A stretch of DNA of 64,000 nt, from assembly GCA_020881915.1 (NCBI GenBank), contig JAJFPB010000002.1, positions 3,348,001 through 3,412,000 of the forward strand, written 5' to 3'. This stretch comes from Paramyrothecium sp. XJ0827 (Eukaryota > Ascomycota > Sordariomycetes > Hypocreales > Stachybotryaceae). Shown in pieces: positions 1 to 64,000 of this stretch (its first letter is position 1; the number at the start of each line of letters is the position of its first letter). A program made the translations under genes and the position numbers. The notes below the pieces were generated by a model that ran no database searches, had not been told where the DNA came from, and was given only the letters and a program-made list of their open reading frames with translations.

Positions 1-95
1 CACGCCTTGGGGGTGAAGGTCTGGGAGGCTACGGGCTCAAAGTCATGTGCCGAGATGAGGAGCGGGAGGTCCGGCTTGTCGTTATGAGGTGCCAT
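1..95 (-). CDS. FMN-dependent alpha-hydroxy acid dehydrogenase, N-terminal fragment
   Basis: Only the first 31 codons are inside the window; the gene runs off the left edge. Reading leftward from the ATG at 95 gives a start MAPHNDKPDLPLLISAHDFE followed by PVASQTFTPKA and the first two bases of a Trp codon. The pattern 'DFE..A...L/F.PKAW' is the usual opening of fungal FMN-dependent L-lactate dehydrogenase/cytochrome b2-like and (S)-2-hydroxy-acid oxidase proteins, where it is normally followed by AFYSSA. No heme-b5 domain precedes it, so it would be the short cytosolic type rather than the flavocytochrome. The FMN-binding barrel and catalytic His lie outside the window, so the substrate cannot be judged. 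Confidence 0.62.
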   Translation of the reverse strand, partial: MAPHNDKPDLPLLISAHDFEPVASQTFTPKA

Positions 96-3000
96 TGTGT
101 CCTGGGATTGGGGTGAATGAGATGATCGGTTTGTGTTGTCGTTCCAGCACTTGCAGCCTCGAAAAGGGATTGATGTTGACGGGTCAATGGATCTTTAAAG
201 AGCCGCGGTAAAGAGACGGAAATAGCCAAAAAGACGGCGTTGCTGGTCGTGGCGGTTACGGCACCATTGAGTTGTCATGATGCCTCGGTCTCAATTGAGC
301 CGAGCAAACGCCCCCGGTAGCTCCCTATTGGCGCGCCGTCGTGTAAACCACATCCTATGACGAACCTTGGCCAACACCTACGCCACAAAGAGATCTCAAG
401 CATCAGGAGTTCTTCTCAAAGTCGTCCGTTTGTCTACACATATGTTGATTTGTCTTTACCGTTGTGTCATGCGTAGATACCGTATCTGCATGATGCTGGT
501 GCGGCTTTCCAGCCCAATATGACGTGACATTTAGGTGCAAGTGTGAACCTCGCAACTAAACAGGCCTTGGAAAGGCATGGCGTTTGATCTAGTCTTCCGA
601 GTAGGATGTCTGAGAATGTGGCTCCGACTTGATGTTAAGTATCGATCCTTGTAAAGCTTAGACAAGTCTACTGCATGATAATCTTAACAGCCCGATTTGT
701 GTCGGCGTTAAATATTATTGGTCCAAGTCCAAGCATTCCTGTCTGATAAGCGCACTCAATCATCAAGGCCTTTGGTAGATTGTGCACAAGGTTCCACGGT
801 TAGGCGCGTACGTGCATGGAGACCAGTGACTGACGATTGCAGCACTAAGCGACTTTCGTTGGTACCTGGTGGAACGAGCAAACGAAACTCCTTATGCATG
901 TGCCAGTACCTTGCAGTTGAACCCAAACACTAACGGAGAGAGCAGCGTATGGAAGCCCACTGGTCGGCAGTCAGCTCGTTGGAGAGTATCCCATGTCAGA
1001 CGCGTTCTTAAGCCGTCACGGCCCGAGGAAGATGGGTGGTGAAACCCGATGGAGCTTGAACGTACGCGGTGCGAGTGCCTATCTTGTGGTAATAGGGCCA
1101 CATTTGTCCAAAGACGTCGAGCCCAAGTTGAAAGAAAGCTGCAGAGGATCTGATGGATCGCCTACAAATAGTTGGAGCACACAGTACGGTTTCGTTCGAG
1201 GAAGAGTCGTCATTTGACGTACCATCATAGGGTCAGTAAGGTATATTGGTTTATTCCTCTTATTTACTACTGATGCCTAGTCAAGTACCATTAGGTGTTC
1301 AAGGACGCAGTCACTGTGACTAATGGCCTTGTTTCTGCAGCTCCTCTGCGTGGTTCCAACAGCCTGGTGAAATATGCCCAGTGTTGCGTTCGAGTGTGTC
1401 CACTGCTTCCAATAGAACGACAAACGGCAGTGGGCCCGCGACGGCTCCGCAACATGCTTGTTTTCCCAGGTGATGCTCGTTTTTAGGCGCTATGAGATGC
1501 CTTGACTGGGCAATTGCTCTGTTCGACCGTCGACCACGTCCATGGAAGAGACTAGCGGTAACGACATGCGCTGGCTAAGTCGCGCGGTTCATAAGCTGGG
1601 TTGAACATTTTTCAAGACTACATTGACCTGTCGATGCCAAAACAGCGTGATGTCCGAACACCAAAACTTCCTCTGCGGAGACTTTGGCTAAGACAGTGGT
1701 CTCTTCAGCCATCACCATCTCAACAAGAGCGATTCCCCGGTGTGGGCAGGAAACCGTCCGCCGAAGAGCCCGTGAAAGTCCCGTTCAGTTAAATTCACTT
1801 GGAGTATGGCAAATCTGGCTGCATTTGCTACGAGGGTGGTCGTGAACAAGCGGTGACGGAAGTTTGTGGTCCCTCTGACCCAGCTGTCACCGCGATGATT
1901 GCGGCCAAGCCCCTAATTACGGCTGAGGCAGGCGTGTTTCTCACAATACGCAAGAGAACAAATACGGGTATCTAATATACGTTCTAGGATTCTTGCGGCG
2001 TGTCCTGCATAAGTCCAATGTCCGGGTGTTCAGCCGAGCTTAGTACGAATCAACTCCAAGCGCGGTTGATGAAAGCGACTGTTGAGGCCAAGGGGTAGGC
2101 GAGATACCGAGGGACGATAAGTTGACTACCGCTGTAGACTCACAAGAGTTATTCAGGCAGATAAATCCTGGCCCTGCGAGGCAGTACTCATTTTATTCCT
2201 GTTGCTTGACGAAGGTCAGGGGGTGGAACTTGAACCTGCCAGTCTGGATGGAGAGGCTCACAGCCGCATGCAACTACGAGATGTCCGAACAGAGCAAGGC
2301 AACAAGTCCCAGCGCGGTAACAGAGGCTATAAGTGCTCATCTGAAAAGATCGATGAGATGATGTTGAAGGTCTTCGGGGATCTAGGCCGAGAAGATGTTT
2401 AGCACAAGGTCGGCCAGTCGCAAGACCTCCTGATGAAAGAATGGCCGAACTACGCCCTCTTGACAACCACCTGGCCCAATCCGACACAACAGTTCGAGGA
2501 AACATGGAATGAACCAGCCAAATTAACCCAGTAATTCGGAAGGTACTTACCTCTGAATCGCTATATCGTAAGATAGGCCAGCGTCAATGCATCGAACTTG
2601 GTTTGGTTGTGTTCATATGCGATGGAGCAACGAACAAGTCTAGTAGGCCACCAAGGAGGAAGTATCAAGCAAAAGAATCTGGCATTACTCACGATCGACA
2701 CACGAAAATAAATAGAAAGGCTTTCCATTAGTTCCCTTGTGGATTTATATACCGTGTCTTCATTTGATCGGGGCCTCTGCGCTAGTATCACCCGCGCCCC
2801 TTGTGCTGGGAGCTATTGAGTGTATGCGCTTGGGGATGATCAGCTTCCTAACAATGGGCCTATCGAAGACCCAGACTCATCTCCTTGGTGACCATTACGC
2901 CTCTTCTTGTCAAACTCGGACAGGTGAGGGACTGATTCAACGCGTCGGTCATGTTCCATTGTTCTGGGCTATGGTTGAGCTGCCGGCCACCGCAGTTGGC

Positions 3001-3823
3001 AACGCCCCGTCGCCAGTGGTGCCTTGTCCGTTCTGCCTCCCGTTCTCTCCTCTCGTCTTCATGCATCACTCAAACTCCCATTTCATTTGCCTCGTGTGCT
3101 TCCTCCTCTTTGTCCTTCTCTTCCTCCTCCTCCAGCTCACCTCTGTTCGCTGCGCTCGTCTTGGCTTCCCGGTCTTGCATAACTACTCTCATACTATTCC
3201 GAGCTTCACCCCGTTCTTGCGCAGCCTCCACCTCACTAATTAAGTGTCAGGGAAGAGGGGGCACCGCCTGACTTTCCTCCATGGGACTGCTGATTGACCA
3301 TCCATAGTGGCATCCATTCCTCTACGTCCAAAGGGGTTCAGAGATAGCTACCCGCATACAATGCCGAGGTATATATATTGCACCATAACGCTAGAACAAG
3401 ACTGATTCTTTCATAGGGCCTCAATGCCGGTGTTCATGATCCACGGTGGAGTTCCGCATTCTTGCATTACCTGTGTTCTTCGCCTGATTCATTCCGGCAG
3501 CCGGCATTGTAGAAGAGACTGGGTGTTGGGGAGTGCGAGATGTGCAGAAGCGCTGAGCCTCGTAAAACTGGGATGATGATGGCTATTTGGCCACGATTCC
3601 GGTCCTTCGCCGTGCCCAGCGGTTCCTGGTTGAGTTTGCGAACCGAAGTAGCCACATCCAGACCCACGGAAATGGCGACTGTGGTGAAATCAGCAAAGGC
3701 AATCTGCCGGTCATGACCAAGGCTTTCTCTCGCCCCTCACCCCTCCCCAAGTCCCTACGCACCAGTTTTCTCCTCGCTCTATTTACTTCTGACCGTCAAG
3801 GGAGCACGGCTAGAGCGTCCATT
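96..3823. other. Gene-free stretch, 3.7 kb
   Basis: Only short open frames (up to about 170 codons) with no family resemblance and no convincing intron pattern are present. The first few hundred bases are the likely promoter of the dehydrogenase at the left edge. The part from about 3060 to 3240 is CT-rich and resembles a fungal promoter or leader, and 3720-3820 is a CT-rich leader directly before the ATG of the next gene. The open frame at 2737-3243 looks like translated CT-rich DNA rather than a protein. Confidence 0.5.
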
Positions 3824-5854
3824 ATGGCGAGAGAACCGAAGCCTGGCAGCGGTCCCCTTCAAGACTGGTTGATCGCCGAAAACTACCGCATACCTACCAA
3901 GCCAGAGCTTGATGCACTGGCAGAGGAGGTGGGATGGGGGAGGAAGGCAGTAAGGAAATGGCTCAAGAGCCGCAGGAGCCTCGATGGCAAGAGTAAGACT
4001 GCAGATCTTACCGCTGAGATGGAGACTGCTCTCGAGGCCTGGGTTGCTTCAAATGGCAACACTCTTCCAGTCTACCTTCCCAACTCCAGAATCCATCCTG
4101 CCGGATGAAGGAGCTCGTTCGCCAGCGGACACCGGAAATTACGAAAGCACGACTGAGACTTCGACAAGCATCGAAGGCCAGCACGGGGATATTTGCAGCA
4201 TGAAGGTCACCTCTGTAACAGAGGCTGATGTTGAAGGCCGCTTGGCTAGCTATGCCGATGTCGAATCAGTATCGGCTATGCGTATCATCATCCGAGGGGA
4301 GCCCGCGGTCCTTTCTGTTGCAACTCCCTCCACATTGTCAACAACACACCTTCTTCAGCACTTAAAAACCGACTTGGGCTTTCTCAACCAGTCGGCAGTT
4401 GTCGTACTGTCGTTGCCATCTTTTGGACGTATAGCTCCAACAATTCGCGAAGATGTCATTTCGCTCATCACGCAGCAACGGGAATTGGACGAGGCGAAAG
4501 GTTTCAAATGTCCGATTTGCTCTAAAGAATGGAAGAGCGACAGTCCAAAGGCGCACGTCATCATGAACCACTTACACGAACACCTGGGGCCCTTCTTCAG
4601 GTGCCCTGTCGCCGATTGCTTTCTTCATATTGCCAGGGTTCCTATCATGGATCATGTTCTGGACAATCATCTAAAATACCATACTCGCAATGGCGACACT
4701 TACCCCCCCAAAATGCCAGTTGATATCAACGAAACCTTTCCGCAAATCAGCCTAGACATATTGGAACACATATCAAGCACACTGTTTGGCAACGGAAACC
4801 TTCTCGAGGAAACGCTTAGAAAAGCGCCGACAGCCATGCCGGGAAACGCGTGGTATGGCAATCTGCAACGTCACATTGCTCTGGCTGAATCCGGGTTGAC
4901 AAAGGCAGACAAGATCAGCGAGGAAACCCAAACCCAGGTCCTAGCACGGAATATTGACAAGACTGTGGAATTTTGGTTTCTAATCACTGTCACTGATGAT
5001 AAATCCACGCTAACCAAGCTCTTAGGGATTGGTGATGGGATGCAAATGATTTGCAACAACCTCGGTGCCCTTTGTATAGGGCCTCAATCAAAGCGCGATC
5101 CCCTGGCATCACCTTGCCCCTTCCAGTCTCGACTCACCTGGACCAATGCCAAGCTCCGGGTTCGTCCAAAAGACGGTCGAATCCGTTTTGATCCAAGGTG
5201 CATTTCATGTTACGAGGATTTCGCCTTCCTTACCCACCTCCGGTTCTTCAAGTTGGAAGTGACCCTCGGCGACAATTCAGAGATGCAATGCAAGCATGAA
5301 GTTTGTTGCCAGTCCCGGAAAGTCCCAGCACTGTATTGCGTGGGACATATTCTCTTGTATACCATTGGGGCTCATCCGGAGACCTCGATATCTGAACAAC
5401 GCAAATTTGTTTCGGGTCAGATTGTCCTCAAGAAAAGATGGACTGTCGATAAATCCTCCAACTTCAAAGCTTTTCTGGAAAGAAAAGACGAGCCAAATGG
5501 TGCAAGATTTTTTGCACTAGACCTAGAGGGACAGCTCTCGGCGAAGCCTCCGATGATCGACCAGATTGCGGCTGTTGCAGTTGGTTCTAAGGCTTGTCAT
5601 GATTTGAGGGTCTGCTTCAACCTCAAGATCACTGATCCTGAATCCATCTACAAGGATGACATGGTCGCTGTGTCTGGTAATCCCACGACTCTAATTGGAT
5701 CCTTCCTGCAGTTTGGACGATGGCATTGCTAGCAGAGAAGCTTTGTAAAGGCGAAGACACAAGTCACTTTCAAGGCATAACACAACTTAACGATGGCAAT
5801 GAACTTGACGATAGTGAGCTAGTCGTGGACAATGCAAAGTCATCATCTACTTGA
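3824..5854 (+). CDS. Homeodomain-like / C2H2 zinc-finger protein with exonuclease-like C-terminal fragment
   Basis: Proposed exons are 3824-3992, 4090-5676 and 5733-5854. Intron 1 (3993-4089, 97 nt, GTAAGA donor) restores the frame. Intron 2 is either 5677-5732 (56 nt) or 5677-5711; both have a CTAAT branch site and both keep the frame to the TGA at 5852. Residues about 10-50 look like a homeobox: 'PTKPELDALAEEVGW..KAVRKWLKSRR'. Two C2H2-type fingers follow (CPIC...HVIMNH and CPVADC...HVLDNH). Near the end 'RFFALDLEG....IDQIAAVAVG' resembles the first motif (DxE) of DEDDh 3'-5' exonucleases, but the remaining catalytic motifs are absent. Fungal proteins that join a homeobox to C2H2 fingers are known, so DNA binding is a fair inference; nuclease activity is not. 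The gene stands alone in gene-poor DNA. It could be a decaying or element-derived gene. Confidence 0.5.
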
Positions 5855-6770
5855 TCAGAGACTTCTCGAGAATCTCTTGGAAAAGAGATCCAAACTTCTG
5901 TACGGCATTAGGAGAACGGAATTAGGGGAAGTTCAGTCGACGTTGGGGAAAGACCTATAACGTACATAGTTGGGAGGAAGCATGGTATTCACCGTCGCGT
6001 CTGCTCTCATGCTAGACACCGACCGTAATCAAGAAACTGGCATTTACACCTATGCATGACCTGGAATATTCACGGAGACGGTAGATTGTAATCTCGACAT
6101 TCATCGCTTCTGTTTACTCATTTTGCCCCCCTTCCCCACCTCTGCTACAAGCCCAAGCCCATCATGACTTCGAACGGAACCTTCTCATGCCTGCACGATG
6201 GCACTACAAGGCAATGTTGCGCAAAAAGGAAGACGTTGTGCTGACCATCACCCGTACCAATAATATTGCTTTTTCAAGCTGTTAAATATAGTAGGATAGA
6301 CTCAAAATCAGCTTAGTCAAGTATCCGGTCAGAGAAGCAGTAGGAAAATATTCCCGTTCTTGTAGAATTTCCGTCGGTATTTGTTTACTTTTTATTCGAA
6401 CAATCTAAGAAAAATGCAAGAAATATACCCGTAGAGTATTTAAAAATTCGAAGTTTATTTTAAGTAAAGTCTCAGTGGTCAGGGAAGTAGAAGAAAAATA
6501 TTACTTTTCTTGTAGGGTTTTTATTGTTTTTTGTGTACTATTTACTCAAAAAATCTAAGAAGAATACAAGAAAAATATCCGTGGAATATTTGAAAGTTCT
6601 AAGGCAAGTGGTATGTGTTCCCAAGCCTGCGATAAGATAAGTTGGCCGATTGCTCACCCTTACGTAGCGTATCATGTGGACTTCGAGCAACGCTTAGCTT
6701 GGCTTATCCACCGTCATTCCCGAACCCGGCCAAGGTGAACGCTTAGTGAGTTACAAGACCGATTCTCACA
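5855..6770. other. Gene-free AT-rich stretch
   Basis: No protein-like frame. The centre (about 6280-6610) is strongly AT-rich and holds the duplicated unit described separately. The last 150 bases are more GC-rich and serve as promoter/leader of the DUF4202 gene. Confidence 0.5.
6327..6605. repeat. Two copies of an AT-rich ~128-bp unit, period 150
   Basis: A unit beginning 'GGTCAG.GAAG.AG.AG.AAAATATT' at 6327 recurs at 6477. The copies share the order of short blocks (TTCTTGTAG, TTTACT, CTAAGAA.AAT.CAAGAAA, ATAT.CCGT.GA.TATTT) with many point differences. It is an old direct repeat, not a coding duplication. Confidence 0.6.
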
Positions 6771-7556
6771 ATGGCAGCGAAGGAACTACCTCCGTTGCCC
6801 GCCTCGTTCGCGCAGGCGCTCGCGCTCATCGATGAAGCCCATGCCGAGGACCCCAAGAAGATTGACGGCCCGGACGGGCCAGGGTCCCTGCCGTACGAGC
6901 TGCACTACGCCCGGAAAATGACCCGGTGGTTGCAGCGCCGGTGCCCGGAAGCCGACCCGGTCCTGCAATTGGCTTGCAGGGCCCAGCACTTCAGACGGTA
7001 TGCTCCCCGACGCCTCATAACTGCAGACGACCCTTGCTGCTTGGCTCCATGCCCGCTTCCCAGACGCCTCTCACAAGCCCGAGAGAGCACCAAGCAGTCA
7101 CAGCATGCTTGCCCGACGATGACTCTGACACTCTACAGGTGGGAGATCCCGCGTAGCAGCTACCCGATGACCCGACCAGGCTACCTGACCTGGCGGGCCA
7201 AGCTCAAAGCCCAAGCAGCGCAGCAAGTCTCGTCGCTACTGGAATCATCACCTTCCCTGCAAGATCCCCCCGTCCCTGCTGCGGATCGCGACAGGGTGGC
7301 CGCGCTCATCCGGAAGGAGAATCTGTCCACCGACCCCGACACGCAGGTGCTCGAGGACGTCGCCTGTCTCGTATTCCTGGACGATCAGTTCGACGACTTT
7401 GACCAGAAGTCGGACTTGGATGAGACGAAGATGGTGGGTATCCTCAGGAAGTCGCTGGCCAAGATGACGGAGGAAGGGAAGGGGCTCGCGATGCAGATAA
7501 ACCTCAGCGATCGGGCGAAGCTGTTGATTGGCAAAGCCCTTGAGCCCGTGGAATAA
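6771..7556 (+). CDS. DUF4202 family protein
   Basis: Exons are 6771-6997 and 7139-7556. The 141-nt intron (6998-7138: GTATGC donor, CTGAC branch, CTACAG acceptor) has no stop and is a multiple of three, so an unspliced reading gives 261 codons; the spliced protein is 214 residues. Splicing restores the conserved 'RAQHFRRWEIPRSSYPMTR' block, which shows the intron is real. Other family hallmarks are visible: 'LIDEAHAEDP' near the start, 'ELHYARKMTRWL', 'PGYLTWRAKLK', and 'LEDVACLVFLDDQFDDF' followed by 'ILRKSLAKM'. Members are widespread in fungi and bacteria. Their biochemical role is not established; database names linking them to glutamyl-tRNA synthetase are not supported by anything here. 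The intact gene sits among repeats and relics. Confidence 0.88.
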   Translation: MAAKELPPLPASFAQALALIDEAHAEDPKKIDGPDGPGSLPYELHYARKMTRWLQRRCPEADPVLQLACRAQHFRRYAPRRLITADDPCCLAPCPLPRRLSQARESTKQSQHACPTMTLTLYRWEIPRSSYPMTRPGYLTWRAKLKAQAAQQVSSLLESSPSLQDPPVPAADRDRVAALIRKENLSTDPDTQVLEDVACLVFLDDQFDDFDQKSDLDETKMVGILRKSLAKMTEEGKGLAMQINLSDRAKLLIGKALEPVE

Positions 7557-10500
7557 ACTACGATGATGCCCCCATTAATGGAGAAATACTTTACCCAACT
7601 AGCGAAACTAATTATATTCCATGGCATGTGCATGTAAATATGAGGGCAGAATTCCAAGCGCAGGTAAAGCAAATAGCATACAATATGCATCATTTGCCTT
7701 CCGGTCAAGTCTCATCGATACGAGCCATGGACCGTGTTAGACAGAACAGTCATCGTCTATCAATGGGGTATAAATGAGAGTGCCTGGGAAATTATGAAGC
7801 CTGGGTGGGCAGTAGATTCCTAGCCTTTCCCCCTTTCCCAAGTCCACAATGCTTATGGTAGTTGGACATCCGTTGGATTTATCTAGCGCTTTGCAATAAC
7901 TCAATGTGGTTCTGGTTCTTTGAGTGGCGGAGGAAAGTAAGAAGCACTGTCCACTTGCTACTAAATGTGGTTGTCGCCTGAAGTCACCCTTGCGGGAACA
8001 AAGAGTGAATTCTCGCACATTAAAGACGACCACCACCCGTGAGAATGGCCCCGTCTTCCAACAACACGGGTTGTTTCTCAATAGGTTATATCAAACACAA
8101 TAGCTTATAGCAGTCCAGATCACACAAAAACAGGTATTATAAGACTCTCTTCATGGCAAGTTCAAGTTCAAAAGTCCCCTGGCCTCAACCAATAAGGATG
8201 CTCACTGACTCACGTTTTCAAGGCTACTTATTCAGGCGAGAAGTGCATGCAGCCAGCGTCAAAAATTAATGGCAAATGGGGTTTGGTTCGTGCCATGACG
8301 GTATTGGTAAAGAACACAGCTGCATATCTCATACTTGACTTCCCTTGGGCCCGGGAACCAGAAGTCTCAAGATGTTGCGGACTCCTTGCTCTCTCTCCAC
8401 TCGCAAGAGATACTCTAAGATCTGTCAAGGTGGAGCTTTCGGTGGCGCCGGAGTCGCCGTGGATTTGCCCTACCATCATGCCATCCATTCTTCCTCAGAG
8501 TCTATACGCTTTGTGTCGTAGCTAGCTCTGCCTCTGCGATGCGTGGGGCCGGCCGGGTTGTTGACTCCTCCCTCCTTGAGAGGATGCTACCCAAGCCGGT
8601 CGCTCGACTTAGTGGAGGAGAGGGCTGATGAGCGATAAAACGTCCAATGCGGCACTTTAGGGCTCCCCTACCCTACAAGATTTCGTTCCTTCCGGATTGA
8701 CACCCTCCTGCCGTGCAATCTTGCATCAGACATGATGCTCTACTGCGGGCGCGAGGACATTGCACCTTTCCATGGGCAACGAACCTCGCTTGCTACCCCT
8801 TCGCAATCCCGTGCCTGAGACGAATATTGCCATCGTTCCTATGGACAAACGGCCGTCTATAGGGTAGTTTGTGGACACATTGTCAGGGGTTCTCGCGGCC
8901 GATTTCGCATCGGGAAAGGGCGTCCGGCAGCATTTCGGACCGGGGTTCAGATCTACCCCTTATAGCTCATAATAATTGCCCATTCTTTCGCCTTCGGGCA
9001 CATTTGGTCTTTTGAAACGATAGTCAGTGGTTCGATTCCCTCTCGTGGAGCAATTTTTCTAACAACCTTACAGCAGAGAAGATTAGCATTGCCCCTGCAT
9101 GTGCGATACCCTACACCCCTTCCATCCACCCATTCATACTAACCATACATCAGAAGGATGACACGCTCAATCAAAGAGAAGCTACCAATTTTTTTGCCTT
9201 TTTCTTCATTTTTTCCCACTTGTGTCGTCCTTTTTGTATCGGGTTGCCTATTATCTTGAGTGTCTTGCCGTTTTGGGCAGTCCAAGTGCTTCACCAAACC
9301 TTATCCATACGCGCCGAAGTCATTCTGGGCCATGGTACAACGAAAGTTTGCAAATCACGGACTTCCTCGATGAGTCGGCGTGGATGAGCATTATGAAAAT
9401 CTCCGATCCAATTCTCGATGCCACAGCTTTCTTCGCGGGTCGTTGTGGCTTATCTGCATACAAGGTCCCGAGACGCGACCTCGACTTTCAGACTCAACGC
9501 AGCCCACGTTACCGAGCCGACTAGCCTACGGCGAAATGGTGTCGCGATTTCAAGTTTCCATGCGTCAAGCTTCTCATGCGTTAGGCTGTTCCGGAACAGC
9601 TCGCGAAACCTGCTCTTCGATGTGAGGTCGCTGGACGCGTGGATTGCAGCATCAAGAAGTCGTTGATGTTGCCGGCAACTACCTGAGGCAAATCTGCAAG
9701 GACACCATGGACTCTCTTACCGTTCAGGGCGTCGATGAATATGGAGTTAAGCGCGGGAGGTGACTCACCTGGCTACTGCCTTCTCTCGGGCTGCCTTCCA
9801 AGCATTTGCATCCATAGGGACGACATTCACGGGATCCAAGGCATTTGCTAACTCCTTACAGATATCGAGAGCTTCAAGGTCACCTGGCGTCACTCCTGCC
9901 ACAGCCCTCCTTCCCTAGTATTCGTAGTGGAATTTTCTTGGGCTGCGTCTATAAGGCTTCCTCTATGCCTTCCATGTCTTGTCCCCGAGCGCGGCGCCAG
10001 GGGCTTCGAAGGCTTCGTTCCGACAATACGCCCTACTTGAGGATATCCTAGGTTTTGGCGTTCACCGGCCGTTGCTGTGAAGATTGGTGTTGTTGTACTG
10101 CGCCAGTGGGAAAATATGAAGAACTACATATCCGAGGCTTCCGTGAATTGGTAAGGAGTCCATTATGGCTTCTCCACCTCGTCTCCTTCGCTTGGTAGTA
10201 CAGGCACGAGTCGCAGTCGCTTCTCGGCGCTGTGACGAAGCATGCAGATCCCCAGCCGCTGTACAACATGGGCTGCTTGAGGATGGTGGTGGGTGCCAGG
10301 AAGCAGTTTGGAGCTTGTGCGGTGAACCATTCACCGATGGTGTAGAACCACCCTCTCCTAAATGCACGTGCGAGCTGCTACGATTGTTCTACATCCTAGC
10401 CATGGCTGCTATTCGCGCCAATACGGCACTCTTTGACCTGGAACTCGAGATATCACGCATGGACATTTGAACTACCCTAGAGTAGAGCACGCCGCGAGTG

Positions 10501-11865
10501 CTTGAACCCATTCCACGAATGACCTCACCTCAGGAAAGCTTGCCAGCCAGTAGGCTAGTTAGTATGATGTTCTTGCGCTCCTCAATGTCAAATGTCTGAC
10601 TTGGGATGGCTACAGGACCACGACCCCGTAGGCCTGGATACTCGGCTTAGTAAATGGCGATAAGTTCACATGCCGTCACATACGTGATCACATAGGGTAT
10701 CTTCGTCAATTCCGACTGTATCAATCCTAAACAAGGTAGTAACAGAACCGCATCCGACAGGGATATTAGCATACCAGTTGGCTCTGCTCTGTCGATCTGA
10801 TGCAACACTGAGGACCACTTTCACATCGCAAGTCGATTCGAGGGAGAGCAAGCTCGTCTAGGGTGGCATTTCGAGGGAAGGGCGCGCTCCAGTCATCATC
10901 ATGTCAGCGGAGAGTGCCTAGTCTGTTCATGCATGGACGCGATGTGCGATTCACGTGTTCCAACGTCGCCTGCGACGTGAACCTTACTCCAAGGTGGATG
11001 TCCTCAAGGCGAGTTGGCGCGTTTGGACGTGTCAAGAGCGTAGCAACGCCAATACCATCCACTTGGCTCAGCAGAACTACTACCCTTCCTACTATTCGTA
11101 GGCACCAAGGATATTCATTCGAATTACGCTTTGGTGTTAGTTGTCTTTGGTGAAGATGACTGGCAGCGAAGCTCAGGATCTCCGCCTAAAACATGCTCAT
11201 GCGCCACATCCTGAAATAGCCCGTGTGGCAGGAATCACCAACTGCACGAGTCTCAACCGCCAGTCAGGTGATGTAACCGCCGTCATTCTCTTTCAACACA
11301 AAACACAGCAAGCATCTTATCCAAAACAACTTGATGTATCCACACCCTTCGTCTTGACCAAACAGTCTCCATCGCCACCACGACACCAGTGATGAAGAGG
11401 CCGTGATGGTGGCGCTCAAGGTTTATCATTCCTTCTGTCCGCCGGTGTGCTCTGCTCAAAACGGACCCAAAGGGCATTTCATGTCGAGCTCCCCGTTATG
11501 TCAGACCGCGACTCGCACTCACTCTGGGGACCACCCGATTTAACTACCTTACCTTATCTCGGTAAGTTTTTAAATACGGCAAGCTGCCTTCCTCCTTCCT
11601 TCCCACCGCTGGCGACATCTTCTGCCCACTGGTTTGTGCTAACCCGTTTTGCCTACTCCAGCACCGCTCCTTCCTCCCATCGTTGGCAGACACACCATGG
11701 CCCTCATTTTCGCCCGCCTCCTTCGTCCCCCTCTCTTACTTCTTCTTGGTCCCCTGCAGCTACACGTCGTCTGCTCTGTTGCTTTCAACCTTCTCAGCTT
11801 CCCCAGCCACCAACCATCGGAAGACCAAGTTACCTTGACAGAACCCCTTTTGTCATTTGTCCGTC
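7557..11865. other. Gene-poor stretch, 4.3 kb
   Basis: No intact gene is visible. Open frames are short and overlap on both strands. The interval about 9300-11150 contains eroded minus-strand coding listed separately. A tRNA-like B box followed by a T run lies at 9029-9058 but no complete tRNA could be folded. The end (about 11550-11865) is CT-rich leader DNA with a clear GTAAGT...GCTAAC...CAG intron (11562-11661) that probably belongs to the 5' leader of the small gene that follows. Confidence 0.45.
9300..11150 (-). pseudogene. Eroded coding stretch of unknown family
   Basis: On the minus strand several short pieces read like protein but sit in different frames and carry stops. Examples: a piece with 'IPSQTFDIEERKNIILTSLL' and, after a stop, 'GEVIRGMGSSTRGVLYSR' (about 10617-10440); a piece with 'VLSVASDRQSRANWYANIPV' (about 10830-10760); and one with 'LNSIFIDALNGKRVHGVLAD' (about 9755-9690). 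I do not recognise the family. The pieces may derive from one large gene or from several; both frameshifts and internal stops argue that nothing functional remains. Confidence 0.3.
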
Positions 11866-12373
11866 ATGGTTCTCGACCGCAAACGCGGCAGGGGCAAGCC
11901 AAGGTCCACTCCCTAGGGCCCAGGTTTCAGCGTCATTCAGACAAAAACTGAACTTCGAGGTACTCCAGAAAGACACCACAACAGAGTGCGACTCCTTCAT
12001 CAACCCAAGCCCTCAGTTACGAAGAATGATTGAGGCCTCGCTTGACGCTAGATCAGGCAATGCTGCTGCCCAATCCACAAAGGCCCCTCTTGTCAACGCC
12101 AAGCCACCTATGTGGGAGACAACACCAAGCCCGGTAGCACCCAGTTACAACATGAAGACCTTTCAGCCTGTGCTTCAAACGAGCCCGGGTGACAATTGGA
12201 AGAGTGCAGCCCTGGATCAGCACGAGCCTCAAGCCAAGATGTATAAAGTGAACTCGGGGCTTTGCACCACTGGCCTCATTACCAAGGGAGCGCATCTGGC
12301 TTCCACGAATATGGTGGACCTTACCGCGGACCATGTCAACCACTTCAAAGGCACATCAAATCGGACAGAGTAA
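11866..12373 (+). CDS. Hypothetical protein, structure uncertain
   Basis: Upstream signals suggest a transcribed gene on the plus strand: CT-rich DNA, a leader intron with consensus donor, branch and acceptor (11562-11661), then an ATG at 11866 opening with the basic run MVLDRKRGRGKPRSTP. That frame stops after 16 codons. The protein-like part downstream (11951-12370, including 'PSPQLRRMIEASLDARSG' and a Ser/Thr/Pro-rich tail) lies in the next frame, which is open from 11447 to 12373. A short intron or a frameshift near 11904-11970 would be needed to join them; no convincing splice pair was found. No family recognised. Confidence 0.3.
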
Positions 12374-13411
12374 CAGCGGCCTCAAAGATGGTTGGCAACC
12401 GGCGCGGAGCCCTGGGTACCCGGAAATCGCTGTGATATGTTGGTTGACTCACCTATGATTCACCTCAGATGGTTTGCCACGTAAGTCTCGATGAAGCGCT
12501 CAAAGGAGCTGGTTGGGTCGTTCTAACGTGCCGTGTTCACGTCAGGAACACCAGCAGGAGAAAAACAGCAGGCGCAGACGAGGCAGCGTCCATAGGAACA
12601 AGCCTTTGGCTGGACGTTGATGATTATGGCAGCCCAAAGAGCGCACTCCCAGTCATCGGCTAAGCAATCAAATGTGAATGTGAAGGTGAATGTTTGGGGC
12701 GGGAAAGTTGCCTGGGAGATGCCGGCCTCTTATATGGCAGGATCTCAAGGCTGGCTGGCCCAACCGTCGGCAGCTGCAAGCCAACTTGTCCACGATTGCA
12801 CAGAAATTTCAGCAGGACTCTTCTGGGGGCTACTTGAGGTATCTTACACCTATCATATGGCTAAAGTTCTCTTCAGAAAGTACGACCAGAAAAACCTTAC
12901 CTTACCTTTTCTTACTAGTAGTTAACATGATAATCCTGACTACCTTCGGGTTGCAACAAGTGAAGAGAAGCAGGTAGCTAGCGGTGAAATTTAACACTGG
13001 AGCAAGATACTCTATAGTTTCGCGAAACTTGTCGGTTTCCCTTGGCCAAGTCTTGTGTATAAATCGAGAGGGGAGCATTGATCAAGAAGTTAATTGCAAG
13101 TTTTTTATGAGAATCTAATAACAAAAATATTAGCCAAATATTCGGGAAATTTGAGTTTTTTATGAGAATTTAATAACAAAAATATTAGCCAAATATTCGG
13201 AAAATTGAAGTTTTTTAACAGGATTTAAAAATCATTTTCTTATATTTTACTAATAGTTTTCTAATAAATGCAAAAGATTCCAGATAGCCCCTCCACCCTG
13301 CAATTGACAGCCAAATGGAAAACACATACTTCCTCGCATTTTGGTCGTGGGCGCCCAATCATATTTACAAAAAGCGCTCTCATTATTGTCAGGAATAACC
13401 AGGGGGATCCT
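12374..13411. other. Gene-free stretch with AT-rich tandem repeat
   Basis: Only short unsupported frames. The strand composition changes abruptly near 13080, where a 55-bp AT-rich tandem repeat (listed separately) begins just beyond the 3' end of the helicase-relic region. Confidence 0.45.
13099..13263. repeat. AT-rich tandem repeat, 55-bp period, three units
   Basis: Units start at 13099, 13154 and 13209. The first two are nearly identical (AGTTTTTTATGAGAAT, then TAATAACAAAAATATTAGCC, then AAATATTCGG). The third keeps only its first part before drifting. Each intact unit contains an AATATT..AATATT-type imperfect palindrome. Confidence 0.75.
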
Positions 13412-15032
13412 CTACCCACTAAGACACCTTGCCGCAATGCTCTCAGGAAGGACAAGGGTACATGTTGTATCGCTGGAGGTGCAGTAATAAGGGTGGCCGA
13501 AAATCTGGGGCGTACCAAGACCAATAAGACCTTGAAGGGCCCACGTTGGCATTTCAATAGAGCCTGTGTCCTGTGGAAAGGGGATGCTTGAGCCATGCCA
13601 CGAGGCTGGAATCATCAGGTGGCGGGCTGAGGTGGGCACAGAACGGTCAGTTGATTGAACTTGACGCAGAAGCTTCCTTACTTCATCTTCGTCAATGTCA
13701 TGCCTTTGGACAGCGAATACATCTCCCCGATCTAGGTCCGAATCGTGGACAGCCGAGATGAACCGGAAAGGGTGGATGTACTCGAGGAGCTGGAAGTTCT
13801 CGTAGAAGCGTAGCCAATGCTCGAAGTAGATCAAGACGTGGGCCATACTGCAGGGACTGTTCCATCTCTCAAATTGGCACTTGAGGTAGATGTGGCCCAG
13901 GCTTCTTGCTCCAATGCTGGGTCCGCTTGGATGTCGTACCAGAGTTGCGCTGCAAATACCAAGGCGGTCGAGTCGAGTTTTTCCATTGGGTACTTTGCCG
14001 CAAACTCCTCCAGCAGTTGTGTCAGTTCTGAAGGGTAGGACCTAAGTCCCATGTACGTCTTCCCCTCGTAAAGGAACCCAGTTCCCCGCAAAAGATGCCT
14101 CGACGTCCTCTTGGTAGCCAGGACTTATCTTTCGCATCCATGGCTGGATACTGTAGCCGGTGCGCCTTGGGGCAATAAGCCTGGTCTCCTTGAGGACGAT
14201 TGATCCTGTCTTCGGGAACAGATTCGTTGTAATTGTGCTTGTCGTCGTGATGTGGCTCCTCGTTTCGCTTGTCCATTACGTCGACAGGGTGATCAGCATA
14301 GGATGCTGTGGAAGCATCGCATCGTAGCCACCAGGGCTTCGTACACCAGGTACTGATGAAAACTGTCTTCGTCCGGGAATGAATGACGATTACCTTGAAT
14401 GAAATAGCAGTCGATTCATCAATGTGACAGGCTTGTAGGTTGTGGCCGAGTGTCAGAGTTTGCACGCGAGGTGAAAGGGTGAAGTATCGGTGAAGGGGCG
14501 CTCGTGCTTCATTGTCTGCCGCAGCTTGAAGCGTGATCAGCTGCTGTAGTTGGGCAAGTAAGGCACCGTCAACCCCGTTGCCCATGATGAGGTGGATGTC
14601 GACGTTTTGCGTTGGGTCGGAATCGGAATGAATATTCTCACGGATGGACTTAAGCTGAAGTGCCAAATGCTGTCCTTCAACAGATGATTCCAACACGTCC
14701 ATTGCTCCAGGCTCTAGGGAGAGGAACGCGGACAATGCCGCGACGTGTAACTCGAACGCATTGCCAACGGCCCTCTAGGCGTTGGCACAGAATTCTTGCA
14801 CAACTGGGTTTGCGTCGTCAATCTGATTGAGGTCGCAGCGCTCTACATCCTTTGCCCAGATGGAAATGCTGCCAACGTATTCCTTAGCCAGACCACAACC
14901 ATGGGCAAACAGCTTGAACTGTAACATGGTGTAGTCGTCGGGGTTCGCATTTACAGTGAATGCAATGTCCAGGGACTCGTTCAATGGACGACCGAAGTAA
15001 TGAGCGATCTGGCGGCGGGTGTGCTGATGCAA
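13412..15032 (-). pseudogene. Broken coding region next to helicase relic
   Basis: Long minus-strand protein-like segments are split by lesions. 15032-14777 and 14774-14022 are in the same frame but separated by an in-frame TAG at 14775-14777 (..FCANA stop RAVGNAFELH..). The reading then moves to another frame at about 14090 (..YMGLRSYPSELTQLLEEF..) and to a third at about 13846 (..FYENFQLLEYIHPFRF..). The segments have ordinary globular composition and lie directly downstream, on the same strand, of the superfamily-1 helicase relic, so they may be the rest of that gene or the N-terminal part of a second copy. Such large fungal NAM7/DNA2-like helicase genes are often multicopy, but this part has no motif that proves membership. 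Some frame changes could be introns; the TAG cannot be explained that way without losing coding DNA. Confidence 0.5.
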
Positions 15033-15236
15033 TCACTGCCGATTTAAGATAGCCATAGACTGGGCCAGCCCAGTCTTCATAATTGCCGCCGGCGGCATTA
15101 TGAAGCTCCTGGCTAAGGTCGGTTGATGTTCAAGAGGCCTAGACCTGGCGACTGTATCCAGCTGCTTCTGAGCCTGCGAATCTCGAAACCGGTCAGCGTC
15201 GACTTGATGAGGCGCACGACCTTTCCCATGGCCCAG

Positions 15237-15415
15237 GTTGAATGTGTTGGATTTACGCGGGAAGTATTCGCTAGATGGGCCTGCGCGCCGTCAAACTCAA
15301 CCCAGGAAATTGCACTCGTCGCTGGGGTTGAGTGTGTTTGATTGACGGGGGACGTGTTCGCGAGACGGGCCTGCGCGCCGTCAAACTCAATCAGGAAATT
15401 GCACTCGTCGCTGGG
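15237..15415. repeat. Tandem duplication, 90-bp period, inside helicase relic
   Basis: Copy 1 spans 15237-15326 and copy 2 15327-15415. Both contain GGGCCTGCGCGCCGTCAAAC and GGAAATTGCACTCGTCGCTG. Copy 2 is one base shorter, so the same DNA is read in two frames across the junction on the minus strand. Confidence 0.85.
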
Positions 15416-15441
15416 GAGACGACTGTTGCCAACTACTTCAA

Positions 15442-15706
15442 TCTTTACAAATTGAGGTATATTGGTCAGAGCTTGCGGCCAGTTGTCTCCCGAGTGGTGC
15501 CGCATGATGCCGTGGTACGCAAGACGATTTGCAAGGGCCGTGCTACACTCATTACCAGCGAGAGCGCTCTTGCCAGCAAGAACGCTCTCGCCAGCTTTTC
15601 CAGTCTTTACAAACTGAAGTATGTTGTTCAGAGCTTGCGGCCAGTTGTCTCCCGAGTGGTGCCGCATGATGCCGTGATACGCGAGACGATTCGCGAGCGC
15701 TGTGCT
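15442..15706. repeat. Direct duplication, 162-bp period, inside helicase relic
   Basis: The 103-bp segment 15442-15544 is repeated at 15604-15706, both containing CAGAGCTTGCGGCCAGTTGT and GTGGTGCCGCATGATGCCGT. The period is a multiple of three, so the minus-strand frame is kept and the peptide block 'ALANRLAYHGIMRHHSGDNW' appears twice. Confidence 0.88.
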
Positions 15707-15904
15707 GTTCCCGTACCCACGATAGTTGACAGTGAGGTAGGCACCGGTAACACCAGCACAAACAGCCCTCTCAAGCGTAGACGTGGTGAGCTGGTCGATG
15801 AATGGGTTCTCCGAGATGCTTCCCTTCGTATCGTGTTCCATCGAAAAGTAAGGTTTCTTCTGTTTGATGTCACCAGTAAGAATCCAAACCTTGGGGCTGA
15901 AGAA

Positions 15905-16125
15905 CGCGATCGCGATGAGTGTAGTCATCTCATGTACGGTGCCAGCCTCATCGAGGACCACGATGTCCGGTCGGAAGATTTCCCGAAATACGGGCGTCGT
16001 GGCGGCGATTGCGAATAAGGTGGTCATTCGTGCATGGGACCAGCCTCATGCAGAACGACGATATCTGATTTCAAGACATCTCTGAAAACAGGCGTTGCGG
16101 CGGCGATCGGTGTGGTAACAACAGT
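15905..16125. repeat. Degenerate ~98-bp tandem duplication around the helicase motif II
   Basis: The block CCAGCCTCAT occurs at 15942 and again at 16040. The flanking pieces (GGCGATTGCGAATAAGGTGG / GGCGATCGGTGTGGTAACAA and AAATACGGGCGTCGT / AAAACAGGCGTTGCG) also correspond. The 98-bp spacing is not a multiple of three, so the duplication itself breaks the frame. Confidence 0.7.
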
Positions 16126-16200
16126 GGTCCGAGAAGGGGCGAACGCGAAGCGTCGTGTCGTCTCTGGCTCAGCCGCCAGAGAAAGTGTTTCATGGAGGGG

Positions 16201-17577
16201 TAAGGAACTATTGCACTATAGGGCAGCCGATTTGTTAAAGCCGGTTCTTCATGTTGGATGTGCCAAGGAGAGAAGGGTTAAGGTCAAGGGTTGGGTAGAG
16301 TGTAAAGGCAGTGGGAGGATGGGAGAGACTTACGTGGGGTTGGTACAAAGCGAAAGGGCCCTGGAACCAGCCTGGGCAATGATAGGCGATGAATCGATGA
16401 AAGTTGGCCAAGGTAAGGTTGCAAGGATGAGCATTGCAGAGCTCGTGAGGCTAGACGAGTCTGCGCGTGCGTTGGCAAAGGAGTACCACGGCAGCTGATT
16501 TGATTGACACACGGTCACCGAACCAGCTGCCGCAGTTCTAGGGAGATGTTGTCGGGCTCAAAGATGTTGAAAGACGTGTAGACCCTGAGTGATGTTGCTT
16601 GCCAGTGACGCTTGAGAATCCGCCTCGCAGTGGTCTTGCTTTGGCCGGAGTTGAGAGGGAGAGCGGATGGTTGATATAGACGCGACGAGGACGAGAGCAA
16701 TGTGTTGAAGGTTTGTCCCACGGCTGACAAGTCGAAGATTGCTGGTCAAGTGACTGAAAGGGTAGCTTGCCGAAGTTGTGTTTTGCTCCTTGTGCAAGGT
16801 GTGTGGTTTGTAAGGATCAAATCAAGGGGACAAAGACGATTTGTGTTGGGGGAGGGTCCAAGTTTGTGATACCCAAACTGGGATGTGGCAAAGTTGTAGA
16901 TGGCTGGTGCTCAAGGATGGTCTTTGGTCAAACAATTTCCTTGCCAGAAAGACCGGGGGAAAGCCAGTCTTTTATGTCAAGCACCTGAGCCGAGCCGCGA
17001 AGTGCCACGTCATACCAAAGGTCGCACTGCGCGGTGATTCACGGCTCGGAGAGCTAGGGTGTTGAGGTCCAGGAGTGGCAAATCTTACGATGCCTGCTGC
17101 TCCCTGCAATGACGCGGATCTTTGTCACCGTTTGTGAGTGATTCACGGCTCCCTGCGGAGCATCTTCCCGCGTCAGAATTTTCGCTTGGCGCAAACAATG
17201 GCTCTCGCTTCTGAGCATGGCCACTTCGCTTGCTGGGCAAGGAGCCATCCAACCACCAGATGAGTACGAATGGTGATATGATACTGGAGGCGTGTTTGTC
17301 TGGCCAGTGACTGGAGTTGATCACCGATCCGGGTGGTTGAAGGAGGGAGAAGTTGGATGCGCCCTCTGATTACGGGGAGATTGAGTTGAATTGGTGACAG
17401 CTGCCGCAAGGCGGTTACAGTCTCAGGCTACCTCCTGCGTTAGGCAAGGCACTTGTGAATAGGTGAACAATGTCACCTCATGAGCACCTGATAATCTTCT
17501 GACAGTGATTCACAACGCATTCAGGGGCTCGTGCTCTGTGACTCCAGCCTCAACGCCGGATCCGTGCTGGTCGTGCG
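16201..17577. other. Gene-free stretch before the Myb gene
   Basis: No supported gene. The part to about 16550 may be further decayed upstream sequence of the minus-strand helicase relic; short minus-strand frames there lack helicase motifs. The last 200 bases are the likely promoter of the Myb/SANT-like gene. Confidence 0.4.
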
Positions 17578-18713
17578 ATGTCGACGACCGATGAGACCGC
17601 CTCCTCAGCGGCAACCTCATCGGAGGAGCTGTCCAACTCTTCTGCCGTCGAGTGCAAGAAGAACAACTGCTTGAAGAGCCATCAGAGCACCAACCAGTGC
17701 CTCAACAAGATCCCCTGCAAGAAAACCACCGACGGGGTCAATGAAGAGAACTCAACGACCACAGCAGAGTCCGATTCAAGCGCCTCGCGCGCACAGCACT
17801 GCTCGAAGCAAAAGAAAAAGACAAAGAAGACCAGCAAAAAGTCGGAGCACAGCACAAGTGACGAGCAGTCAGCAGCGTCCAGCGATGAAGCCAGCGGCGA
17901 CAACTCCCAGGGCACCACTTCTGAGGGGGAGCAATCGGAGCAAACCAGTCCAGCAATGTATCCGAGGAGTCCTCCAAAGTGGGGACCGCATCCGACTCCG
18001 TCAACGAGGCCTCGAACGCTGATACCTCCGCCAAGTCGGCCGCGAGCGCCAGCTCGGACGCGTCTGGGTGGACTCTCTCCGAAGACACGCTGCTCCGGTC
18101 CATGAAGACGGCCAAGGAGAACCTGTCATGGGCCGACATTGGCGACGCACTGAAGAGAAACAAGGGCGATGTCAAGGCCCGCTGGAAAGTCATCAAGGAC
18201 CTCCCCCACAAGGCGCTGTCCGAGGAGGATGACCAGGAAGCGGCCACCACAAACAAGAATGAGGACACGGCACCAACAAGCGAGAGGGTAAAGACCAAGG
18301 GCAACAACACAGAGCCGGCATCCAAAAAGGCCGCTCCCGATGAGCCATCCCAGGCAAAAGGTCTATCTGGCGACGAGGCGTCCTCCGAGGCATCGGCAGA
18401 CGACCCCCTATCCTACCGCTCCACCGAGCGGCGCCGCCAGGACCGGTACCTGCGCAAGCACGTCTGGGCACGGCTCTACCCCAGCGCCGTGCGCCCGCGG
18501 CCCGACGACTACTTTGACGAGGCCGACTGCGCGGTGCTCGCCGCCGTGCATGCCCGGCACACGCAGGCGCGGTGGCTCGAGATGCAGGCCAACTTCTACA
18601 ACGCCACCGGCCGCATGGTGCCGCTGGACGTAATCCGCGCGCGGTGTGAGGGCGCAGAGGGCGGCGGGGAGGCGGTGCGGCGGTGGGCTGAGGGCGTCGA
18701 GCGGCAGTCCTGA
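17578..18713 (+). CDS. Myb/SANT-like domain protein (frame change unresolved)
   Basis: The ATG at 17578 opens a long Ser/Glu/Lys-rich, disordered N-terminal part. The C-terminal part lies in another frame (open from the TGA at 17922 to the stop at 18711-18713). It carries a Myb/SANT-like helix block 'SGWTLSEDTLLRSMKTAKEN' then 'LSWADIGDALKRNKGDVKAR', another acidic linker, and a conserved-looking tail with 'RRRQDRYLRKHVWARLYPSA' and 'DYFDEADCAVLAAVHARHTQ'. Such single-Myb proteins with this basic tail are common in Sordariomycetes and are probably nuclear. The two frames must join somewhere in 17840-17960. Intron 17841-17953 or 17868-17953 would fit arithmetically but the splice signals are poor, so an indel (a G5 run lies at 17925-17929) or sequencing error is equally possible. 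Confidence 0.68.
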
Positions 18714-19427
18714 CTGACTGATACGGTATCAACTTCTCTTGTTTCTTCGGGGCGTTTGGGTTTAAGATGGATGCGGGTTTCGGGCGGAAATACTGCAAGG
18801 CTTGCCCGTTGGCACGGTTATCCATCGTTGGCTGGGAATCTTTGCATCCCATTCCCTAGCGACAGATGTTGCTGTCGGGAGAAACAAACTCAAACCTGCA
18901 CTTTGCAAATAAAAGTTGAGGCAATGCTATTGAGTGCTCTATAGTTAGACAACCTGAGCTATTTTACAACTTAAATCATGGCTCGATTTCAATACAATAT
19001 TCGTACATGAACCGCATGGCGATTCGTCTTCGTATCCTTTGCTCCTTCGAATTATCGAGTATAGACGCTCGCTTGGTAAGCCAAATTGCCAGAACCGAAA
19101 CCCCACAACACCGGTGGTAATGCCTTCTAATCGCTAAACATGATGAAGGTGAAATGGAAGCGACGCATAGTGTAGTCGCGCTGTAAACCAAGACTGTGTA
19201 CGATGATAGATGTGCAAATGTCTCAACATTCGCTGCATGTCGTGCTCGGTATAATGCCAAGTTTGTGGAAGCAAGATCAGCTGAACAAGATCGGCAAGGT
19301 ATGACCCAGTTCCTTGCAATGGGCAAATGTCGAAAACCCGCCAAGGGATGCATGTCCGCGAGGACAAGGAAAGTGGGTCGCACTATCAACAGGCAATAAG
19401 CCGGTTGAGCATCACGGCGGCCCATTA
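18714..19427. other. Convergent 3' region
   Basis: Between the 3' ends of the Myb-like gene and the 14-3-3-like gene. No protein-like frame stands out; AATAAA-like sequence (GCAAATAAAAG) at about 18905 could end the Myb transcript. The frame at 18976-19569 on the minus strand has no family resemblance. Confidence 0.45.
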
Positions 19428-20360
19428 TCATATTGGATTCTCCATTCCGGGAGGCGGGGTGGACTTCGCTGCCAAGGGGGTGTTCGAGCCTTGACCCTTG
19501 TCGCGCAGAGTGCTGTTCGAACCGAGTCCACGTTTCATCATCTTTCCCAGCACTGTAACGAGTTCGCAAGCGTCATTGAACATGTCGTCCGTCATTCCCT
19601 CGCTAGCATCATATACTTCGGCAATGGTGTCTTTGGCAAGCTTGCGGCTGCCCTCCTCGTCGTGAACGCACTCATAGAGAAAAGCGGCGTATTCTGTCTT
19701 GACAGAGAGCCTGAGCGAGTGCGACCCCCAGAGTAGACGATCAGCCAAGTCGACGGCGTCCTTGAAATATTGGTGCGCCGCGGGTAGGTAATCCTCAACC
19801 GGTAGCAGGAAAGAAGGTGGGAGCAGGGCGACCTGCGGCTCGAAGCCAGGAGGAGGGCCGACAGGGCCACCCTCCATCGGGTGCGTTGGCTGCACAGATG
19901 ACGGCCGCGAGATGAGGTCCTCCGCAGCTGCGATGCCCTTTCCCTTGTCAATCTTGGGCGGTGTTCCCATGGCGGCAGCTACGGCTTCAGGCGTCCAGTT
20001 GCCCATGGAGGAGACCGGAGGTTGGTTGTGGAAGAGGACAAAGATGTGGTGAAAGCTGGCGCGTAGCTTGTAGGCGAGAACCTTCAACTCGACGTAGTTT
20101 CCGACCATTGGGATGACATACTGCTGAAGCATGACCAGGCCTTCTCGTGAAAGCCATAGGATGTGCAGGACGCGTTTGAGGTGCAGCGGGCTTGACTTGA
20201 GCTCGGGTCGTCGTTGTTTCTTGGCGGCGACTAGTAGTTGGGCGAGGTTCAGAGACAAGCCAAGAATCTTGAACAGCATGGAGGAGAGTAGAGGGTTGTC
20301 ATTTTCGACAGTCTTGGCCAGCCTACCCAGAAACTTCTGGTCCACCTCGGATGAAGCCAT
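19428..20360 (-). CDS. Divergent 14-3-3-like domain protein
   Basis: 310 residues, no intron. The open frame extends 72 codons further upstream, but the ATG at 20360 gives MASSEVDQKFLGRLAKTVEN, which matches the way 14-3-3 proteins begin (repeated 'E...L.KLA...E'). The C-terminal half has 'YFKDAVDLADRLLWGSHSLR' and 'LSVKTEYAAFLYECV...A..LA....AEVYDASEGM', echoing the 14-3-3 stretch around 'HP.RLGLALN.SVF' and the following helices. The middle (residues about 165-205) is a Pro/Gly-rich insert not found in classical 14-3-3, and the strict phosphopeptide-binding Lys/Arg/Arg-Tyr residues cannot be matched with confidence. Classical 14-3-3 proteins are about 260 residues and highly conserved; this is a divergent fungal relative whose binding role is unproven. 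About 3 kb of gene-free DNA lies upstream. Confidence 0.62.
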   Translation of the reverse strand: MASSEVDQKFLGRLAKTVENDNPLLSSMLFKILGLSLNLAQLLVAAKKQRRPELKSSPLHLKRVLHILWLSREGLVMLQQYVIPMVGNYVELKVLAYKLRASFHHIFVLFHNQPPVSSMGNWTPEAVAAAMGTPPKIDKGKGIAAAEDLISRPSSVQPTHPMEGGPVGPPPGFEPQVALLPPSFLLPVEDYLPAAHQYFKDAVDLADRLLWGSHSLRLSVKTEYAAFLYECVHDEEGSRKLAKDTIAEVYDASEGMTDDMFNDACELVTVLGKMMKRGLGSNSTLRDKGQGSNTPLAAKSTPPPGMENPI

Positions 20361-23300
20361 GCAGTTTGTGCAAGGCGCCAGCAGTAGCAATTGGATGTTT
20401 TGATAGTGACAAGTGGGAGTACGATGGAGCCTGAGAAGCGTGGTTAGAACAGAAACCCAAGGGGCCGGCCCAGCGAGACGGAGAATAGTTGGCTGAGTGC
20501 ATGGAAGCAACCGATGACGGAACAGCGATGATGAGAGGCTAGCCTCGCATATGAAGAGATCCACGGGCCATGGCAAGCAAGGCTTGGGCAGCTGCGGGTC
20601 AACGGGGCATTAGGGGATGCGCGGAGACGCAGTGCTGCATGATAGGGCGACAGTTGGCAGGCCATGATTGGGTGTGTCTTTATTACGGGGTAGCAGTGGT
20701 GGTAGGTTTGTGCAAGAACAATGCGGACTGGAGGCGAGCTGAGGCAGTGAGATTGACATAAAGGTGAGATTGGGAGCGTTGGTGAGAGGGTGAGGAAGCA
20801 TTGCGAGGAAGTGCAGCATTCTTAAGACAACGGACCACAAGAAAAGGCGGACAAACCTGGGTGCTTGGCGTCGTGCGAGACGTTGGACCACGACAGAACG
20901 AAGAGGGCAAAACAACGATCGCTGGGAGACGATGAATGAGCGAAAGTATGAGGACTAGGTGAGTGACAGTTTCAAGGCTTGTTGCATTGCGAATGAAACA
21001 AGTTGATTCGAGTTCAAGATGGGCGATTGGCGACGGACTCGATCGCGAATCAAGGCTGCACGAGGTTGGCCACGTAGAACGAATGAACGATTGCCGGCAA
21101 GTCTGAGTAGTCAAGGCAGAGAAACAAAACGGCAGCAGAAAACGAGTGGACGGGCACGTAGAGATGCCAGCGGCGCAAGGGCGTATGCGTAAGTTACAGG
21201 TGCAGCGACGGCGCAGTTCGGTGAATGCTGTGGACGTGGATGGAGGAGTGCCTCGCCGGGCTTTGTGCGCAGGTTCGAGGACGGTCACGGCAAAGCGGAA
21301 ATGACGACGGATGAAACGAGCGGCGAGGCCAGCCAATGCTTCGTGGGAAGCAGATCTGGCAGCAGTCGAAGCCAGAGCCGAGCCCTCGATTCGATCCCGG
21401 GGCAAGCAAGCACGCGCGGGCGAGTGAGGGAAAACGGACTGGGCCCTCGAGAGAGCGGTGAGCTGGGTTCGGGCGAGACGGCGCGTGGGCGAGGGAGGGT
21501 GTGGATAGGCGCGTGGAGTGCTGCGAGAGGCTCGACCGAGGGAACCAAGGCTGAGCTGACCAGGCCAGACCGAGCCGAGCAGGTGGAGATGGGCGAGGCA
21601 AAGATCCTCTTTTATTGATAGGGTTCGGGGCGACCGGGGCTGAGGAGAGGATGCATCAAGGCGGCGATGACGATGGCTTTGACTTGACAAGACTTGACTT
21701 GGCTTGCCCGCGAGTCTATGCCTTGGTCCGAAGCAGAAACAGAAACAGAAGCAGAGTCGGAGACACAAGAAGGGTTGCGTGCAACAAGAACCACGGAACG
21801 ACAAGGAACGCCAGTCGCCGGCCCAATCGACCAGTTTCGGTAATGCCCCTTAGCCTTATGCAGGAGACACGGGGTGCAGGACAGAGAAAACGCTTGATCC
21901 TCCTGCTGGACGGCTGGGAATGGCACAAAACAAAACAAAAGGAAAAAGATTCAAGACCTCGCGTGGTGTTCCAATGCAAACAATGGCAACGAAAAAGAAC
22001 GAAAGTGAGCTGATGGCCTGGCACGGAGGGGTGTGCGCAATAGAGTCGACTACGAGAAGAGGGACTGGGACTGGGACTGGACTGGGGGAGATCAACGGCT
22101 CGAGCAGACGAGGGCGAGCGAGATCTCGACTTGGCTCGAGGTGGCCATCGCGAACGACATCCTTGCATGGCAGAGGAGACCAGGGAAAAAAAAAAAACTA
22201 AAAAAAACTCCCGGGGTTGTGTTTTCTAGCTCACGTTATTAGCTGAGCGGTACCTGGCCATCGTTCCTTGCATGCAGCCCCCGTTGTTCTTCCCTCCCAT
22301 CAGAGACAAGACTCTGTCAAAACAACCACCGCGCAGTCCATCTCGAAAGCCCGTCCAGAAGCAGAAGCAGACCAGAAGCCACCAACACGTCCCCATATCA
22401 AGTGCCGCCCGCGGTCCGTCCTGCTAGCGGACAATCCTCGACTCGACCATGACCTGGCAGACCACACACAGAAAAAGCCCGTGGTGTGCGTGGCCCCCTT
22501 CTCGCATCCCAGGGTCATCGCTGCCGGACAGGAAAATCCCCAGCCTCCCCATTTATGCAGTGGGCCAAGCAAAACGCGCGCCATCCAACGGCCACCCCCT
22601 GTTGGCCACCTCTTTGACGTAAGCTAGACCGGGCTAAAACATTGGCCCAAAGTTGTGTTCTTGAACGACTTGCCTTGTCTTGCCTTGTCCTGCAAAGACA
22701 ACGGAGCAGCACCATGGCCGCCTCTCATGCGGCCTCAAAAACAATGCGTGTTTCCCGCCGCTCACTGGTCCTCTCCAACAAGCAGCCATTCCCATGAGGG
22801 GTACGCTTTATGGCTACACGTCGAGAGCGTGTCGTGTACACTCTACGAAACATACTCACTCGCGTCTATGACCCTGCTAGGAAAATATAATGGCCACCCG
22901 TGACCAGCAGCCCTAGCCGTCTTCCCGCTCCGGTTTGTCTTAGACAAGTGTTTGGGCTGCCACGGGCGATTCGGAGTCGACCACGCTTGTGGTCCTGCAA
23001 AGATTGCGTGACCACTCTGGACATAACCTCTCAGCTTCCGAGACCCAGGTTTCTCACTCATGGAAATGACGGATGCCTTTCGCGGATCATTACATCAGCC
23101 CATGTTAAGCTCGGTCTTGTTTCTCGTTTCCAAACATGCTCCGTAGCTGCTTGGTCTAACACTGCTCCTGACAGACAATCCATGTGTGCTAGATGATACA
23201 GCGATCTAGCACCCGCCTTGATTGGAGCATGCATTTGTTCGTTTCGTCAAAGCACCGTCGTATTTCGCGAATTCTATAATGGCCGGAGTTTATACATCTT

Positions 23301-23456
23301 TCCCTGGTGAATCTCTTCCATGTACATTGTTGAGCCGTTTTCCGTAATCGGTCTCCCGTTCGCCGTGCCAAAGCAATTCCCTACCAACACCTTGCTTGCT
23401 GTGTATACGAAACCTGAGAAACCACCATTACCAAATGAAGACACCGTCTTCCTCCC
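20361..23456. other. 3.1-kb gene-free interval upstream of the 14-3-3-like gene
   Basis: Long overlapping open frames (up to 373 codons on the minus strand at 20683-21804) are present but read as Ser/Arg/Pro/Leu-rich strings, as expected from CT-rich leader DNA. Simple repeats such as (CAGAAA)n at about 21730-21750 and an A-rich run near 22185-22205 occur. The likeliest content is an extended promoter and long 5' leader for the minus-strand 14-3-3-like gene. The last few hundred bases are the 3' flank of SCAP. Confidence 0.45.
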
Positions 23457-26400
23457 CTAAGGCCAGGCGGTCGGTGTCCGAACTCGCGCCAAGGCGCTGG
23501 GCTTGCGACGTCTGCTACCAAGATTCAGCAGAGGCTCGCGGTTCGTCTCATCGGTGTCGCTCTCGAATCGCTCGTATCCCAAGGTAACGAGCTTGACCAT
23601 ATTGCCGAAACCAATTCCAATCGAAGTGAGCCCCACCTTTACATGAGGGCCGAGCTCAGTGATGATGAGGTGGCTAGCCTGTTCGTCCTCTCGGAACAAT
23701 GGGCGACATTCATCCACTCCCACCTTTCCTACTCCTGAAACTGTCCACACTTCCCAGCACCGAAATCGACTCTTGCACTTGTCATGCACAGGCGTACGAC
23801 GGCGTAGCTTTCCATCGCCTGGCAAAGTGTGTACCGTCTTGGCCGGTGAATCTCTTCGCCGGATCCCCACGATGCTGCCGTCGGGTAACATTTCCCATGT
23901 TCCCGGGTTCTTCAGTCGCTTCTTCACTTCCTTGGCCGTCTGCCAAGAACACCAAACATCGCTTGCAACCAACCCCGTGTCTCTCTGTAATGCTATCGCA
24001 TCGCTGTCATTCGCGGGGGCGTATGATTGTGACACACACTCCCCAGTCTCCGCGGACGTGTAGCACAACGAGAACATTGTCAGCCCCGTTGCGTTTGGCT
24101 GTGACGATCTGTGGCATGCGTAGGCGCAGTCGAGTGAACGAGGCTGCATCGTTTCTGTGCCGAAAATGTGCATCACTGCGGGCTCATCTACATCCACGAG
24201 ATAGACTCGATCTATTGCAGAAACCAGGACGTGACGCAGTGAAGGAAGGGCCACCAACTGCAGGATCTCTTGCCCTTCCAGCTCCTGTAGTTGAAGACTG
24301 CGAAGAACCCACGTCGAGTCTTCGCGGGTGCCAAGTTGGAGGGAGCCCTTGCGAGCCGCTGCCACTACCATGATTCGCGATGGCAAAAGCCCTTTATCTG
24401 CAATATTTAGCTTAGCATTGACAAAAATCTGGCCAGAGGGGCAACGTGGAGGAACGTGGCTTCGCGTACCCTTGATGATGAGCGGTTGTGCACTGACGAG
24501 GGGGCTGCTGCAAAGGACAAAATCCTCGCTTTCTTTCCCCGCCGCGACTTCGAATTCTGTCAAGGTACCATTACGGCGTATTAGAACCAGCGTGGGAGAC
24601 CTCGAGACACTCTCGGGCAAAAAGAAAATTGCTTCGGGCTTTTGCCCGCAGTTATCGACAGGGACAGAAGACCCCGACTTTCGATCTGCCAGATCCCAGA
24701 ATCTTATCTGGAAAGACGATACTATGGCCAACCACCTAGAGGCATCGTCTATAGCCATTGCTAAGACCGGGAAGGGGCTCTCTCCAACCTTGTTTCCGTC
24801 GGCAATGACGTAGCTGGGCCCCCCTGATCGAACGTCCCAGATTCGAATTAGGCGGTCCAGCCCGACAGAGACGACATGGCCATCCGACGAGGCAGCTAGC
24901 ATGGCAACGTCCAAAGCATGACCACCACTAAGAGATTTTACTGACAGCAGAGGTGTCTCGTTCGGGTCGCGTTGGTCGTCTGCGCTAGCCTCGTCCTCCC
25001 AAAGAAGATAGCTGGTAAGAAGCCGAATGGCCCCAACAACGACAATGATCATGACGACAAATCGCGTAAGCTGGTGGTGTATAAAGTCGTAAGCGGCCGG
25101 TAGGAGCGACGGCTCCTTGGCCTGCGGCATGCGGTCAGAGTTCTTCATGACAAAAACCAAAGGCTCGTATACCCTCGCCGTGTAGCTGTATGATGATGGT
25201 TTGATAATGTTAATCACCTCTCTAGCTGTTTCGTGGTCCTGAAGTCTCAGCCAAGATGTCAGGCTCCTCGCTTGGTGAATTTCGTCCAGAGGAGCTCCTC
25301 TCGCAGCGTTGGAACTCGGTGTCGCTCGGGATTTTCTATAAGCTCGGAGAAACAAGCCAAGAATATTTCCACCATCAAAAAAGTGCCATTGCGCAATGAG
25401 CACGAAGCCAACCATGACGACAGTCCCTGCTATTCGAGTCGACAAGGCTATTTTGCCCTGGAGAATCCTTTCGATCCACGTCGCGCCACTTCGTGCGTCA
25501 GAAACTCTACCGCCGTACATTTTGGCGGATGCTTTGGCCAGGGCATCGCTAAGCTCTGTTCTCCGCACGTCCACGCTCAGAACGGAAAGGAAAAAGGTGG
25601 AGAGGAAGAAAAAGTCCAGCACAATAGCTACTGTGGCAAAGGTGCAAAAGGCCGCGACCCCTGGCGAGACGATGCGAGAGAGTCCACTCAGGATCAAGGC
25701 GTTCTGCAGCGTACTAGCCAACGCGATGTGCGCGGTCTCGCCGAAGGCATGCCCGATCCGATCGCTGGTATTCTCCTCAGAAGAGTGGAGAATAACGGAG
25801 TTGATCAACCTGAAAATGTTTTCCAGGCTCATGGACAGAATGGCCAAAGGATATGCTGCTTGCGGTATTCGAGAAAGATCAACGTTGAAGATGGCGCAGA
25901 TGGTGAAGCTAGAGATGACCGCAAGGGCGCTCTGACACATGACCGTTACCATGAGCCCAACCTTGGACTTGAAGGCTCGCAGTTTGGACAAACTAATGAC
26001 GAAATAAAGCAGTGTCAGGCCGTAGGCCATGGTAAGAAGTACTGAGTCCTGGAACGACATGGGCCGGAATTGAAACTCGAAGAGCTGGCTGGCGGTGATA
26101 CGGCCATCCGGAGGATACACATCCCATTTGTCCTTGGCCTGATTAGCCAATTCGACGGCTCGAGTCTCCCACTGGCGGCCCACGGGCGAGTCACGGAGAT
26201 GTAGCAAGGTGACCACAAGAGCGTCAGCTGCCAACAAGCGACGATCTTCGAATCGCTTGCCACTGAAGACGATGGAATGTCGAAGGGTGACATTGACAGA
26301 GGTGGACTGGTTTTTCCTGTCATTGACTGTGGAGATGACGTCCTCATCTGCTAGAATGCGGTCTTGAGAACAACCCCAGTAAAGCAACGGCGAGTGAAAG

Positions 26401-26973
26401 AACCAAGATGCATTGGTGAGACCGTTGATGACGTGGATGGCGTCGCGTTGCGCGGGCGTAAGAAACGTCGTGTCGTAGTCAGGGACTGTCACCAAAGGGG
26501 CCCTCTGTCGGGGACTGAAATCCTCAGTTGGGCCAAGAAGGGCGTCTTGAAGATGGAGGGCAGAGGACAGGAGTTCGTTGTCAAGTGCCTTCATGTAACT
26601 CCCATGAATCCAGATAGAGCGCATGATGACATCAGGTTCGGCAATCGAATCGTACGCCAGAGGTTTTGCGTCTGTCCAGACATGGTGAGGAAGGTTGGAT
26701 GCTCCATTGGTAAAGTCCGTCGTGAAGAGAAATGGAATAGGGTAGATGAGGCTTGTGGCTACAGCGACGGACACGAGCAAGGTGGTGACGGCATGGCGTG
26801 CAGCGTAGCGCCCATATCGAGTGAAACCTTCGCGGACTGGGTGAGAGGGATCAAGGACTGGCGCTTCCGTTGTCCTAAACCAGCGGGAGGGCAGTCAGCT
26901 ATGGGCAGGAACAGGTTCGATGATGAACGTTTGAAACTTACCCTCTAAGCGGGTAAAGTAGATACCAGATCAT
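23457..26973 (-). CDS. SCAP-like sterol-sensing SREBP cleavage-activating protein
   Basis: Exon 1 (26942-26973) encodes MIWYLLYPLR; the intron 26875-26941 has a GTAAGT donor, CTGAC branch and TTTAG acceptor; exon 2 runs to the TAG at 23457. Total 1149 residues. Exon 2 continues 'TRYGRYAARHAVTTLLVSVA', the usual amphipathic start and first TM of fungal SCAP. A sterol-sensing domain of about five TM helices covers residues 290-450 (includes 'LSMSLENIFRLINSVILHSS' and 'LSRIVSPGVAAFCTFATVAI'). Another TM sits near 620-645, and a WD40-type C-terminal half begins near 685 ('SSDGHVVSVGLDRLIRIWDV'). SCAP holds SREBP in the ER and escorts it to the Golgi when sterol (or oxygen) is low; in filamentous fungi the partner is SrbA. 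No SREBP gene is in the window. The short first exon explains why the start is easily missed. Confidence 0.9.
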
Positions 26974-28893
26974 TGAGGTTGTGCAGCTTTGCGCCACGCA
27001 GCTGTGCTCTGCGAGAAACGACGAGCAGCCGAAGTCACGAATGCCGGGAACTGACGTAACATCCGTTGCACGAATCCTCTCGTCACCGCAGGATATCTTA
27101 AGTAAGTTGCTGGGATGTGAGATAAAGGCATTAAAAGAACGAGGCGTTGACTGGAGAAAGCGAGCCAGAGGCTTAGCTGGGAGTCGAGATCAGTAATCAT
27201 GTGTTGAGCGGCAGCCGTAAGGGACAATAACATACGGTCACCCGGGGGGAAACATCGGGCGGGAAATTGGCGAAGCACGGAACTGAGCTGTTGTCAGGTG
27301 AGGTGAGGCGAAGTGAGGTGAGGCGAAATGAGGTGAGGGTGAGGTAAGGTTAAGGTAGGGTGTGGCAGGTGAGGAGATCGATCAAGTAATGAGATGAGAA
27401 CGGTTAGGTTAGTGTTTAAATGCAGCGTGCCAAGGGCTGGGAATGATCGGCGCGGAAGCGGGAAGTTGATGGACCTTGATTGGCAGGAAGGTGTTGCTGA
27501 ACACAAGGTTTGGTACCGCGGGGATGGGTCTGCCGGCTGTCCCTCGCCAGGTACCTGTTCGGCCTGCTGAGGGGCTGCTGCGCTGGCGGTACAGTGCAGC
27601 GGGCGGTAGGCAGGTACCGGTTCCGGTACAGGCACCCTCCGTACCCACATCTGCTGTCACATTGCCTTTCTTGGTTTTTCACGGAACCCTGCTGTGGCTG
27701 TACCAATGGAAAGCAAATGTACTAGCAACGAGGTAAGGTATCGCACTTTATTATAGACTGTCGTGACAATCGTCCAGCAAGGGCATGTTGGGTTCATGGA
27801 GTGTATCTCGATAGGCTACGAATATGAATCTCTACATTCTAAATCACGAAACTCGACTGGGTCATAGCAGTTCCTCAGCCGTGCCTAGCAGCAGGCCAAG
27901 ATGCTTTTTCAAGGATGCCCTCGAAGCTGCATACACACAGCCAGAAGATACATGCTGCGTGTTCCCAATTCAAGGCCAAGCCCCGATAGCGCTCCTTGCT
28001 CCTTGTTCAGACATGTTCCTGTGCTGTCATATGCCGAGAAATGCCTCGGCCACAAGCAAAGCACTCATATTCAGTCGCCTGACGGTGACTCGACGGACGG
28101 CCACTAACCTCTTCGATTTCTGGGCGCGTTGCCCACTTGAGCAATTTTGAACATGTCGGCGGGCCACATACGGACTCCCAGGCACAGGCTCTCTATTCTA
28201 ACAGGCCACGCACTTTCGGCCAACTGATTTTCTGTCTTATTCAACAGTCATTTGAGCCGTTCCGCGTTCAAAACCGTGCGATGTCTCAAGATCAGCTGAC
28301 AATCTGATGTGTGAAGGAAACGAAGCTCGATTCGGGGCCGATGTAGTCGGAATGGCGCACGGCCAGGGGCGCGAGACCTTCTCCATCTCACCAGAGTTAC
28401 CAGGAAGGTACCGTACCTTATGCCAACAGGCCAAGACTTTGCTTTGCTGAACACCTTTTTGTACAAGCCTCACAACCAGTATGGCTTGCCTTTTTTACCG
28501 TCGCGTCGAATGTGCAATGAACCAAGGTGGACAAACAGGGCCCGGCCATACAGCAACCACCTGTAGATGCGTCTGAGATTCAGCTGTCCCTGAGCAACCC
28601 TTCCTGCTAAAGGTACCTACCTGCAATATCCACATCTCAAAACCACCCAAAGAGGCCCACATTGTTGCTCGAAGCCACCATGCATTTTTATCGCCGTTCA
28701 AAGACGTGCCGCATTGTGCGCACGACAAACACGTAACGTATGCTCTGCTCTGCCGCTTCCAGCAAAACCCTGGTTTCAGATACATGCCCCTTGAGTTTCT
28801 ACCGCCCACCGATTGACAGTATACACCGGAGCTATTTGTATTGGGCACGGGTCGGGTGCATCACACTGCTCGTAACAATCCCGGGGCTGGAAC
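26974..28893. other. Divergent promoter region between SCAP and the JmjC gene
   Basis: 1.9 kb without a supported gene. 27290-27370 is a run of AGGTGAGGTGAGGCGAAGTG-type and AAGGTTAAGGTAGG repeats. 27540-27640 has GGTACC-rich near-palindromes (CAGGTACC, GGTACCGG). Open frames up to about 118 codons overlap on both strands and show no family signal. Confidence 0.45.
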
Positions 28894-30180
28894 ATGTCTT
28901 CACAAACCGCCAATGAGGCCCTAGCCGAACTCATCACAACATATAATGACTTGAACGGATCGGTTGTTGAGGAGCTTGGTGAGGAGCCCAGCCCTCTCGA
29001 GTTCATGCGCTATGTGTCCAGAAACACCCCATTTGTCATTCGGGGGGCAGCCTCTGGTTGGAAGGCCACGCGGTCCTGGAATGCCGCATACTTGACTTCC
29101 GCTCTTCAAGGTCAGACTGTCAATGTCGCAGTGACTCCATATGGGTGCGTTTGCGAATCTCGGCTGCAGCATTTCGGATGATTGATGGCTTCTGGTCGTA
29201 CAGCAATGCAGATTCTCCTACTCTGAACACTCAAGACGGAATTACCGTATTCGCAAAACCGCATGAGGAGGATCAGCAGTTTGGCGAGTTCCTAAATTAT
29301 CTGATTCAGCAGGAGACTGACCCTGCCTTTCCTGCCGATTCCGAGGTGAGATATGCTCAGACACGTTGGTCGGCCCCATGTCCTGGACCTTGATGCCACA
29401 ATCGCTGAGCAAAACGCATCTATAGAGAATGACAATTTGCGCGACGAATACCTGGCTCTCCTCCCCGATGCCCAGAAGGATATTCCCTTTGCCCGTATTG
29501 CTCTCGGGAGGGAGCCGGAGGCCGTAAACCTATGGATCGGCAACTCCAAATCTGTTACGGCAGCTCACCGTGACAATTTCGAGAACATCTATGTTCAAAT
29601 TGCTGGCAGGAAACACTTTTCACTTCTCCCCGCTCTCTGCCACCCTTGCATGAATGAAAAACTTTTGCGTCCCGCGACGTACACGAGATCCGACGCCGAC
29701 GGCTTGTCTCTTCAGATGGACGGCGATTCCGCATCTGTGCCATTCGCCACTTGGGATCCCGATCATCCAGAGACAAACGCAACTGCCCTATCTCACCTTG
29801 CGAGACCAGTCCGCGTCACTCTTGAGCCGGGAGATATGCTCTACTTGCCAGCCACATGGTAAGTCAACAAGCATCCCGTTGGCCAGACGTGGCCGACTTA
29901 CATGTTGAATTCAATTTGATTCCAATTTGGTAGGTATCACAAGGTCACGCAGTCATGCCCAGAAGGCGACGAGGGCTTCGTAGTAGCCATCAATTACTGG
30001 TGAGTGGCACAGGCAGATTTGAGCATAATCGGACCGGCACGAGCTGAAGAATATTGATTTAGGTACGACATGGAGTTCAGTGGACCCCTTCATCCACTTA
30101 CAGCCTTTGTCCGATCCATGGGTTTGAGTGCGAGCAGTAGCTTTCGACAAGACGACAAGTATGGTATCAAAACTGATTAA
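28894..30180 (+). CDS. jmjd7: JmjC-domain hydroxylase, JMJD7-like
   Basis: Five exons: 28894-29144, 29204-29364, 29426-29858, 29934-29999, 30063-30180, giving 342 residues. Each junction was set by restoring a conserved block: 'TPYGNADSPT', 'VRYAQTQNDNLRDEY', 'YLPATWYHKV' and 'AINYWYDMEF'. The cupin core holds the Fe(II) facial triad: His and Asp in 'SVTAAHRDNFENIYVQIAGR' and the distal His in 'LPATWYHKVTQS', with 'DIPFARIALGREPEAVNLWI' before it. This is the architecture of JMJD7, a 2-oxoglutarate oxygenase that in humans hydroxylates a lysine in DRG GTPases. The first 40 residues are helical and the protein has no targeting signal, so a cytosolic or nuclear place is likely. The 61-nt intron 29365-29425 has a weak GTTGGT donor. 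Substrate in fungi is an inference. Confidence 0.9.
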
Positions 30181-30209
30181 TTGGTGATTCCTACCCCAGG
30201 AATGGGCCA

Positions 30210-32819
30210 CTACCGCTTCTTTCTCTGAGCTACCCTCTTCTGAGCCCTGAGCTCCTTCTTCATCCTTGGGTCCACAATACGATACCGACCCTTGACTCCC
30301 TGCGGCCGACCCTTGACACCTCTGTGCACGCCCCTGGCGACGACCAGCTTGGCGGGTTGTCGTGGCTTGACGCGCGCTGCTTTGCTGAGCAGCTTGGCAA
30401 TGCTGTCCGCCTTCTCCTTTTCTGTCATACCTTCATCGCTAGCGAGCATATCCGACTTCTTCTTCAACTTCTCCATCTTCTGCGCAGCCTTGAACTTCTT
30501 TCGTGCCTTTGCTTCGCGCACCTTCTTGATGGGGCGAGCGTTGAAAGCCCGTAGCTTCTCCTTGATAGCCATCGCTGCCGCTTTGGTGATGGGTTTTTGA
30601 GGCTTGTCGTGTTTGACCTCGTCATCCAGGAACCACTCTGGTAAACCATCTCGATCACGGAAGGCATGCTTGTTGAAGCCATCGTCGATAAAATCGTGAC
30701 TGGTCTTTTGGCCAGTTGCAAGCTGGTGCGCCAAAGTCATGGCCTCCGCCGTGATAATGTCAACGTCTGCAAGTTGTTAATATGTTGCTATGGAGTACGT
30801 GAAGGGACCATCTTACCATAAGTTCCATCCGGGCGCCGTTTCTCGGCATTTTCCCAGTCGTCGTTGTCTGCCGTTTTGACAATTTCAAATCGACCTTCGC
30901 CATTCTGGGACTCTGTGTCAGATAGTTCCGAAACAGCAACTCTGGAGCTCTTCGCTGTTGCTGTGGGAAGCTGAACACGATTTGCCGATGTAGCTGGATT
31001 GGTTGACTTTTGTCGGCTATCATCCACATCGGCCTCCTGGGCCGATGGCAGCACACCTGCGATGTCCTTGAAGATGTCCTGGCTGAAGAATGCTGCTGCC
31101 TTTTTTGAGAGTGAACTATTTCCATCGGCTGAGGAATCAAGGTCAGTCAGGAGGCCTTTCGCTGTGTGCTCGGCATCACCCTCGTCTGAAGAGTCATCGT
31201 CCTCATCAAGTTCGCTCGAATCTGCCTCATCCTCCTTCCCATCAGCTGAAAGACCTTCCCACTCATCGTCATTGTGTTCTGCCCTAGCCTTTTTGGCGCG
31301 GTACTTGGCATCAGCTTCGGACTTCCGTTCCCGAAATTGGTTGTACATTGAGTCGAGCTCACGATCAAGTTGGTCTTCTTCCTCGTCTTCTGTGTCGGTA
31401 TCCGCCGAAGAACCCAGCCCGCTGTCCTGGTCTTTCTTTGGATTGGTTTGCGAAACTATGGCCATCTTACCACGGTTGAGTCTTCGCATGGCATCTGTCT
31501 TGTCAATCTTCTTCAGTGAGAACATTGCGCCTTCGCCGACAGGACCAGACTCTTCCATTCCAATATCCATTGGTGCGACCATGTTTAACTGCATTCGTAT
31601 GATCTCCTTCTGTTTCCGTTCGTTTTCGTGTCGTTTCTCCCTCTTCCTTTTGGCATTCTCCTTATCTTTCAATGCTTGTAATTCCTCTTGGATCTTGAGT
31701 TCTTCATCCATAGGTTCGACCTCTGCAACCTCCTCTGACGCATCTGCTTCTGCCTCTGTCTTGGACGTAGCCAAACCAAATATTTCTCTCACTCGGAGGC
31801 GCCATTTCAACAAGAGCTTGAAATCCCTTCGACCCAATACCTTGAGGTCTGCACAGCAGTTGCGTATCTCGGCCGTTGTCTCGGAGAGCTTGTCAAGCGC
31901 AGCTAGTGCAACATCGCCGTTTTTAGGTTGCTCAAACGTCAGCTTGTTGTAGCTACCGAGAATCGCAATGGGATCCATAGTTTGAATGAATTCGCTGGCT
32001 GGAACCTCCTTGTAGAGGGTATAATCGCCCTCCTCGTAGCCTTCTCGCTTTCGCTTTTTCACTTCTGGGTTGAAGACCTTTGCCTCGTTGTTCGCTGTAA
32101 CTCCAGAAAGGTCTGCAAATACGGATCGAGGATCAAGGAAACGAGGATCAATCTTCTTGGGAGCCTTATAACCCCGGCAAACGACGAAAATCTCGGCAGA
32201 GACGTTTCTGGAAGATGGGGGCTTCGTTGCTTCGACTTTGGTAAACAATTGATTCAGAACCCAAAGCAATGGATTGTAGTCCTTGGAACGGAAGACTTTG
32301 GTCACGAATGTACCGCCCTCGACCAGGAATTCAGTCGCAAGTTTCATAGCCTGCAAAGCCAACTCGGCCTGGTTGAACGAATCCTGAGCCCAGGCGGTTC
32401 CCACGTTGGGCGCACCGTCGTGGAGAACAGTGTCCGCCTTCCAGGTCTTGAAGTGCTGTCGAATCGTAGCACGGCATTTGTCGGTCGTGATGTCGCTTTG
32501 GAAGGTGATAACCCTAGGGATGGGCTTGATCGGTGCCAGATCTACACCGACGATGAGGCTGTTCACGGGCATGACTTCTGCGGCGACTTGACACCAGGAC
32601 TGCGAAAAGGTCAGCATAGATCAACGAGGCGGGAATTGACAAGCCACGTACGCCAGGTGCAGCGCAAAGATCCAGAAGGACCTTGCTCTTCTCGAGAAAG
32701 CCATATTTCTTGTTCAACTGAATGAGTTTGAAGGCGGCTCTGGCACGGTAACCCTTTTCCTTGGCAAGTTTATACCATTTATCCAAACGGCCCTTGCCGT
32801 GCTTCTTCTGGATCGCCAT
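30210..32819 (-). CDS. SPB1: SPB1, 2'-O-ribose rRNA methyltransferase
   Basis: Exons 32652-32819, 30817-32599 and 30210-30766 give 835 residues. Introns: 32600-32651 (GTACGT, GCTGAC branch, CGCAG) and 30767-30816 (GTAAGA, TTGCAG). The start [20 protein letters not shown] and '[20 protein letters not shown]' are typical. The SAM-binding loop '[15 protein letters not shown]' spans intron 1. The FtsJ/RrmJ tetrad K-D-K-E is recognisable: Lys in 'ARAAFKL', Asp in '[13 protein letters not shown]', Lys in 'TFVTKVFRS', Glu in '[10 protein letters not shown]'. A long Lys/Glu-rich coiled middle and the Spb1 C-terminal domain ('[19 protein letters not shown]', basic tail) follow. SPB1 methylates the 25S rRNA A-loop during 60S assembly in the nucleolus. 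It is transcribed divergently from MGM1. Confidence 0.96.
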
Positions 32820-33167
32820 GGTTGTCGTGCGGTGTACGAGGGGCCAGTGGCATATGGACGGCACAAATTGGGGTCTTCCAAAGATATCCAGAAATTTTGT
32901 TGCAGGATGCGACGATAAGATAGCGTCACGTGGAGATAGCGCTAAGCCGAGGGGCCGTGGGATTGGGACGGAATCGAGGCGTAGCATGTGGGTCATGCAT
33001 GAACGATCCAGCTGCGGTAAACGTCAACTCATTTGTCTTAAGACGCCTTGCGATTCCGGGTTGGCTCTAATGCTGTACGATAATTTTTCCTCCCGCCAAC
33101 ACTCCTGGCACCTTGGCCTATGACTGCTTCGATAGCTGCTCCATACTCCGGATCCTTATAGCCCACC
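32820..33167. promoter_or_regulatory. 348-bp shared promoter of SPB1 and MGM1
   Basis: The two start codons face away from each other across this interval, which holds no open frame of note. No clear TATA box is seen. A bidirectional housekeeping promoter is inferred from spacing alone. Confidence 0.5.
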
Positions 33168-36039
33168 ATGAGTGCTCGAGCGCTCGCAGCCGGGTTGCGG
33201 CCGGTGACGCGACGCGCCTCGACTCAGTCAACCCGTTACATACATCGATTTCCAACCGGTGATCTCCTTCGTGCAGACGCCTCGATCCGAGCCACTCGCC
33301 GCCGTATGTGGATGAGCGGCAACGCCTTCCACAATGCCGTGACCGTTCGAAATGCGTCCTTTGCTCGGTTTCTACCGAAATTGATGGTCAAGTTCCTCAG
33401 GGTGCCAGCCATGTTCGGTGGACTGGCTATTGGAGCTTTCGCCTGGGTTCAATACCAAGCAAATCGTTCGTAGCAAGCTGCTTGGTATTAGTGCCTCATG
33501 ATGCTAACAGAATCTTAGAGGCTGGCACCTACGCTATCGAGCTATTCAACACAACCAAAGATACTGTCTCGACAACGGCATCGAGCCTGTTCAGTGGTGC
33601 AAGAGATGTCGCAGACCAAACACGTCAGGGATGGGAAAACACAAAGGAACAGGTAGAGCTACCGGACTGGCTCAGGAAAGTTCTGAGAATACACGAGGAG
33701 ATCGGTACTGGAGGATCCGGAGGCCCTGGCGGTGACGAGGACCCGAAGGAGAGTAGGGCCGGTGCTGCGGCGGCTGCGGTTGGTGCGTCGGCTGCTGCGT
33801 ACGGATACGATCAGTCAGCCGAAGATGACACGCGTAGTGACAGCGAGATTGCCAAGGACGATCAAATGATGATTCTCACGAAAAAGATGATTGAGATACG
33901 GACTATTCTGCAAAAGGTCGGACAATCTGGAACTCTAAATCTTCCGTCCATCGTCGTCATCGGATCTCAGTCATCTGGCAAAAGCTCTGTCTTGGAAGCC
34001 ATCGTTGGCCACGAGTTCCTTCCAAAGGGTTCGAATATGGTCACCAGGCGGCCCATTGAACTAACTTTGGTCAACACTCCCGAGTCGAATGAGGAGTACG
34101 GCGAGTTCCCGGATTTGGGTTTGAGGCGAATTACAGATTTTTCGTCCATTCAGCGAACGCTTACAGAGCTAAACCTGGCTGTGCCCGACACAGAGTGTGT
34201 CTCCGACGACCCTATTCATCTAACGGTTTACTCGCCAAACGTGCCCGATCTGTCACTCATCGATTTGCCGGGCTACATCCAAGTTGTTGGTCAGAATCAA
34301 CCACTTCAACTGAAGCAAAAGATTTCTGAGCTTTGCGACAAATATATTCAACCGCCCAATGTTATCTTGGCCATATCAGCTGCCGACGTCGATCTAGCAA
34401 ACTCAACCGCCCTCCGGGCATCTCGTAGGGTCGACCCTCGAGGAGAGCGGACGATTGGTGTTGTCACCAAAATGGATCTGGTCGACCCAATTCGTGGTGC
34501 CTCTATCCTCAATGACAAGCAGTATCCGCTACGGCTTGGCTATGTTGGTGTGGTGTCGAAGGTTCCTCAAAGCTCCAGTCTGTTCAAGAAAGGTCCAACG
34601 AACCTACTGTCTGCCATTGCGAATAACGAAAAGTCCTACTTTTCCTCGCATCCGCTGGAGTTTGGGCCAGAAGCTGGTGTCAACGTCGGTACAATCACAC
34701 TCCGCAAAAAGCTGATGCATGTACTAGAACAGACCATGTCAGCCAGTCTGCAAAGTACGAGTGATGCAATCCGACAAGAACTAGAAGAAGCAACATATGA
34801 GTTCAAGGTTCAGTACAATGACCGACCTTTATCCGCCGAGTCCTACCTTGCTGAAAGCCTGGATGCGTTCAAGCACGGTTTTAAACAGTTCACTGAGGAA
34901 TTTGGCAGGCCTCAAATGCAGGAGTTGTTGAAGAATGAGCTGGATCAGAAGGTTCTTGACCTTCTTGCGGCTCGGTATTGGAATAAGCCTATTGAGGACC
35001 TCTCTGTTACTCCTCCAGAACGTGACAGTATCGCAGACTTGCCCAAGGCGGACGTGGAATCACTATATTGGCGTCGGCAGCTAGATGCTTCCACTTCAGC
35101 GTTAACAAAACTCGGAGTTGGCCGTCTGGCGACCACGGTCATCGCATCTTCCATACAAGCGCACGTTGACCGGCTGTTGAACCAATCAAGCTTCTCATCT
35201 CATCCTTTTGCTCGCCAAGCAATCATGGAGGCTGCATCTACCATTCTCAATGAGAGATTCTACAGCACGAGTGATCAAGTGGAAAACTGCATCAAACCTT
35301 ACAAATTCGAGATCGATGTCGAAGACAGGGAGTGGGCTAAGGGGCGTGAGCATGTGGGCAGCGTACTCAAGAACGAGTTGCGTGACTGCGAGGCTGCATT
35401 GACGCACATGGAGTCGGCTGTTGGTGGCCGCCGTAAACTGAAGGAAGTCATGGCCTTCGTGGATAAGGCGCGAAAGGGTGATATTCTGGTGGAGGGTGAC
35501 GGAAGAAGCGGCGCTGGAGGATTTAGTGCAGAGTTGCTTGGGAAAGGTAAGCAATTTCAGATTGGACCTGGCATCTGAGATCTTAAAACTAACGCCCGGA
35601 TACAGGACGTGAGGCCGTCTTCCTCCGCGATCGGGCTGATATCATCAAGATGCGTTTGATGGCTGTCAAGTCGAAGCAATGCGCAAACGTCAAGAACAAG
35701 TACTTTTGCCCAGAAGTCTTCCTTGATGCTGCTGCCACGAAGCTGGCCTCCACTGCAGTTCTCTTCTTGAACGTGGAACTGCTATCAGAGTTCTACTACA
35801 ACTTTCCTCGCGAACTGGACCTGAGGCTCGGTCGACATCTGTCCCAAGAAGACATTGAGAAATTTGCCAAGGAGGATCCCAAAATCCGCCAACACCTTGA
35901 GGTTATCCGGAGGAAGGAGTTGCTTGAGCTGGTTCTTGGCAAGATGGACAGCCTGAAGCAGCTCGAGGGGAGAGATCGCGGCACGGCGAACAAGAGACCT
36001 AAGGGCGAAGCGGAGAGAAGCCGTTGGGGCTTGTTCTGA
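33168..36039 (+). CDS. MGM1: MGM1, mitochondrial inner-membrane dynamin-like GTPase
   Basis: Exons 33168-33465, 33519-35546 and 35606-36039 give 919 residues. Intron 1 (53 nt) has a GCTAAC branch; intron 2 (59 nt) has GTAAGC and ACTAAC. The Arg/Ser-rich first 80 residues are a mitochondrial presequence, followed by one TM ('VPAMFGGLAIGAFAWVQYQA'). An Ala/Gly-rich segment near residues 190-205 ('AAAAVGASAAAYGY') is a plausible rhomboid (Pcp1) cleavage site producing the short form. GTPase motifs: G1 'GSQSSGKSS' near 247, G3 'DLPGY' near 347, G4 'TKMD' near 415. The stalk and C-terminal assembly region follow, including 'RADIIKMRLMAVKSKQC'. Mgm1/OPA1 fuses inner membranes and shapes cristae. 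Confidence 0.96.
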
Positions 36040-36286
36040 GATGGACGCTCTCGGCGAACGACCAAAGCCACTACACGAGGTGGAAATTTTAAATCGTTTG
36101 TTCGTGGAAGACGAGTTTGTTCTTACGTTTTCATCGTCGATGTCAGGACGGGAGAAAGTGTAGGTGCCGTGCTTCTTTATCCTCGTTCTGTTAACACGTC
36201 GAGTCCATGAAAGCAAGCGAGACTTAGAATATCTAGTACATATTAGGATACCCTGCTCAAGCTCTACATACATTATGTTCCATGAA

Positions 36287-37711
36287 TCATGATGATAAAT
36301 CGGTACTCGTTTGAATGGTCACCTCCCATCGGATATTGCCCCCCTTTCCGTATCCTTCGCCAAGTCGGTTTTGAATCACCGAAGATATCCTGTTACGGAG
36401 TTTGACCAGAGCCATCTCATCATAGCCCTTGACAATGCTCACTTTCAGATTGGCCATGCAGAGCCCGTAGTGAACTTGCCAGAATTGTGCGTCATCTATG
36501 CGCGTGATGCTTGATTCCGCCTCAATCTCACGTAAGACAGACGTGACCTCAGCATTGCCGTCGTGACTGCCATACGACATGAGCAACATAAGACCTTGGC
36601 TAACAGCAACGCGCATTCCCAAGCCGAACATGGCCAGGGAGATGATGCTACACAGCAGGCGGTCCAACCATGTATACATAGAAATGGAGAGTAAAGGCAG
36701 CAGTCCGATAAGGAATGAGAGAGACAGGGTCAGAAAATGGAAAGGATTTGATAAGACGCTGGGCAGGGCTGCCAGGTAAGAGACGCGCATGACTTTTGCA
36801 ATCCGTGCATGGTTCTTCAACCCGTATGCCGAAATTAGGGTGCATACAATCGCTGCGGCAGAGACCAGATCGATTGATCCAGCCGAGGCATGCTCATGGA
36901 CATGCTGGTGATGTGCTTCATGGTTGCCCATAGATTCAAGAAAATGCTTCAAGTTGTGGGACACGAGATCGAAGCCGCCGAAGAGAAGAAAGATGGACAT
37001 GGCGAAGCCAGCCAATACCTCTGCTCTCTCGAGTCCAAAAGGATGTCTGATACTGCTCCGGCGCCACACCTCAAAATTTCCAAGAACATCCACAGCCACG
37101 CAAACGGCAGCACTGCCAGCGTCGAAGAAGACCAAGTGCGAAAGAGCCATCGAAGCGAGCGAGCCCTCTGCTTTGAAGAAGATGAACATGGCGACGGCGA
37201 CGTGACACAGACACCAGTACAGCCGTCTTCTCTGGTCTTTGTGCATACTCTTCCAGGCTTCTCGGAGAGTGGGAATGGGGAGTGATGCTGGCAGGACTAG
37301 GGGAGGTCTCGGCGGCGGTTCCTGGAAGATCTGATGCTGTGTAGAGACGCTGCTATGTTTGTATCGATGGCCGCGCCGCTGGCCAATATTCTGTGCAGGT
37401 AGGGCTCAGCAATTGCTCGTCATTGGCGAGACACGCTTCTGTGATGGGGGAATACTCACGGACTTTACCGGCGCGGTCGATATAACCTGCGTCTGGAAGT
37501 TGAAGGGATTGGCAGGCGCCGTACCCTGGGCATCCTCCCCATTCTCTTCTCCGGAGCTCATGTTGGACGGCCAGAGCAGGGAGGCGTCTGGTGCAGACAA
37601 GCGATCGTAATCTCGCGCAGTGTGTGGATTCTCGTGGCTGCGGTCGTGGTCGTGGTCGTGGTCGTCAAAGAGGAGAGTGGGGGGGAGGGCGTTTGAGGAT
37701 CTGGACGCCAT
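36287..37711 (-). CDS. ZRG17: ZRG17-like cation diffusion facilitator (zinc transporter)
   Basis: Exons 37460-37711 and 36287-37390 (intron 37391-37459, GTGAGT...CACAG) give 451 residues. An ATG 11 codons upstream (37744) is also in frame. The N-terminus has a His/Asp-rich run ('FDDHDHDHDRSHENPH'); exon 2 starts 'NIGQRRGHRYKHSSVSTQHQ' and 'PPRPPLVLPASLPIPTLREA', characteristic of fungal Zrg17. About six TM helices follow, with a second His cluster ('GNHEAHHQHVHEHA') in the loop. The usual TM2 metal site HxxxD is seen only as H-L-V-F-F-D (one residue longer), and the TM5 site lacks the paired His/Asp. Zrg17 works as a heteromer with Msc2/Cis4 to load zinc into the ER/Golgi, so incomplete metal sites are understandable. 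Confidence 0.84.
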
Positions 37712-38504
37712 ACAGGCCAACTCTGACTTGTCGCAAACCGTCAAGAGGTGTCGGCAGGGAACGCAATCAGTCCGCTAGCTTGAATCAAGCTACCTAGCAG
37801 ATTCCGGGGCTCAAATGGCGCTGGCTGGGGCTGGTCGCGTCGTCTGTAGAGGCTTAATGTTATCCACGCTACTACGTGGATATCGGGTAGTGCCAAGGTG
37901 AACAAGGTCGCCAGAGCCAGGGGGGTCTTGGCGCGATGGACGGACTTGGTGGGCTGCAAGATCCCCAGTGACTTAAAGGTAAGGTAGGACCAAGATGGAC
38001 AATGAAGTACCTAAATGAGACGCGAACCATGGAGCATTAGGTAGGTTCCTGGGTACCGCATCCACCCGCCTTCCTTGAGCGGTTACAACCACCGACCACC
38101 AAGCTGCACCTACCACAAACGTAAACTTGTGCCAGCCGACGAGGTACTGGTAGGTACAAATGCGACACTCCCTTATCGGTTCCCGCCCGATAAGGTGTGG
38201 GCTGCGAAGACACCTTTGAGCATCACCGCAAAGGTGTTTTGGGGAGATGGTAGTACCATTCTTCAAAACCACGAAAAGACAACGCACAAGTCCTATGTCT
38301 GATTAGCGATCGCTTTTCGGCCCCATGAATATGCTACCGATCACTTTACTCGTGACTCCAGTGGCTCTCCTGAGAATGATTCCGGGCACTATCCCGCCTC
38401 GCTGAGTTCTTCCTTTACTAGACTTCGACCAAACTCCGAATCCAAGGACCCCACGGACACATCCAACTAAAAAATAACGTTCTCTACAAAAGTTGTTCGC
38501 CATC
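37712..38504. promoter_or_regulatory. Divergent promoter of ZRG17 and the two-TM protein gene
   Basis: 793 bp between two outward-facing starts. The interval contains AAGGTAAGGTAGG at about 37977 and related TACCTA/AGGTAC words at about 38008, 38038-38056 and 38148. No supported gene. Confidence 0.45.
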
Positions 38505-39545
38505 ATGGCACCGGAGACTTCCAAGGGCCCCAAATCCAATGAGGATGCGCCACGACCTCACCACAATCGCGATGCTCCCCTCTCGCCTCAGTCCGCTTTT
38601 CGCCGCCCTTTGACCGGTTCGAGCTTACTCTCCAAACTACCGTTCCTGCGATCGTCTGGTGAAGAACGGCAGTCACAACAAAATCTCGAGGACGAGTCGG
38701 GGACAGCGTCGGCGCGCTCACTAGGTGACGCGCTGCAACAGCAGAAAACGAGGAGGCGTCGAGGGTCCCTTAGGAAGGTAGCTTTGCTCGGTAGGGGAGC
38801 TCAGCGCGATAGAAAGGACAGCAAGCTGCTGACCGTCAATACTGCCCAAGCCGCTGCGTATGCCTCGTCAGAGCCCACCAGGCAAACGCCGAGCACGGCC
38901 ATTCGTCATCACGACAATCTGAGTCTCAAAGTCTCCGACCTCACACCGCGGCCATCTATGGACGGGTATGCCAGCCGTGCAAGCCTCACAAGCTCATCCA
39001 TGTCCTCGCTAACGGGGACATCTACACATGATCGGGAGCCTGAGGTAGTGAATCCTTACAACTCTACAACGGATGAGGAGGATGTCCTGCAAATACCTGG
39101 CGTCACACAAGGCAACCGCTCAGGAGCTTTAGTTTCTTCCAATGCCGACTCGTTCTTTGGGGAAAGAGGATCGACTGTACGACGGAAGTCTTTCCACCGG
39201 GCAAAATCACCTCTTTCTTATACAGGACTGGCAGCCACCCCTCTTCCGGCATCTGACTCCAGCTGGGATTACTCTGAGACCAGTTGGTGGGGTTGGGTCG
39301 TTCTATCGGTGACCTGGTTCGTGTTTGTAATTGGCATGGGCTCTTGTCTCGATGTCTGGAGCTGGGCTTGGGACGTGGGCAAGACGCCTTACGCCCCGCC
39401 AGAGCTCGAGAACGATCCTACGTTGCCTATTGTCGGATACTATCCAGCGTTGATGATCCTCACTTGTGTGATGGCCTGGGTGTGGGTGGTGGTAGCATGG
39501 GTGGGGATGAAGTACTTTAGGCATGCCAAAATCAGTGGTGATTGA
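38505..39545 (+). CDS. Fungal protein with disordered N-terminus and two C-terminal TM helices
   Basis: Single exon, 346 residues, from the ATG at 38505 (the frame is open a few codons further up without an ATG). The first 260 residues are Ser/Arg/Gln-rich and disordered ('TRRRRGSLRKVALLGRG', 'SLTSSSMSSLTGTSTHD'), with many potential phosphosites. Two hydrophobic helices follow: 'WWGWVVLSVTWFVFVIGMGS' near 264-285 and 'YYPALMILTCVMAWVWVVVA' near 318-338, joined by a Trp/Pro-rich loop ('WAWDVGKTPYAPPELENDP'). I have seen this layout in conserved but unnamed Sordariomycete proteins; no function can be given. A small membrane subunit facing the cytosol with its N-terminus is the simplest model. 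Confidence 0.75.
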   Translation: MAPETSKGPKSNEDAPRPHHNRDAPLSPQSAFRRPLTGSSLLSKLPFLRSSGEERQSQQNLEDESGTASARSLGDALQQQKTRRRRGSLRKVALLGRGAQRDRKDSKLLTVNTAQAAAYASSEPTRQTPSTAIRHHDNLSLKVSDLTPRPSMDGYASRASLTSSSMSSLTGTSTHDREPEVVNPYNSTTDEEDVLQIPGVTQGNRSGALVSSNADSFFGERGSTVRRKSFHRAKSPLSYTGLAATPLPASDSSWDYSETSWWGWVVLSVTWFVFVIGMGSCLDVWSWAWDVGKTPYAPPELENDPTLPIVGYYPALMILTCVMAWVWVVVAWVGMKYFRHAKISGD

Positions 39546-42500
39546 TATTGTGTTAAGAGTGCAAGCGGAGCACAACTGAATCTAAACACACCATTCCAGC
39601 TAAAGACTGCAATCATCAGTGTGTGTCTTCATTCGCTTGTGTGACATTCACCGGGTGCACTCTTGAAAGACTCGCTTGCTTCCTGAAGTAACAGAGTAAG
39701 TTTCCGACGAGCCTTACCAAAGGCGACAGGCCGCCTTCTCTACAGACCTTCAGCCACCATGTATGAACTTAAAAGGGCCTTGGTCGAGTTAGGCAAAGGC
39801 TTCTAAGGCCTGTTCACATAGAAGTCAAATGTTCCCAAACTGGGAAAGCGTTCGGCGTTCAAGGGGCAAGGCAGCGATAGTCACAGCTACACCAGAATTT
39901 GCATTGGATGGTCTTGGACGATGCCATGCGGAGGCTAGGCGTACGCCGCTACTAGCTGCATCGACCGAATCGCAGCTTCGGGGGATCCTGTAGTGTTAAA
40001 CCAGGAACGGATGCTCTATTTTCTTGCACAATATGCGTTACACGAGCTTTCCGTCGGCACGAGTACTCGGGCCGAGCTTGGCTAACTTACCTGATCCAGG
40101 CGTACTGCTTGTGCAACTATCATCTCCTGTAGCATGAGCATTCTTTTCACACGAGCTGGAGAAGAAATACTGCTACGGCCGAAACGGCATCTTACGCTGT
40201 CTCCTTGATTTTTAGCCGCCATGCCTAGCCGGTGTCTTCAACATGTATCCCGGGCTTCCCGTTTCCTGGGAACTTACCTTAAGCCTTATGGAGCTCCAGA
40301 TTCCGGCTAGCCCAATGGACTAGGAAACCCAATTGATGAAAAAAGTAGAAGGTGTGCTTCAAAGGCATTGCTGTTTACGGACATTGTGCAATTCCCATAA
40401 ACACTTTACGTGTGTATTGTTTCTCGTAGGAGGTTTGAGGACTTTGTACATGGCGTGCAATGTCTTGCCAAGCTAAGATCCGCACGTGGACGACAGTGGC
40501 GAGGAAGTTGAAATGGACGAACTCACCGAGCCTAGTATGACATCAGTTCGTCAGTGGCCGAGTCGAGCAGACGGCGACGAACCCGTCAAAAGTGGAGCCA
40601 TCGGAATCTCCAGATTCGGCAACGGGTATTTCCTTCACATGGGCTTCAGATGGCTACAGTACCTTAACCTATACAGTTCTACTTGCTTGCCTTTGTGCAT
40701 CGTACTGGCTGTGCTTGACCTTGCGCAGAGCATCCTTTTCGGCAAGCCTGGCATTGCTGTGTCGAGTTAGCTCCGAGACTCGCCGCAGGGGCTTGCAACG
40801 CATCACTGTCAGAATGTCGCACACGTTGCTCTGTGATGCCTACTGCTCCTTCCATGGCTGCTGCATTGTCATTAACAGCCTCGTTCCGCGCGGTTGGTAA
40901 TGGAGAAATGGCTAGGTCGGTCAAGGTCCTGGCTGAAAGACCACGAGACGTGTTTCCGGGTCCCAACGTCATGCGCTAGAACGACGCATGTATTAGACTG
41001 CCTGTCAAAGCGGTGTGCGTCGTGGTTCTCAAGCTCGAGCGTTCCAGCGAGCTCCCAATGACTACCCACCTCACCTTACCTACCTCTAGAAACAATTGGC
41101 TTTGACACGCTTTGCTTCTGAGTAAGCGTCGTATGCTTACACATGTATCGGCTTCGCCATGCGCCAAATTGCAAACGCTGGTCTCAGTAGGGCCCATTTC
41201 TTGAAGACAAACCCGCGTTTCCGTCTAGAGGACTTCCTTCATGGCGAAATACAAAAACAAAAAGCAAGCCCATTACACAGGTGGCTAATCGTGGCTCGAG
41301 TGTTGTGCGCGGTCGCTCCGTGTGGAGGGAGCTAGTTCGCCTCCCGAACCCACAGAACCATCATGCTGTTGCCTTCCGCGCTCCGTACAGTATCTCATTG
41401 GCAAGGTAGGATAAAAGCGATCCGGTCCTCTTTTGCTTGGCTCCCGACCAACATGCTGGCTCACCCACTGTATGAGCCAGATAAGGTATCCTGCGGGTAA
41501 TGTTCCGGAGAAGAGCGAAAGAGCAGTCTGGTCCACGGGAGGCTAGAAGCACAGTGCAGCTCAGTATGCATGAAAAGAGCGCCCTGCCCCCCCTGTAATT
41601 CTGACAGGTAGCGAATGGTACGTGTGCGGGTTTATCGCTGAGTACTCTGTATCGTAGCATTTTTTCGCCAAGACCAGAGCTGAGAGGATTATATTTGCCG
41701 AAGACATGGAGATGAACCCCAGTGCGAAATGGTACATTGTCGCAACTCTGAGGAGGAAACACATCCATCTCGCCTACCCTGACTCACTATCTACGAGGAA
41801 ACAAGGGAAATTCGAGACAGGAAGCATAACAAAGAAGCTGGACGTTCGTTAAATTAGCCATGTCCTCGAGTTCCTTGTCGTTGGTTGGGAGATTTGCTTA
41901 CTCTTGTTGCAATGGATACCAAATGCGTAGCCGCCAGCGCTAAAAGACCCTGAGCACAAGCGTCGAAAGGAATGTGTCACAGTGCGCAAGGTCTCCTCCT
42001 TGGTCTCATGTAGCCGTACTTGCGGCTGGCGCTGCGTGCTCCAAGCGGCTAAGAAACGTGACAGTCGAAACAATTCACTTTACGAGTTGGGATCAAGCTG
42101 TGCGAGTTAGTGATTCATAGCATGCCCTTACTCAACAAGTACCTTAGCTGAACGCTCGCGAGATACGGCTTAGATACTAGCATGCGAAATACCTTGATGG
42201 CTCCGGAATTCTCCACGAGCATGGCCCTTCGCTAAGGAGGTAAGGTACCTAAGACTCGCCTTGATATATCTGTACCTGCAGTGGTAGGTACATCTACTAC
42301 CGTAATACCCTACACCTACACTTTTTACGGCAATGTAGTACGTAGAGCGGCGGTGCTACCAGTACATTAGAGAGCAATTCAGTGCAGAGCGGGTTGAAAA
42401 TACAGTGCAACACGCATATTGGAACTGTGCATTCTCCCCGAATCCAAAGAGGTACCCTCAGGGCAGGGGTACCTGACGGATTCAGTTCTAGTGGTCCAAC

Positions 42501-43372
42501 CTCTGCCAGTCCAGCCTAGCCCAGCCCAGCCCAGCCTTTTTCACGGCGTACACGCCAGCTCAGGGTACGCCGACGTTTTCTCCCCCCTTCCACTCGTCCT
42601 CGTCGCTCGTCCCCCTTAGAGAGAGGACCCCCCTCCCTCTGTCCGCTCCACTCTCCAAGCCCAAGCCCAAAAGGCCCAGCCGCGATCCCGCTAATTCCTT
42701 TGCCCATTCTTCATCTCCAGACGGCGTGCTTTGTCGCTGATGCATTGTTTCTGAGGCCTGTCCATATGCTCTCAAAATAATCCCTTCTATCTCCTACAAT
42801 CACTCCTGCGGCGAACGAGCTCGAAGTAACGCATTCTGTACCTGGATTTCGTCGAGTCCACCAACCACCGCCGCCCGCCCTCCTCGCCTCCCGGCTGTCG
42901 GTTCCCCGTCTGGTTGAAACCAAGCCCTGCCTGAAACACTCACGCTCGCCCATCAGGCCCCTTCGCCAGCTTCCTGTCAACCGCACCGTTTCTTCCCTTC
43001 GGCACCATCATCACATTTCATCCAGAAGCATTTGCATCGCGCTTGCTATTCGGCTCTTTCTCGTCAAAGCTTTGCCTGCCTTTCCTCGCTCTCGCGTCAG
43101 CCGCCCTTCTCAGCCCAACCGCATTTAGCGCCGCCCTCAGGAGACGAGACCTCTCGACCTCTCCTCTCTTCTGCCTCCGCACACTTCCATCTCGACATTT
43201 CGAGAACATTGGCTTGGTAGTCTTCCACGGCCTCGTCAGGGTATACATCGTCATCCAGTCAACACCTCCCTCTCTCGAGGGTGTCGTAGAGCCTCGACCT
43301 CGCCGTCGTTGTCTCGGTCGTAACACTTGTCGCTTGGTCATTCTACCCCCTTCGCTGGGTTGGTAAGCCAAG
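39546..43372. other. 3.8-kb gene-free interval upstream of MUB1
   Basis: No supported gene. A short frame at 40486-40770 starts at GTG and has one hydrophobic stretch but no family. AGGTA/TACCT words are dense at 41072-41090 and 42238-42310. From about 42480 to 43372 the DNA is CT-rich, as expected for a long MUB1 promoter and 5' leader (ATG at 43373). Confidence 0.45.
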
Positions 43373-45232
43373 ATGAGGGAAGTCAACTTCAGTATTCCAA
43401 ACGTCAACAAGGCGTCGGTGGGCATCACAACAGCCCTTTATGATCGCCGAGCGCTCGATTGTACATCGACTCTACCTCTCATCAATTCGCTCAATCATCT
43501 AGCATACCTCACCACCTCATCCGCCCGCATTCGCGACATCCTCACCGTCGATGGAGGAATCGAACGACTGGTATGCATCCTGAAGCAGGGCCGCAGCAAG
43601 GATATGATGGGAATGTGGAAATGGAACTTGGCTTTTCAATGCGTTGTGAACATCGGTGTCCGAGGCACCGAGAACGTGCGTACTCGCGTTGTCGAGGCCG
43701 ACATGGTTCCGGTTATCGCCACGATTCTCGATAACTACATCAAAGTCATTGAAAAATGTCGCGAAAAGGCCGAGGAGGTTAAGCAGAAACAACTTCAAGA
43801 TCATCATCGCTATCGAGGCCATGATCATCGAAACGCTGCCAAGGCCTCCTCTTCCTTTACCAACCGCTCGTCCCGTGCCGACCCTGAACAACGGGCTTTC
43901 CGTCGACAAGGGCCCCCTCCATCCATCGATGTCTCTGCGACCTATGCAGGTCCATCAACCGCTACCCCGCAGACCATGGAGTCTGGCCAAGGCACTTCTC
44001 AACAAGCACTCGGTGCTCAAGACCGTCAAACCGGAGCTACAACTCGTCATCGCTTCGGCTTCCAGGCATCCGAAGGCAGACACGCAGGCGCTGTCACACC
44101 AAGACAAACCATCCAGCCACTAGCGACGGCCATCTCAACAATGGAGCCTGCTGATGGATTTGTCAGACCTGTGCGTGATGTCGACCGCCTGGCATCTATG
44201 GCGCCGTTTGGCCCCAACGACCTTGCCTCACAACCAACTTCTCCTACTACTCCGCTTCCGCCACCTCAGCTTCGCTCGCCAACGGTCCGACCTGCATCTA
44301 TCGGACCTTCTGGTCGGCCACGTCGACGGCCTTCAATTCGACACCAAAATTCGACCGTCGAGGCTGACGATCTCAACGGAGACAGCCTGCCCTCTGACGA
44401 ATCGCCAGACGCTGAGATGACGGGTACTGCAGAGATGCAATCCGAAGTTGGCATTCAAGACATCACAATGGATGACAACGAAGGCATGCTCACGGGGGCG
44501 TCGCTAGAGCTTACTGCTCCCACAGTATCCGAGACGCACCAAGATGCTGGGACCTTCAATATCACCCACCGTGCCCCTATGGACGGCAGCATCGGCAACA
44601 CTACAAACACGACCCCGGTGCCACCAATAGGATTGTCCCCCAACAGACCAACCATAGTGAGCCCGCCACAGGCCCCTGCTCATCACACCACCGTACCCCG
44701 CTACCTTCTTGATCGTAACTACGTCCCGAACCCGCAGATGCTCGCTGCTATGCCGCGGGAAGAAGACGTCCTCATGTCACTGCAGCTACTCGCTTACGTC
44801 TCCAAATACTGCGGCTTACGATCCTACTTCCAGAAAAGCCATCTTGTACCTCGCCTCACCATCAGCAAGGAGCTAGCGGCTCTCGACAATGAAGATGAGA
44901 TTGTCGATGTCGATGACTCAGAGGATATGGATGAAGAATACCTCCTTCCAGATGACTTCAATCTCTTCCCACTTGTTGAAAAGTTCACTGTTAGGTATCA
45001 CAGCACCGACATGCAGTACTGGGCAGGAGTGGTTATGAGAAACCTTTGCCGTAAGGACGATACTCGAGGTGGTATCCGACAATGCGCGTACTACCAGTGC
45101 GGAAAGTGGGAGGAGTATACTCGTCAGTTCGCCAAATGCCGACGATGCCGCCGGACGAAGTACTGCAGCAAAGAATGCCAGAAGAGCGCATGGGCTTTCC
45201 ACAGGCACTGGTGCGTCGCAGCTAGCCAGTGA
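43373..45232 (+). CDS. MUB1: MUB1/SamB-type MYND zinc-finger protein
   Basis: Single exon, 619 residues. The N-terminal 115 residues form the conserved helical domain ('MREVNFSIPNVNKASVGITT', 'LTVDGGIERLVCILKQGRSK', 'NLAFQCVVNIGVRGTENVRT'). The middle (about 130-470) is a low-complexity Ser/Thr/Pro region. Another conserved block follows ('REEDVLMSLQLLAYVSKYCG'). The C-terminus (571-614) is a MYND finger: C-x4-C, C-x2-C, C-x3-C and H-x3-C spacing from CAYYQC to HRHWC. Yeast Mub1 pairs with the E3 ligase Ubr2 and E2 Rad6 to degrade Rpn4; the Aspergillus relative SamB affects growth polarity and septation. The long CT-rich leader is typical of regulated fungal genes. Confidence 0.93.
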   Translation: MREVNFSIPNVNKASVGITTALYDRRALDCTSTLPLINSLNHLAYLTTSSARIRDILTVDGGIERLVCILKQGRSKDMMGMWKWNLAFQCVVNIGVRGTENVRTRVVEADMVPVIATILDNYIKVIEKCREKAEEVKQKQLQDHHRYRGHDHRNAAKASSSFTNRSSRADPEQRAFRRQGPPPSIDVSATYAGPSTATPQTMESGQGTSQQALGAQDRQTGATTRHRFGFQASEGRHAGAVTPRQTIQPLATAISTMEPADGFVRPVRDVDRLASMAPFGPNDLASQPTSPTTPLPPPQLRSPTVRPASIGPSGRPRRRPSIRHQNSTVEADDLNGDSLPSDESPDAEMTGTAEMQSEVGIQDITMDDNEGMLTGASLELTAPTVSETHQDAGTFNITHRAPMDGSIGNTTNTTPVPPIGLSPNRPTIVSPPQAPAHHTTVPRYLLDRNYVPNPQMLAAMPREEDVLMSLQLLAYVSKYCGLRSYFQKSHLVPRLTISKELAALDNEDEIVDVDDSEDMDEEYLLPDDFNLFPLVEKFTVRYHSTDMQYWAGVVMRNLCRKDDTRGGIRQCAYYQCGKWEEYTRQFAKCRRCRRTKYCSKECQKSAWAFHRHWCVAASQ

Positions 45233-46103
45233 ACTGCGCTCCAGTCGCTGCGGGTTTGAGACCTTTGCAAAATATATGCGACATGATTTTTTGCTTTTCG
45301 AAGGGTTCATTGCAAGGTTGCAACTGCATTATACAGCATTGGTTTGATCAGTGCTCGGCATTCTTCTCGATACCACAGGTTCCATGGCGTACAACGGCGA
45401 ATGAGGCAGGCATCATCATTATTATTTTTCATTAGGAATTTGGCCATTTGATTTCTTTACGACGTCATCAGCGGCACAGGGGCACGAACCCGGTTCCGGT
45501 TTGGTATTTGGCAAACGCAGCAGACTAGGCACATCAAATGTAACTACGATTATGCACAGACAAGCGACGATTGATCCGTATTTGCATTGCTGCCGTGATG
45601 ATCAACCACATTCCAGCGTGAACGCTTGAATTCGGTGACTGCGAACTATAAGTTGCCCAAATAAGGAGGTATTGACCACCCGTTTGGAAAGGTTAAGAGC
45701 AGACACCGAATTGCGAAACGATGGCATGGCAGTGGATCATCGCAGGTATTCGAAGGTTAGATGGAGGCAGCCCGTGATCATTCGTAACGTAGGCAGCGCA
45801 GGAATCAACCATATCCCTTCACACTTTCACATAATCCGGACCTGGTGATCGCTACAAATCTGCATGCACGTCGCAGGGCTGAGCTGGCAAGTTCAGGAGA
45901 GCCAACCCCTGCCAGCCGCGCAGGCTCAGGATTGGGAACACATGAAGTGATACCGCCCAAGGAACAAATATCTCTTTTGAACTTTTATGATACACATGGA
46001 AGACCAACGCCAACGGCAAATCGTAATTTAAAGATCCTAGTTTTCCTTCTCTAATGATGAACATGGGTTCAGTCACGCACCCACGAGCATGCGACGCATC
46101 CCT
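45233..46103. other. Convergent 3' region of MUB1 and EBP2
   Basis: No protein-like frame of note. GGGTTCGTGCCCC on the minus strand near 45490 resembles a tRNA T-arm but nothing around it folds into a tRNA. Confidence 0.45.
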
Positions 46104-47470
46104 TTAACGAGACGACATGGCCTTCCGCCTGCTCTTCCCCGGCCGAGTTGCCTTGGTCACCCTGCTCTTACCCCCGGCCTTCATCTTCTTGGCGTTGAAG
46201 CCGCTGAGGTCGCCGGAGCTGGCCGCGTCACCGGATTTGGAGTGGCGCTTCTTGCCGCCGAAGCCGTACTTCTCGTTCTTCTTCTGGCGCTTGACGTTGG
46301 AGCCGCCGCGGGACGCTCCCATCTGGCCACGGCCGGAGCCGGAGCGCTGCGAGTGCTTGGCCAACTCGGTGTCGACGCCGACGTCGAAGAGGTCGGCCTC
46401 GTTGGTGCCGACATCACCTCCTGATTCTTGGCGCTCTGGATAGGCGGGTTAGCCTGCTGCATGGAAGGAGTGGCGGGAAAGGCGGGGAAGGAGTAAAAAT
46501 GCGATGTTATCATGACTTACTTCGCTTCAGATTCTTGATCTTGTCCAGTGTCTCCCGCTTCGCCTTCTGGCGCTCCTGGAGCTTGGCGACCTGCACCTGC
46601 TTGCCGAACTTCTTGAGGTCGCGCAGCTTGCGGGCCTCGGCAGCGGCCTTCTTGTTGGAGGCTTCCTCTACCAGCTTGGCCTTGACCTTCTCCATGTGCG
46701 CGTCCTCCTTCACCATCTCCGCGAAGTAGTCCTTGGGTCTCGAAAAGGGAACACCCTCGGCGCGGAGCTTGGCGCGGCCCAGGCGAACGGCCTCGAGACT
46801 CTGCGTGTAGAATGCCAGCTCGCGCTGGAGATCGTCAGACACATCGGGGATCGAGCTGGCTGTCTCGGCGGAAGAAGTGATGGATTGGTGGTTGGCGAAA
46901 GGCACATTCTTGCCCGTGGATAGCGCAATACGGTTTAATGAGGCATTGATGGCGGCGGTGTTGTAGATGGTGAGTTTGGTGTGAGGAATCAGGTCTTCCT
47001 TGTCCTCCTCGTCAAGATCTTCCAGGTCGGATATGGGAATGTCTTCCTCGTCTTCTTCTTCCTCGTCATCGTCGTCATCGGCGTTGGGCTTCGAGCCCTT
47101 CTTGACCTTGCGATCGATCTTCTCCTCGTACTCCAAGGACGACTCGGACGTGTCGCTGTCGTTGATGGCATCGAGGTCCATCTGCGAAAATGGATGCATT
47201 AGCCAGGGCGACTCAGTCATGTCGGGTAGTGTGACAAACCTGGTCAAGCTCTTCTTTCTCCTCGTCATCCTCCTCCTCCTCATCGGAGTGGTCCTCGGCC
47301 TCGCTCTCCTCTACCTGTCGGTCCTCGACGGCCGGTGATGAAGCGGGTGCCCCACCATTGTTCGCCTTCTTCTTGAGCGCTTCCTTCTGTTTTTTCTGCT
47401 GCTTTAATTTGGCGAAATCGACGCCCTTCTCAGCGGCCAGCGCTTGCCGCAGCTTGCTTTTTGTGACCAT
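46104..47470 (-). CDS. EBP2: EBP2, rRNA-processing protein
   Basis: Exons 47240-47470, 46521-47181 and 46104-46435 give 407 residues. Introns: 47182-47239 (GTTTGT, CTAAT branch, CGCAG) and 46436-46520 (GTAAGT, CTAAC branch, TCCAG). The start MVTKSKLRQALAAEKGVDFA leads into acidic runs (residues 55-75 and 95-125). The Ebp2 core follows: 'TIYNTAAINASLNRIALSTG', 'FYTQSLEAVRLGRAKLRAEG', 'FSRPKDYFAEMVKEDAHMEK'. The C-terminus is basic ('KRQKKNEKYGFGGKKRHSKS', 'RPGKSRRKAM'), typical of nucleolar proteins. Ebp2 is needed for 27S pre-rRNA maturation and 60S assembly. Confidence 0.95.
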
Positions 47471-48292
47471 GGTTGCTGCGTTGGTTGTGGGGGTTGGAGT
47501 GATCCTAGTAGTGAGAGAGCGATACTACTGCTTTGCAGCGGCCTCAGAAAAAAAGTTCGCGAACGTGGGTATCTTGGCCGATTCTGCCAATCAATGGGCT
47601 ACACCGCCTACGATCTTTGGGCTCGGCCAAGTCCTTAGTACCGGGTCCACCCCACCTCACCAATATGCCGTTTCTTTCTCGCATCTAACAGACTTACCCT
47701 GTATGTATGCAACTTGTGTCAATGAGTTGATTGTTTGTTAGTTGACTTTCGTTTTCTGAGTTCGGGGGTCTGTGCTAAATTGGGGGGTCCTTGTTCTGTG
47801 AGGCTTTTCTGACGAATAGTATTGATAATTACTGAGCACAATTGCTGGCGTGTTCGACCACCAAAGAGGAGAGGCGCAGTGGAACGTGTTCTTCATATAA
47901 ACAGACATACATGTTGAGTTTACTTCACTTGGAGCACGAACAAGGACGATAGTCACGAAGGAGAAGTTAGTTCGATAGCGGTTGATATTGCCACTAAGTA
48001 CAAATCTTGAAGTGAAGTTCCAACATTCTGTCCTGCAAACCTTCGGACAGTTCATCCGCCCGCCGAGGCTGGCACAGCCTCAGGGATTGCAATTAAAAAG
48101 AGCACTTGAACATGCGTCGCTGTTGATGTTCGAATGCCATTGATGGTAAGAAAGCGCATCGGCCGCATCGGAATAGGCGAATAATGTGTGTTGTTTCCTC
48201 GAAGCCCCGGATGAAGATAAGATTAAGGATACTCGAGGTAAGTCGACTGTTTTCGGGCCACTATCCGTCGGGATTTCGCATCCCAAGCGCAA
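47471..48292. other. Region between EBP2 and the pheromone-precursor gene
   Basis: Upstream of EBP2 (promoter) and downstream of the pheromone gene (3' flank). Only short, featureless frames are present. Confidence 0.45.
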
Positions 48293-48460
48293 TTACATGA
48301 TGGTGCAGCCCTGTGGAGTAGCTTCTGGGTGCGTCGGCTTGGCCATGACGGTGCAGCCTTGCGGCGTGGCCTCGGGGCGGGTGGGCTTTGACATGATGGT
48401 GCAGCCCTGGGGCGTGGCTTGAGGAGCATCAGGGCCCTTGTTGACGTTGTGGGAAGGCAT
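48293..48460 (-). CDS. Hybrid (h-type) peptide pheromone precursor with three CaaX-like repeats
   Basis: A 55-residue open frame from the ATG at 48460 to the TAA at 48293-48295. After MPSHNVNKGPD come three repeats: APQATPQGCTIM (12-23), SKPTRPEATPQGCTVM (24-39) and AKPTHPEATPQGCTIM (40-55). The last Cys-Thr-Ile-Met is the true C-terminus and a good CaaX box (X = Met favours farnesylation, then Rce1/Ste24 cleavage and Ste14 methylation, as for yeast a-factor). Trichoderma has a 'hybrid' pheromone precursor, HPP1, with repeated GC(T/S)VM motifs, and this gene resembles it. No signal peptide and no Lys-Arg Kex2 site is visible. The two full repeats differ at eight synonymous sites and at only three conservative replacements, which argues for a selected protein. 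A TATA-like box lies about 120 bp upstream. No receptor or mating-type gene is nearby. Confidence 0.8.
   Translation of the reverse strand: MPSHNVNKGPDAPQATPQGCTIMSKPTRPEATPQGCTVMAKPTHPEATPQGCTIM
48296..48427 (-). repeat. 48-bp coding repeat units of the pheromone precursor
   Basis: Units on the minus strand are 48427-48392 (36 bp, partial), 48391-48344 and 48343-48296 (48 bp each). GGCTGCACC is identical in all three; most other third positions vary. Confidence 0.9.
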
Positions 48461-49311
48461 ATTGAGGAAGTATGTTTTTGTTTGGATTTGTTGAAGGTTT
48501 AGAAATGCTTTGAGAGTCGGATAAAGATGTTCTTGATGATGGCCAGGCCCAAACGGAGGAGGGCGCAGCCTGGCCCTTCTATATATGACGAGGACTGAAC
48601 AGAGGTCATCGAATACCTGCTTAAAGAAATAATGAGGCTGGTCTGTTCACCACCAGCTTTCATGTTAGGATCATTGTTTACCAGTAGGTCGGTTTCTTAG
48701 TATTGTTCTTACATATTGTCTCCAAAGAGCCAACCGAAGACTCTGTGGCCAACGTGAACTTGGCCCCGCTGATGTCGCCGCCAAGTTCGGTGGCACCTAA
48801 GAGTGCCCCTGCAGTATATTGAGCATGATTAGGATTGTTCTCATACCCAGGCGACGATGGTTGGATTGATGGAGTCTAGCTCCGTCGAAGACCAACGAAA
48901 GGCATCGTCTGAGAAAAGACCACAACATCCCCTCTTGCAAAAACCATCATTCGACTGTGGTCCACTGCCTCTTATCCCTCCTTTTCTTGCCTTTCTCCTT
49001 GATCACAAGAACGGGGAGGACAACGCACGGCAACCTGCTTTGGTCTGAACGAATGCGCCGAGAGCGACGTGTCTTGAGTAGTGTTCCTTCTGTTGCTGTG
49101 GAATAGTGCAGCAGGATTTTCTCCCCTCTACAACCGCTTCACAAGGGATAATATGCCAAACTGTGAGCTTTCATGTTGATATGTTCTTTTCATTCAGCTA
49201 GCATTGTTCTACCAGCCACGATTTAGCCACCATCACTAAGACAGCCATGCCCAGTGTTCCAAGGGAGAGATGTGGGGGATTGAAGCTGGACCAGGACGAC
49301 GACCCCAACGA
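48461..49311. other. Upstream region of the pheromone gene, downstream of cyanase
   Basis: No supported coding besides the promoter element listed. The 63-codon frame at 48857-49048 has no family signal. Confidence 0.45.
48579..48586 (-). promoter_or_regulatory. TATA-like box of the pheromone gene
   Basis: ATATATAG on the minus strand, about 120 bp upstream of the ATG at 48460 and in a suitable place for a strongly regulated fungal promoter. Position is seen directly; function is inferred. Confidence 0.45.
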
Positions 49312-49909
49312 TTAGAACCGCGTAAATGGCAACCTGTCCATGTTAGCCACAGAGCATTGCCGGGAACACAAGGGGCCTGGGGTGCACTTACCATTTGCCT
49401 CGAAGGGTGATGACCACCCAGGATGCGCCGCTATCATCAACCTCCTTATCCACGGTTGACGAGAAGCAGATTGCGCTCATGATGCCATCGCCAAACTTCT
49501 CATTCAAAATGGCCTTGTACGCGTAGCCGTAATTCTGTACGATCTCATACAACCTGTAGATGAGTGGCTCCACGGGAGGCATGGGGCCGGCACGACCTCG
49601 ATCTGGGAAGCCTGCCAGTTGGGATGCCAGCGCGTCCTTGGGTAGCTCGAGCAGCTGGGAGAGCCGGTCGATGTCTTCTGAGGAAGCAGTGGCTTGGCCA
49701 TAGAACAAAGCCGCACAGGCAACCTCACTGCGGTCTAGATGCTTGGCAATAGCTTCAAAGCTGAGACCCTTGGAAGCTTTGGCTTCGAATAGAGTCGCGC
49801 AGTGAGGCGGGAGCCGTTGGGCAATCGTGGGCTACAATACGGTCAATGCTTTTCTTCACTGATCGCCATCTTGACCTACATCTAGAGTAGCGATTCGTCC
49901 CTCAGACAT
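49312..49909 (-). CDS. CYN1: Cyanate hydratase (cyanase)
   Basis: Exons 49880-49909, 49392-49831 and 49312-49333 give 163 residues, the usual cyanase length. Introns: 49832-49879 (48 nt, GTAGGT...TTGTAG) and 49334-49391 (58 nt, GTAAGT, GCTAAC branch, GACAG). The tiny last exon completes the family C-terminus 'KWLPFTRF'. The N-terminal helix-turn-helix-like half ('[20 protein letters not shown]') precedes the catalytic half ('[17 protein letters not shown]', '[20 protein letters not shown]'). By alignment with the E. coli enzyme the catalytic residues are Arg103, Glu106 and Ser129. The enzyme converts cyanate and bicarbonate to ammonia and CO2 in the cytosol and acts as a decamer. It is present in many fungi. 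Confidence 0.96.
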
Positions 49910-50953
49910 TTTGCGGGGAAATTGCGATCCAGGTCAATACGGGGTTTGATTGAAAGTAGGGTGAAAGAGGCGGCAAGGAGGCCCAACAATGTGTAGACAA
50001 GGTCCGCGCTTAATATTGTTCTTGCCTAGGGTGGAGGGATGAAGCTGTCGAGGAGGCTTAGGTTTGCGGAAATGGACCAAACCGACGGAGACAATGGCTC
50101 GACTATATATCAGTCCCCGCGCTCGGCAAGCCACATCGACAGGCCTCAATCCACCTGCATTACTTCAGCCATCTATCGCAAGTTACAGTAGACCAAGCTA
50201 CGAGCGAATGTGGACTCTATTTCCCCTCTGCGGGGTCAATGGGCTTTGTGACGTTGATTCCTCGCTGTATCGGCGATCTGCCGGAGTTTCGGTAACTCAG
50301 AAGATGTGGCTAGCCATGTTCAGTTCATGCATACCTCCTAGACATCTCCGATTTTGGGAGACGCAGGCTCAACGCGCAGGCAACGCGGGGAATTGATGAC
50401 GGGTCAATATCCAGTCTTGTGCATGTCTGATGAGAAAGAATACACTCTGGACCAGTTTGCGCATTGTGCGTACTCTAGTCTAGGAAGAGAGTGTCATGAT
50501 TTGAAAAAAAGTAGACTAAGCCCAAGACTCTTTGTCAACCCCGATCAGGCGTCCAATTTGTCATGTCGATTCTCAATTACGAGACGCTGCACTACCGATG
50601 CCGAGGACAAGACGGAGTGAGGACGGCAGACAGGGGACGAATCCCGCCGTAGCCGGAGACCCCACACAGATCACTCAAACGCCGCCCAATCAAGATTCCT
50701 ACTGATAAGGAAGGACCCTTGTGTGGGGACAAAAATTCCAAACTACCTTACCTGATGGAGGATGTTGGTCCCAAATCTCGTCTGTGATTTCGATATCTCG
50801 TGAAATCTTCGAAGACGACGCGGGACGATTTAATCCGGTTTGAATAGGCGACCATCAAAGAACCTCCCACCCGAGCAAATTGTCCACGATTTTGTTCTCG
50901 AGCGCCCCACTGTCAGACATAGGCGAGAGAGAAGATCATTCCTTGAGTTCACC
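49910..50953. other. Divergent promoter region between cyanase and the basic-protein gene
   Basis: 1.0 kb with no supported gene; CTACCTTACCTGATGG at about 50742 belongs to the dispersed AGGTA-word family. Confidence 0.45.
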
Positions 50954-51900
50954 ATGCCTCACAAACACAAGAGAAAGCGTGGAGAGGATTCAGAGTAGGT
51001 CATTCTCTTCTCCAGTTTCATAAGCGAGCGTCTGACTGATTAAACCAAAGCTATGATCTACCCCCATCGCAGAAGGCTCGCCCACTCCCCGTGGGGAAGA
51101 CGCAGAAGACGCCGAACAACGCCGATCGGCCCAAGAAGGCAGACAAGAAACGAAACAAGAAAGACGATGCGCCACGCGCGTTCAAGCGGCTGATGGCAGT
51201 CGCACGTGGCCACAAAATCCGTTCAGGTCTTGACGATGGAAAACCAGTCAAGCCCGAGAAACAGGCGCGAACGGAAGCATCTAGCGACATCCCTCGAATC
51301 CTACCAGGCGAGGACCTCCGCTCCTTTGCAACCCGTGTCGACGCTGCGCTGCCTGTTTCAGGCCTCACTAAAAAGACCGTCGTCAAGGACGGAAAGGACG
51401 AGCAAGGATTCAAGGTGTTCCGCACGCGCAAGGAACGCAAGATGCACAAACTCTACGATCAGTGGCGGGCTGAGGATCAGAAGATCAAAGACAAACGGGA
51501 AGAGGAGCAAGACCTTGCTTACGAGCAGGAGTTGGACGACGAGGCTGCCGGCATCACCGCTATCGCGAATCAAATACAGGCGCCTGCTAAAAAAGGCAAG
51601 AAGTCGCGACGGAAAGTTGACGACGATGACCCCTGGGCGGAGCTCAAGCGGAAGAGGGCCGAAGCCAAGCCCAGGCTTCATGATGTAGCCCAAGCACCAC
51701 CGGAACTCAACAAGAACACGACACGCCAACTCAAGGTTGCTGGGGCAGCGGTCAATGTTGCGAATGTGCCCAAGTCAGCCGGCAGCTTGCGCCGTCGTGA
51801 GGAATTACAGGTAGCCAGGAATGACGTGGTGGAAGCGTACAGGAAAATCAAGGAGCATGAACAAGCCAAACTCGACGCGCAGAAGGCAAAGTCTCGATAA
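50954..51900 (+). CDS. Basic, coiled-coil, nucleolar-type protein of unknown function
   Basis: Exons 50954-50994 and 51051-51900 (intron 50995-51050: GTAGGT, CTGAC branch, CAAAG acceptor) give 296 residues. The start MPHKHKRKRGEDSDYDLPPS and 'QKARPLPVGK' after the junction are characteristic of a conserved fungal family. The body is highly charged, with 'DDAPRAFKRLMAVARGHKIR', 'GEDLRSFATRVDAALPV' and 'FRTRKERKMHKLYDQWRAED', then a coiled coil and 'DDDDPWAELKRKRAEAKPRL'. The family is sometimes named urease accessory protein in databases, but none of the UreG/UreF/UreD motifs is present and that name should not be used. The composition and Lys/Arg clusters suggest a nucleolar or ribosome-assembly role, which is inference only. 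Confidence 0.83.
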
Positions 51901-52779
51901 AGATGCTGGCTGAGATCAGCTGCTTGGGGGCTTCTGTCAAATACTACGATTTCTCACGAATGCATAGTAGAGCGAGCATTGGACGATATCTCACTAATAG
52001 AGCTGAAAACATAGCATGAAAACATAGCATGAAAACATTGCCTCGCATGAGTAGCGTTCACTCGTACAACATATGAAGCCCACATCGCAACAAACTACCT
52101 TAGGCTGGCGTCATAATGCAGAACATGCGTAGCGGAAGGAGGAAGCTTACATTTATGTTAGACGCCGAGCATACTACAAATCAAATGGTCACTAAGTACG
52201 AGGCTGTAGAGAAGAGACTTGTTCCACTGCTTCATTAAATTCCCTTGGGATTTTCCTAGACAGATAAAAGTAAAGATAAAACCCATATTGTTGTGTTCAT
52301 TTAGGAAATTGATTACTTTGTGCCAAATACCCTTCTCCCAATTCTCCCCCAAGACAGAAAGCCAACCCGGTTCCCTTGAAGGCCTAGAACGACTTCCATT
52401 CGACGCTAAAAGTCTGTACGCCCATTTTCAGATTAGCCTTTGGCTTAGTCATCCGGCTGCTTATGTCATGTTGATGGCACCCGCCAAAATATACTCTGCG
52501 AAACGAAGCAGAAGAATCTTTATGCCGTATTAGCAAATCGATGCAAGATTTCGCAAATTTAGGATATCCAGCACGAGTGGCCGCCCATCAGAATCATAGG
52601 CTGCGCTTCGGAGCACCGAAAGCTCAATCGCCGCATGCAAGTCGCTGGGGGGCACAGGGCACCCTACCTTGCTACTCTCACCTTGTTGGTCGCTCGTTCA
52701 AATCCATCGAGTGCTCAATTTACGACATCTTTTTTAATAGCTTTATTTGTGCAATGTGGCTGCCGGAACCTCAGCTGCC
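51901..52779. other. Upstream region of TFC3
   Basis: No supported gene. A small tandem of AACATAGCATGAAAACATAG type occurs at about 52007-52038. Confidence 0.45.
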
Positions 52780-55700
52780 ATGGCTTTGGAGCTCGAGGAG
52801 CTGATCGCTGGCCTTTTGGTACTTATCTCATGCGCAGGTGAAAAAGGTGAGAAGAAACGTCCTCGTCTTGTCGTCTAGCACCACTTCGCTCAGTTAGTAG
52901 CGACGATGTCCCCATTCTTCTTCTATACTGAAAAATTTACATTGGGGTTTTCATAGTTGACTAACAAAATTATAGGCATACCTGTTACTGAGTTGGTTTT
53001 TATAATCCAGCACTTGAGCACTGCCGAAGGCTTTCCATACCAACTTCCTTCCCCTGGAAGGACGCAACCACTAAATCAAGATGCCGTGGCCACGATCTGG
53101 GGCTGGCTCGTGGAGAGGAGCGATGTCTCTGTCGGCCAGGACAGGCAACATAACCACCTTTCTTTGCAGGAGATCCAGTCTCTCGTACGGGCAGCATCGG
53201 GATCCGCCTCTTCCCACCAGCAGTCTGATGATTCGGCTTCAACTATGCTAAAAAATTCTGGATCTAAGCCTGGCAGCTTGGAGCCAGATGAATCACAACA
53301 AGCCATGGTTTACGCATCGGAAGAAACAGTTTGGGAGTCTATTGCCGGCCATATTATGGATTACAAACGCCTGCCGCGATCGGAATGGACGTTGCTTTTG
53401 GGCATCGCATCTACAAAGTCACAGGGTATTCTCCAGGGTGATCTTGGTCGTCTCGTTGACCAGGATAAACGATCAGTGCCAAAGAGAACCGATGCTCTTG
53501 AATCCAAAGGGTACATTATCAAGAGAACGACACTCGTGAGAGGCACAAAGACCAGTAAATTATGGCTGAAAGCATTTGCCCCTCCCTTGCCCAAGGATAG
53601 CGAGGCAACTCACGAGCACGATGCCGAGATGGTTCTTTCCCAACAAGCCTTAGCCGATAACCTTGAGGCAGTCCCGTGGCATGTCCGGTGGACGGAGGAT
53701 GCAGTCGACTACACGGCACTAGCTACAACGATCATGGCAGTTTCGAAAGCCTGGGGCGTGATGCGCATCCAGCATCTCAAAATGAAGCTGGGCGTCTTAG
53801 GTATGCGTTGGCAGATGAAGGTTGTATCTAAGGTGTGCAGATTCTTGAACGCGCGAGGAGTCATTCAGTATATCGCTGCCAAGCTCCAGGACAAGGTCTT
53901 CAAAGATTGCATCAGATACGTTCGGGAACTAAATTCGGAGGATTGGTCGACCTTTTTAGCGACAGGAAAACGAGCCACTAGACCAACTAAGACATGGGAA
54001 GGAGATGGTATCGCGGACGACTCTGTCGGTCAACAAACCGACTCCACGCATTTGGCGCGTTGCCCACCTTGGAGCCTTGACAGACCACTACCAGCGACTA
54101 TTACGAGCATTGTGCGATCTTATGGAGAGACCGGTCTCACAAATCCCGATTTATACGGGCTAACATTAGGTCCTACCTTCAGCAGATTCATTTCTTCAAT
54201 GACCACGGCCATATCAACTCCAGGTCTCCAACCAACGCATCTGAATCACTTGCAGCTCATGAGTGAACATACTCGTGTTGGTAAAATAGCATCATATCGA
54301 TACTTCGTGGCCCAAGGCTCTGCTCGAACTGAAATACTTCAAGATGCTTCCACAGCAGGATCTCAGACACAGCTGAGACATCCATATGGATTCCATGCAG
54401 TTGCCTACGTCCCAGAGCACTCGGTGACGCCGGCGACGCCGGCACCTCGCCGCGGTGCCAAGGTTACACAGCACAAGCCAAGAGGACGACCAAAGAAAAT
54501 TGTGGACGAAGCAAGAAAAGAACCGGAGTCCCCGAAATCCGAAACAATGACGCCGGTTGATTTACCACAGCATGAGCCAATAGTGGTGCCCCCATCGCCG
54601 AAGAAGTTGGATGCCCCGAGTCTTCTGTGTAACGTTAAGGTACGGCCAGAAGCGTTACGAGAACTTCTAAATCAAGGAAACGGTGATCCGGAAGGCAATG
54701 CCGCCCCAATAGCTCTTGATAAGGAGTCACCCAACGTGCGGAAGACCCCTGAGCATGAGGTGGAGACCAACGGTACACCATCGATTCCTTTAGATACCCT
54801 TCCTGAAGGAACATCCTCCCTATCGGACCATAGCCCCGTGGTAGGACGAGGGCGAGGACGTGGCCGTGGTCCCGGCCGGGGTCGAGGTCGGGGCCGTGGT
54901 CGTGGTCGCGGGACGTCAGTAGCCGCAGATTCCGCAGCAAAACCATACTCCTGTGAAAAGTGTGGGGGTTCTTGGAAAAACGATATTGGGCTTAAGTATC
55001 ATCTTGAAAAATCACAAACCGCATGCAATCCATCATTCGAGGCTCAACCCCAGCGGCTTTCTCGGGGCAGGAGCAAACGCACTCTCCACAAGCCTGAACG
55101 CGCAAGCCCCCCTGAGCGTACAGACACACCTCTTACGATTACAGACGACTTACGAAACAATGATTCTGATTCGAGAGACGAGAGCCGACCTGAAACCAAC
55201 AAAGTCGAAACCAAAATCCCTCCCTCTGACCGTTATTTGGGACGCACGAAGGACGCGGTGATATCAAGAGCTCAATCTGAGTCAGATGATGTTGCGAAAC
55301 ATGCCAAGAAGCGGCAATCAGGCTTCATAAAACCAGACGCAAAGTTTTACTCCGCTGGCACTGCCATGGGGCCGCTCATGGGACTTGGTATCTCACAACA
55401 GCGCCGAGAGATTATACATAAAGTTCGAACTCCACGCCGCGAGGCAAACACGCCGAGTCGACAAGCCTTTTATGCAAATGACCCCAAAGAACCCATCATT
55501 GAACTAGATCCAGAGCTACTACGCTTCTCCTCTAATTCAAGGACGGACAACAACATCTCCGCTCAGGATCCAGCGACGAAAACATCAGTTTCAGATGAGG
55601 CTACTGCCACCGATAGAGCTGGGCAATTTAGGCCACTTGATGCAGTCTGTGAAAGCCAGTCTGCTCGCAGTAAGATGCCTCACACGAAGCATGAAAAGAT

Positions 55701-58620
55701 TTCTGCAGATCAAGAGGTTAAGGTCCAGATTTCCCAAGTTATCAAGGATTTGCTTGAAGAGAGCAATGGGGCTCTACTTGGTGGCCAGGATCTCTGGAAT
55801 CGCTTTACTATCAGTTGGAGCCAGAAAAACTCCGACTTGCCATGCCCTACAGAAAGAGATATGCAACGCGCCCTGAGTTGGATGTTGAATTCCAAGATGG
55901 TGACAGAGCATTGCAGCTATTATCGCAGCCGAATGGGAACATTCTCCAAATGCCAAATCATCACTTGGGCGGATGTACATGAATTAACTCCTGAAATGCT
56001 CTTGTTAGTGGAAGAAGTCAAGGAGAGGGACCTCCAAAATACGTCAAACCCGCAAAGACTACCATCGGCGAGCCTTGAGCCTCGATCTGCAGGCGAGAAA
56101 AAGCGCGGTCGTCGGGCGCTTGCAGACGAGGTGGCGGTGTTGGATGCACCTGTGTATGCTGCACAGCTGGCTGCTAAACGAGAAGTTGAGCATGATGCCT
56201 CGCCCAAGCGGCCGAGACAAGGGAGAGGCACGAACAAGGCAGATGCTACCAATCATGCTGAGCCTTTTCAAACTCGTATTAGGGGCTGGGAAGCTTGGGA
56301 TGCATTACCAAACGGCGATGATAGCAACATAGACCCCATGCTCTTATCTGCGTCCCATGTCGAAGCACAGATCCAATTTTTGCAACCCAACACCTATTTG
56401 GATACCGATCCTCTAGATGACAAGTCTACGGAAAGACGGCAATCCACGGCTTTCAGCAAGCCCTTTGTACCAGGAAAGCCACAGGGAGACGCAAACACGT
56501 CGGATACACCACAAGGGACAGTATTCGCTAGGGCTACTCCCATCATGGGCATGTACGGAACATGGCCATATCTCGACATTGACTACTTCGAACGATTGGA
56601 CTGCGGTTTCGTTGTGCGTGGTTGGATGCCGACCCCCGAATGGTTTACTTGGGCAAGATTCAATCTGGAGCTAGAGATGCAGTCCAGCAGGCAGAGACCT
56701 AGGCGAGGATCCATCTTGAGCAGCCGTCAAAAGTTTCTCAACTGGCTCAAGGCCTGTCAACGGTTGGAACAGGCATGGGCGGCAGCTTTTGTCCAGGCAC
56801 AACCTCTTGACGCAGGTCCACATAATATTTTCGTGGGTTACTGTGCAGACCCTGAGATGGTACTTGACCAGCATGTTCACCTAAAATGGCTTCCTGAGCA
56901 TCAACTAGATGTTGGAACAGGTGTATCCATCATGGCCGAATCAGAAGCACTGGCGATAGAGTCGAGTGAGGAGAATGACTCCGAGGGCGATGTGGACGAC
57001 CTCTCCGATGATGGTAGGCGACAGGCGGGTGTAGGATTGGGACCGGCAGTTGATATGGGCGAGGGTATAACATCTAACATGACCGGCGGTCCTAGAACTA
57101 ATCGTGTAGCGCTTGTCACTCGCACTTTGACCGCCATCCCGAACCAGTCAGTCCAATCTGAGCTGCTGGATGAAGAGCTTGAAGACGATATTCCGGGTTT
57201 CGACCGTGGCGAAGTCCTTACCGCCTTTGTGGTTGTGCGTACTCTTCTTGGTGGTGCAGACAAAGTGGTAGACTGGGGATTGCTGCTTGAGATATTTCCT
57301 CACCTTGAGCTCTCAACGTTGCGGAGGTTCTGGATAGAAGTGCGGAGAGACCGGGCGCTACATATCGCCAAGTTCACACAGAGCTTTCAAAACCAGTTTT
57401 TACTGGCCTACGAGAACGGACAGATCCCGGCCCTTGACTTTGACGACCCGGTGGAATACGATTGGCAGACTCTTATTAAATGGGCCATGGAAATACAGCA
57501 GCAGGAATCAGCACAGCTTCCAATAGCAAGGTCATCGTTGGAAGAGGTCTCCTCCTTGCAAACGGTCAAGGATTCCGAGGACGATTGGCGAGAGAAGTAT
57601 TTCCATGTACAAACTTCCATGTATGCCCGTTTTGAAGCATCGACGGGTGAGCCGGGAGCTTTAACACTCGCGGAGATCTATCGCGGTTCAGATGTCCTGG
57701 ATACGCCGACCAAAGTGGATATCGCAAGATCTTGGATTAAGTCACTTTGCGGCACGGCTGACAAAAGATATTCGGTCCAGCAAGTCAAGGATAAATTCCT
57801 GGCACTATTCAAAGATGACCTTGACCAGCACACCTTCTTGTTGAGATCGGCCATTGACCAGCTCTCGCAGCAAAGAGTTATTTGCAGGAGCAAGAAGCCT
57901 CCCCTTGGTGGGCGTCCGTACCGGCTCAGCGAATGGTACGTGTACAACATGAGCAAGATGGCGCAAGTCGCCAAGTACGATGAAGCAGCTGCCTTCAAAA
58001 CAACATTGGATGCGACCTTTCGAAAGAATAAGAGCTTGACCGTTCCGTACACGCTCACGGACGGCGCGGCCATGGCACTGACTAACCTCAGCGGCTCAGA
58101 CCGCGTTCGTCTCATTCCGGTGGGCTTGCCTGATATTCCATTCGGGTTCGAACCAGGAAACTACGAGACGCGCAAGTATCCCAAGTCTTATTATCACTTT
58201 GGCCTTGAGGTCGTCCCGACGGAAGCCTACCTCTACAATGACGAGATTGAGATCCTTGCCGCGACGACGGCCACCGACCTGCCCACTGACGGTCCATTTG
58301 GAGAGGTGCCGCAGTGGATCGATTTCTTCGGCGAAAGTAATTACCGCATCTGGTCCGACATCCTGGGCGCCTTTTGCTTCAGCTATGCTACACGTGGCGC
58401 GATGACCGTCGAAGGGATCTGCAGCGCGCTTCGGCCCATCTTGGAACCATTCGAAGCGCGGCTAATAATGGACTGGGGAAAGGGGGTCGGCCTGTTCACA
58501 GAGGTGCCTCCGGCCATAGACCTAACCGTTGGCGAATGGTGGTGGCTAGCAGTACCATGGCAATATCAGCGATGGCGAGGTGGCGTTACAGCCGATGCAA
58601 GCTCACGAAACCGTGCTTAA
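52780..58620 (+). CDS. TFC3: TFC3-like B-block binding subunit of TFIIIC
   Basis: Exon 1 (52780-52846) encodes MALELEELIAGLLVLISCAG; the intron 52847-52975 (GTGAGA, CTAAC branch, TATAG) leads into exon 2, which continues 'GIPVTELVFIIQHLS'. The protein has 1903 residues. A B-block-binding winged-helix region lies near 138-230 ('LLLGIASTKSQGILQGDLGR', 'RTDALESKGYIIKRTTLVRG'). Residues 645-668 are an almost pure Arg-Gly tract. A C2H2-like finger (C-x2-C...H-x8-C, 'YSCEKCGGSWKNDIGLKYHL') follows at about 680. Long disordered parts, an acidic stretch near 1335-1355 and a conserved C-terminal half with further winged-helix-like blocks complete it. The subunit recognises the B box of tRNA genes and recruits TFIIIB for RNA polymerase III. 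Sequence drift is typical of fungal Tfc3/tau138, so the finger and RG tract may be lineage additions. Confidence 0.87.
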
Positions 58621-58848
58621 GCAGGAAGCGGCCGAGTGGGCATGAATTCAACCGCTTCTTCTCATCCCACACAGATACCTGTCATTCTAACTAGGCTGTA
58701 ATATATATTGATTGATACCGACTTAAGAAACACGGGATATCTTATGTGTGTCAAATGTAGCAGACCGTGAATGCTCCCAAACCAATCTAAGCCTGTCATG
58801 ATGAAACGCCGCTACTCCAAACATGCCAATCGAGAACAGCGCGGTATG

Positions 58849-59939
58849 TCAAGTACCCAACAAAACCTTGAAGACAATAGCAATAAGCAGCACGACGAGA
58901 CCGACAATGGCTCTATCGATCCAAAGAGGTACACCGTCGTTGCCGACCCTCTGCAACTGCGGAGCTGCAGGTGGAATGGGACGCCGAGCGGGGGCTTGTG
59001 CGATTGCCTGTGGTACGGATGCCGGGATTGGAGCGGGCGAAATCGTGTCACCCGTGGGTGCTTGGGGTTCATTGTTGGTCTGCGTCGGAGTCGGCACGGT
59101 TTGAACGAAGCCTTCAGCGAGTTCGGCGCTCTCTTGGCTGTCATCCGTGGACGCCGCATTCTTGGCCCCCATCTCGTCCCGCCAGTTCATGTTCAGCTCC
59201 TTGGGAACCTCGACGTCCTCGCTGGGTGAGGAACTTTGGCTGGCGCGTTCCTCGCTTTCCTTGATGATCTCGGCGTTCGTCTTGGCACATGCTGAGCACT
59301 TGAACGCGGAGGATTCCTTGGCTAAGCGGCGCCGGACGGCCTCGGGTGCATCCAGTCCTCCAAGTTGACCGCGAGCGTCCGTTTCCATGAAGCTTCGTAG
59401 TCTGCCAAGGGAGCGCAAGTGTTAGTTAGCTACGACAGCAGGAGCGCAGAGCTTGGCCGGGGAAGGAAACATACGCGACGATGGCAGTGCGGATGCCCCA
59501 AGCGGGCTGCCAGGTCTCCTCATGGTGGCCGCTGATGCTCAGGCATATCTCGCGGTTGGCCTCGAAGCGGCCGTTGGGTGTGGTGAAGCGGAAGCTTGGC
59601 GGCCGCAGAGGGTAGGTCGGGGGCAAGACGATGCGGCCATGGTAAAGGCCTTCGCTATAGACGGAGTTGGGAGGGCCCCTCAAGGTGAAGTGCCATTCGA
59701 ACAGGTCCGACTCGAGCGGCTCGGCTGTGTAGTCTGGCGACGGACTGGTCGAGAGCTCGGCGGCTTCGCGAACTGTTGGTGTGGGGGATTAGCGGACACA
59801 AGCCTTGGGGGAGAACAAGAGGGGCGCGGGCCGGAGCATGGCACAGCAAAGCCAAGTACAGTCAAGCAATGAAGGGCAGGAGCAACTCACGTATGCGCCT
59901 TATAGTAGGCGACTTGGAGCTGAACTGAGGCATAGCCAT
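58849..59939 (-). CDS. UBC6: UBC6, ER-anchored ubiquitin-conjugating enzyme
   Basis: Exons 59891-59939, 59475-59772 and 58849-59401 give 299 residues. Introns: 59773-59890 (GTGAGT...CAACAG) and 59402-59474 (GTATGT, CTAAC branch, GGCAG). Residues 1-130 are the UBC fold: 'MAMPQFSSKSPTIRRIL', 'FEWHFTLRGPPNSVYSEGLY', 'PPTYPLRPPSFRF'. The HPN motif is replaced by T-P-N, as in the Ubc6/UBE2J group, and the active cysteine is Cys93 in 'NREICLSISG'. A Pro/Gln-rich linker leads to one C-terminal TM ('IDRAIVGLVVLLIAIVFKVL'), making it tail-anchored in the ER. It works with Doa10 in ER-associated degradation. Confidence 0.95.
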
Positions 59940-61127
59940 GGTTGAACCAGCTCCGGAGTTCAACAAGCCGATACAACAGCGTTTGGAGGGAGGAATGTGG
60001 GGGTAGGCTCGGGGTCTCGGAGATGGGCTGACGAGGTTCTAGGAAGACATATCCAATCGCTTCAGGGTACGGACTAAGCTCTTAATCACGTAACGAGGAC
60101 GAGCAAAAAAGAGTATGTAGGAAAGGAGGCCAGCTCCCCCGGTGGTTCTTAAAAGTCTCGAGCGGGATGCACAGTCGGTTCAGTGGCCGAGAGGTTAAGC
60201 TGATAGCGTCGACGTGGCCCCGGGATGAAACGAATGAGGCAAGGTTGCAGCAAGGTTGCAGCATGGCAAGGTGCTGGAGCGGAAAGCTGAGTAAGGTAAG
60301 GTTAAGGCAGGTGAGATAAAGCAAGGCAAGGTACCAAAAGGCCTGCGAATGGAACGTCTCCCGCCCCCCGAGTTACGGGCGCCTGCCCCTCCTTCTTGCC
60401 ATGCCGGGCCAGTTTTACAATTGCGCCCCCGTCAGTAAGCAACGTGCACTGCCGTCTACTATAATATGCAAGTCACACACTAGTAATGCCTATTCTTCCA
60501 TTGGCTCAACGTAATGCGCTTCTGTAGAACAGAGGAAGAGGTGCCTATGCAATCCAGAACCTGAAGGAGAAAGAAAAAGAAACTTGGACGAGCTGAAGAA
60601 ACCCTTCGCAGGCGGGTGTGACCAGCCGAGGAGGAAACGTTAACAGTACGGTATTCCAGTGCGAAACACCCCCATGCGTCACTGAAAACGGCCATAGCGA
60701 ATCGCCTCCAACAAGTAATTAAGGTAAGGTGAGGGTGCGACAGTGGAGGCTTGGGTACGTACCTCACCTTACCTGAGGTGCCATCCAACCAAAGCAATGC
60801 AAGGCTGAGAAAAAGTCGCCTTATGTAATCATACCAGTCCACCGAACCTCAACCCATCAGACAAGCTCGACCAATCCTCCGACATTCCCTATTGTCGACG
60901 AGCCGGCTCTGCACTCGGTTGACGCGCCCTCTCTTCGCTTTTGTGCAGCCCCCTCTGTGAAGTATTGCCCCCCATCATCTTCGTGCGCACCAATTGGTCC
61001 CCTCTAACTTCGTTTCAACCTTCAGGTCTCGACGTACGACTCGACTCCCGCACACCAAGTCCCTTCGTTCCGCAGCGCACGCATCGCTCCCTCGAACCAC
61101 ACCCATACCCTCTCGAAGCCGACAAAC
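59940..61127. promoter_or_regulatory. Divergent promoter region of UBC6 and the complex I subunit gene
   Basis: 1.2 kb with no supported gene. It holds AGGTAAGGTTAAGG-type words (60292-60335, 60722-60775), a small GCAAGGTTGCA tandem (60239-60262), and TGGCCGAGAGGTTAAG at 60184-60199, which resembles a tRNA-Ser/Leu A box without a B box after it. The last 200 bases are CT-rich leader for the next gene. Confidence 0.45.
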
Positions 61128-61411
61128 ATGGGCCCCCCCAAGCCTCCCATGCCCCACGTGGCACCCATCTACCGGTTTACCGCTACCGCTCTTGGTGCTG
61201 GCATGTGGTTCTGGGTAGGTTCACCAAGCACCGTGAAAAGCCGCTCGCGTGTCCCGTGTATCGCTGACTGGTCGCATGCAGATCTTCTACCGGGCAAAGA
61301 AGGACGGTAAGTGGAACTCCTATGATGCGATTGACCAGAAATACTGCAGTTACTGACACGCACGGCGCAGGACCCGTCTTGCTGGGCTGGAAGCACCCTT
61401 GGGACCACTGA
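61128..61411 (+). CDS. NDUFB2-like small subunit of mitochondrial complex I
   Basis: Three small exons (61128-61214, 61282-61306, 61371-61411) give 50 residues. Introns are 67 and 64 nt, both with CTGAC branches and GTAGGT/GTAAGT donors. The product reads 'MGPPKPPMPHVAPIYRFTA', then one TM 'ALGAGMWFWIFYRA', then 'KKDGPVLLGWKHPWDH'. The 'G.MWFWI..R...D...VLGH.P.P' pattern is that of NDUFB2, an accessory membrane-arm subunit of NADH:ubiquinone oxidoreductase, in its short fungal form. The gene is divergent from UBC6. The exact subunit name is inferred from this short pattern. Confidence 0.8.
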
Positions 61412-61840
61412 TCCATACGCTCGTTGCTCGTTTTCGTCTCAACAAGCGCAAGATCGCATACGCACAATCACGTTGTACATATCACATGACTCCCTTGACA
61501 GGAGGGACGCTCAGGAAACCTGCGAATAAAATATCCATGGCAAATGCCATCTTCCATCAAAGTTCTTTGTGACTGGTGACCAGGACACATGGATCTATTG
61601 CATTCAATGTGGCCCGTGATGAAGATTTGAAATGCTTAATCGAGCGTGCCCTTGAATTTCCCTGCCATCACATTTGATTTTCTTGGAGAATGAAGGTTGA
61701 GAAGTATTTCATGTCTTTGTTTCCGCGTACGCTATGCCTCAATGATATGCCGCCACCCACACATATCCAGTTTCTATTTTACCTTGTATCTCAATGCATT
61801 GCGTACCATCTCCATGCTAGTGCAGTCGGCGGCGTGTGCC
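61412..61840. other. Convergent 3' region
   Basis: Between the 3' ends of the complex I subunit gene and the P-type ATPase gene. No coding signal; AATAAA-like GCGAATAAAATA at about 61522. Confidence 0.45.
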
Positions 61841-64000
61841 CTAGCTTAGCATGCTCTCCCTGATCACCTTATAGGCCTTGCGCTTCTTGGCTTTACCTGT
61901 GAGGCGCTCCTTGATATGCCCCAGACCTCGGGCAACTCGCATGCCAACATCGTTCTCGTAAGTCCAAGCAAGCACTAGATATGCTAGGCCCAGTCCGATC
62001 AAAAAAAATCGATAATCCAAACTCATCCAGGTCAATTGCATGACCTTCTTCACGCGATGTGCTGGCTGCAGTATCATGTAGAGAGTAACAGCCAAGGATC
62101 CGAGAATCGTCAAACAGAATGGATCTAATCAAATAATGTTAGCTAGTGTGAGCCTGATAGTGCTTTATCACTGTCAAAAAAGCAGTTGCCTGATTTGGAA
62201 ACGTACAGTTCTGAGTAATGCCCTGACGGAAGGGAGGACCGGCATTGAGGATGACGCCCGACAGAATATACTCGAAGCACGAGGTCAAAAACAATGCCGT
62301 GTTTTCCGAGTTCTTGATGCTGGGCTCCTCGTGTTTGACCTTGGGCGGTATGTACCAAGGCTGCTCTCGGACTGTGACGTAAGCCACAGCTTGAATGGCA
62401 ACGCAAATACCCATGAGTCCCAATAATGGTGCCAAGACCTTGCGTGACACCAAGTCGGCACTCGGTCGCTTACGAGATAAGATTGGTGCAGGTCCGGCCC
62501 AGCCCATAAAAACTGCAATGGGAAGAATCAGAAGCAAATCAATGAAGAGAAACTGGAAGTCGCCAAGGTTCGATGCCTTGGCATAGAGAAAGCTGACGGA
62601 AGTGAACTGAATAGCCGAGTACAAGCTCATGTACTTGAAGCAACTGAAGCTTGTCACAAGCGCGGCTCTTCCCTCCCTGGACCAAGGTTAGTCTATCTCA
62701 TAGAGGCCCGTACTTGCTTGGGGGCTACTTACTTGATGACTTCGAGCACGCAGCGGATGTCAAAAATGCGAGATGTGAAAGGAGCTGCCACGGACGCTTC
62801 GGCTTCAGATAGTGAGATACCGACATCTGCTGCCTTCAATGCGCCGCAGTCGTTGGCACCATCACCACAGAACCCACAAGAATAATCTATGCTCTGCAGT
62901 TTCTCAACCAACTCATGCTTCTCGTCCGGAGACATCCTGGCGAAGACCTTGCCACAAACAAGCATCTAAACTTGCAGTCAGTTTTGAACGACCGGGAAAG
63001 GGTATTGCACTTACACGACGCATAACCTCTGGAGGAGCGTAGTCGACTATCCACCGGAATACCTCGCCACTTATCGCGAGAGAGTAATTACGAAGGTTGG
63101 AGATGTCGTAGGGAAGCGAGGCATCACCTTCCGGTGGCGCTGGATATGGCTGCAGGGTTGCAATTAGATAAAGAAGTCCAGTAGAACTGATTTAGTCAAG
63201 AATTGTCAGGCAAGACGTACTATCAACGTAGAAGGATCCAAGGAATAAATGCTGTCATCAATGCTTTCCCACTGCAGTCGAGCCGTGGGGTCACGCGCGT
63301 TGCCTGAATAGTTTTGTTTAGCGAGAACGGTCATCCAGGACATGCGTGCTCATTCATCCATACCTTCCGCGAAGTGAGGCACAAAGCAATGTGCATTACG
63401 ATCAATCAGACCGCATTCGCGAGCCACACTGATAGCGGTCAGAATATTATCGCCTGTCACCATGACTGTGCCAATATTAGATTCCATTAGCTCTCTGAGC
63501 ACTGCGGCTGTCGTAGGCTTCAGTTTGTTCTCAAAGATGATGAATCCAAGGAAGTCAAGATCGCTCTCTGCCTCTTCTCGGGACATCTTTTGTGCTTTGA
63601 CCCAACTCAGCTTCTTCAGATGTCGGGTAGCGCAGCCAATAACGCGATAGCCCTTGTGTGTATAGTAGGAAAGCTGTTCATCGTAGTCCTTGGGGACTGC
63701 ATTCAATGCTGCATTAGCAAAGGGTAAGAGCGGGATTGTAGGTAATACTGACAAGTCTCGGGCCTGCAAATCTCACGCATTGCCTCTGGCGCACCCTTGA
63801 CAAAGATATCGCCACTTTTTTGTCCAAACTGACGAACGATGACGCTGGCTCGTCTCAGTTGGGACACAAATTCGAACGATTTCAAGACTCCAAGCTCGAG
63901 AGATCCCTGCGCACAGCGATTAGCTATCATAGTGTTCAGAGACGTGAATACGTTACGTACGTCGGGCGAGCGTGCAATAGAAGGTGCAAGGCCACCTTGC
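61841..64000 (-). CDS. YPK9: P5B-type ATPase (YPK9/ATP13A2-like), C-terminal part
   Basis: The gene enters from the right edge. Exons in transcript order: 63961-64000 (partial), 63753-63906, 63364-63708, 63221-63303, 63015-63149, 62733-62965, 62207-62676 and 61841-62124. The introns are 44-82 nt. The visible protein starts after the phosphorylation site: '[20 protein letters not shown]' and '[18 protein letters not shown]' (nucleotide-binding domain, KGAPE), '[20 protein letters not shown]' (TGDN), '[20 protein letters not shown]' (hinge GDGAND), then '[14 protein letters not shown]', which is typical of P5B pumps. Six TM helices and a basic tail follow. The DKTGT loop and N-terminal helices are outside the window. 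P5B ATPases sit in vacuole/lysosome membranes; ATP13A2 exports polyamines and yeast Ypk9 protects against metals. Confidence 0.93.

Follow-up and report, generated by a model that had tools for sequence, protein, structure and literature searches.

A probable repeated a-class pheromone precursor gene at the a-factor locus of a Paramyrothecium-like fungus

Repeated a-class precursors in other fungi

Farnesylated (a-class) pheromone precursors that carry several CaaX or CpaX copies have been published for Trichoderma and Fusarium (PMC3068285), for Verticillium (PMC11077750) and for Ceratocystidaceae including Huntiella (PMC10182648, PMC13037118). The repeated form, called h-type, was reported in 2010 from Hypocreales, and the precursor is described as needed for male fertility (PMC3068285). 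In that paper T. reesei HPP1, the founding h-type precursor, is a 48-residue protein lacking a signal sequence, with three GC(T/S)VM-type copies, a C-terminal CaaX box and two Kex2 sites, which among h-type precursors are given for HPP1 only and are not a requirement of the class. Its gene is flanked by sec23 and a 14-3-3 gene, and the old a-factor locus of Trichoderma is described as holding neither cyanate lyase nor any CaaX gene; the paper does not decide between hpp1 as the replacement for a lost a-factor and hpp1 as a gene that moved.

In several Sordariomycetes the a-factor genes are surrounded by a set of MYND, EBP2 and cyanate lyase genes (PMC3068285). The same source places a repeated CaaX ORF of N. 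haematococca (Fusarium solani) between cyanate lyase and EBP2, together with a second small CaaX ORF, and gives this gene and its F. verticillioides and F. oxysporum orthologues three motif copies, the last C-terminal, and F. graminearum a single copy.

Verticillium dahliae VdPpg2 has 66 residues, five undecapeptide repeats with internal CaaX-like boxes and no predicted signal peptide, and it is drawn with Lys and Asn at the putative processing sites; AACAAT words upstream of the gene are described as binding sites of MAT proteins, and a synthetic single-repeat peptide gave chemotropism results that, according to the authors, need further work (PMC11077750). Ceratocystidaceae precursors hold several copies of the mature peptide, each followed by a CpaX box (PMC10182648, PMC13037118), and Huntiella has up to seven gene copies with 12-residue repeats that start with Arg (PMC10182648).

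A CaaX-ended frame between EBP2 and cyanate lyase

The window studied here is a stretch of 64,000 nucleotides from a genome assembly of 51.77 Mb in 15 contigs. The original prediction described a 55-codon frame with ends GCTIM, GCTVM and GCTIM, the last at the stop; the frame, here called P0001, was found exactly so, on the minus strand, which had been left unstated. It starts at the first in-frame ATG past a stop. Its features and those of its surroundings are collected in Table 1.

Table 1. Coordinates within the window of the precursor frame, its parts, upstream words and neighbouring genes
Feature	Position	Strand	Details
Whole pheromone precursor ORF P0001 (predicted), 55 codons	48293..48460	-	TAA stop at 48295-48293; MPSHNVNK-GPDAPQATPQGCTIM-SKPTRPEATPQGCTVM-AKPTHPEATPQGCTIM-stop
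N-terminal leader MPSHNVNK	48437..48460	-	hydrophilic by eye
Copy 1, GPDAPQATPQGCTIM	48392..48436	-	translation
Copy 2, SKPTRPEATPQGCTVM	48344..48391	-	translation
Copy 3, AKPTHPEATPQGCTIM	48296..48343	-	CTIM is the C-terminal CaaX (CpaX) box
TATATA, candidate TATA box	48580..48585	-	125 bp before the ATG; letter match only
Three AACAAT words	48673..48839	-	48834-48839, 48702-48707, 48673-48678
MYND zinc-finger (samB-like) gene, a-factor locus marker	43373..45232	+	protein 96% identical to that of Paramyrothecium foliicola
EBP2 rRNA-processing gene, downstream neighbour	46510..47470	-	pieces 47213-47470 and 46510-47283
Cyanate lyase gene, upstream neighbour	49388..49909	-	main exon within 49388-49831

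P0001 holds three copies of ATPQGCT[IV]M, with Gln before the Gly; ahead of its ATPQGCTIM end copy 1 has diverged from the others. The TAA follows directly on the last GCTIM, so that CTIM of copy 3 is a C-terminal CAAX/CPAX box. A single Lys precedes each copy, and no dibasic pair (Kex2-type site) was found anywhere in the frame, including between copies. A Pfam search gave no credible family for it. The start MPSHNVNK was judged hydrophilic by eye (GRAVY -0.68), with nothing resembling a signal peptide seen in it. Its MPS...K form recalls the a-type precursors of C. globosum (MPSTTTQTK...) and M. grisea (MSPSTK...) that PMC3068285 prints. Primers for F. oxysporum MFa (PMC13097639), translated by hand, apparently give MPSTKNTT and TPGYPL, which suggests that the MPS start is shared with MFa and that the mature part differs.

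The gene order is MYND, EBP2, P0001, cyanate lyase, with P0001 in the interval between the last two named neighbours, EBP2 and cyanate lyase. The second EBP2 piece matches Pfam Ebp2 at 7e-63 and the first has no Pfam match on its own; the two would be joined across an intron. Cyanate lyase is matched at 1.3e-29 (Pfam Cyanate_lyase), and a short first exon is predicted near 49859-49909. This position is the published a-factor locus, and it is the strongest new evidence for the identity of the gene. P0001 thus has the EBP2, MYND and cyanate lyase position of Sordariomycete a-type genes and 55 residues ending in CTIM; it also has the h-type features of a copy at the extreme C-terminus that makes a CAAX/CPAX box, and of a host in Hypocreales. 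The MYND protein is 96% identical to that of Paramyrothecium foliicola and 84% to that of Stachybotrys chartarum; among the 120 matches listed, the 11 that bear a Fusarium name have 74-76% identity. Paramyrothecium belongs to the Stachybotryaceae, Hypocreales, and the placement of the genome is taken from this one protein. Elsewhere in the window, an ORF at 15113-16027 on the minus strand has a near-exact internal duplication (STALANRLAYHGIMRHHSGDNWPQAL...) and lies beside helicase-like text (by eye); it may be a mobile element or a rearranged gene.

The original prediction had proposed an HPP1-like farnesylated precursor in another hypocrealean fungus. The Stachybotryaceae affiliation and the MYND, EBP2 and cyanate lyase neighbourhood support this, as do the single CaaX-like-ended ORF in the interval and the presence in the genome of receptor, alpha-factor and MAT genes. 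We consider it very probable that P0001 is an a-class (farnesylated) pheromone precursor gene of the repeated h-type in a Paramyrothecium-like fungus. The reading draws on the sequence, the locus and the receptor, prenyltransferase and ICMT family genes that were seen, and from these we infer its expression, processing and function.

Among the closest counterparts is the N. haematococca gene, which has the same number of copies, the same C-terminal placement of the last and the same interval (PMC3068285). By the description in that source, P0001 differs from it in belonging to another fungal family and in its motif, QGCT[IV]M, and the interval around P0001 yielded no second small CaaX ORF. HPP1 is like P0001 in its short length, its three GC(T/S)VM-type copies and its C-terminal CaaX box, and it lacks a signal sequence, as P0001 may do to judge by its hydrophilic-looking start; it differs in its Leu/Ile-Gly-Cys motif start against Gln-Gly-Cys, in its two Kex2 sites against none, and in its position away from the a-factor locus (PMC3068285). 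VdPpg2 shares with P0001 the short length, the internal CaaX-like repeats, Lys among the putative processing sites and AACAAT in the promoter, but has five repeats instead of three (PMC11077750). The Ceratocystidaceae precursors share the several copies with a box after each (PMC10182648, PMC13037118), and one P0001 gene was found here against the up to seven of Huntiella (PMC10182648).

The 500 bp upstream of P0001 hold three AACAAT words, compared with a mean of 0.27 in random pieces of the window (P 0.005; shuffle P 0.010), in a test that was picked post hoc after reading and concerns few sites. There are 0-2 in 11 other ORF-upstream pieces, and the corresponding 500 bp of the alpha-factor gene hold none. 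Within 1 kb upstream of P0001, CAAAG, cited in PMC3068285 as a pheromone-response word, occurs three times (both orientations) and ATTGA four times, as raw counts without a chance comparison. As regulatory evidence the AACAAT sites are weak.

Codon patterns and chance expectations

Between copies 2 and 3, of 16 codons each, 5 codons are identical, 8 differ synonymously and 3 carry replacements (S/A, R/H, V/I); this recount agrees with the eight synonymous differences and three conservative replacements counted before. The 12 nucleotide differences are spread 2, 1 and 9 over codon positions 1, 2 and 3, so that these copies show a purifying pattern, with 9/12 at third positions. The same number of random substitutions would change about 7.5 residues on average, and three or fewer with P about 0.001. 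For the last 11 codons the same test gave P about 0.001 (copies 2-3), 0.01-0.02 (copies 1-3) and 0.04-0.06 (copies 1-2).

The 15-nt core, GGCTGCACC[AG]TCATG on the minus strand (48296-48310, 48344-48358 and 48392-48406), has zero synonymous differences between any pair of copies. Its codons are GGC-TGC-ACC-[AG]TC-ATG, and the Gly-Cys-Thr part reads GGCTGCACC in all three, invariant at the nucleotide level too. From the codon usage of six ORFs in the window, identical Gly, Cys and Thr codons across three copies would be expected at about 0.002. The codons before the core are near-saturated with synonymous change, most clearly in copies 2-3: among codons for the same residue, 8/9 (copies 2-3), 5/6 (1-3) and 4/6 (1-2) differ, and Fisher p values for core against preceding codons are 0.018, 0.048 and 0.17. 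Pairs of the five alpha-factor repeats in this genome show 1-9 nt differences, and all five encode one peptide. The core could reflect local codon choice, short-tract homogenisation or a nucleic-acid constraint. The claimed synonymous excess between repeats therefore stands for the part before the core in copies 2 and 3 and fails within GCTxM; the claimed invariance of Gly-Cys-Thr stands for the residues and not as codon-level evidence, since the core DNA is invariant as well. The codon argument thus backs the frame and the sequence leading up to the core, but does not extend to the internal CaaX residues.

It also has to be asked whether the repeats encode anything on this strand, as an antisense frame at 48297-48422 (+) is open over copies 3 and 2, with 3/15 residues differing. 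Antisense codons share the wobble sites, so copies 2 and 3 alone cannot fix the strand, but copy 1 does: its antisense reading has Trp for Cys and then a stop, while the sense reading keeps ATPQGCTIM. The CaaX box falls exactly at the stop, and the position is that of the a-factor locus. On these grounds both an antisense gene and a frame open by chance across a 48-bp tandem repeat were rejected, and it is scarcely credible that there is no gene here.

Chance was also gauged with 300 dinucleotide shuffles of 45233-51193, using loose CaaX motifs and no requirement of repeat identity. One shuffle of the 300 gave a CaaX-ended frame with at least three loose motifs; in the real region the sole CaaX-ended frame carries three. 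The window has 797 ATG ORFs with 15 aa or more, of which 10, none longer than 120 aa, have a CaaX-like end by the pattern applied; P0001 is the only such ORF of 15-120 aa that starts between 45,200 and 50,500. The codon pattern for Gly-Cys-Thr-(Ile/Val/Met)-Met has 24 matches genome-wide, against 8 for a reversed-pattern control; only the three in P0001 cluster, and the next closest pair is 40 kb apart. A protein search of the whole genome recovered the P0001 place alone, from one scored candidate, and a search among 5.8 billion proteins gave 53 word-sharing candidates, none at E <= 10. This search brought up no relative among predicted proteins, and P0001 is an example of how readily so short a gene escapes notice.

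Mating genes and the proposed lipopeptides

The same genome holds genes for both receptors, STE3 and STE2. The STE2 match contains one TGA, after a donor-like GTATGT and with TTTGCAG further along, which is probably intronic. ICMT and prenyltransferase genes are present at the level of families. The alpha-factor precursor, at C8:991127-991936 (-), has five copies of WCLRPGQSCW, most of them followed by KR. A Fusarium-type alpha-factor pattern has no match in the genome; a looser one matches one place, C14:1410036, which was dismissed as a chance match with no repeat ORF around it; and a still looser one matches 13 places, of which the five that cluster are the real gene. The start of this precursor looks signal-like by eye. 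Its gene is on the same contig as P0001, about 2.4 Mb away.

A MAT1-1 locus lies at C9:2.584-2.598 Mb, with MAT1-1-1 (MATalpha_HMGbox), MAT1-1-2 (its Pfam family) and an HMG-box frame in the opposite orientation that is probably, by its position, MAT1-1-3; the genome has 6 other HMG matches, among which a MAT1-2-1 may lie. The locus is flanked by a SLA2-like frame (I_LWEQ and ANTH domains) and an APN2-like frame of the endonuclease family. On the same contig, C9:2907815-2907966 gave one 5.8S rRNA match among the 39 of 1475 candidates that were scored, in degenerate-looking rDNA-like surroundings with repeats.

In MAT1-1 strains the a-factor is classically not the main pheromone (PMC10182648), and in F. 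oxysporum the two pheromone genes are both expressed in wild types of either mating type (PMC13097639). As this MAT1-1 genome carries the a-class gene, a silent P0001 in this strain would still be compatible with a pheromone role.

Many Stachybotryaceae are known chiefly from asexual states, and P0001 might accordingly be an inactive pheromone gene retained in a lineage where mating is rare or absent. This is improbable: the frame, start and CaaX box are intact, and STE2, with its apparently intronic TGA, STE3, alpha-factor and MAT1-1 genes show no obvious decay in the frames seen. Less probable still is that P0001 encodes a small farnesylated protein with a non-mating role. Proteins other than pheromones do carry CaaX boxes, T. 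reesei HPP1 first came to light in a study of cellulase signalling (PMC3068285), and the F. oxysporum a-pheromone takes part in autocrine control of germination (PMC13097639). However, the locus, size and repeats fit pheromone precursors, and other roles would most likely be additional.

As a pheromone precursor, P0001 would be translated without a signal peptide, the Cys of CTIM would be farnesylated, TIM removed and the Cys carboxymethylated. Cleavage on the N-terminal side of the repeat, probably following the single Lys (NK/GPDAPQATPQGC, SK/PTRPEATPQGC, AK/PTHPEATPQGC), would give a lipopeptide of about 11-12 residues, exported by a Ste6-type transporter and sensed by the partner through a STE3-type receptor. 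The single Lys before each copy, with no dibasic site, matches the Lys at putative VdPpg2 processing sites. Evidence from F. graminearum suggests that a peptide of this kind can act through STE3: the synthetic a-factor QKPGYPLSCTVM attracted wild-type and ste2-deletion hyphae and not ste3 deletions (PMC9769807).

In the internal copies, cleavage after each Met would expose their CaaX boxes and release further lipopeptides; otherwise the last copy alone would be active. A rhodotorucine-like scheme has been proposed for Fusarium h-type precursors. That the two internal copies yield further lipopeptides has about an even chance. We put somewhat below even the reading that the C-terminal copy alone makes the pheromone, as in a single-copy a-factor, with the internal GCTxM copies as spacer or duplication relics. 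Only the final CTIM has a free C-terminus, Kex2-type dibasic sites are absent between copies, and the core lacks synonymous differences, so that internal conservation could be recent homogenisation; PMC3068285 also leaves h-type maturation open, as PMC10182648 does additional processing. On the other side, the residues are retained in copies 2 and 3 even though nearly all same-residue codons before the core differ, and, in the papers cited, Trichoderma, Fusarium, Verticillium and Huntiella all have internal CaaX/CpaX-like copies.

The class has been described from several genera, so P0001 is not categorically new. No earlier pheromone-precursor report for Stachybotryaceae, Stachybotrys or Myrothecium turned up among the open-licence papers listed, and of the papers listed for the peptide letters of P0001 none was on fungal pheromones by title. 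Martin et al. (2011) reportedly contributed a Fusarium study to this field. P0001 brings a further fungal family, the Stachybotryaceae, into the class of repeated-CaaX pheromones. That a second family has such a precursor at what is presumably the ancestral locus may make relocation of Trichoderma hpp1 more likely.

A wider reading, which we rate as less likely than not, joins these points: P0001 would yield three different farnesylated peptides (GPDAPQATPQGC, PTRPEATPQGC and PTHPEATPQGC) by an uncharacterised single-Lys protease route that lays bare the internal CaaX boxes without Kex2 sites, and the repeated form would be ancestral at the a-factor locus in Nectriaceae and Stachybotryaceae at least, with hpp1 a relocated copy and not a replacement. 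P0001 supplies concrete peptides for the question, open in PMC3068285 and PMC10182648, of whether internal CaaX copies mature. If the wider reading is true, one 55-residue precursor would be a built-in pheromone blend of three peptides.
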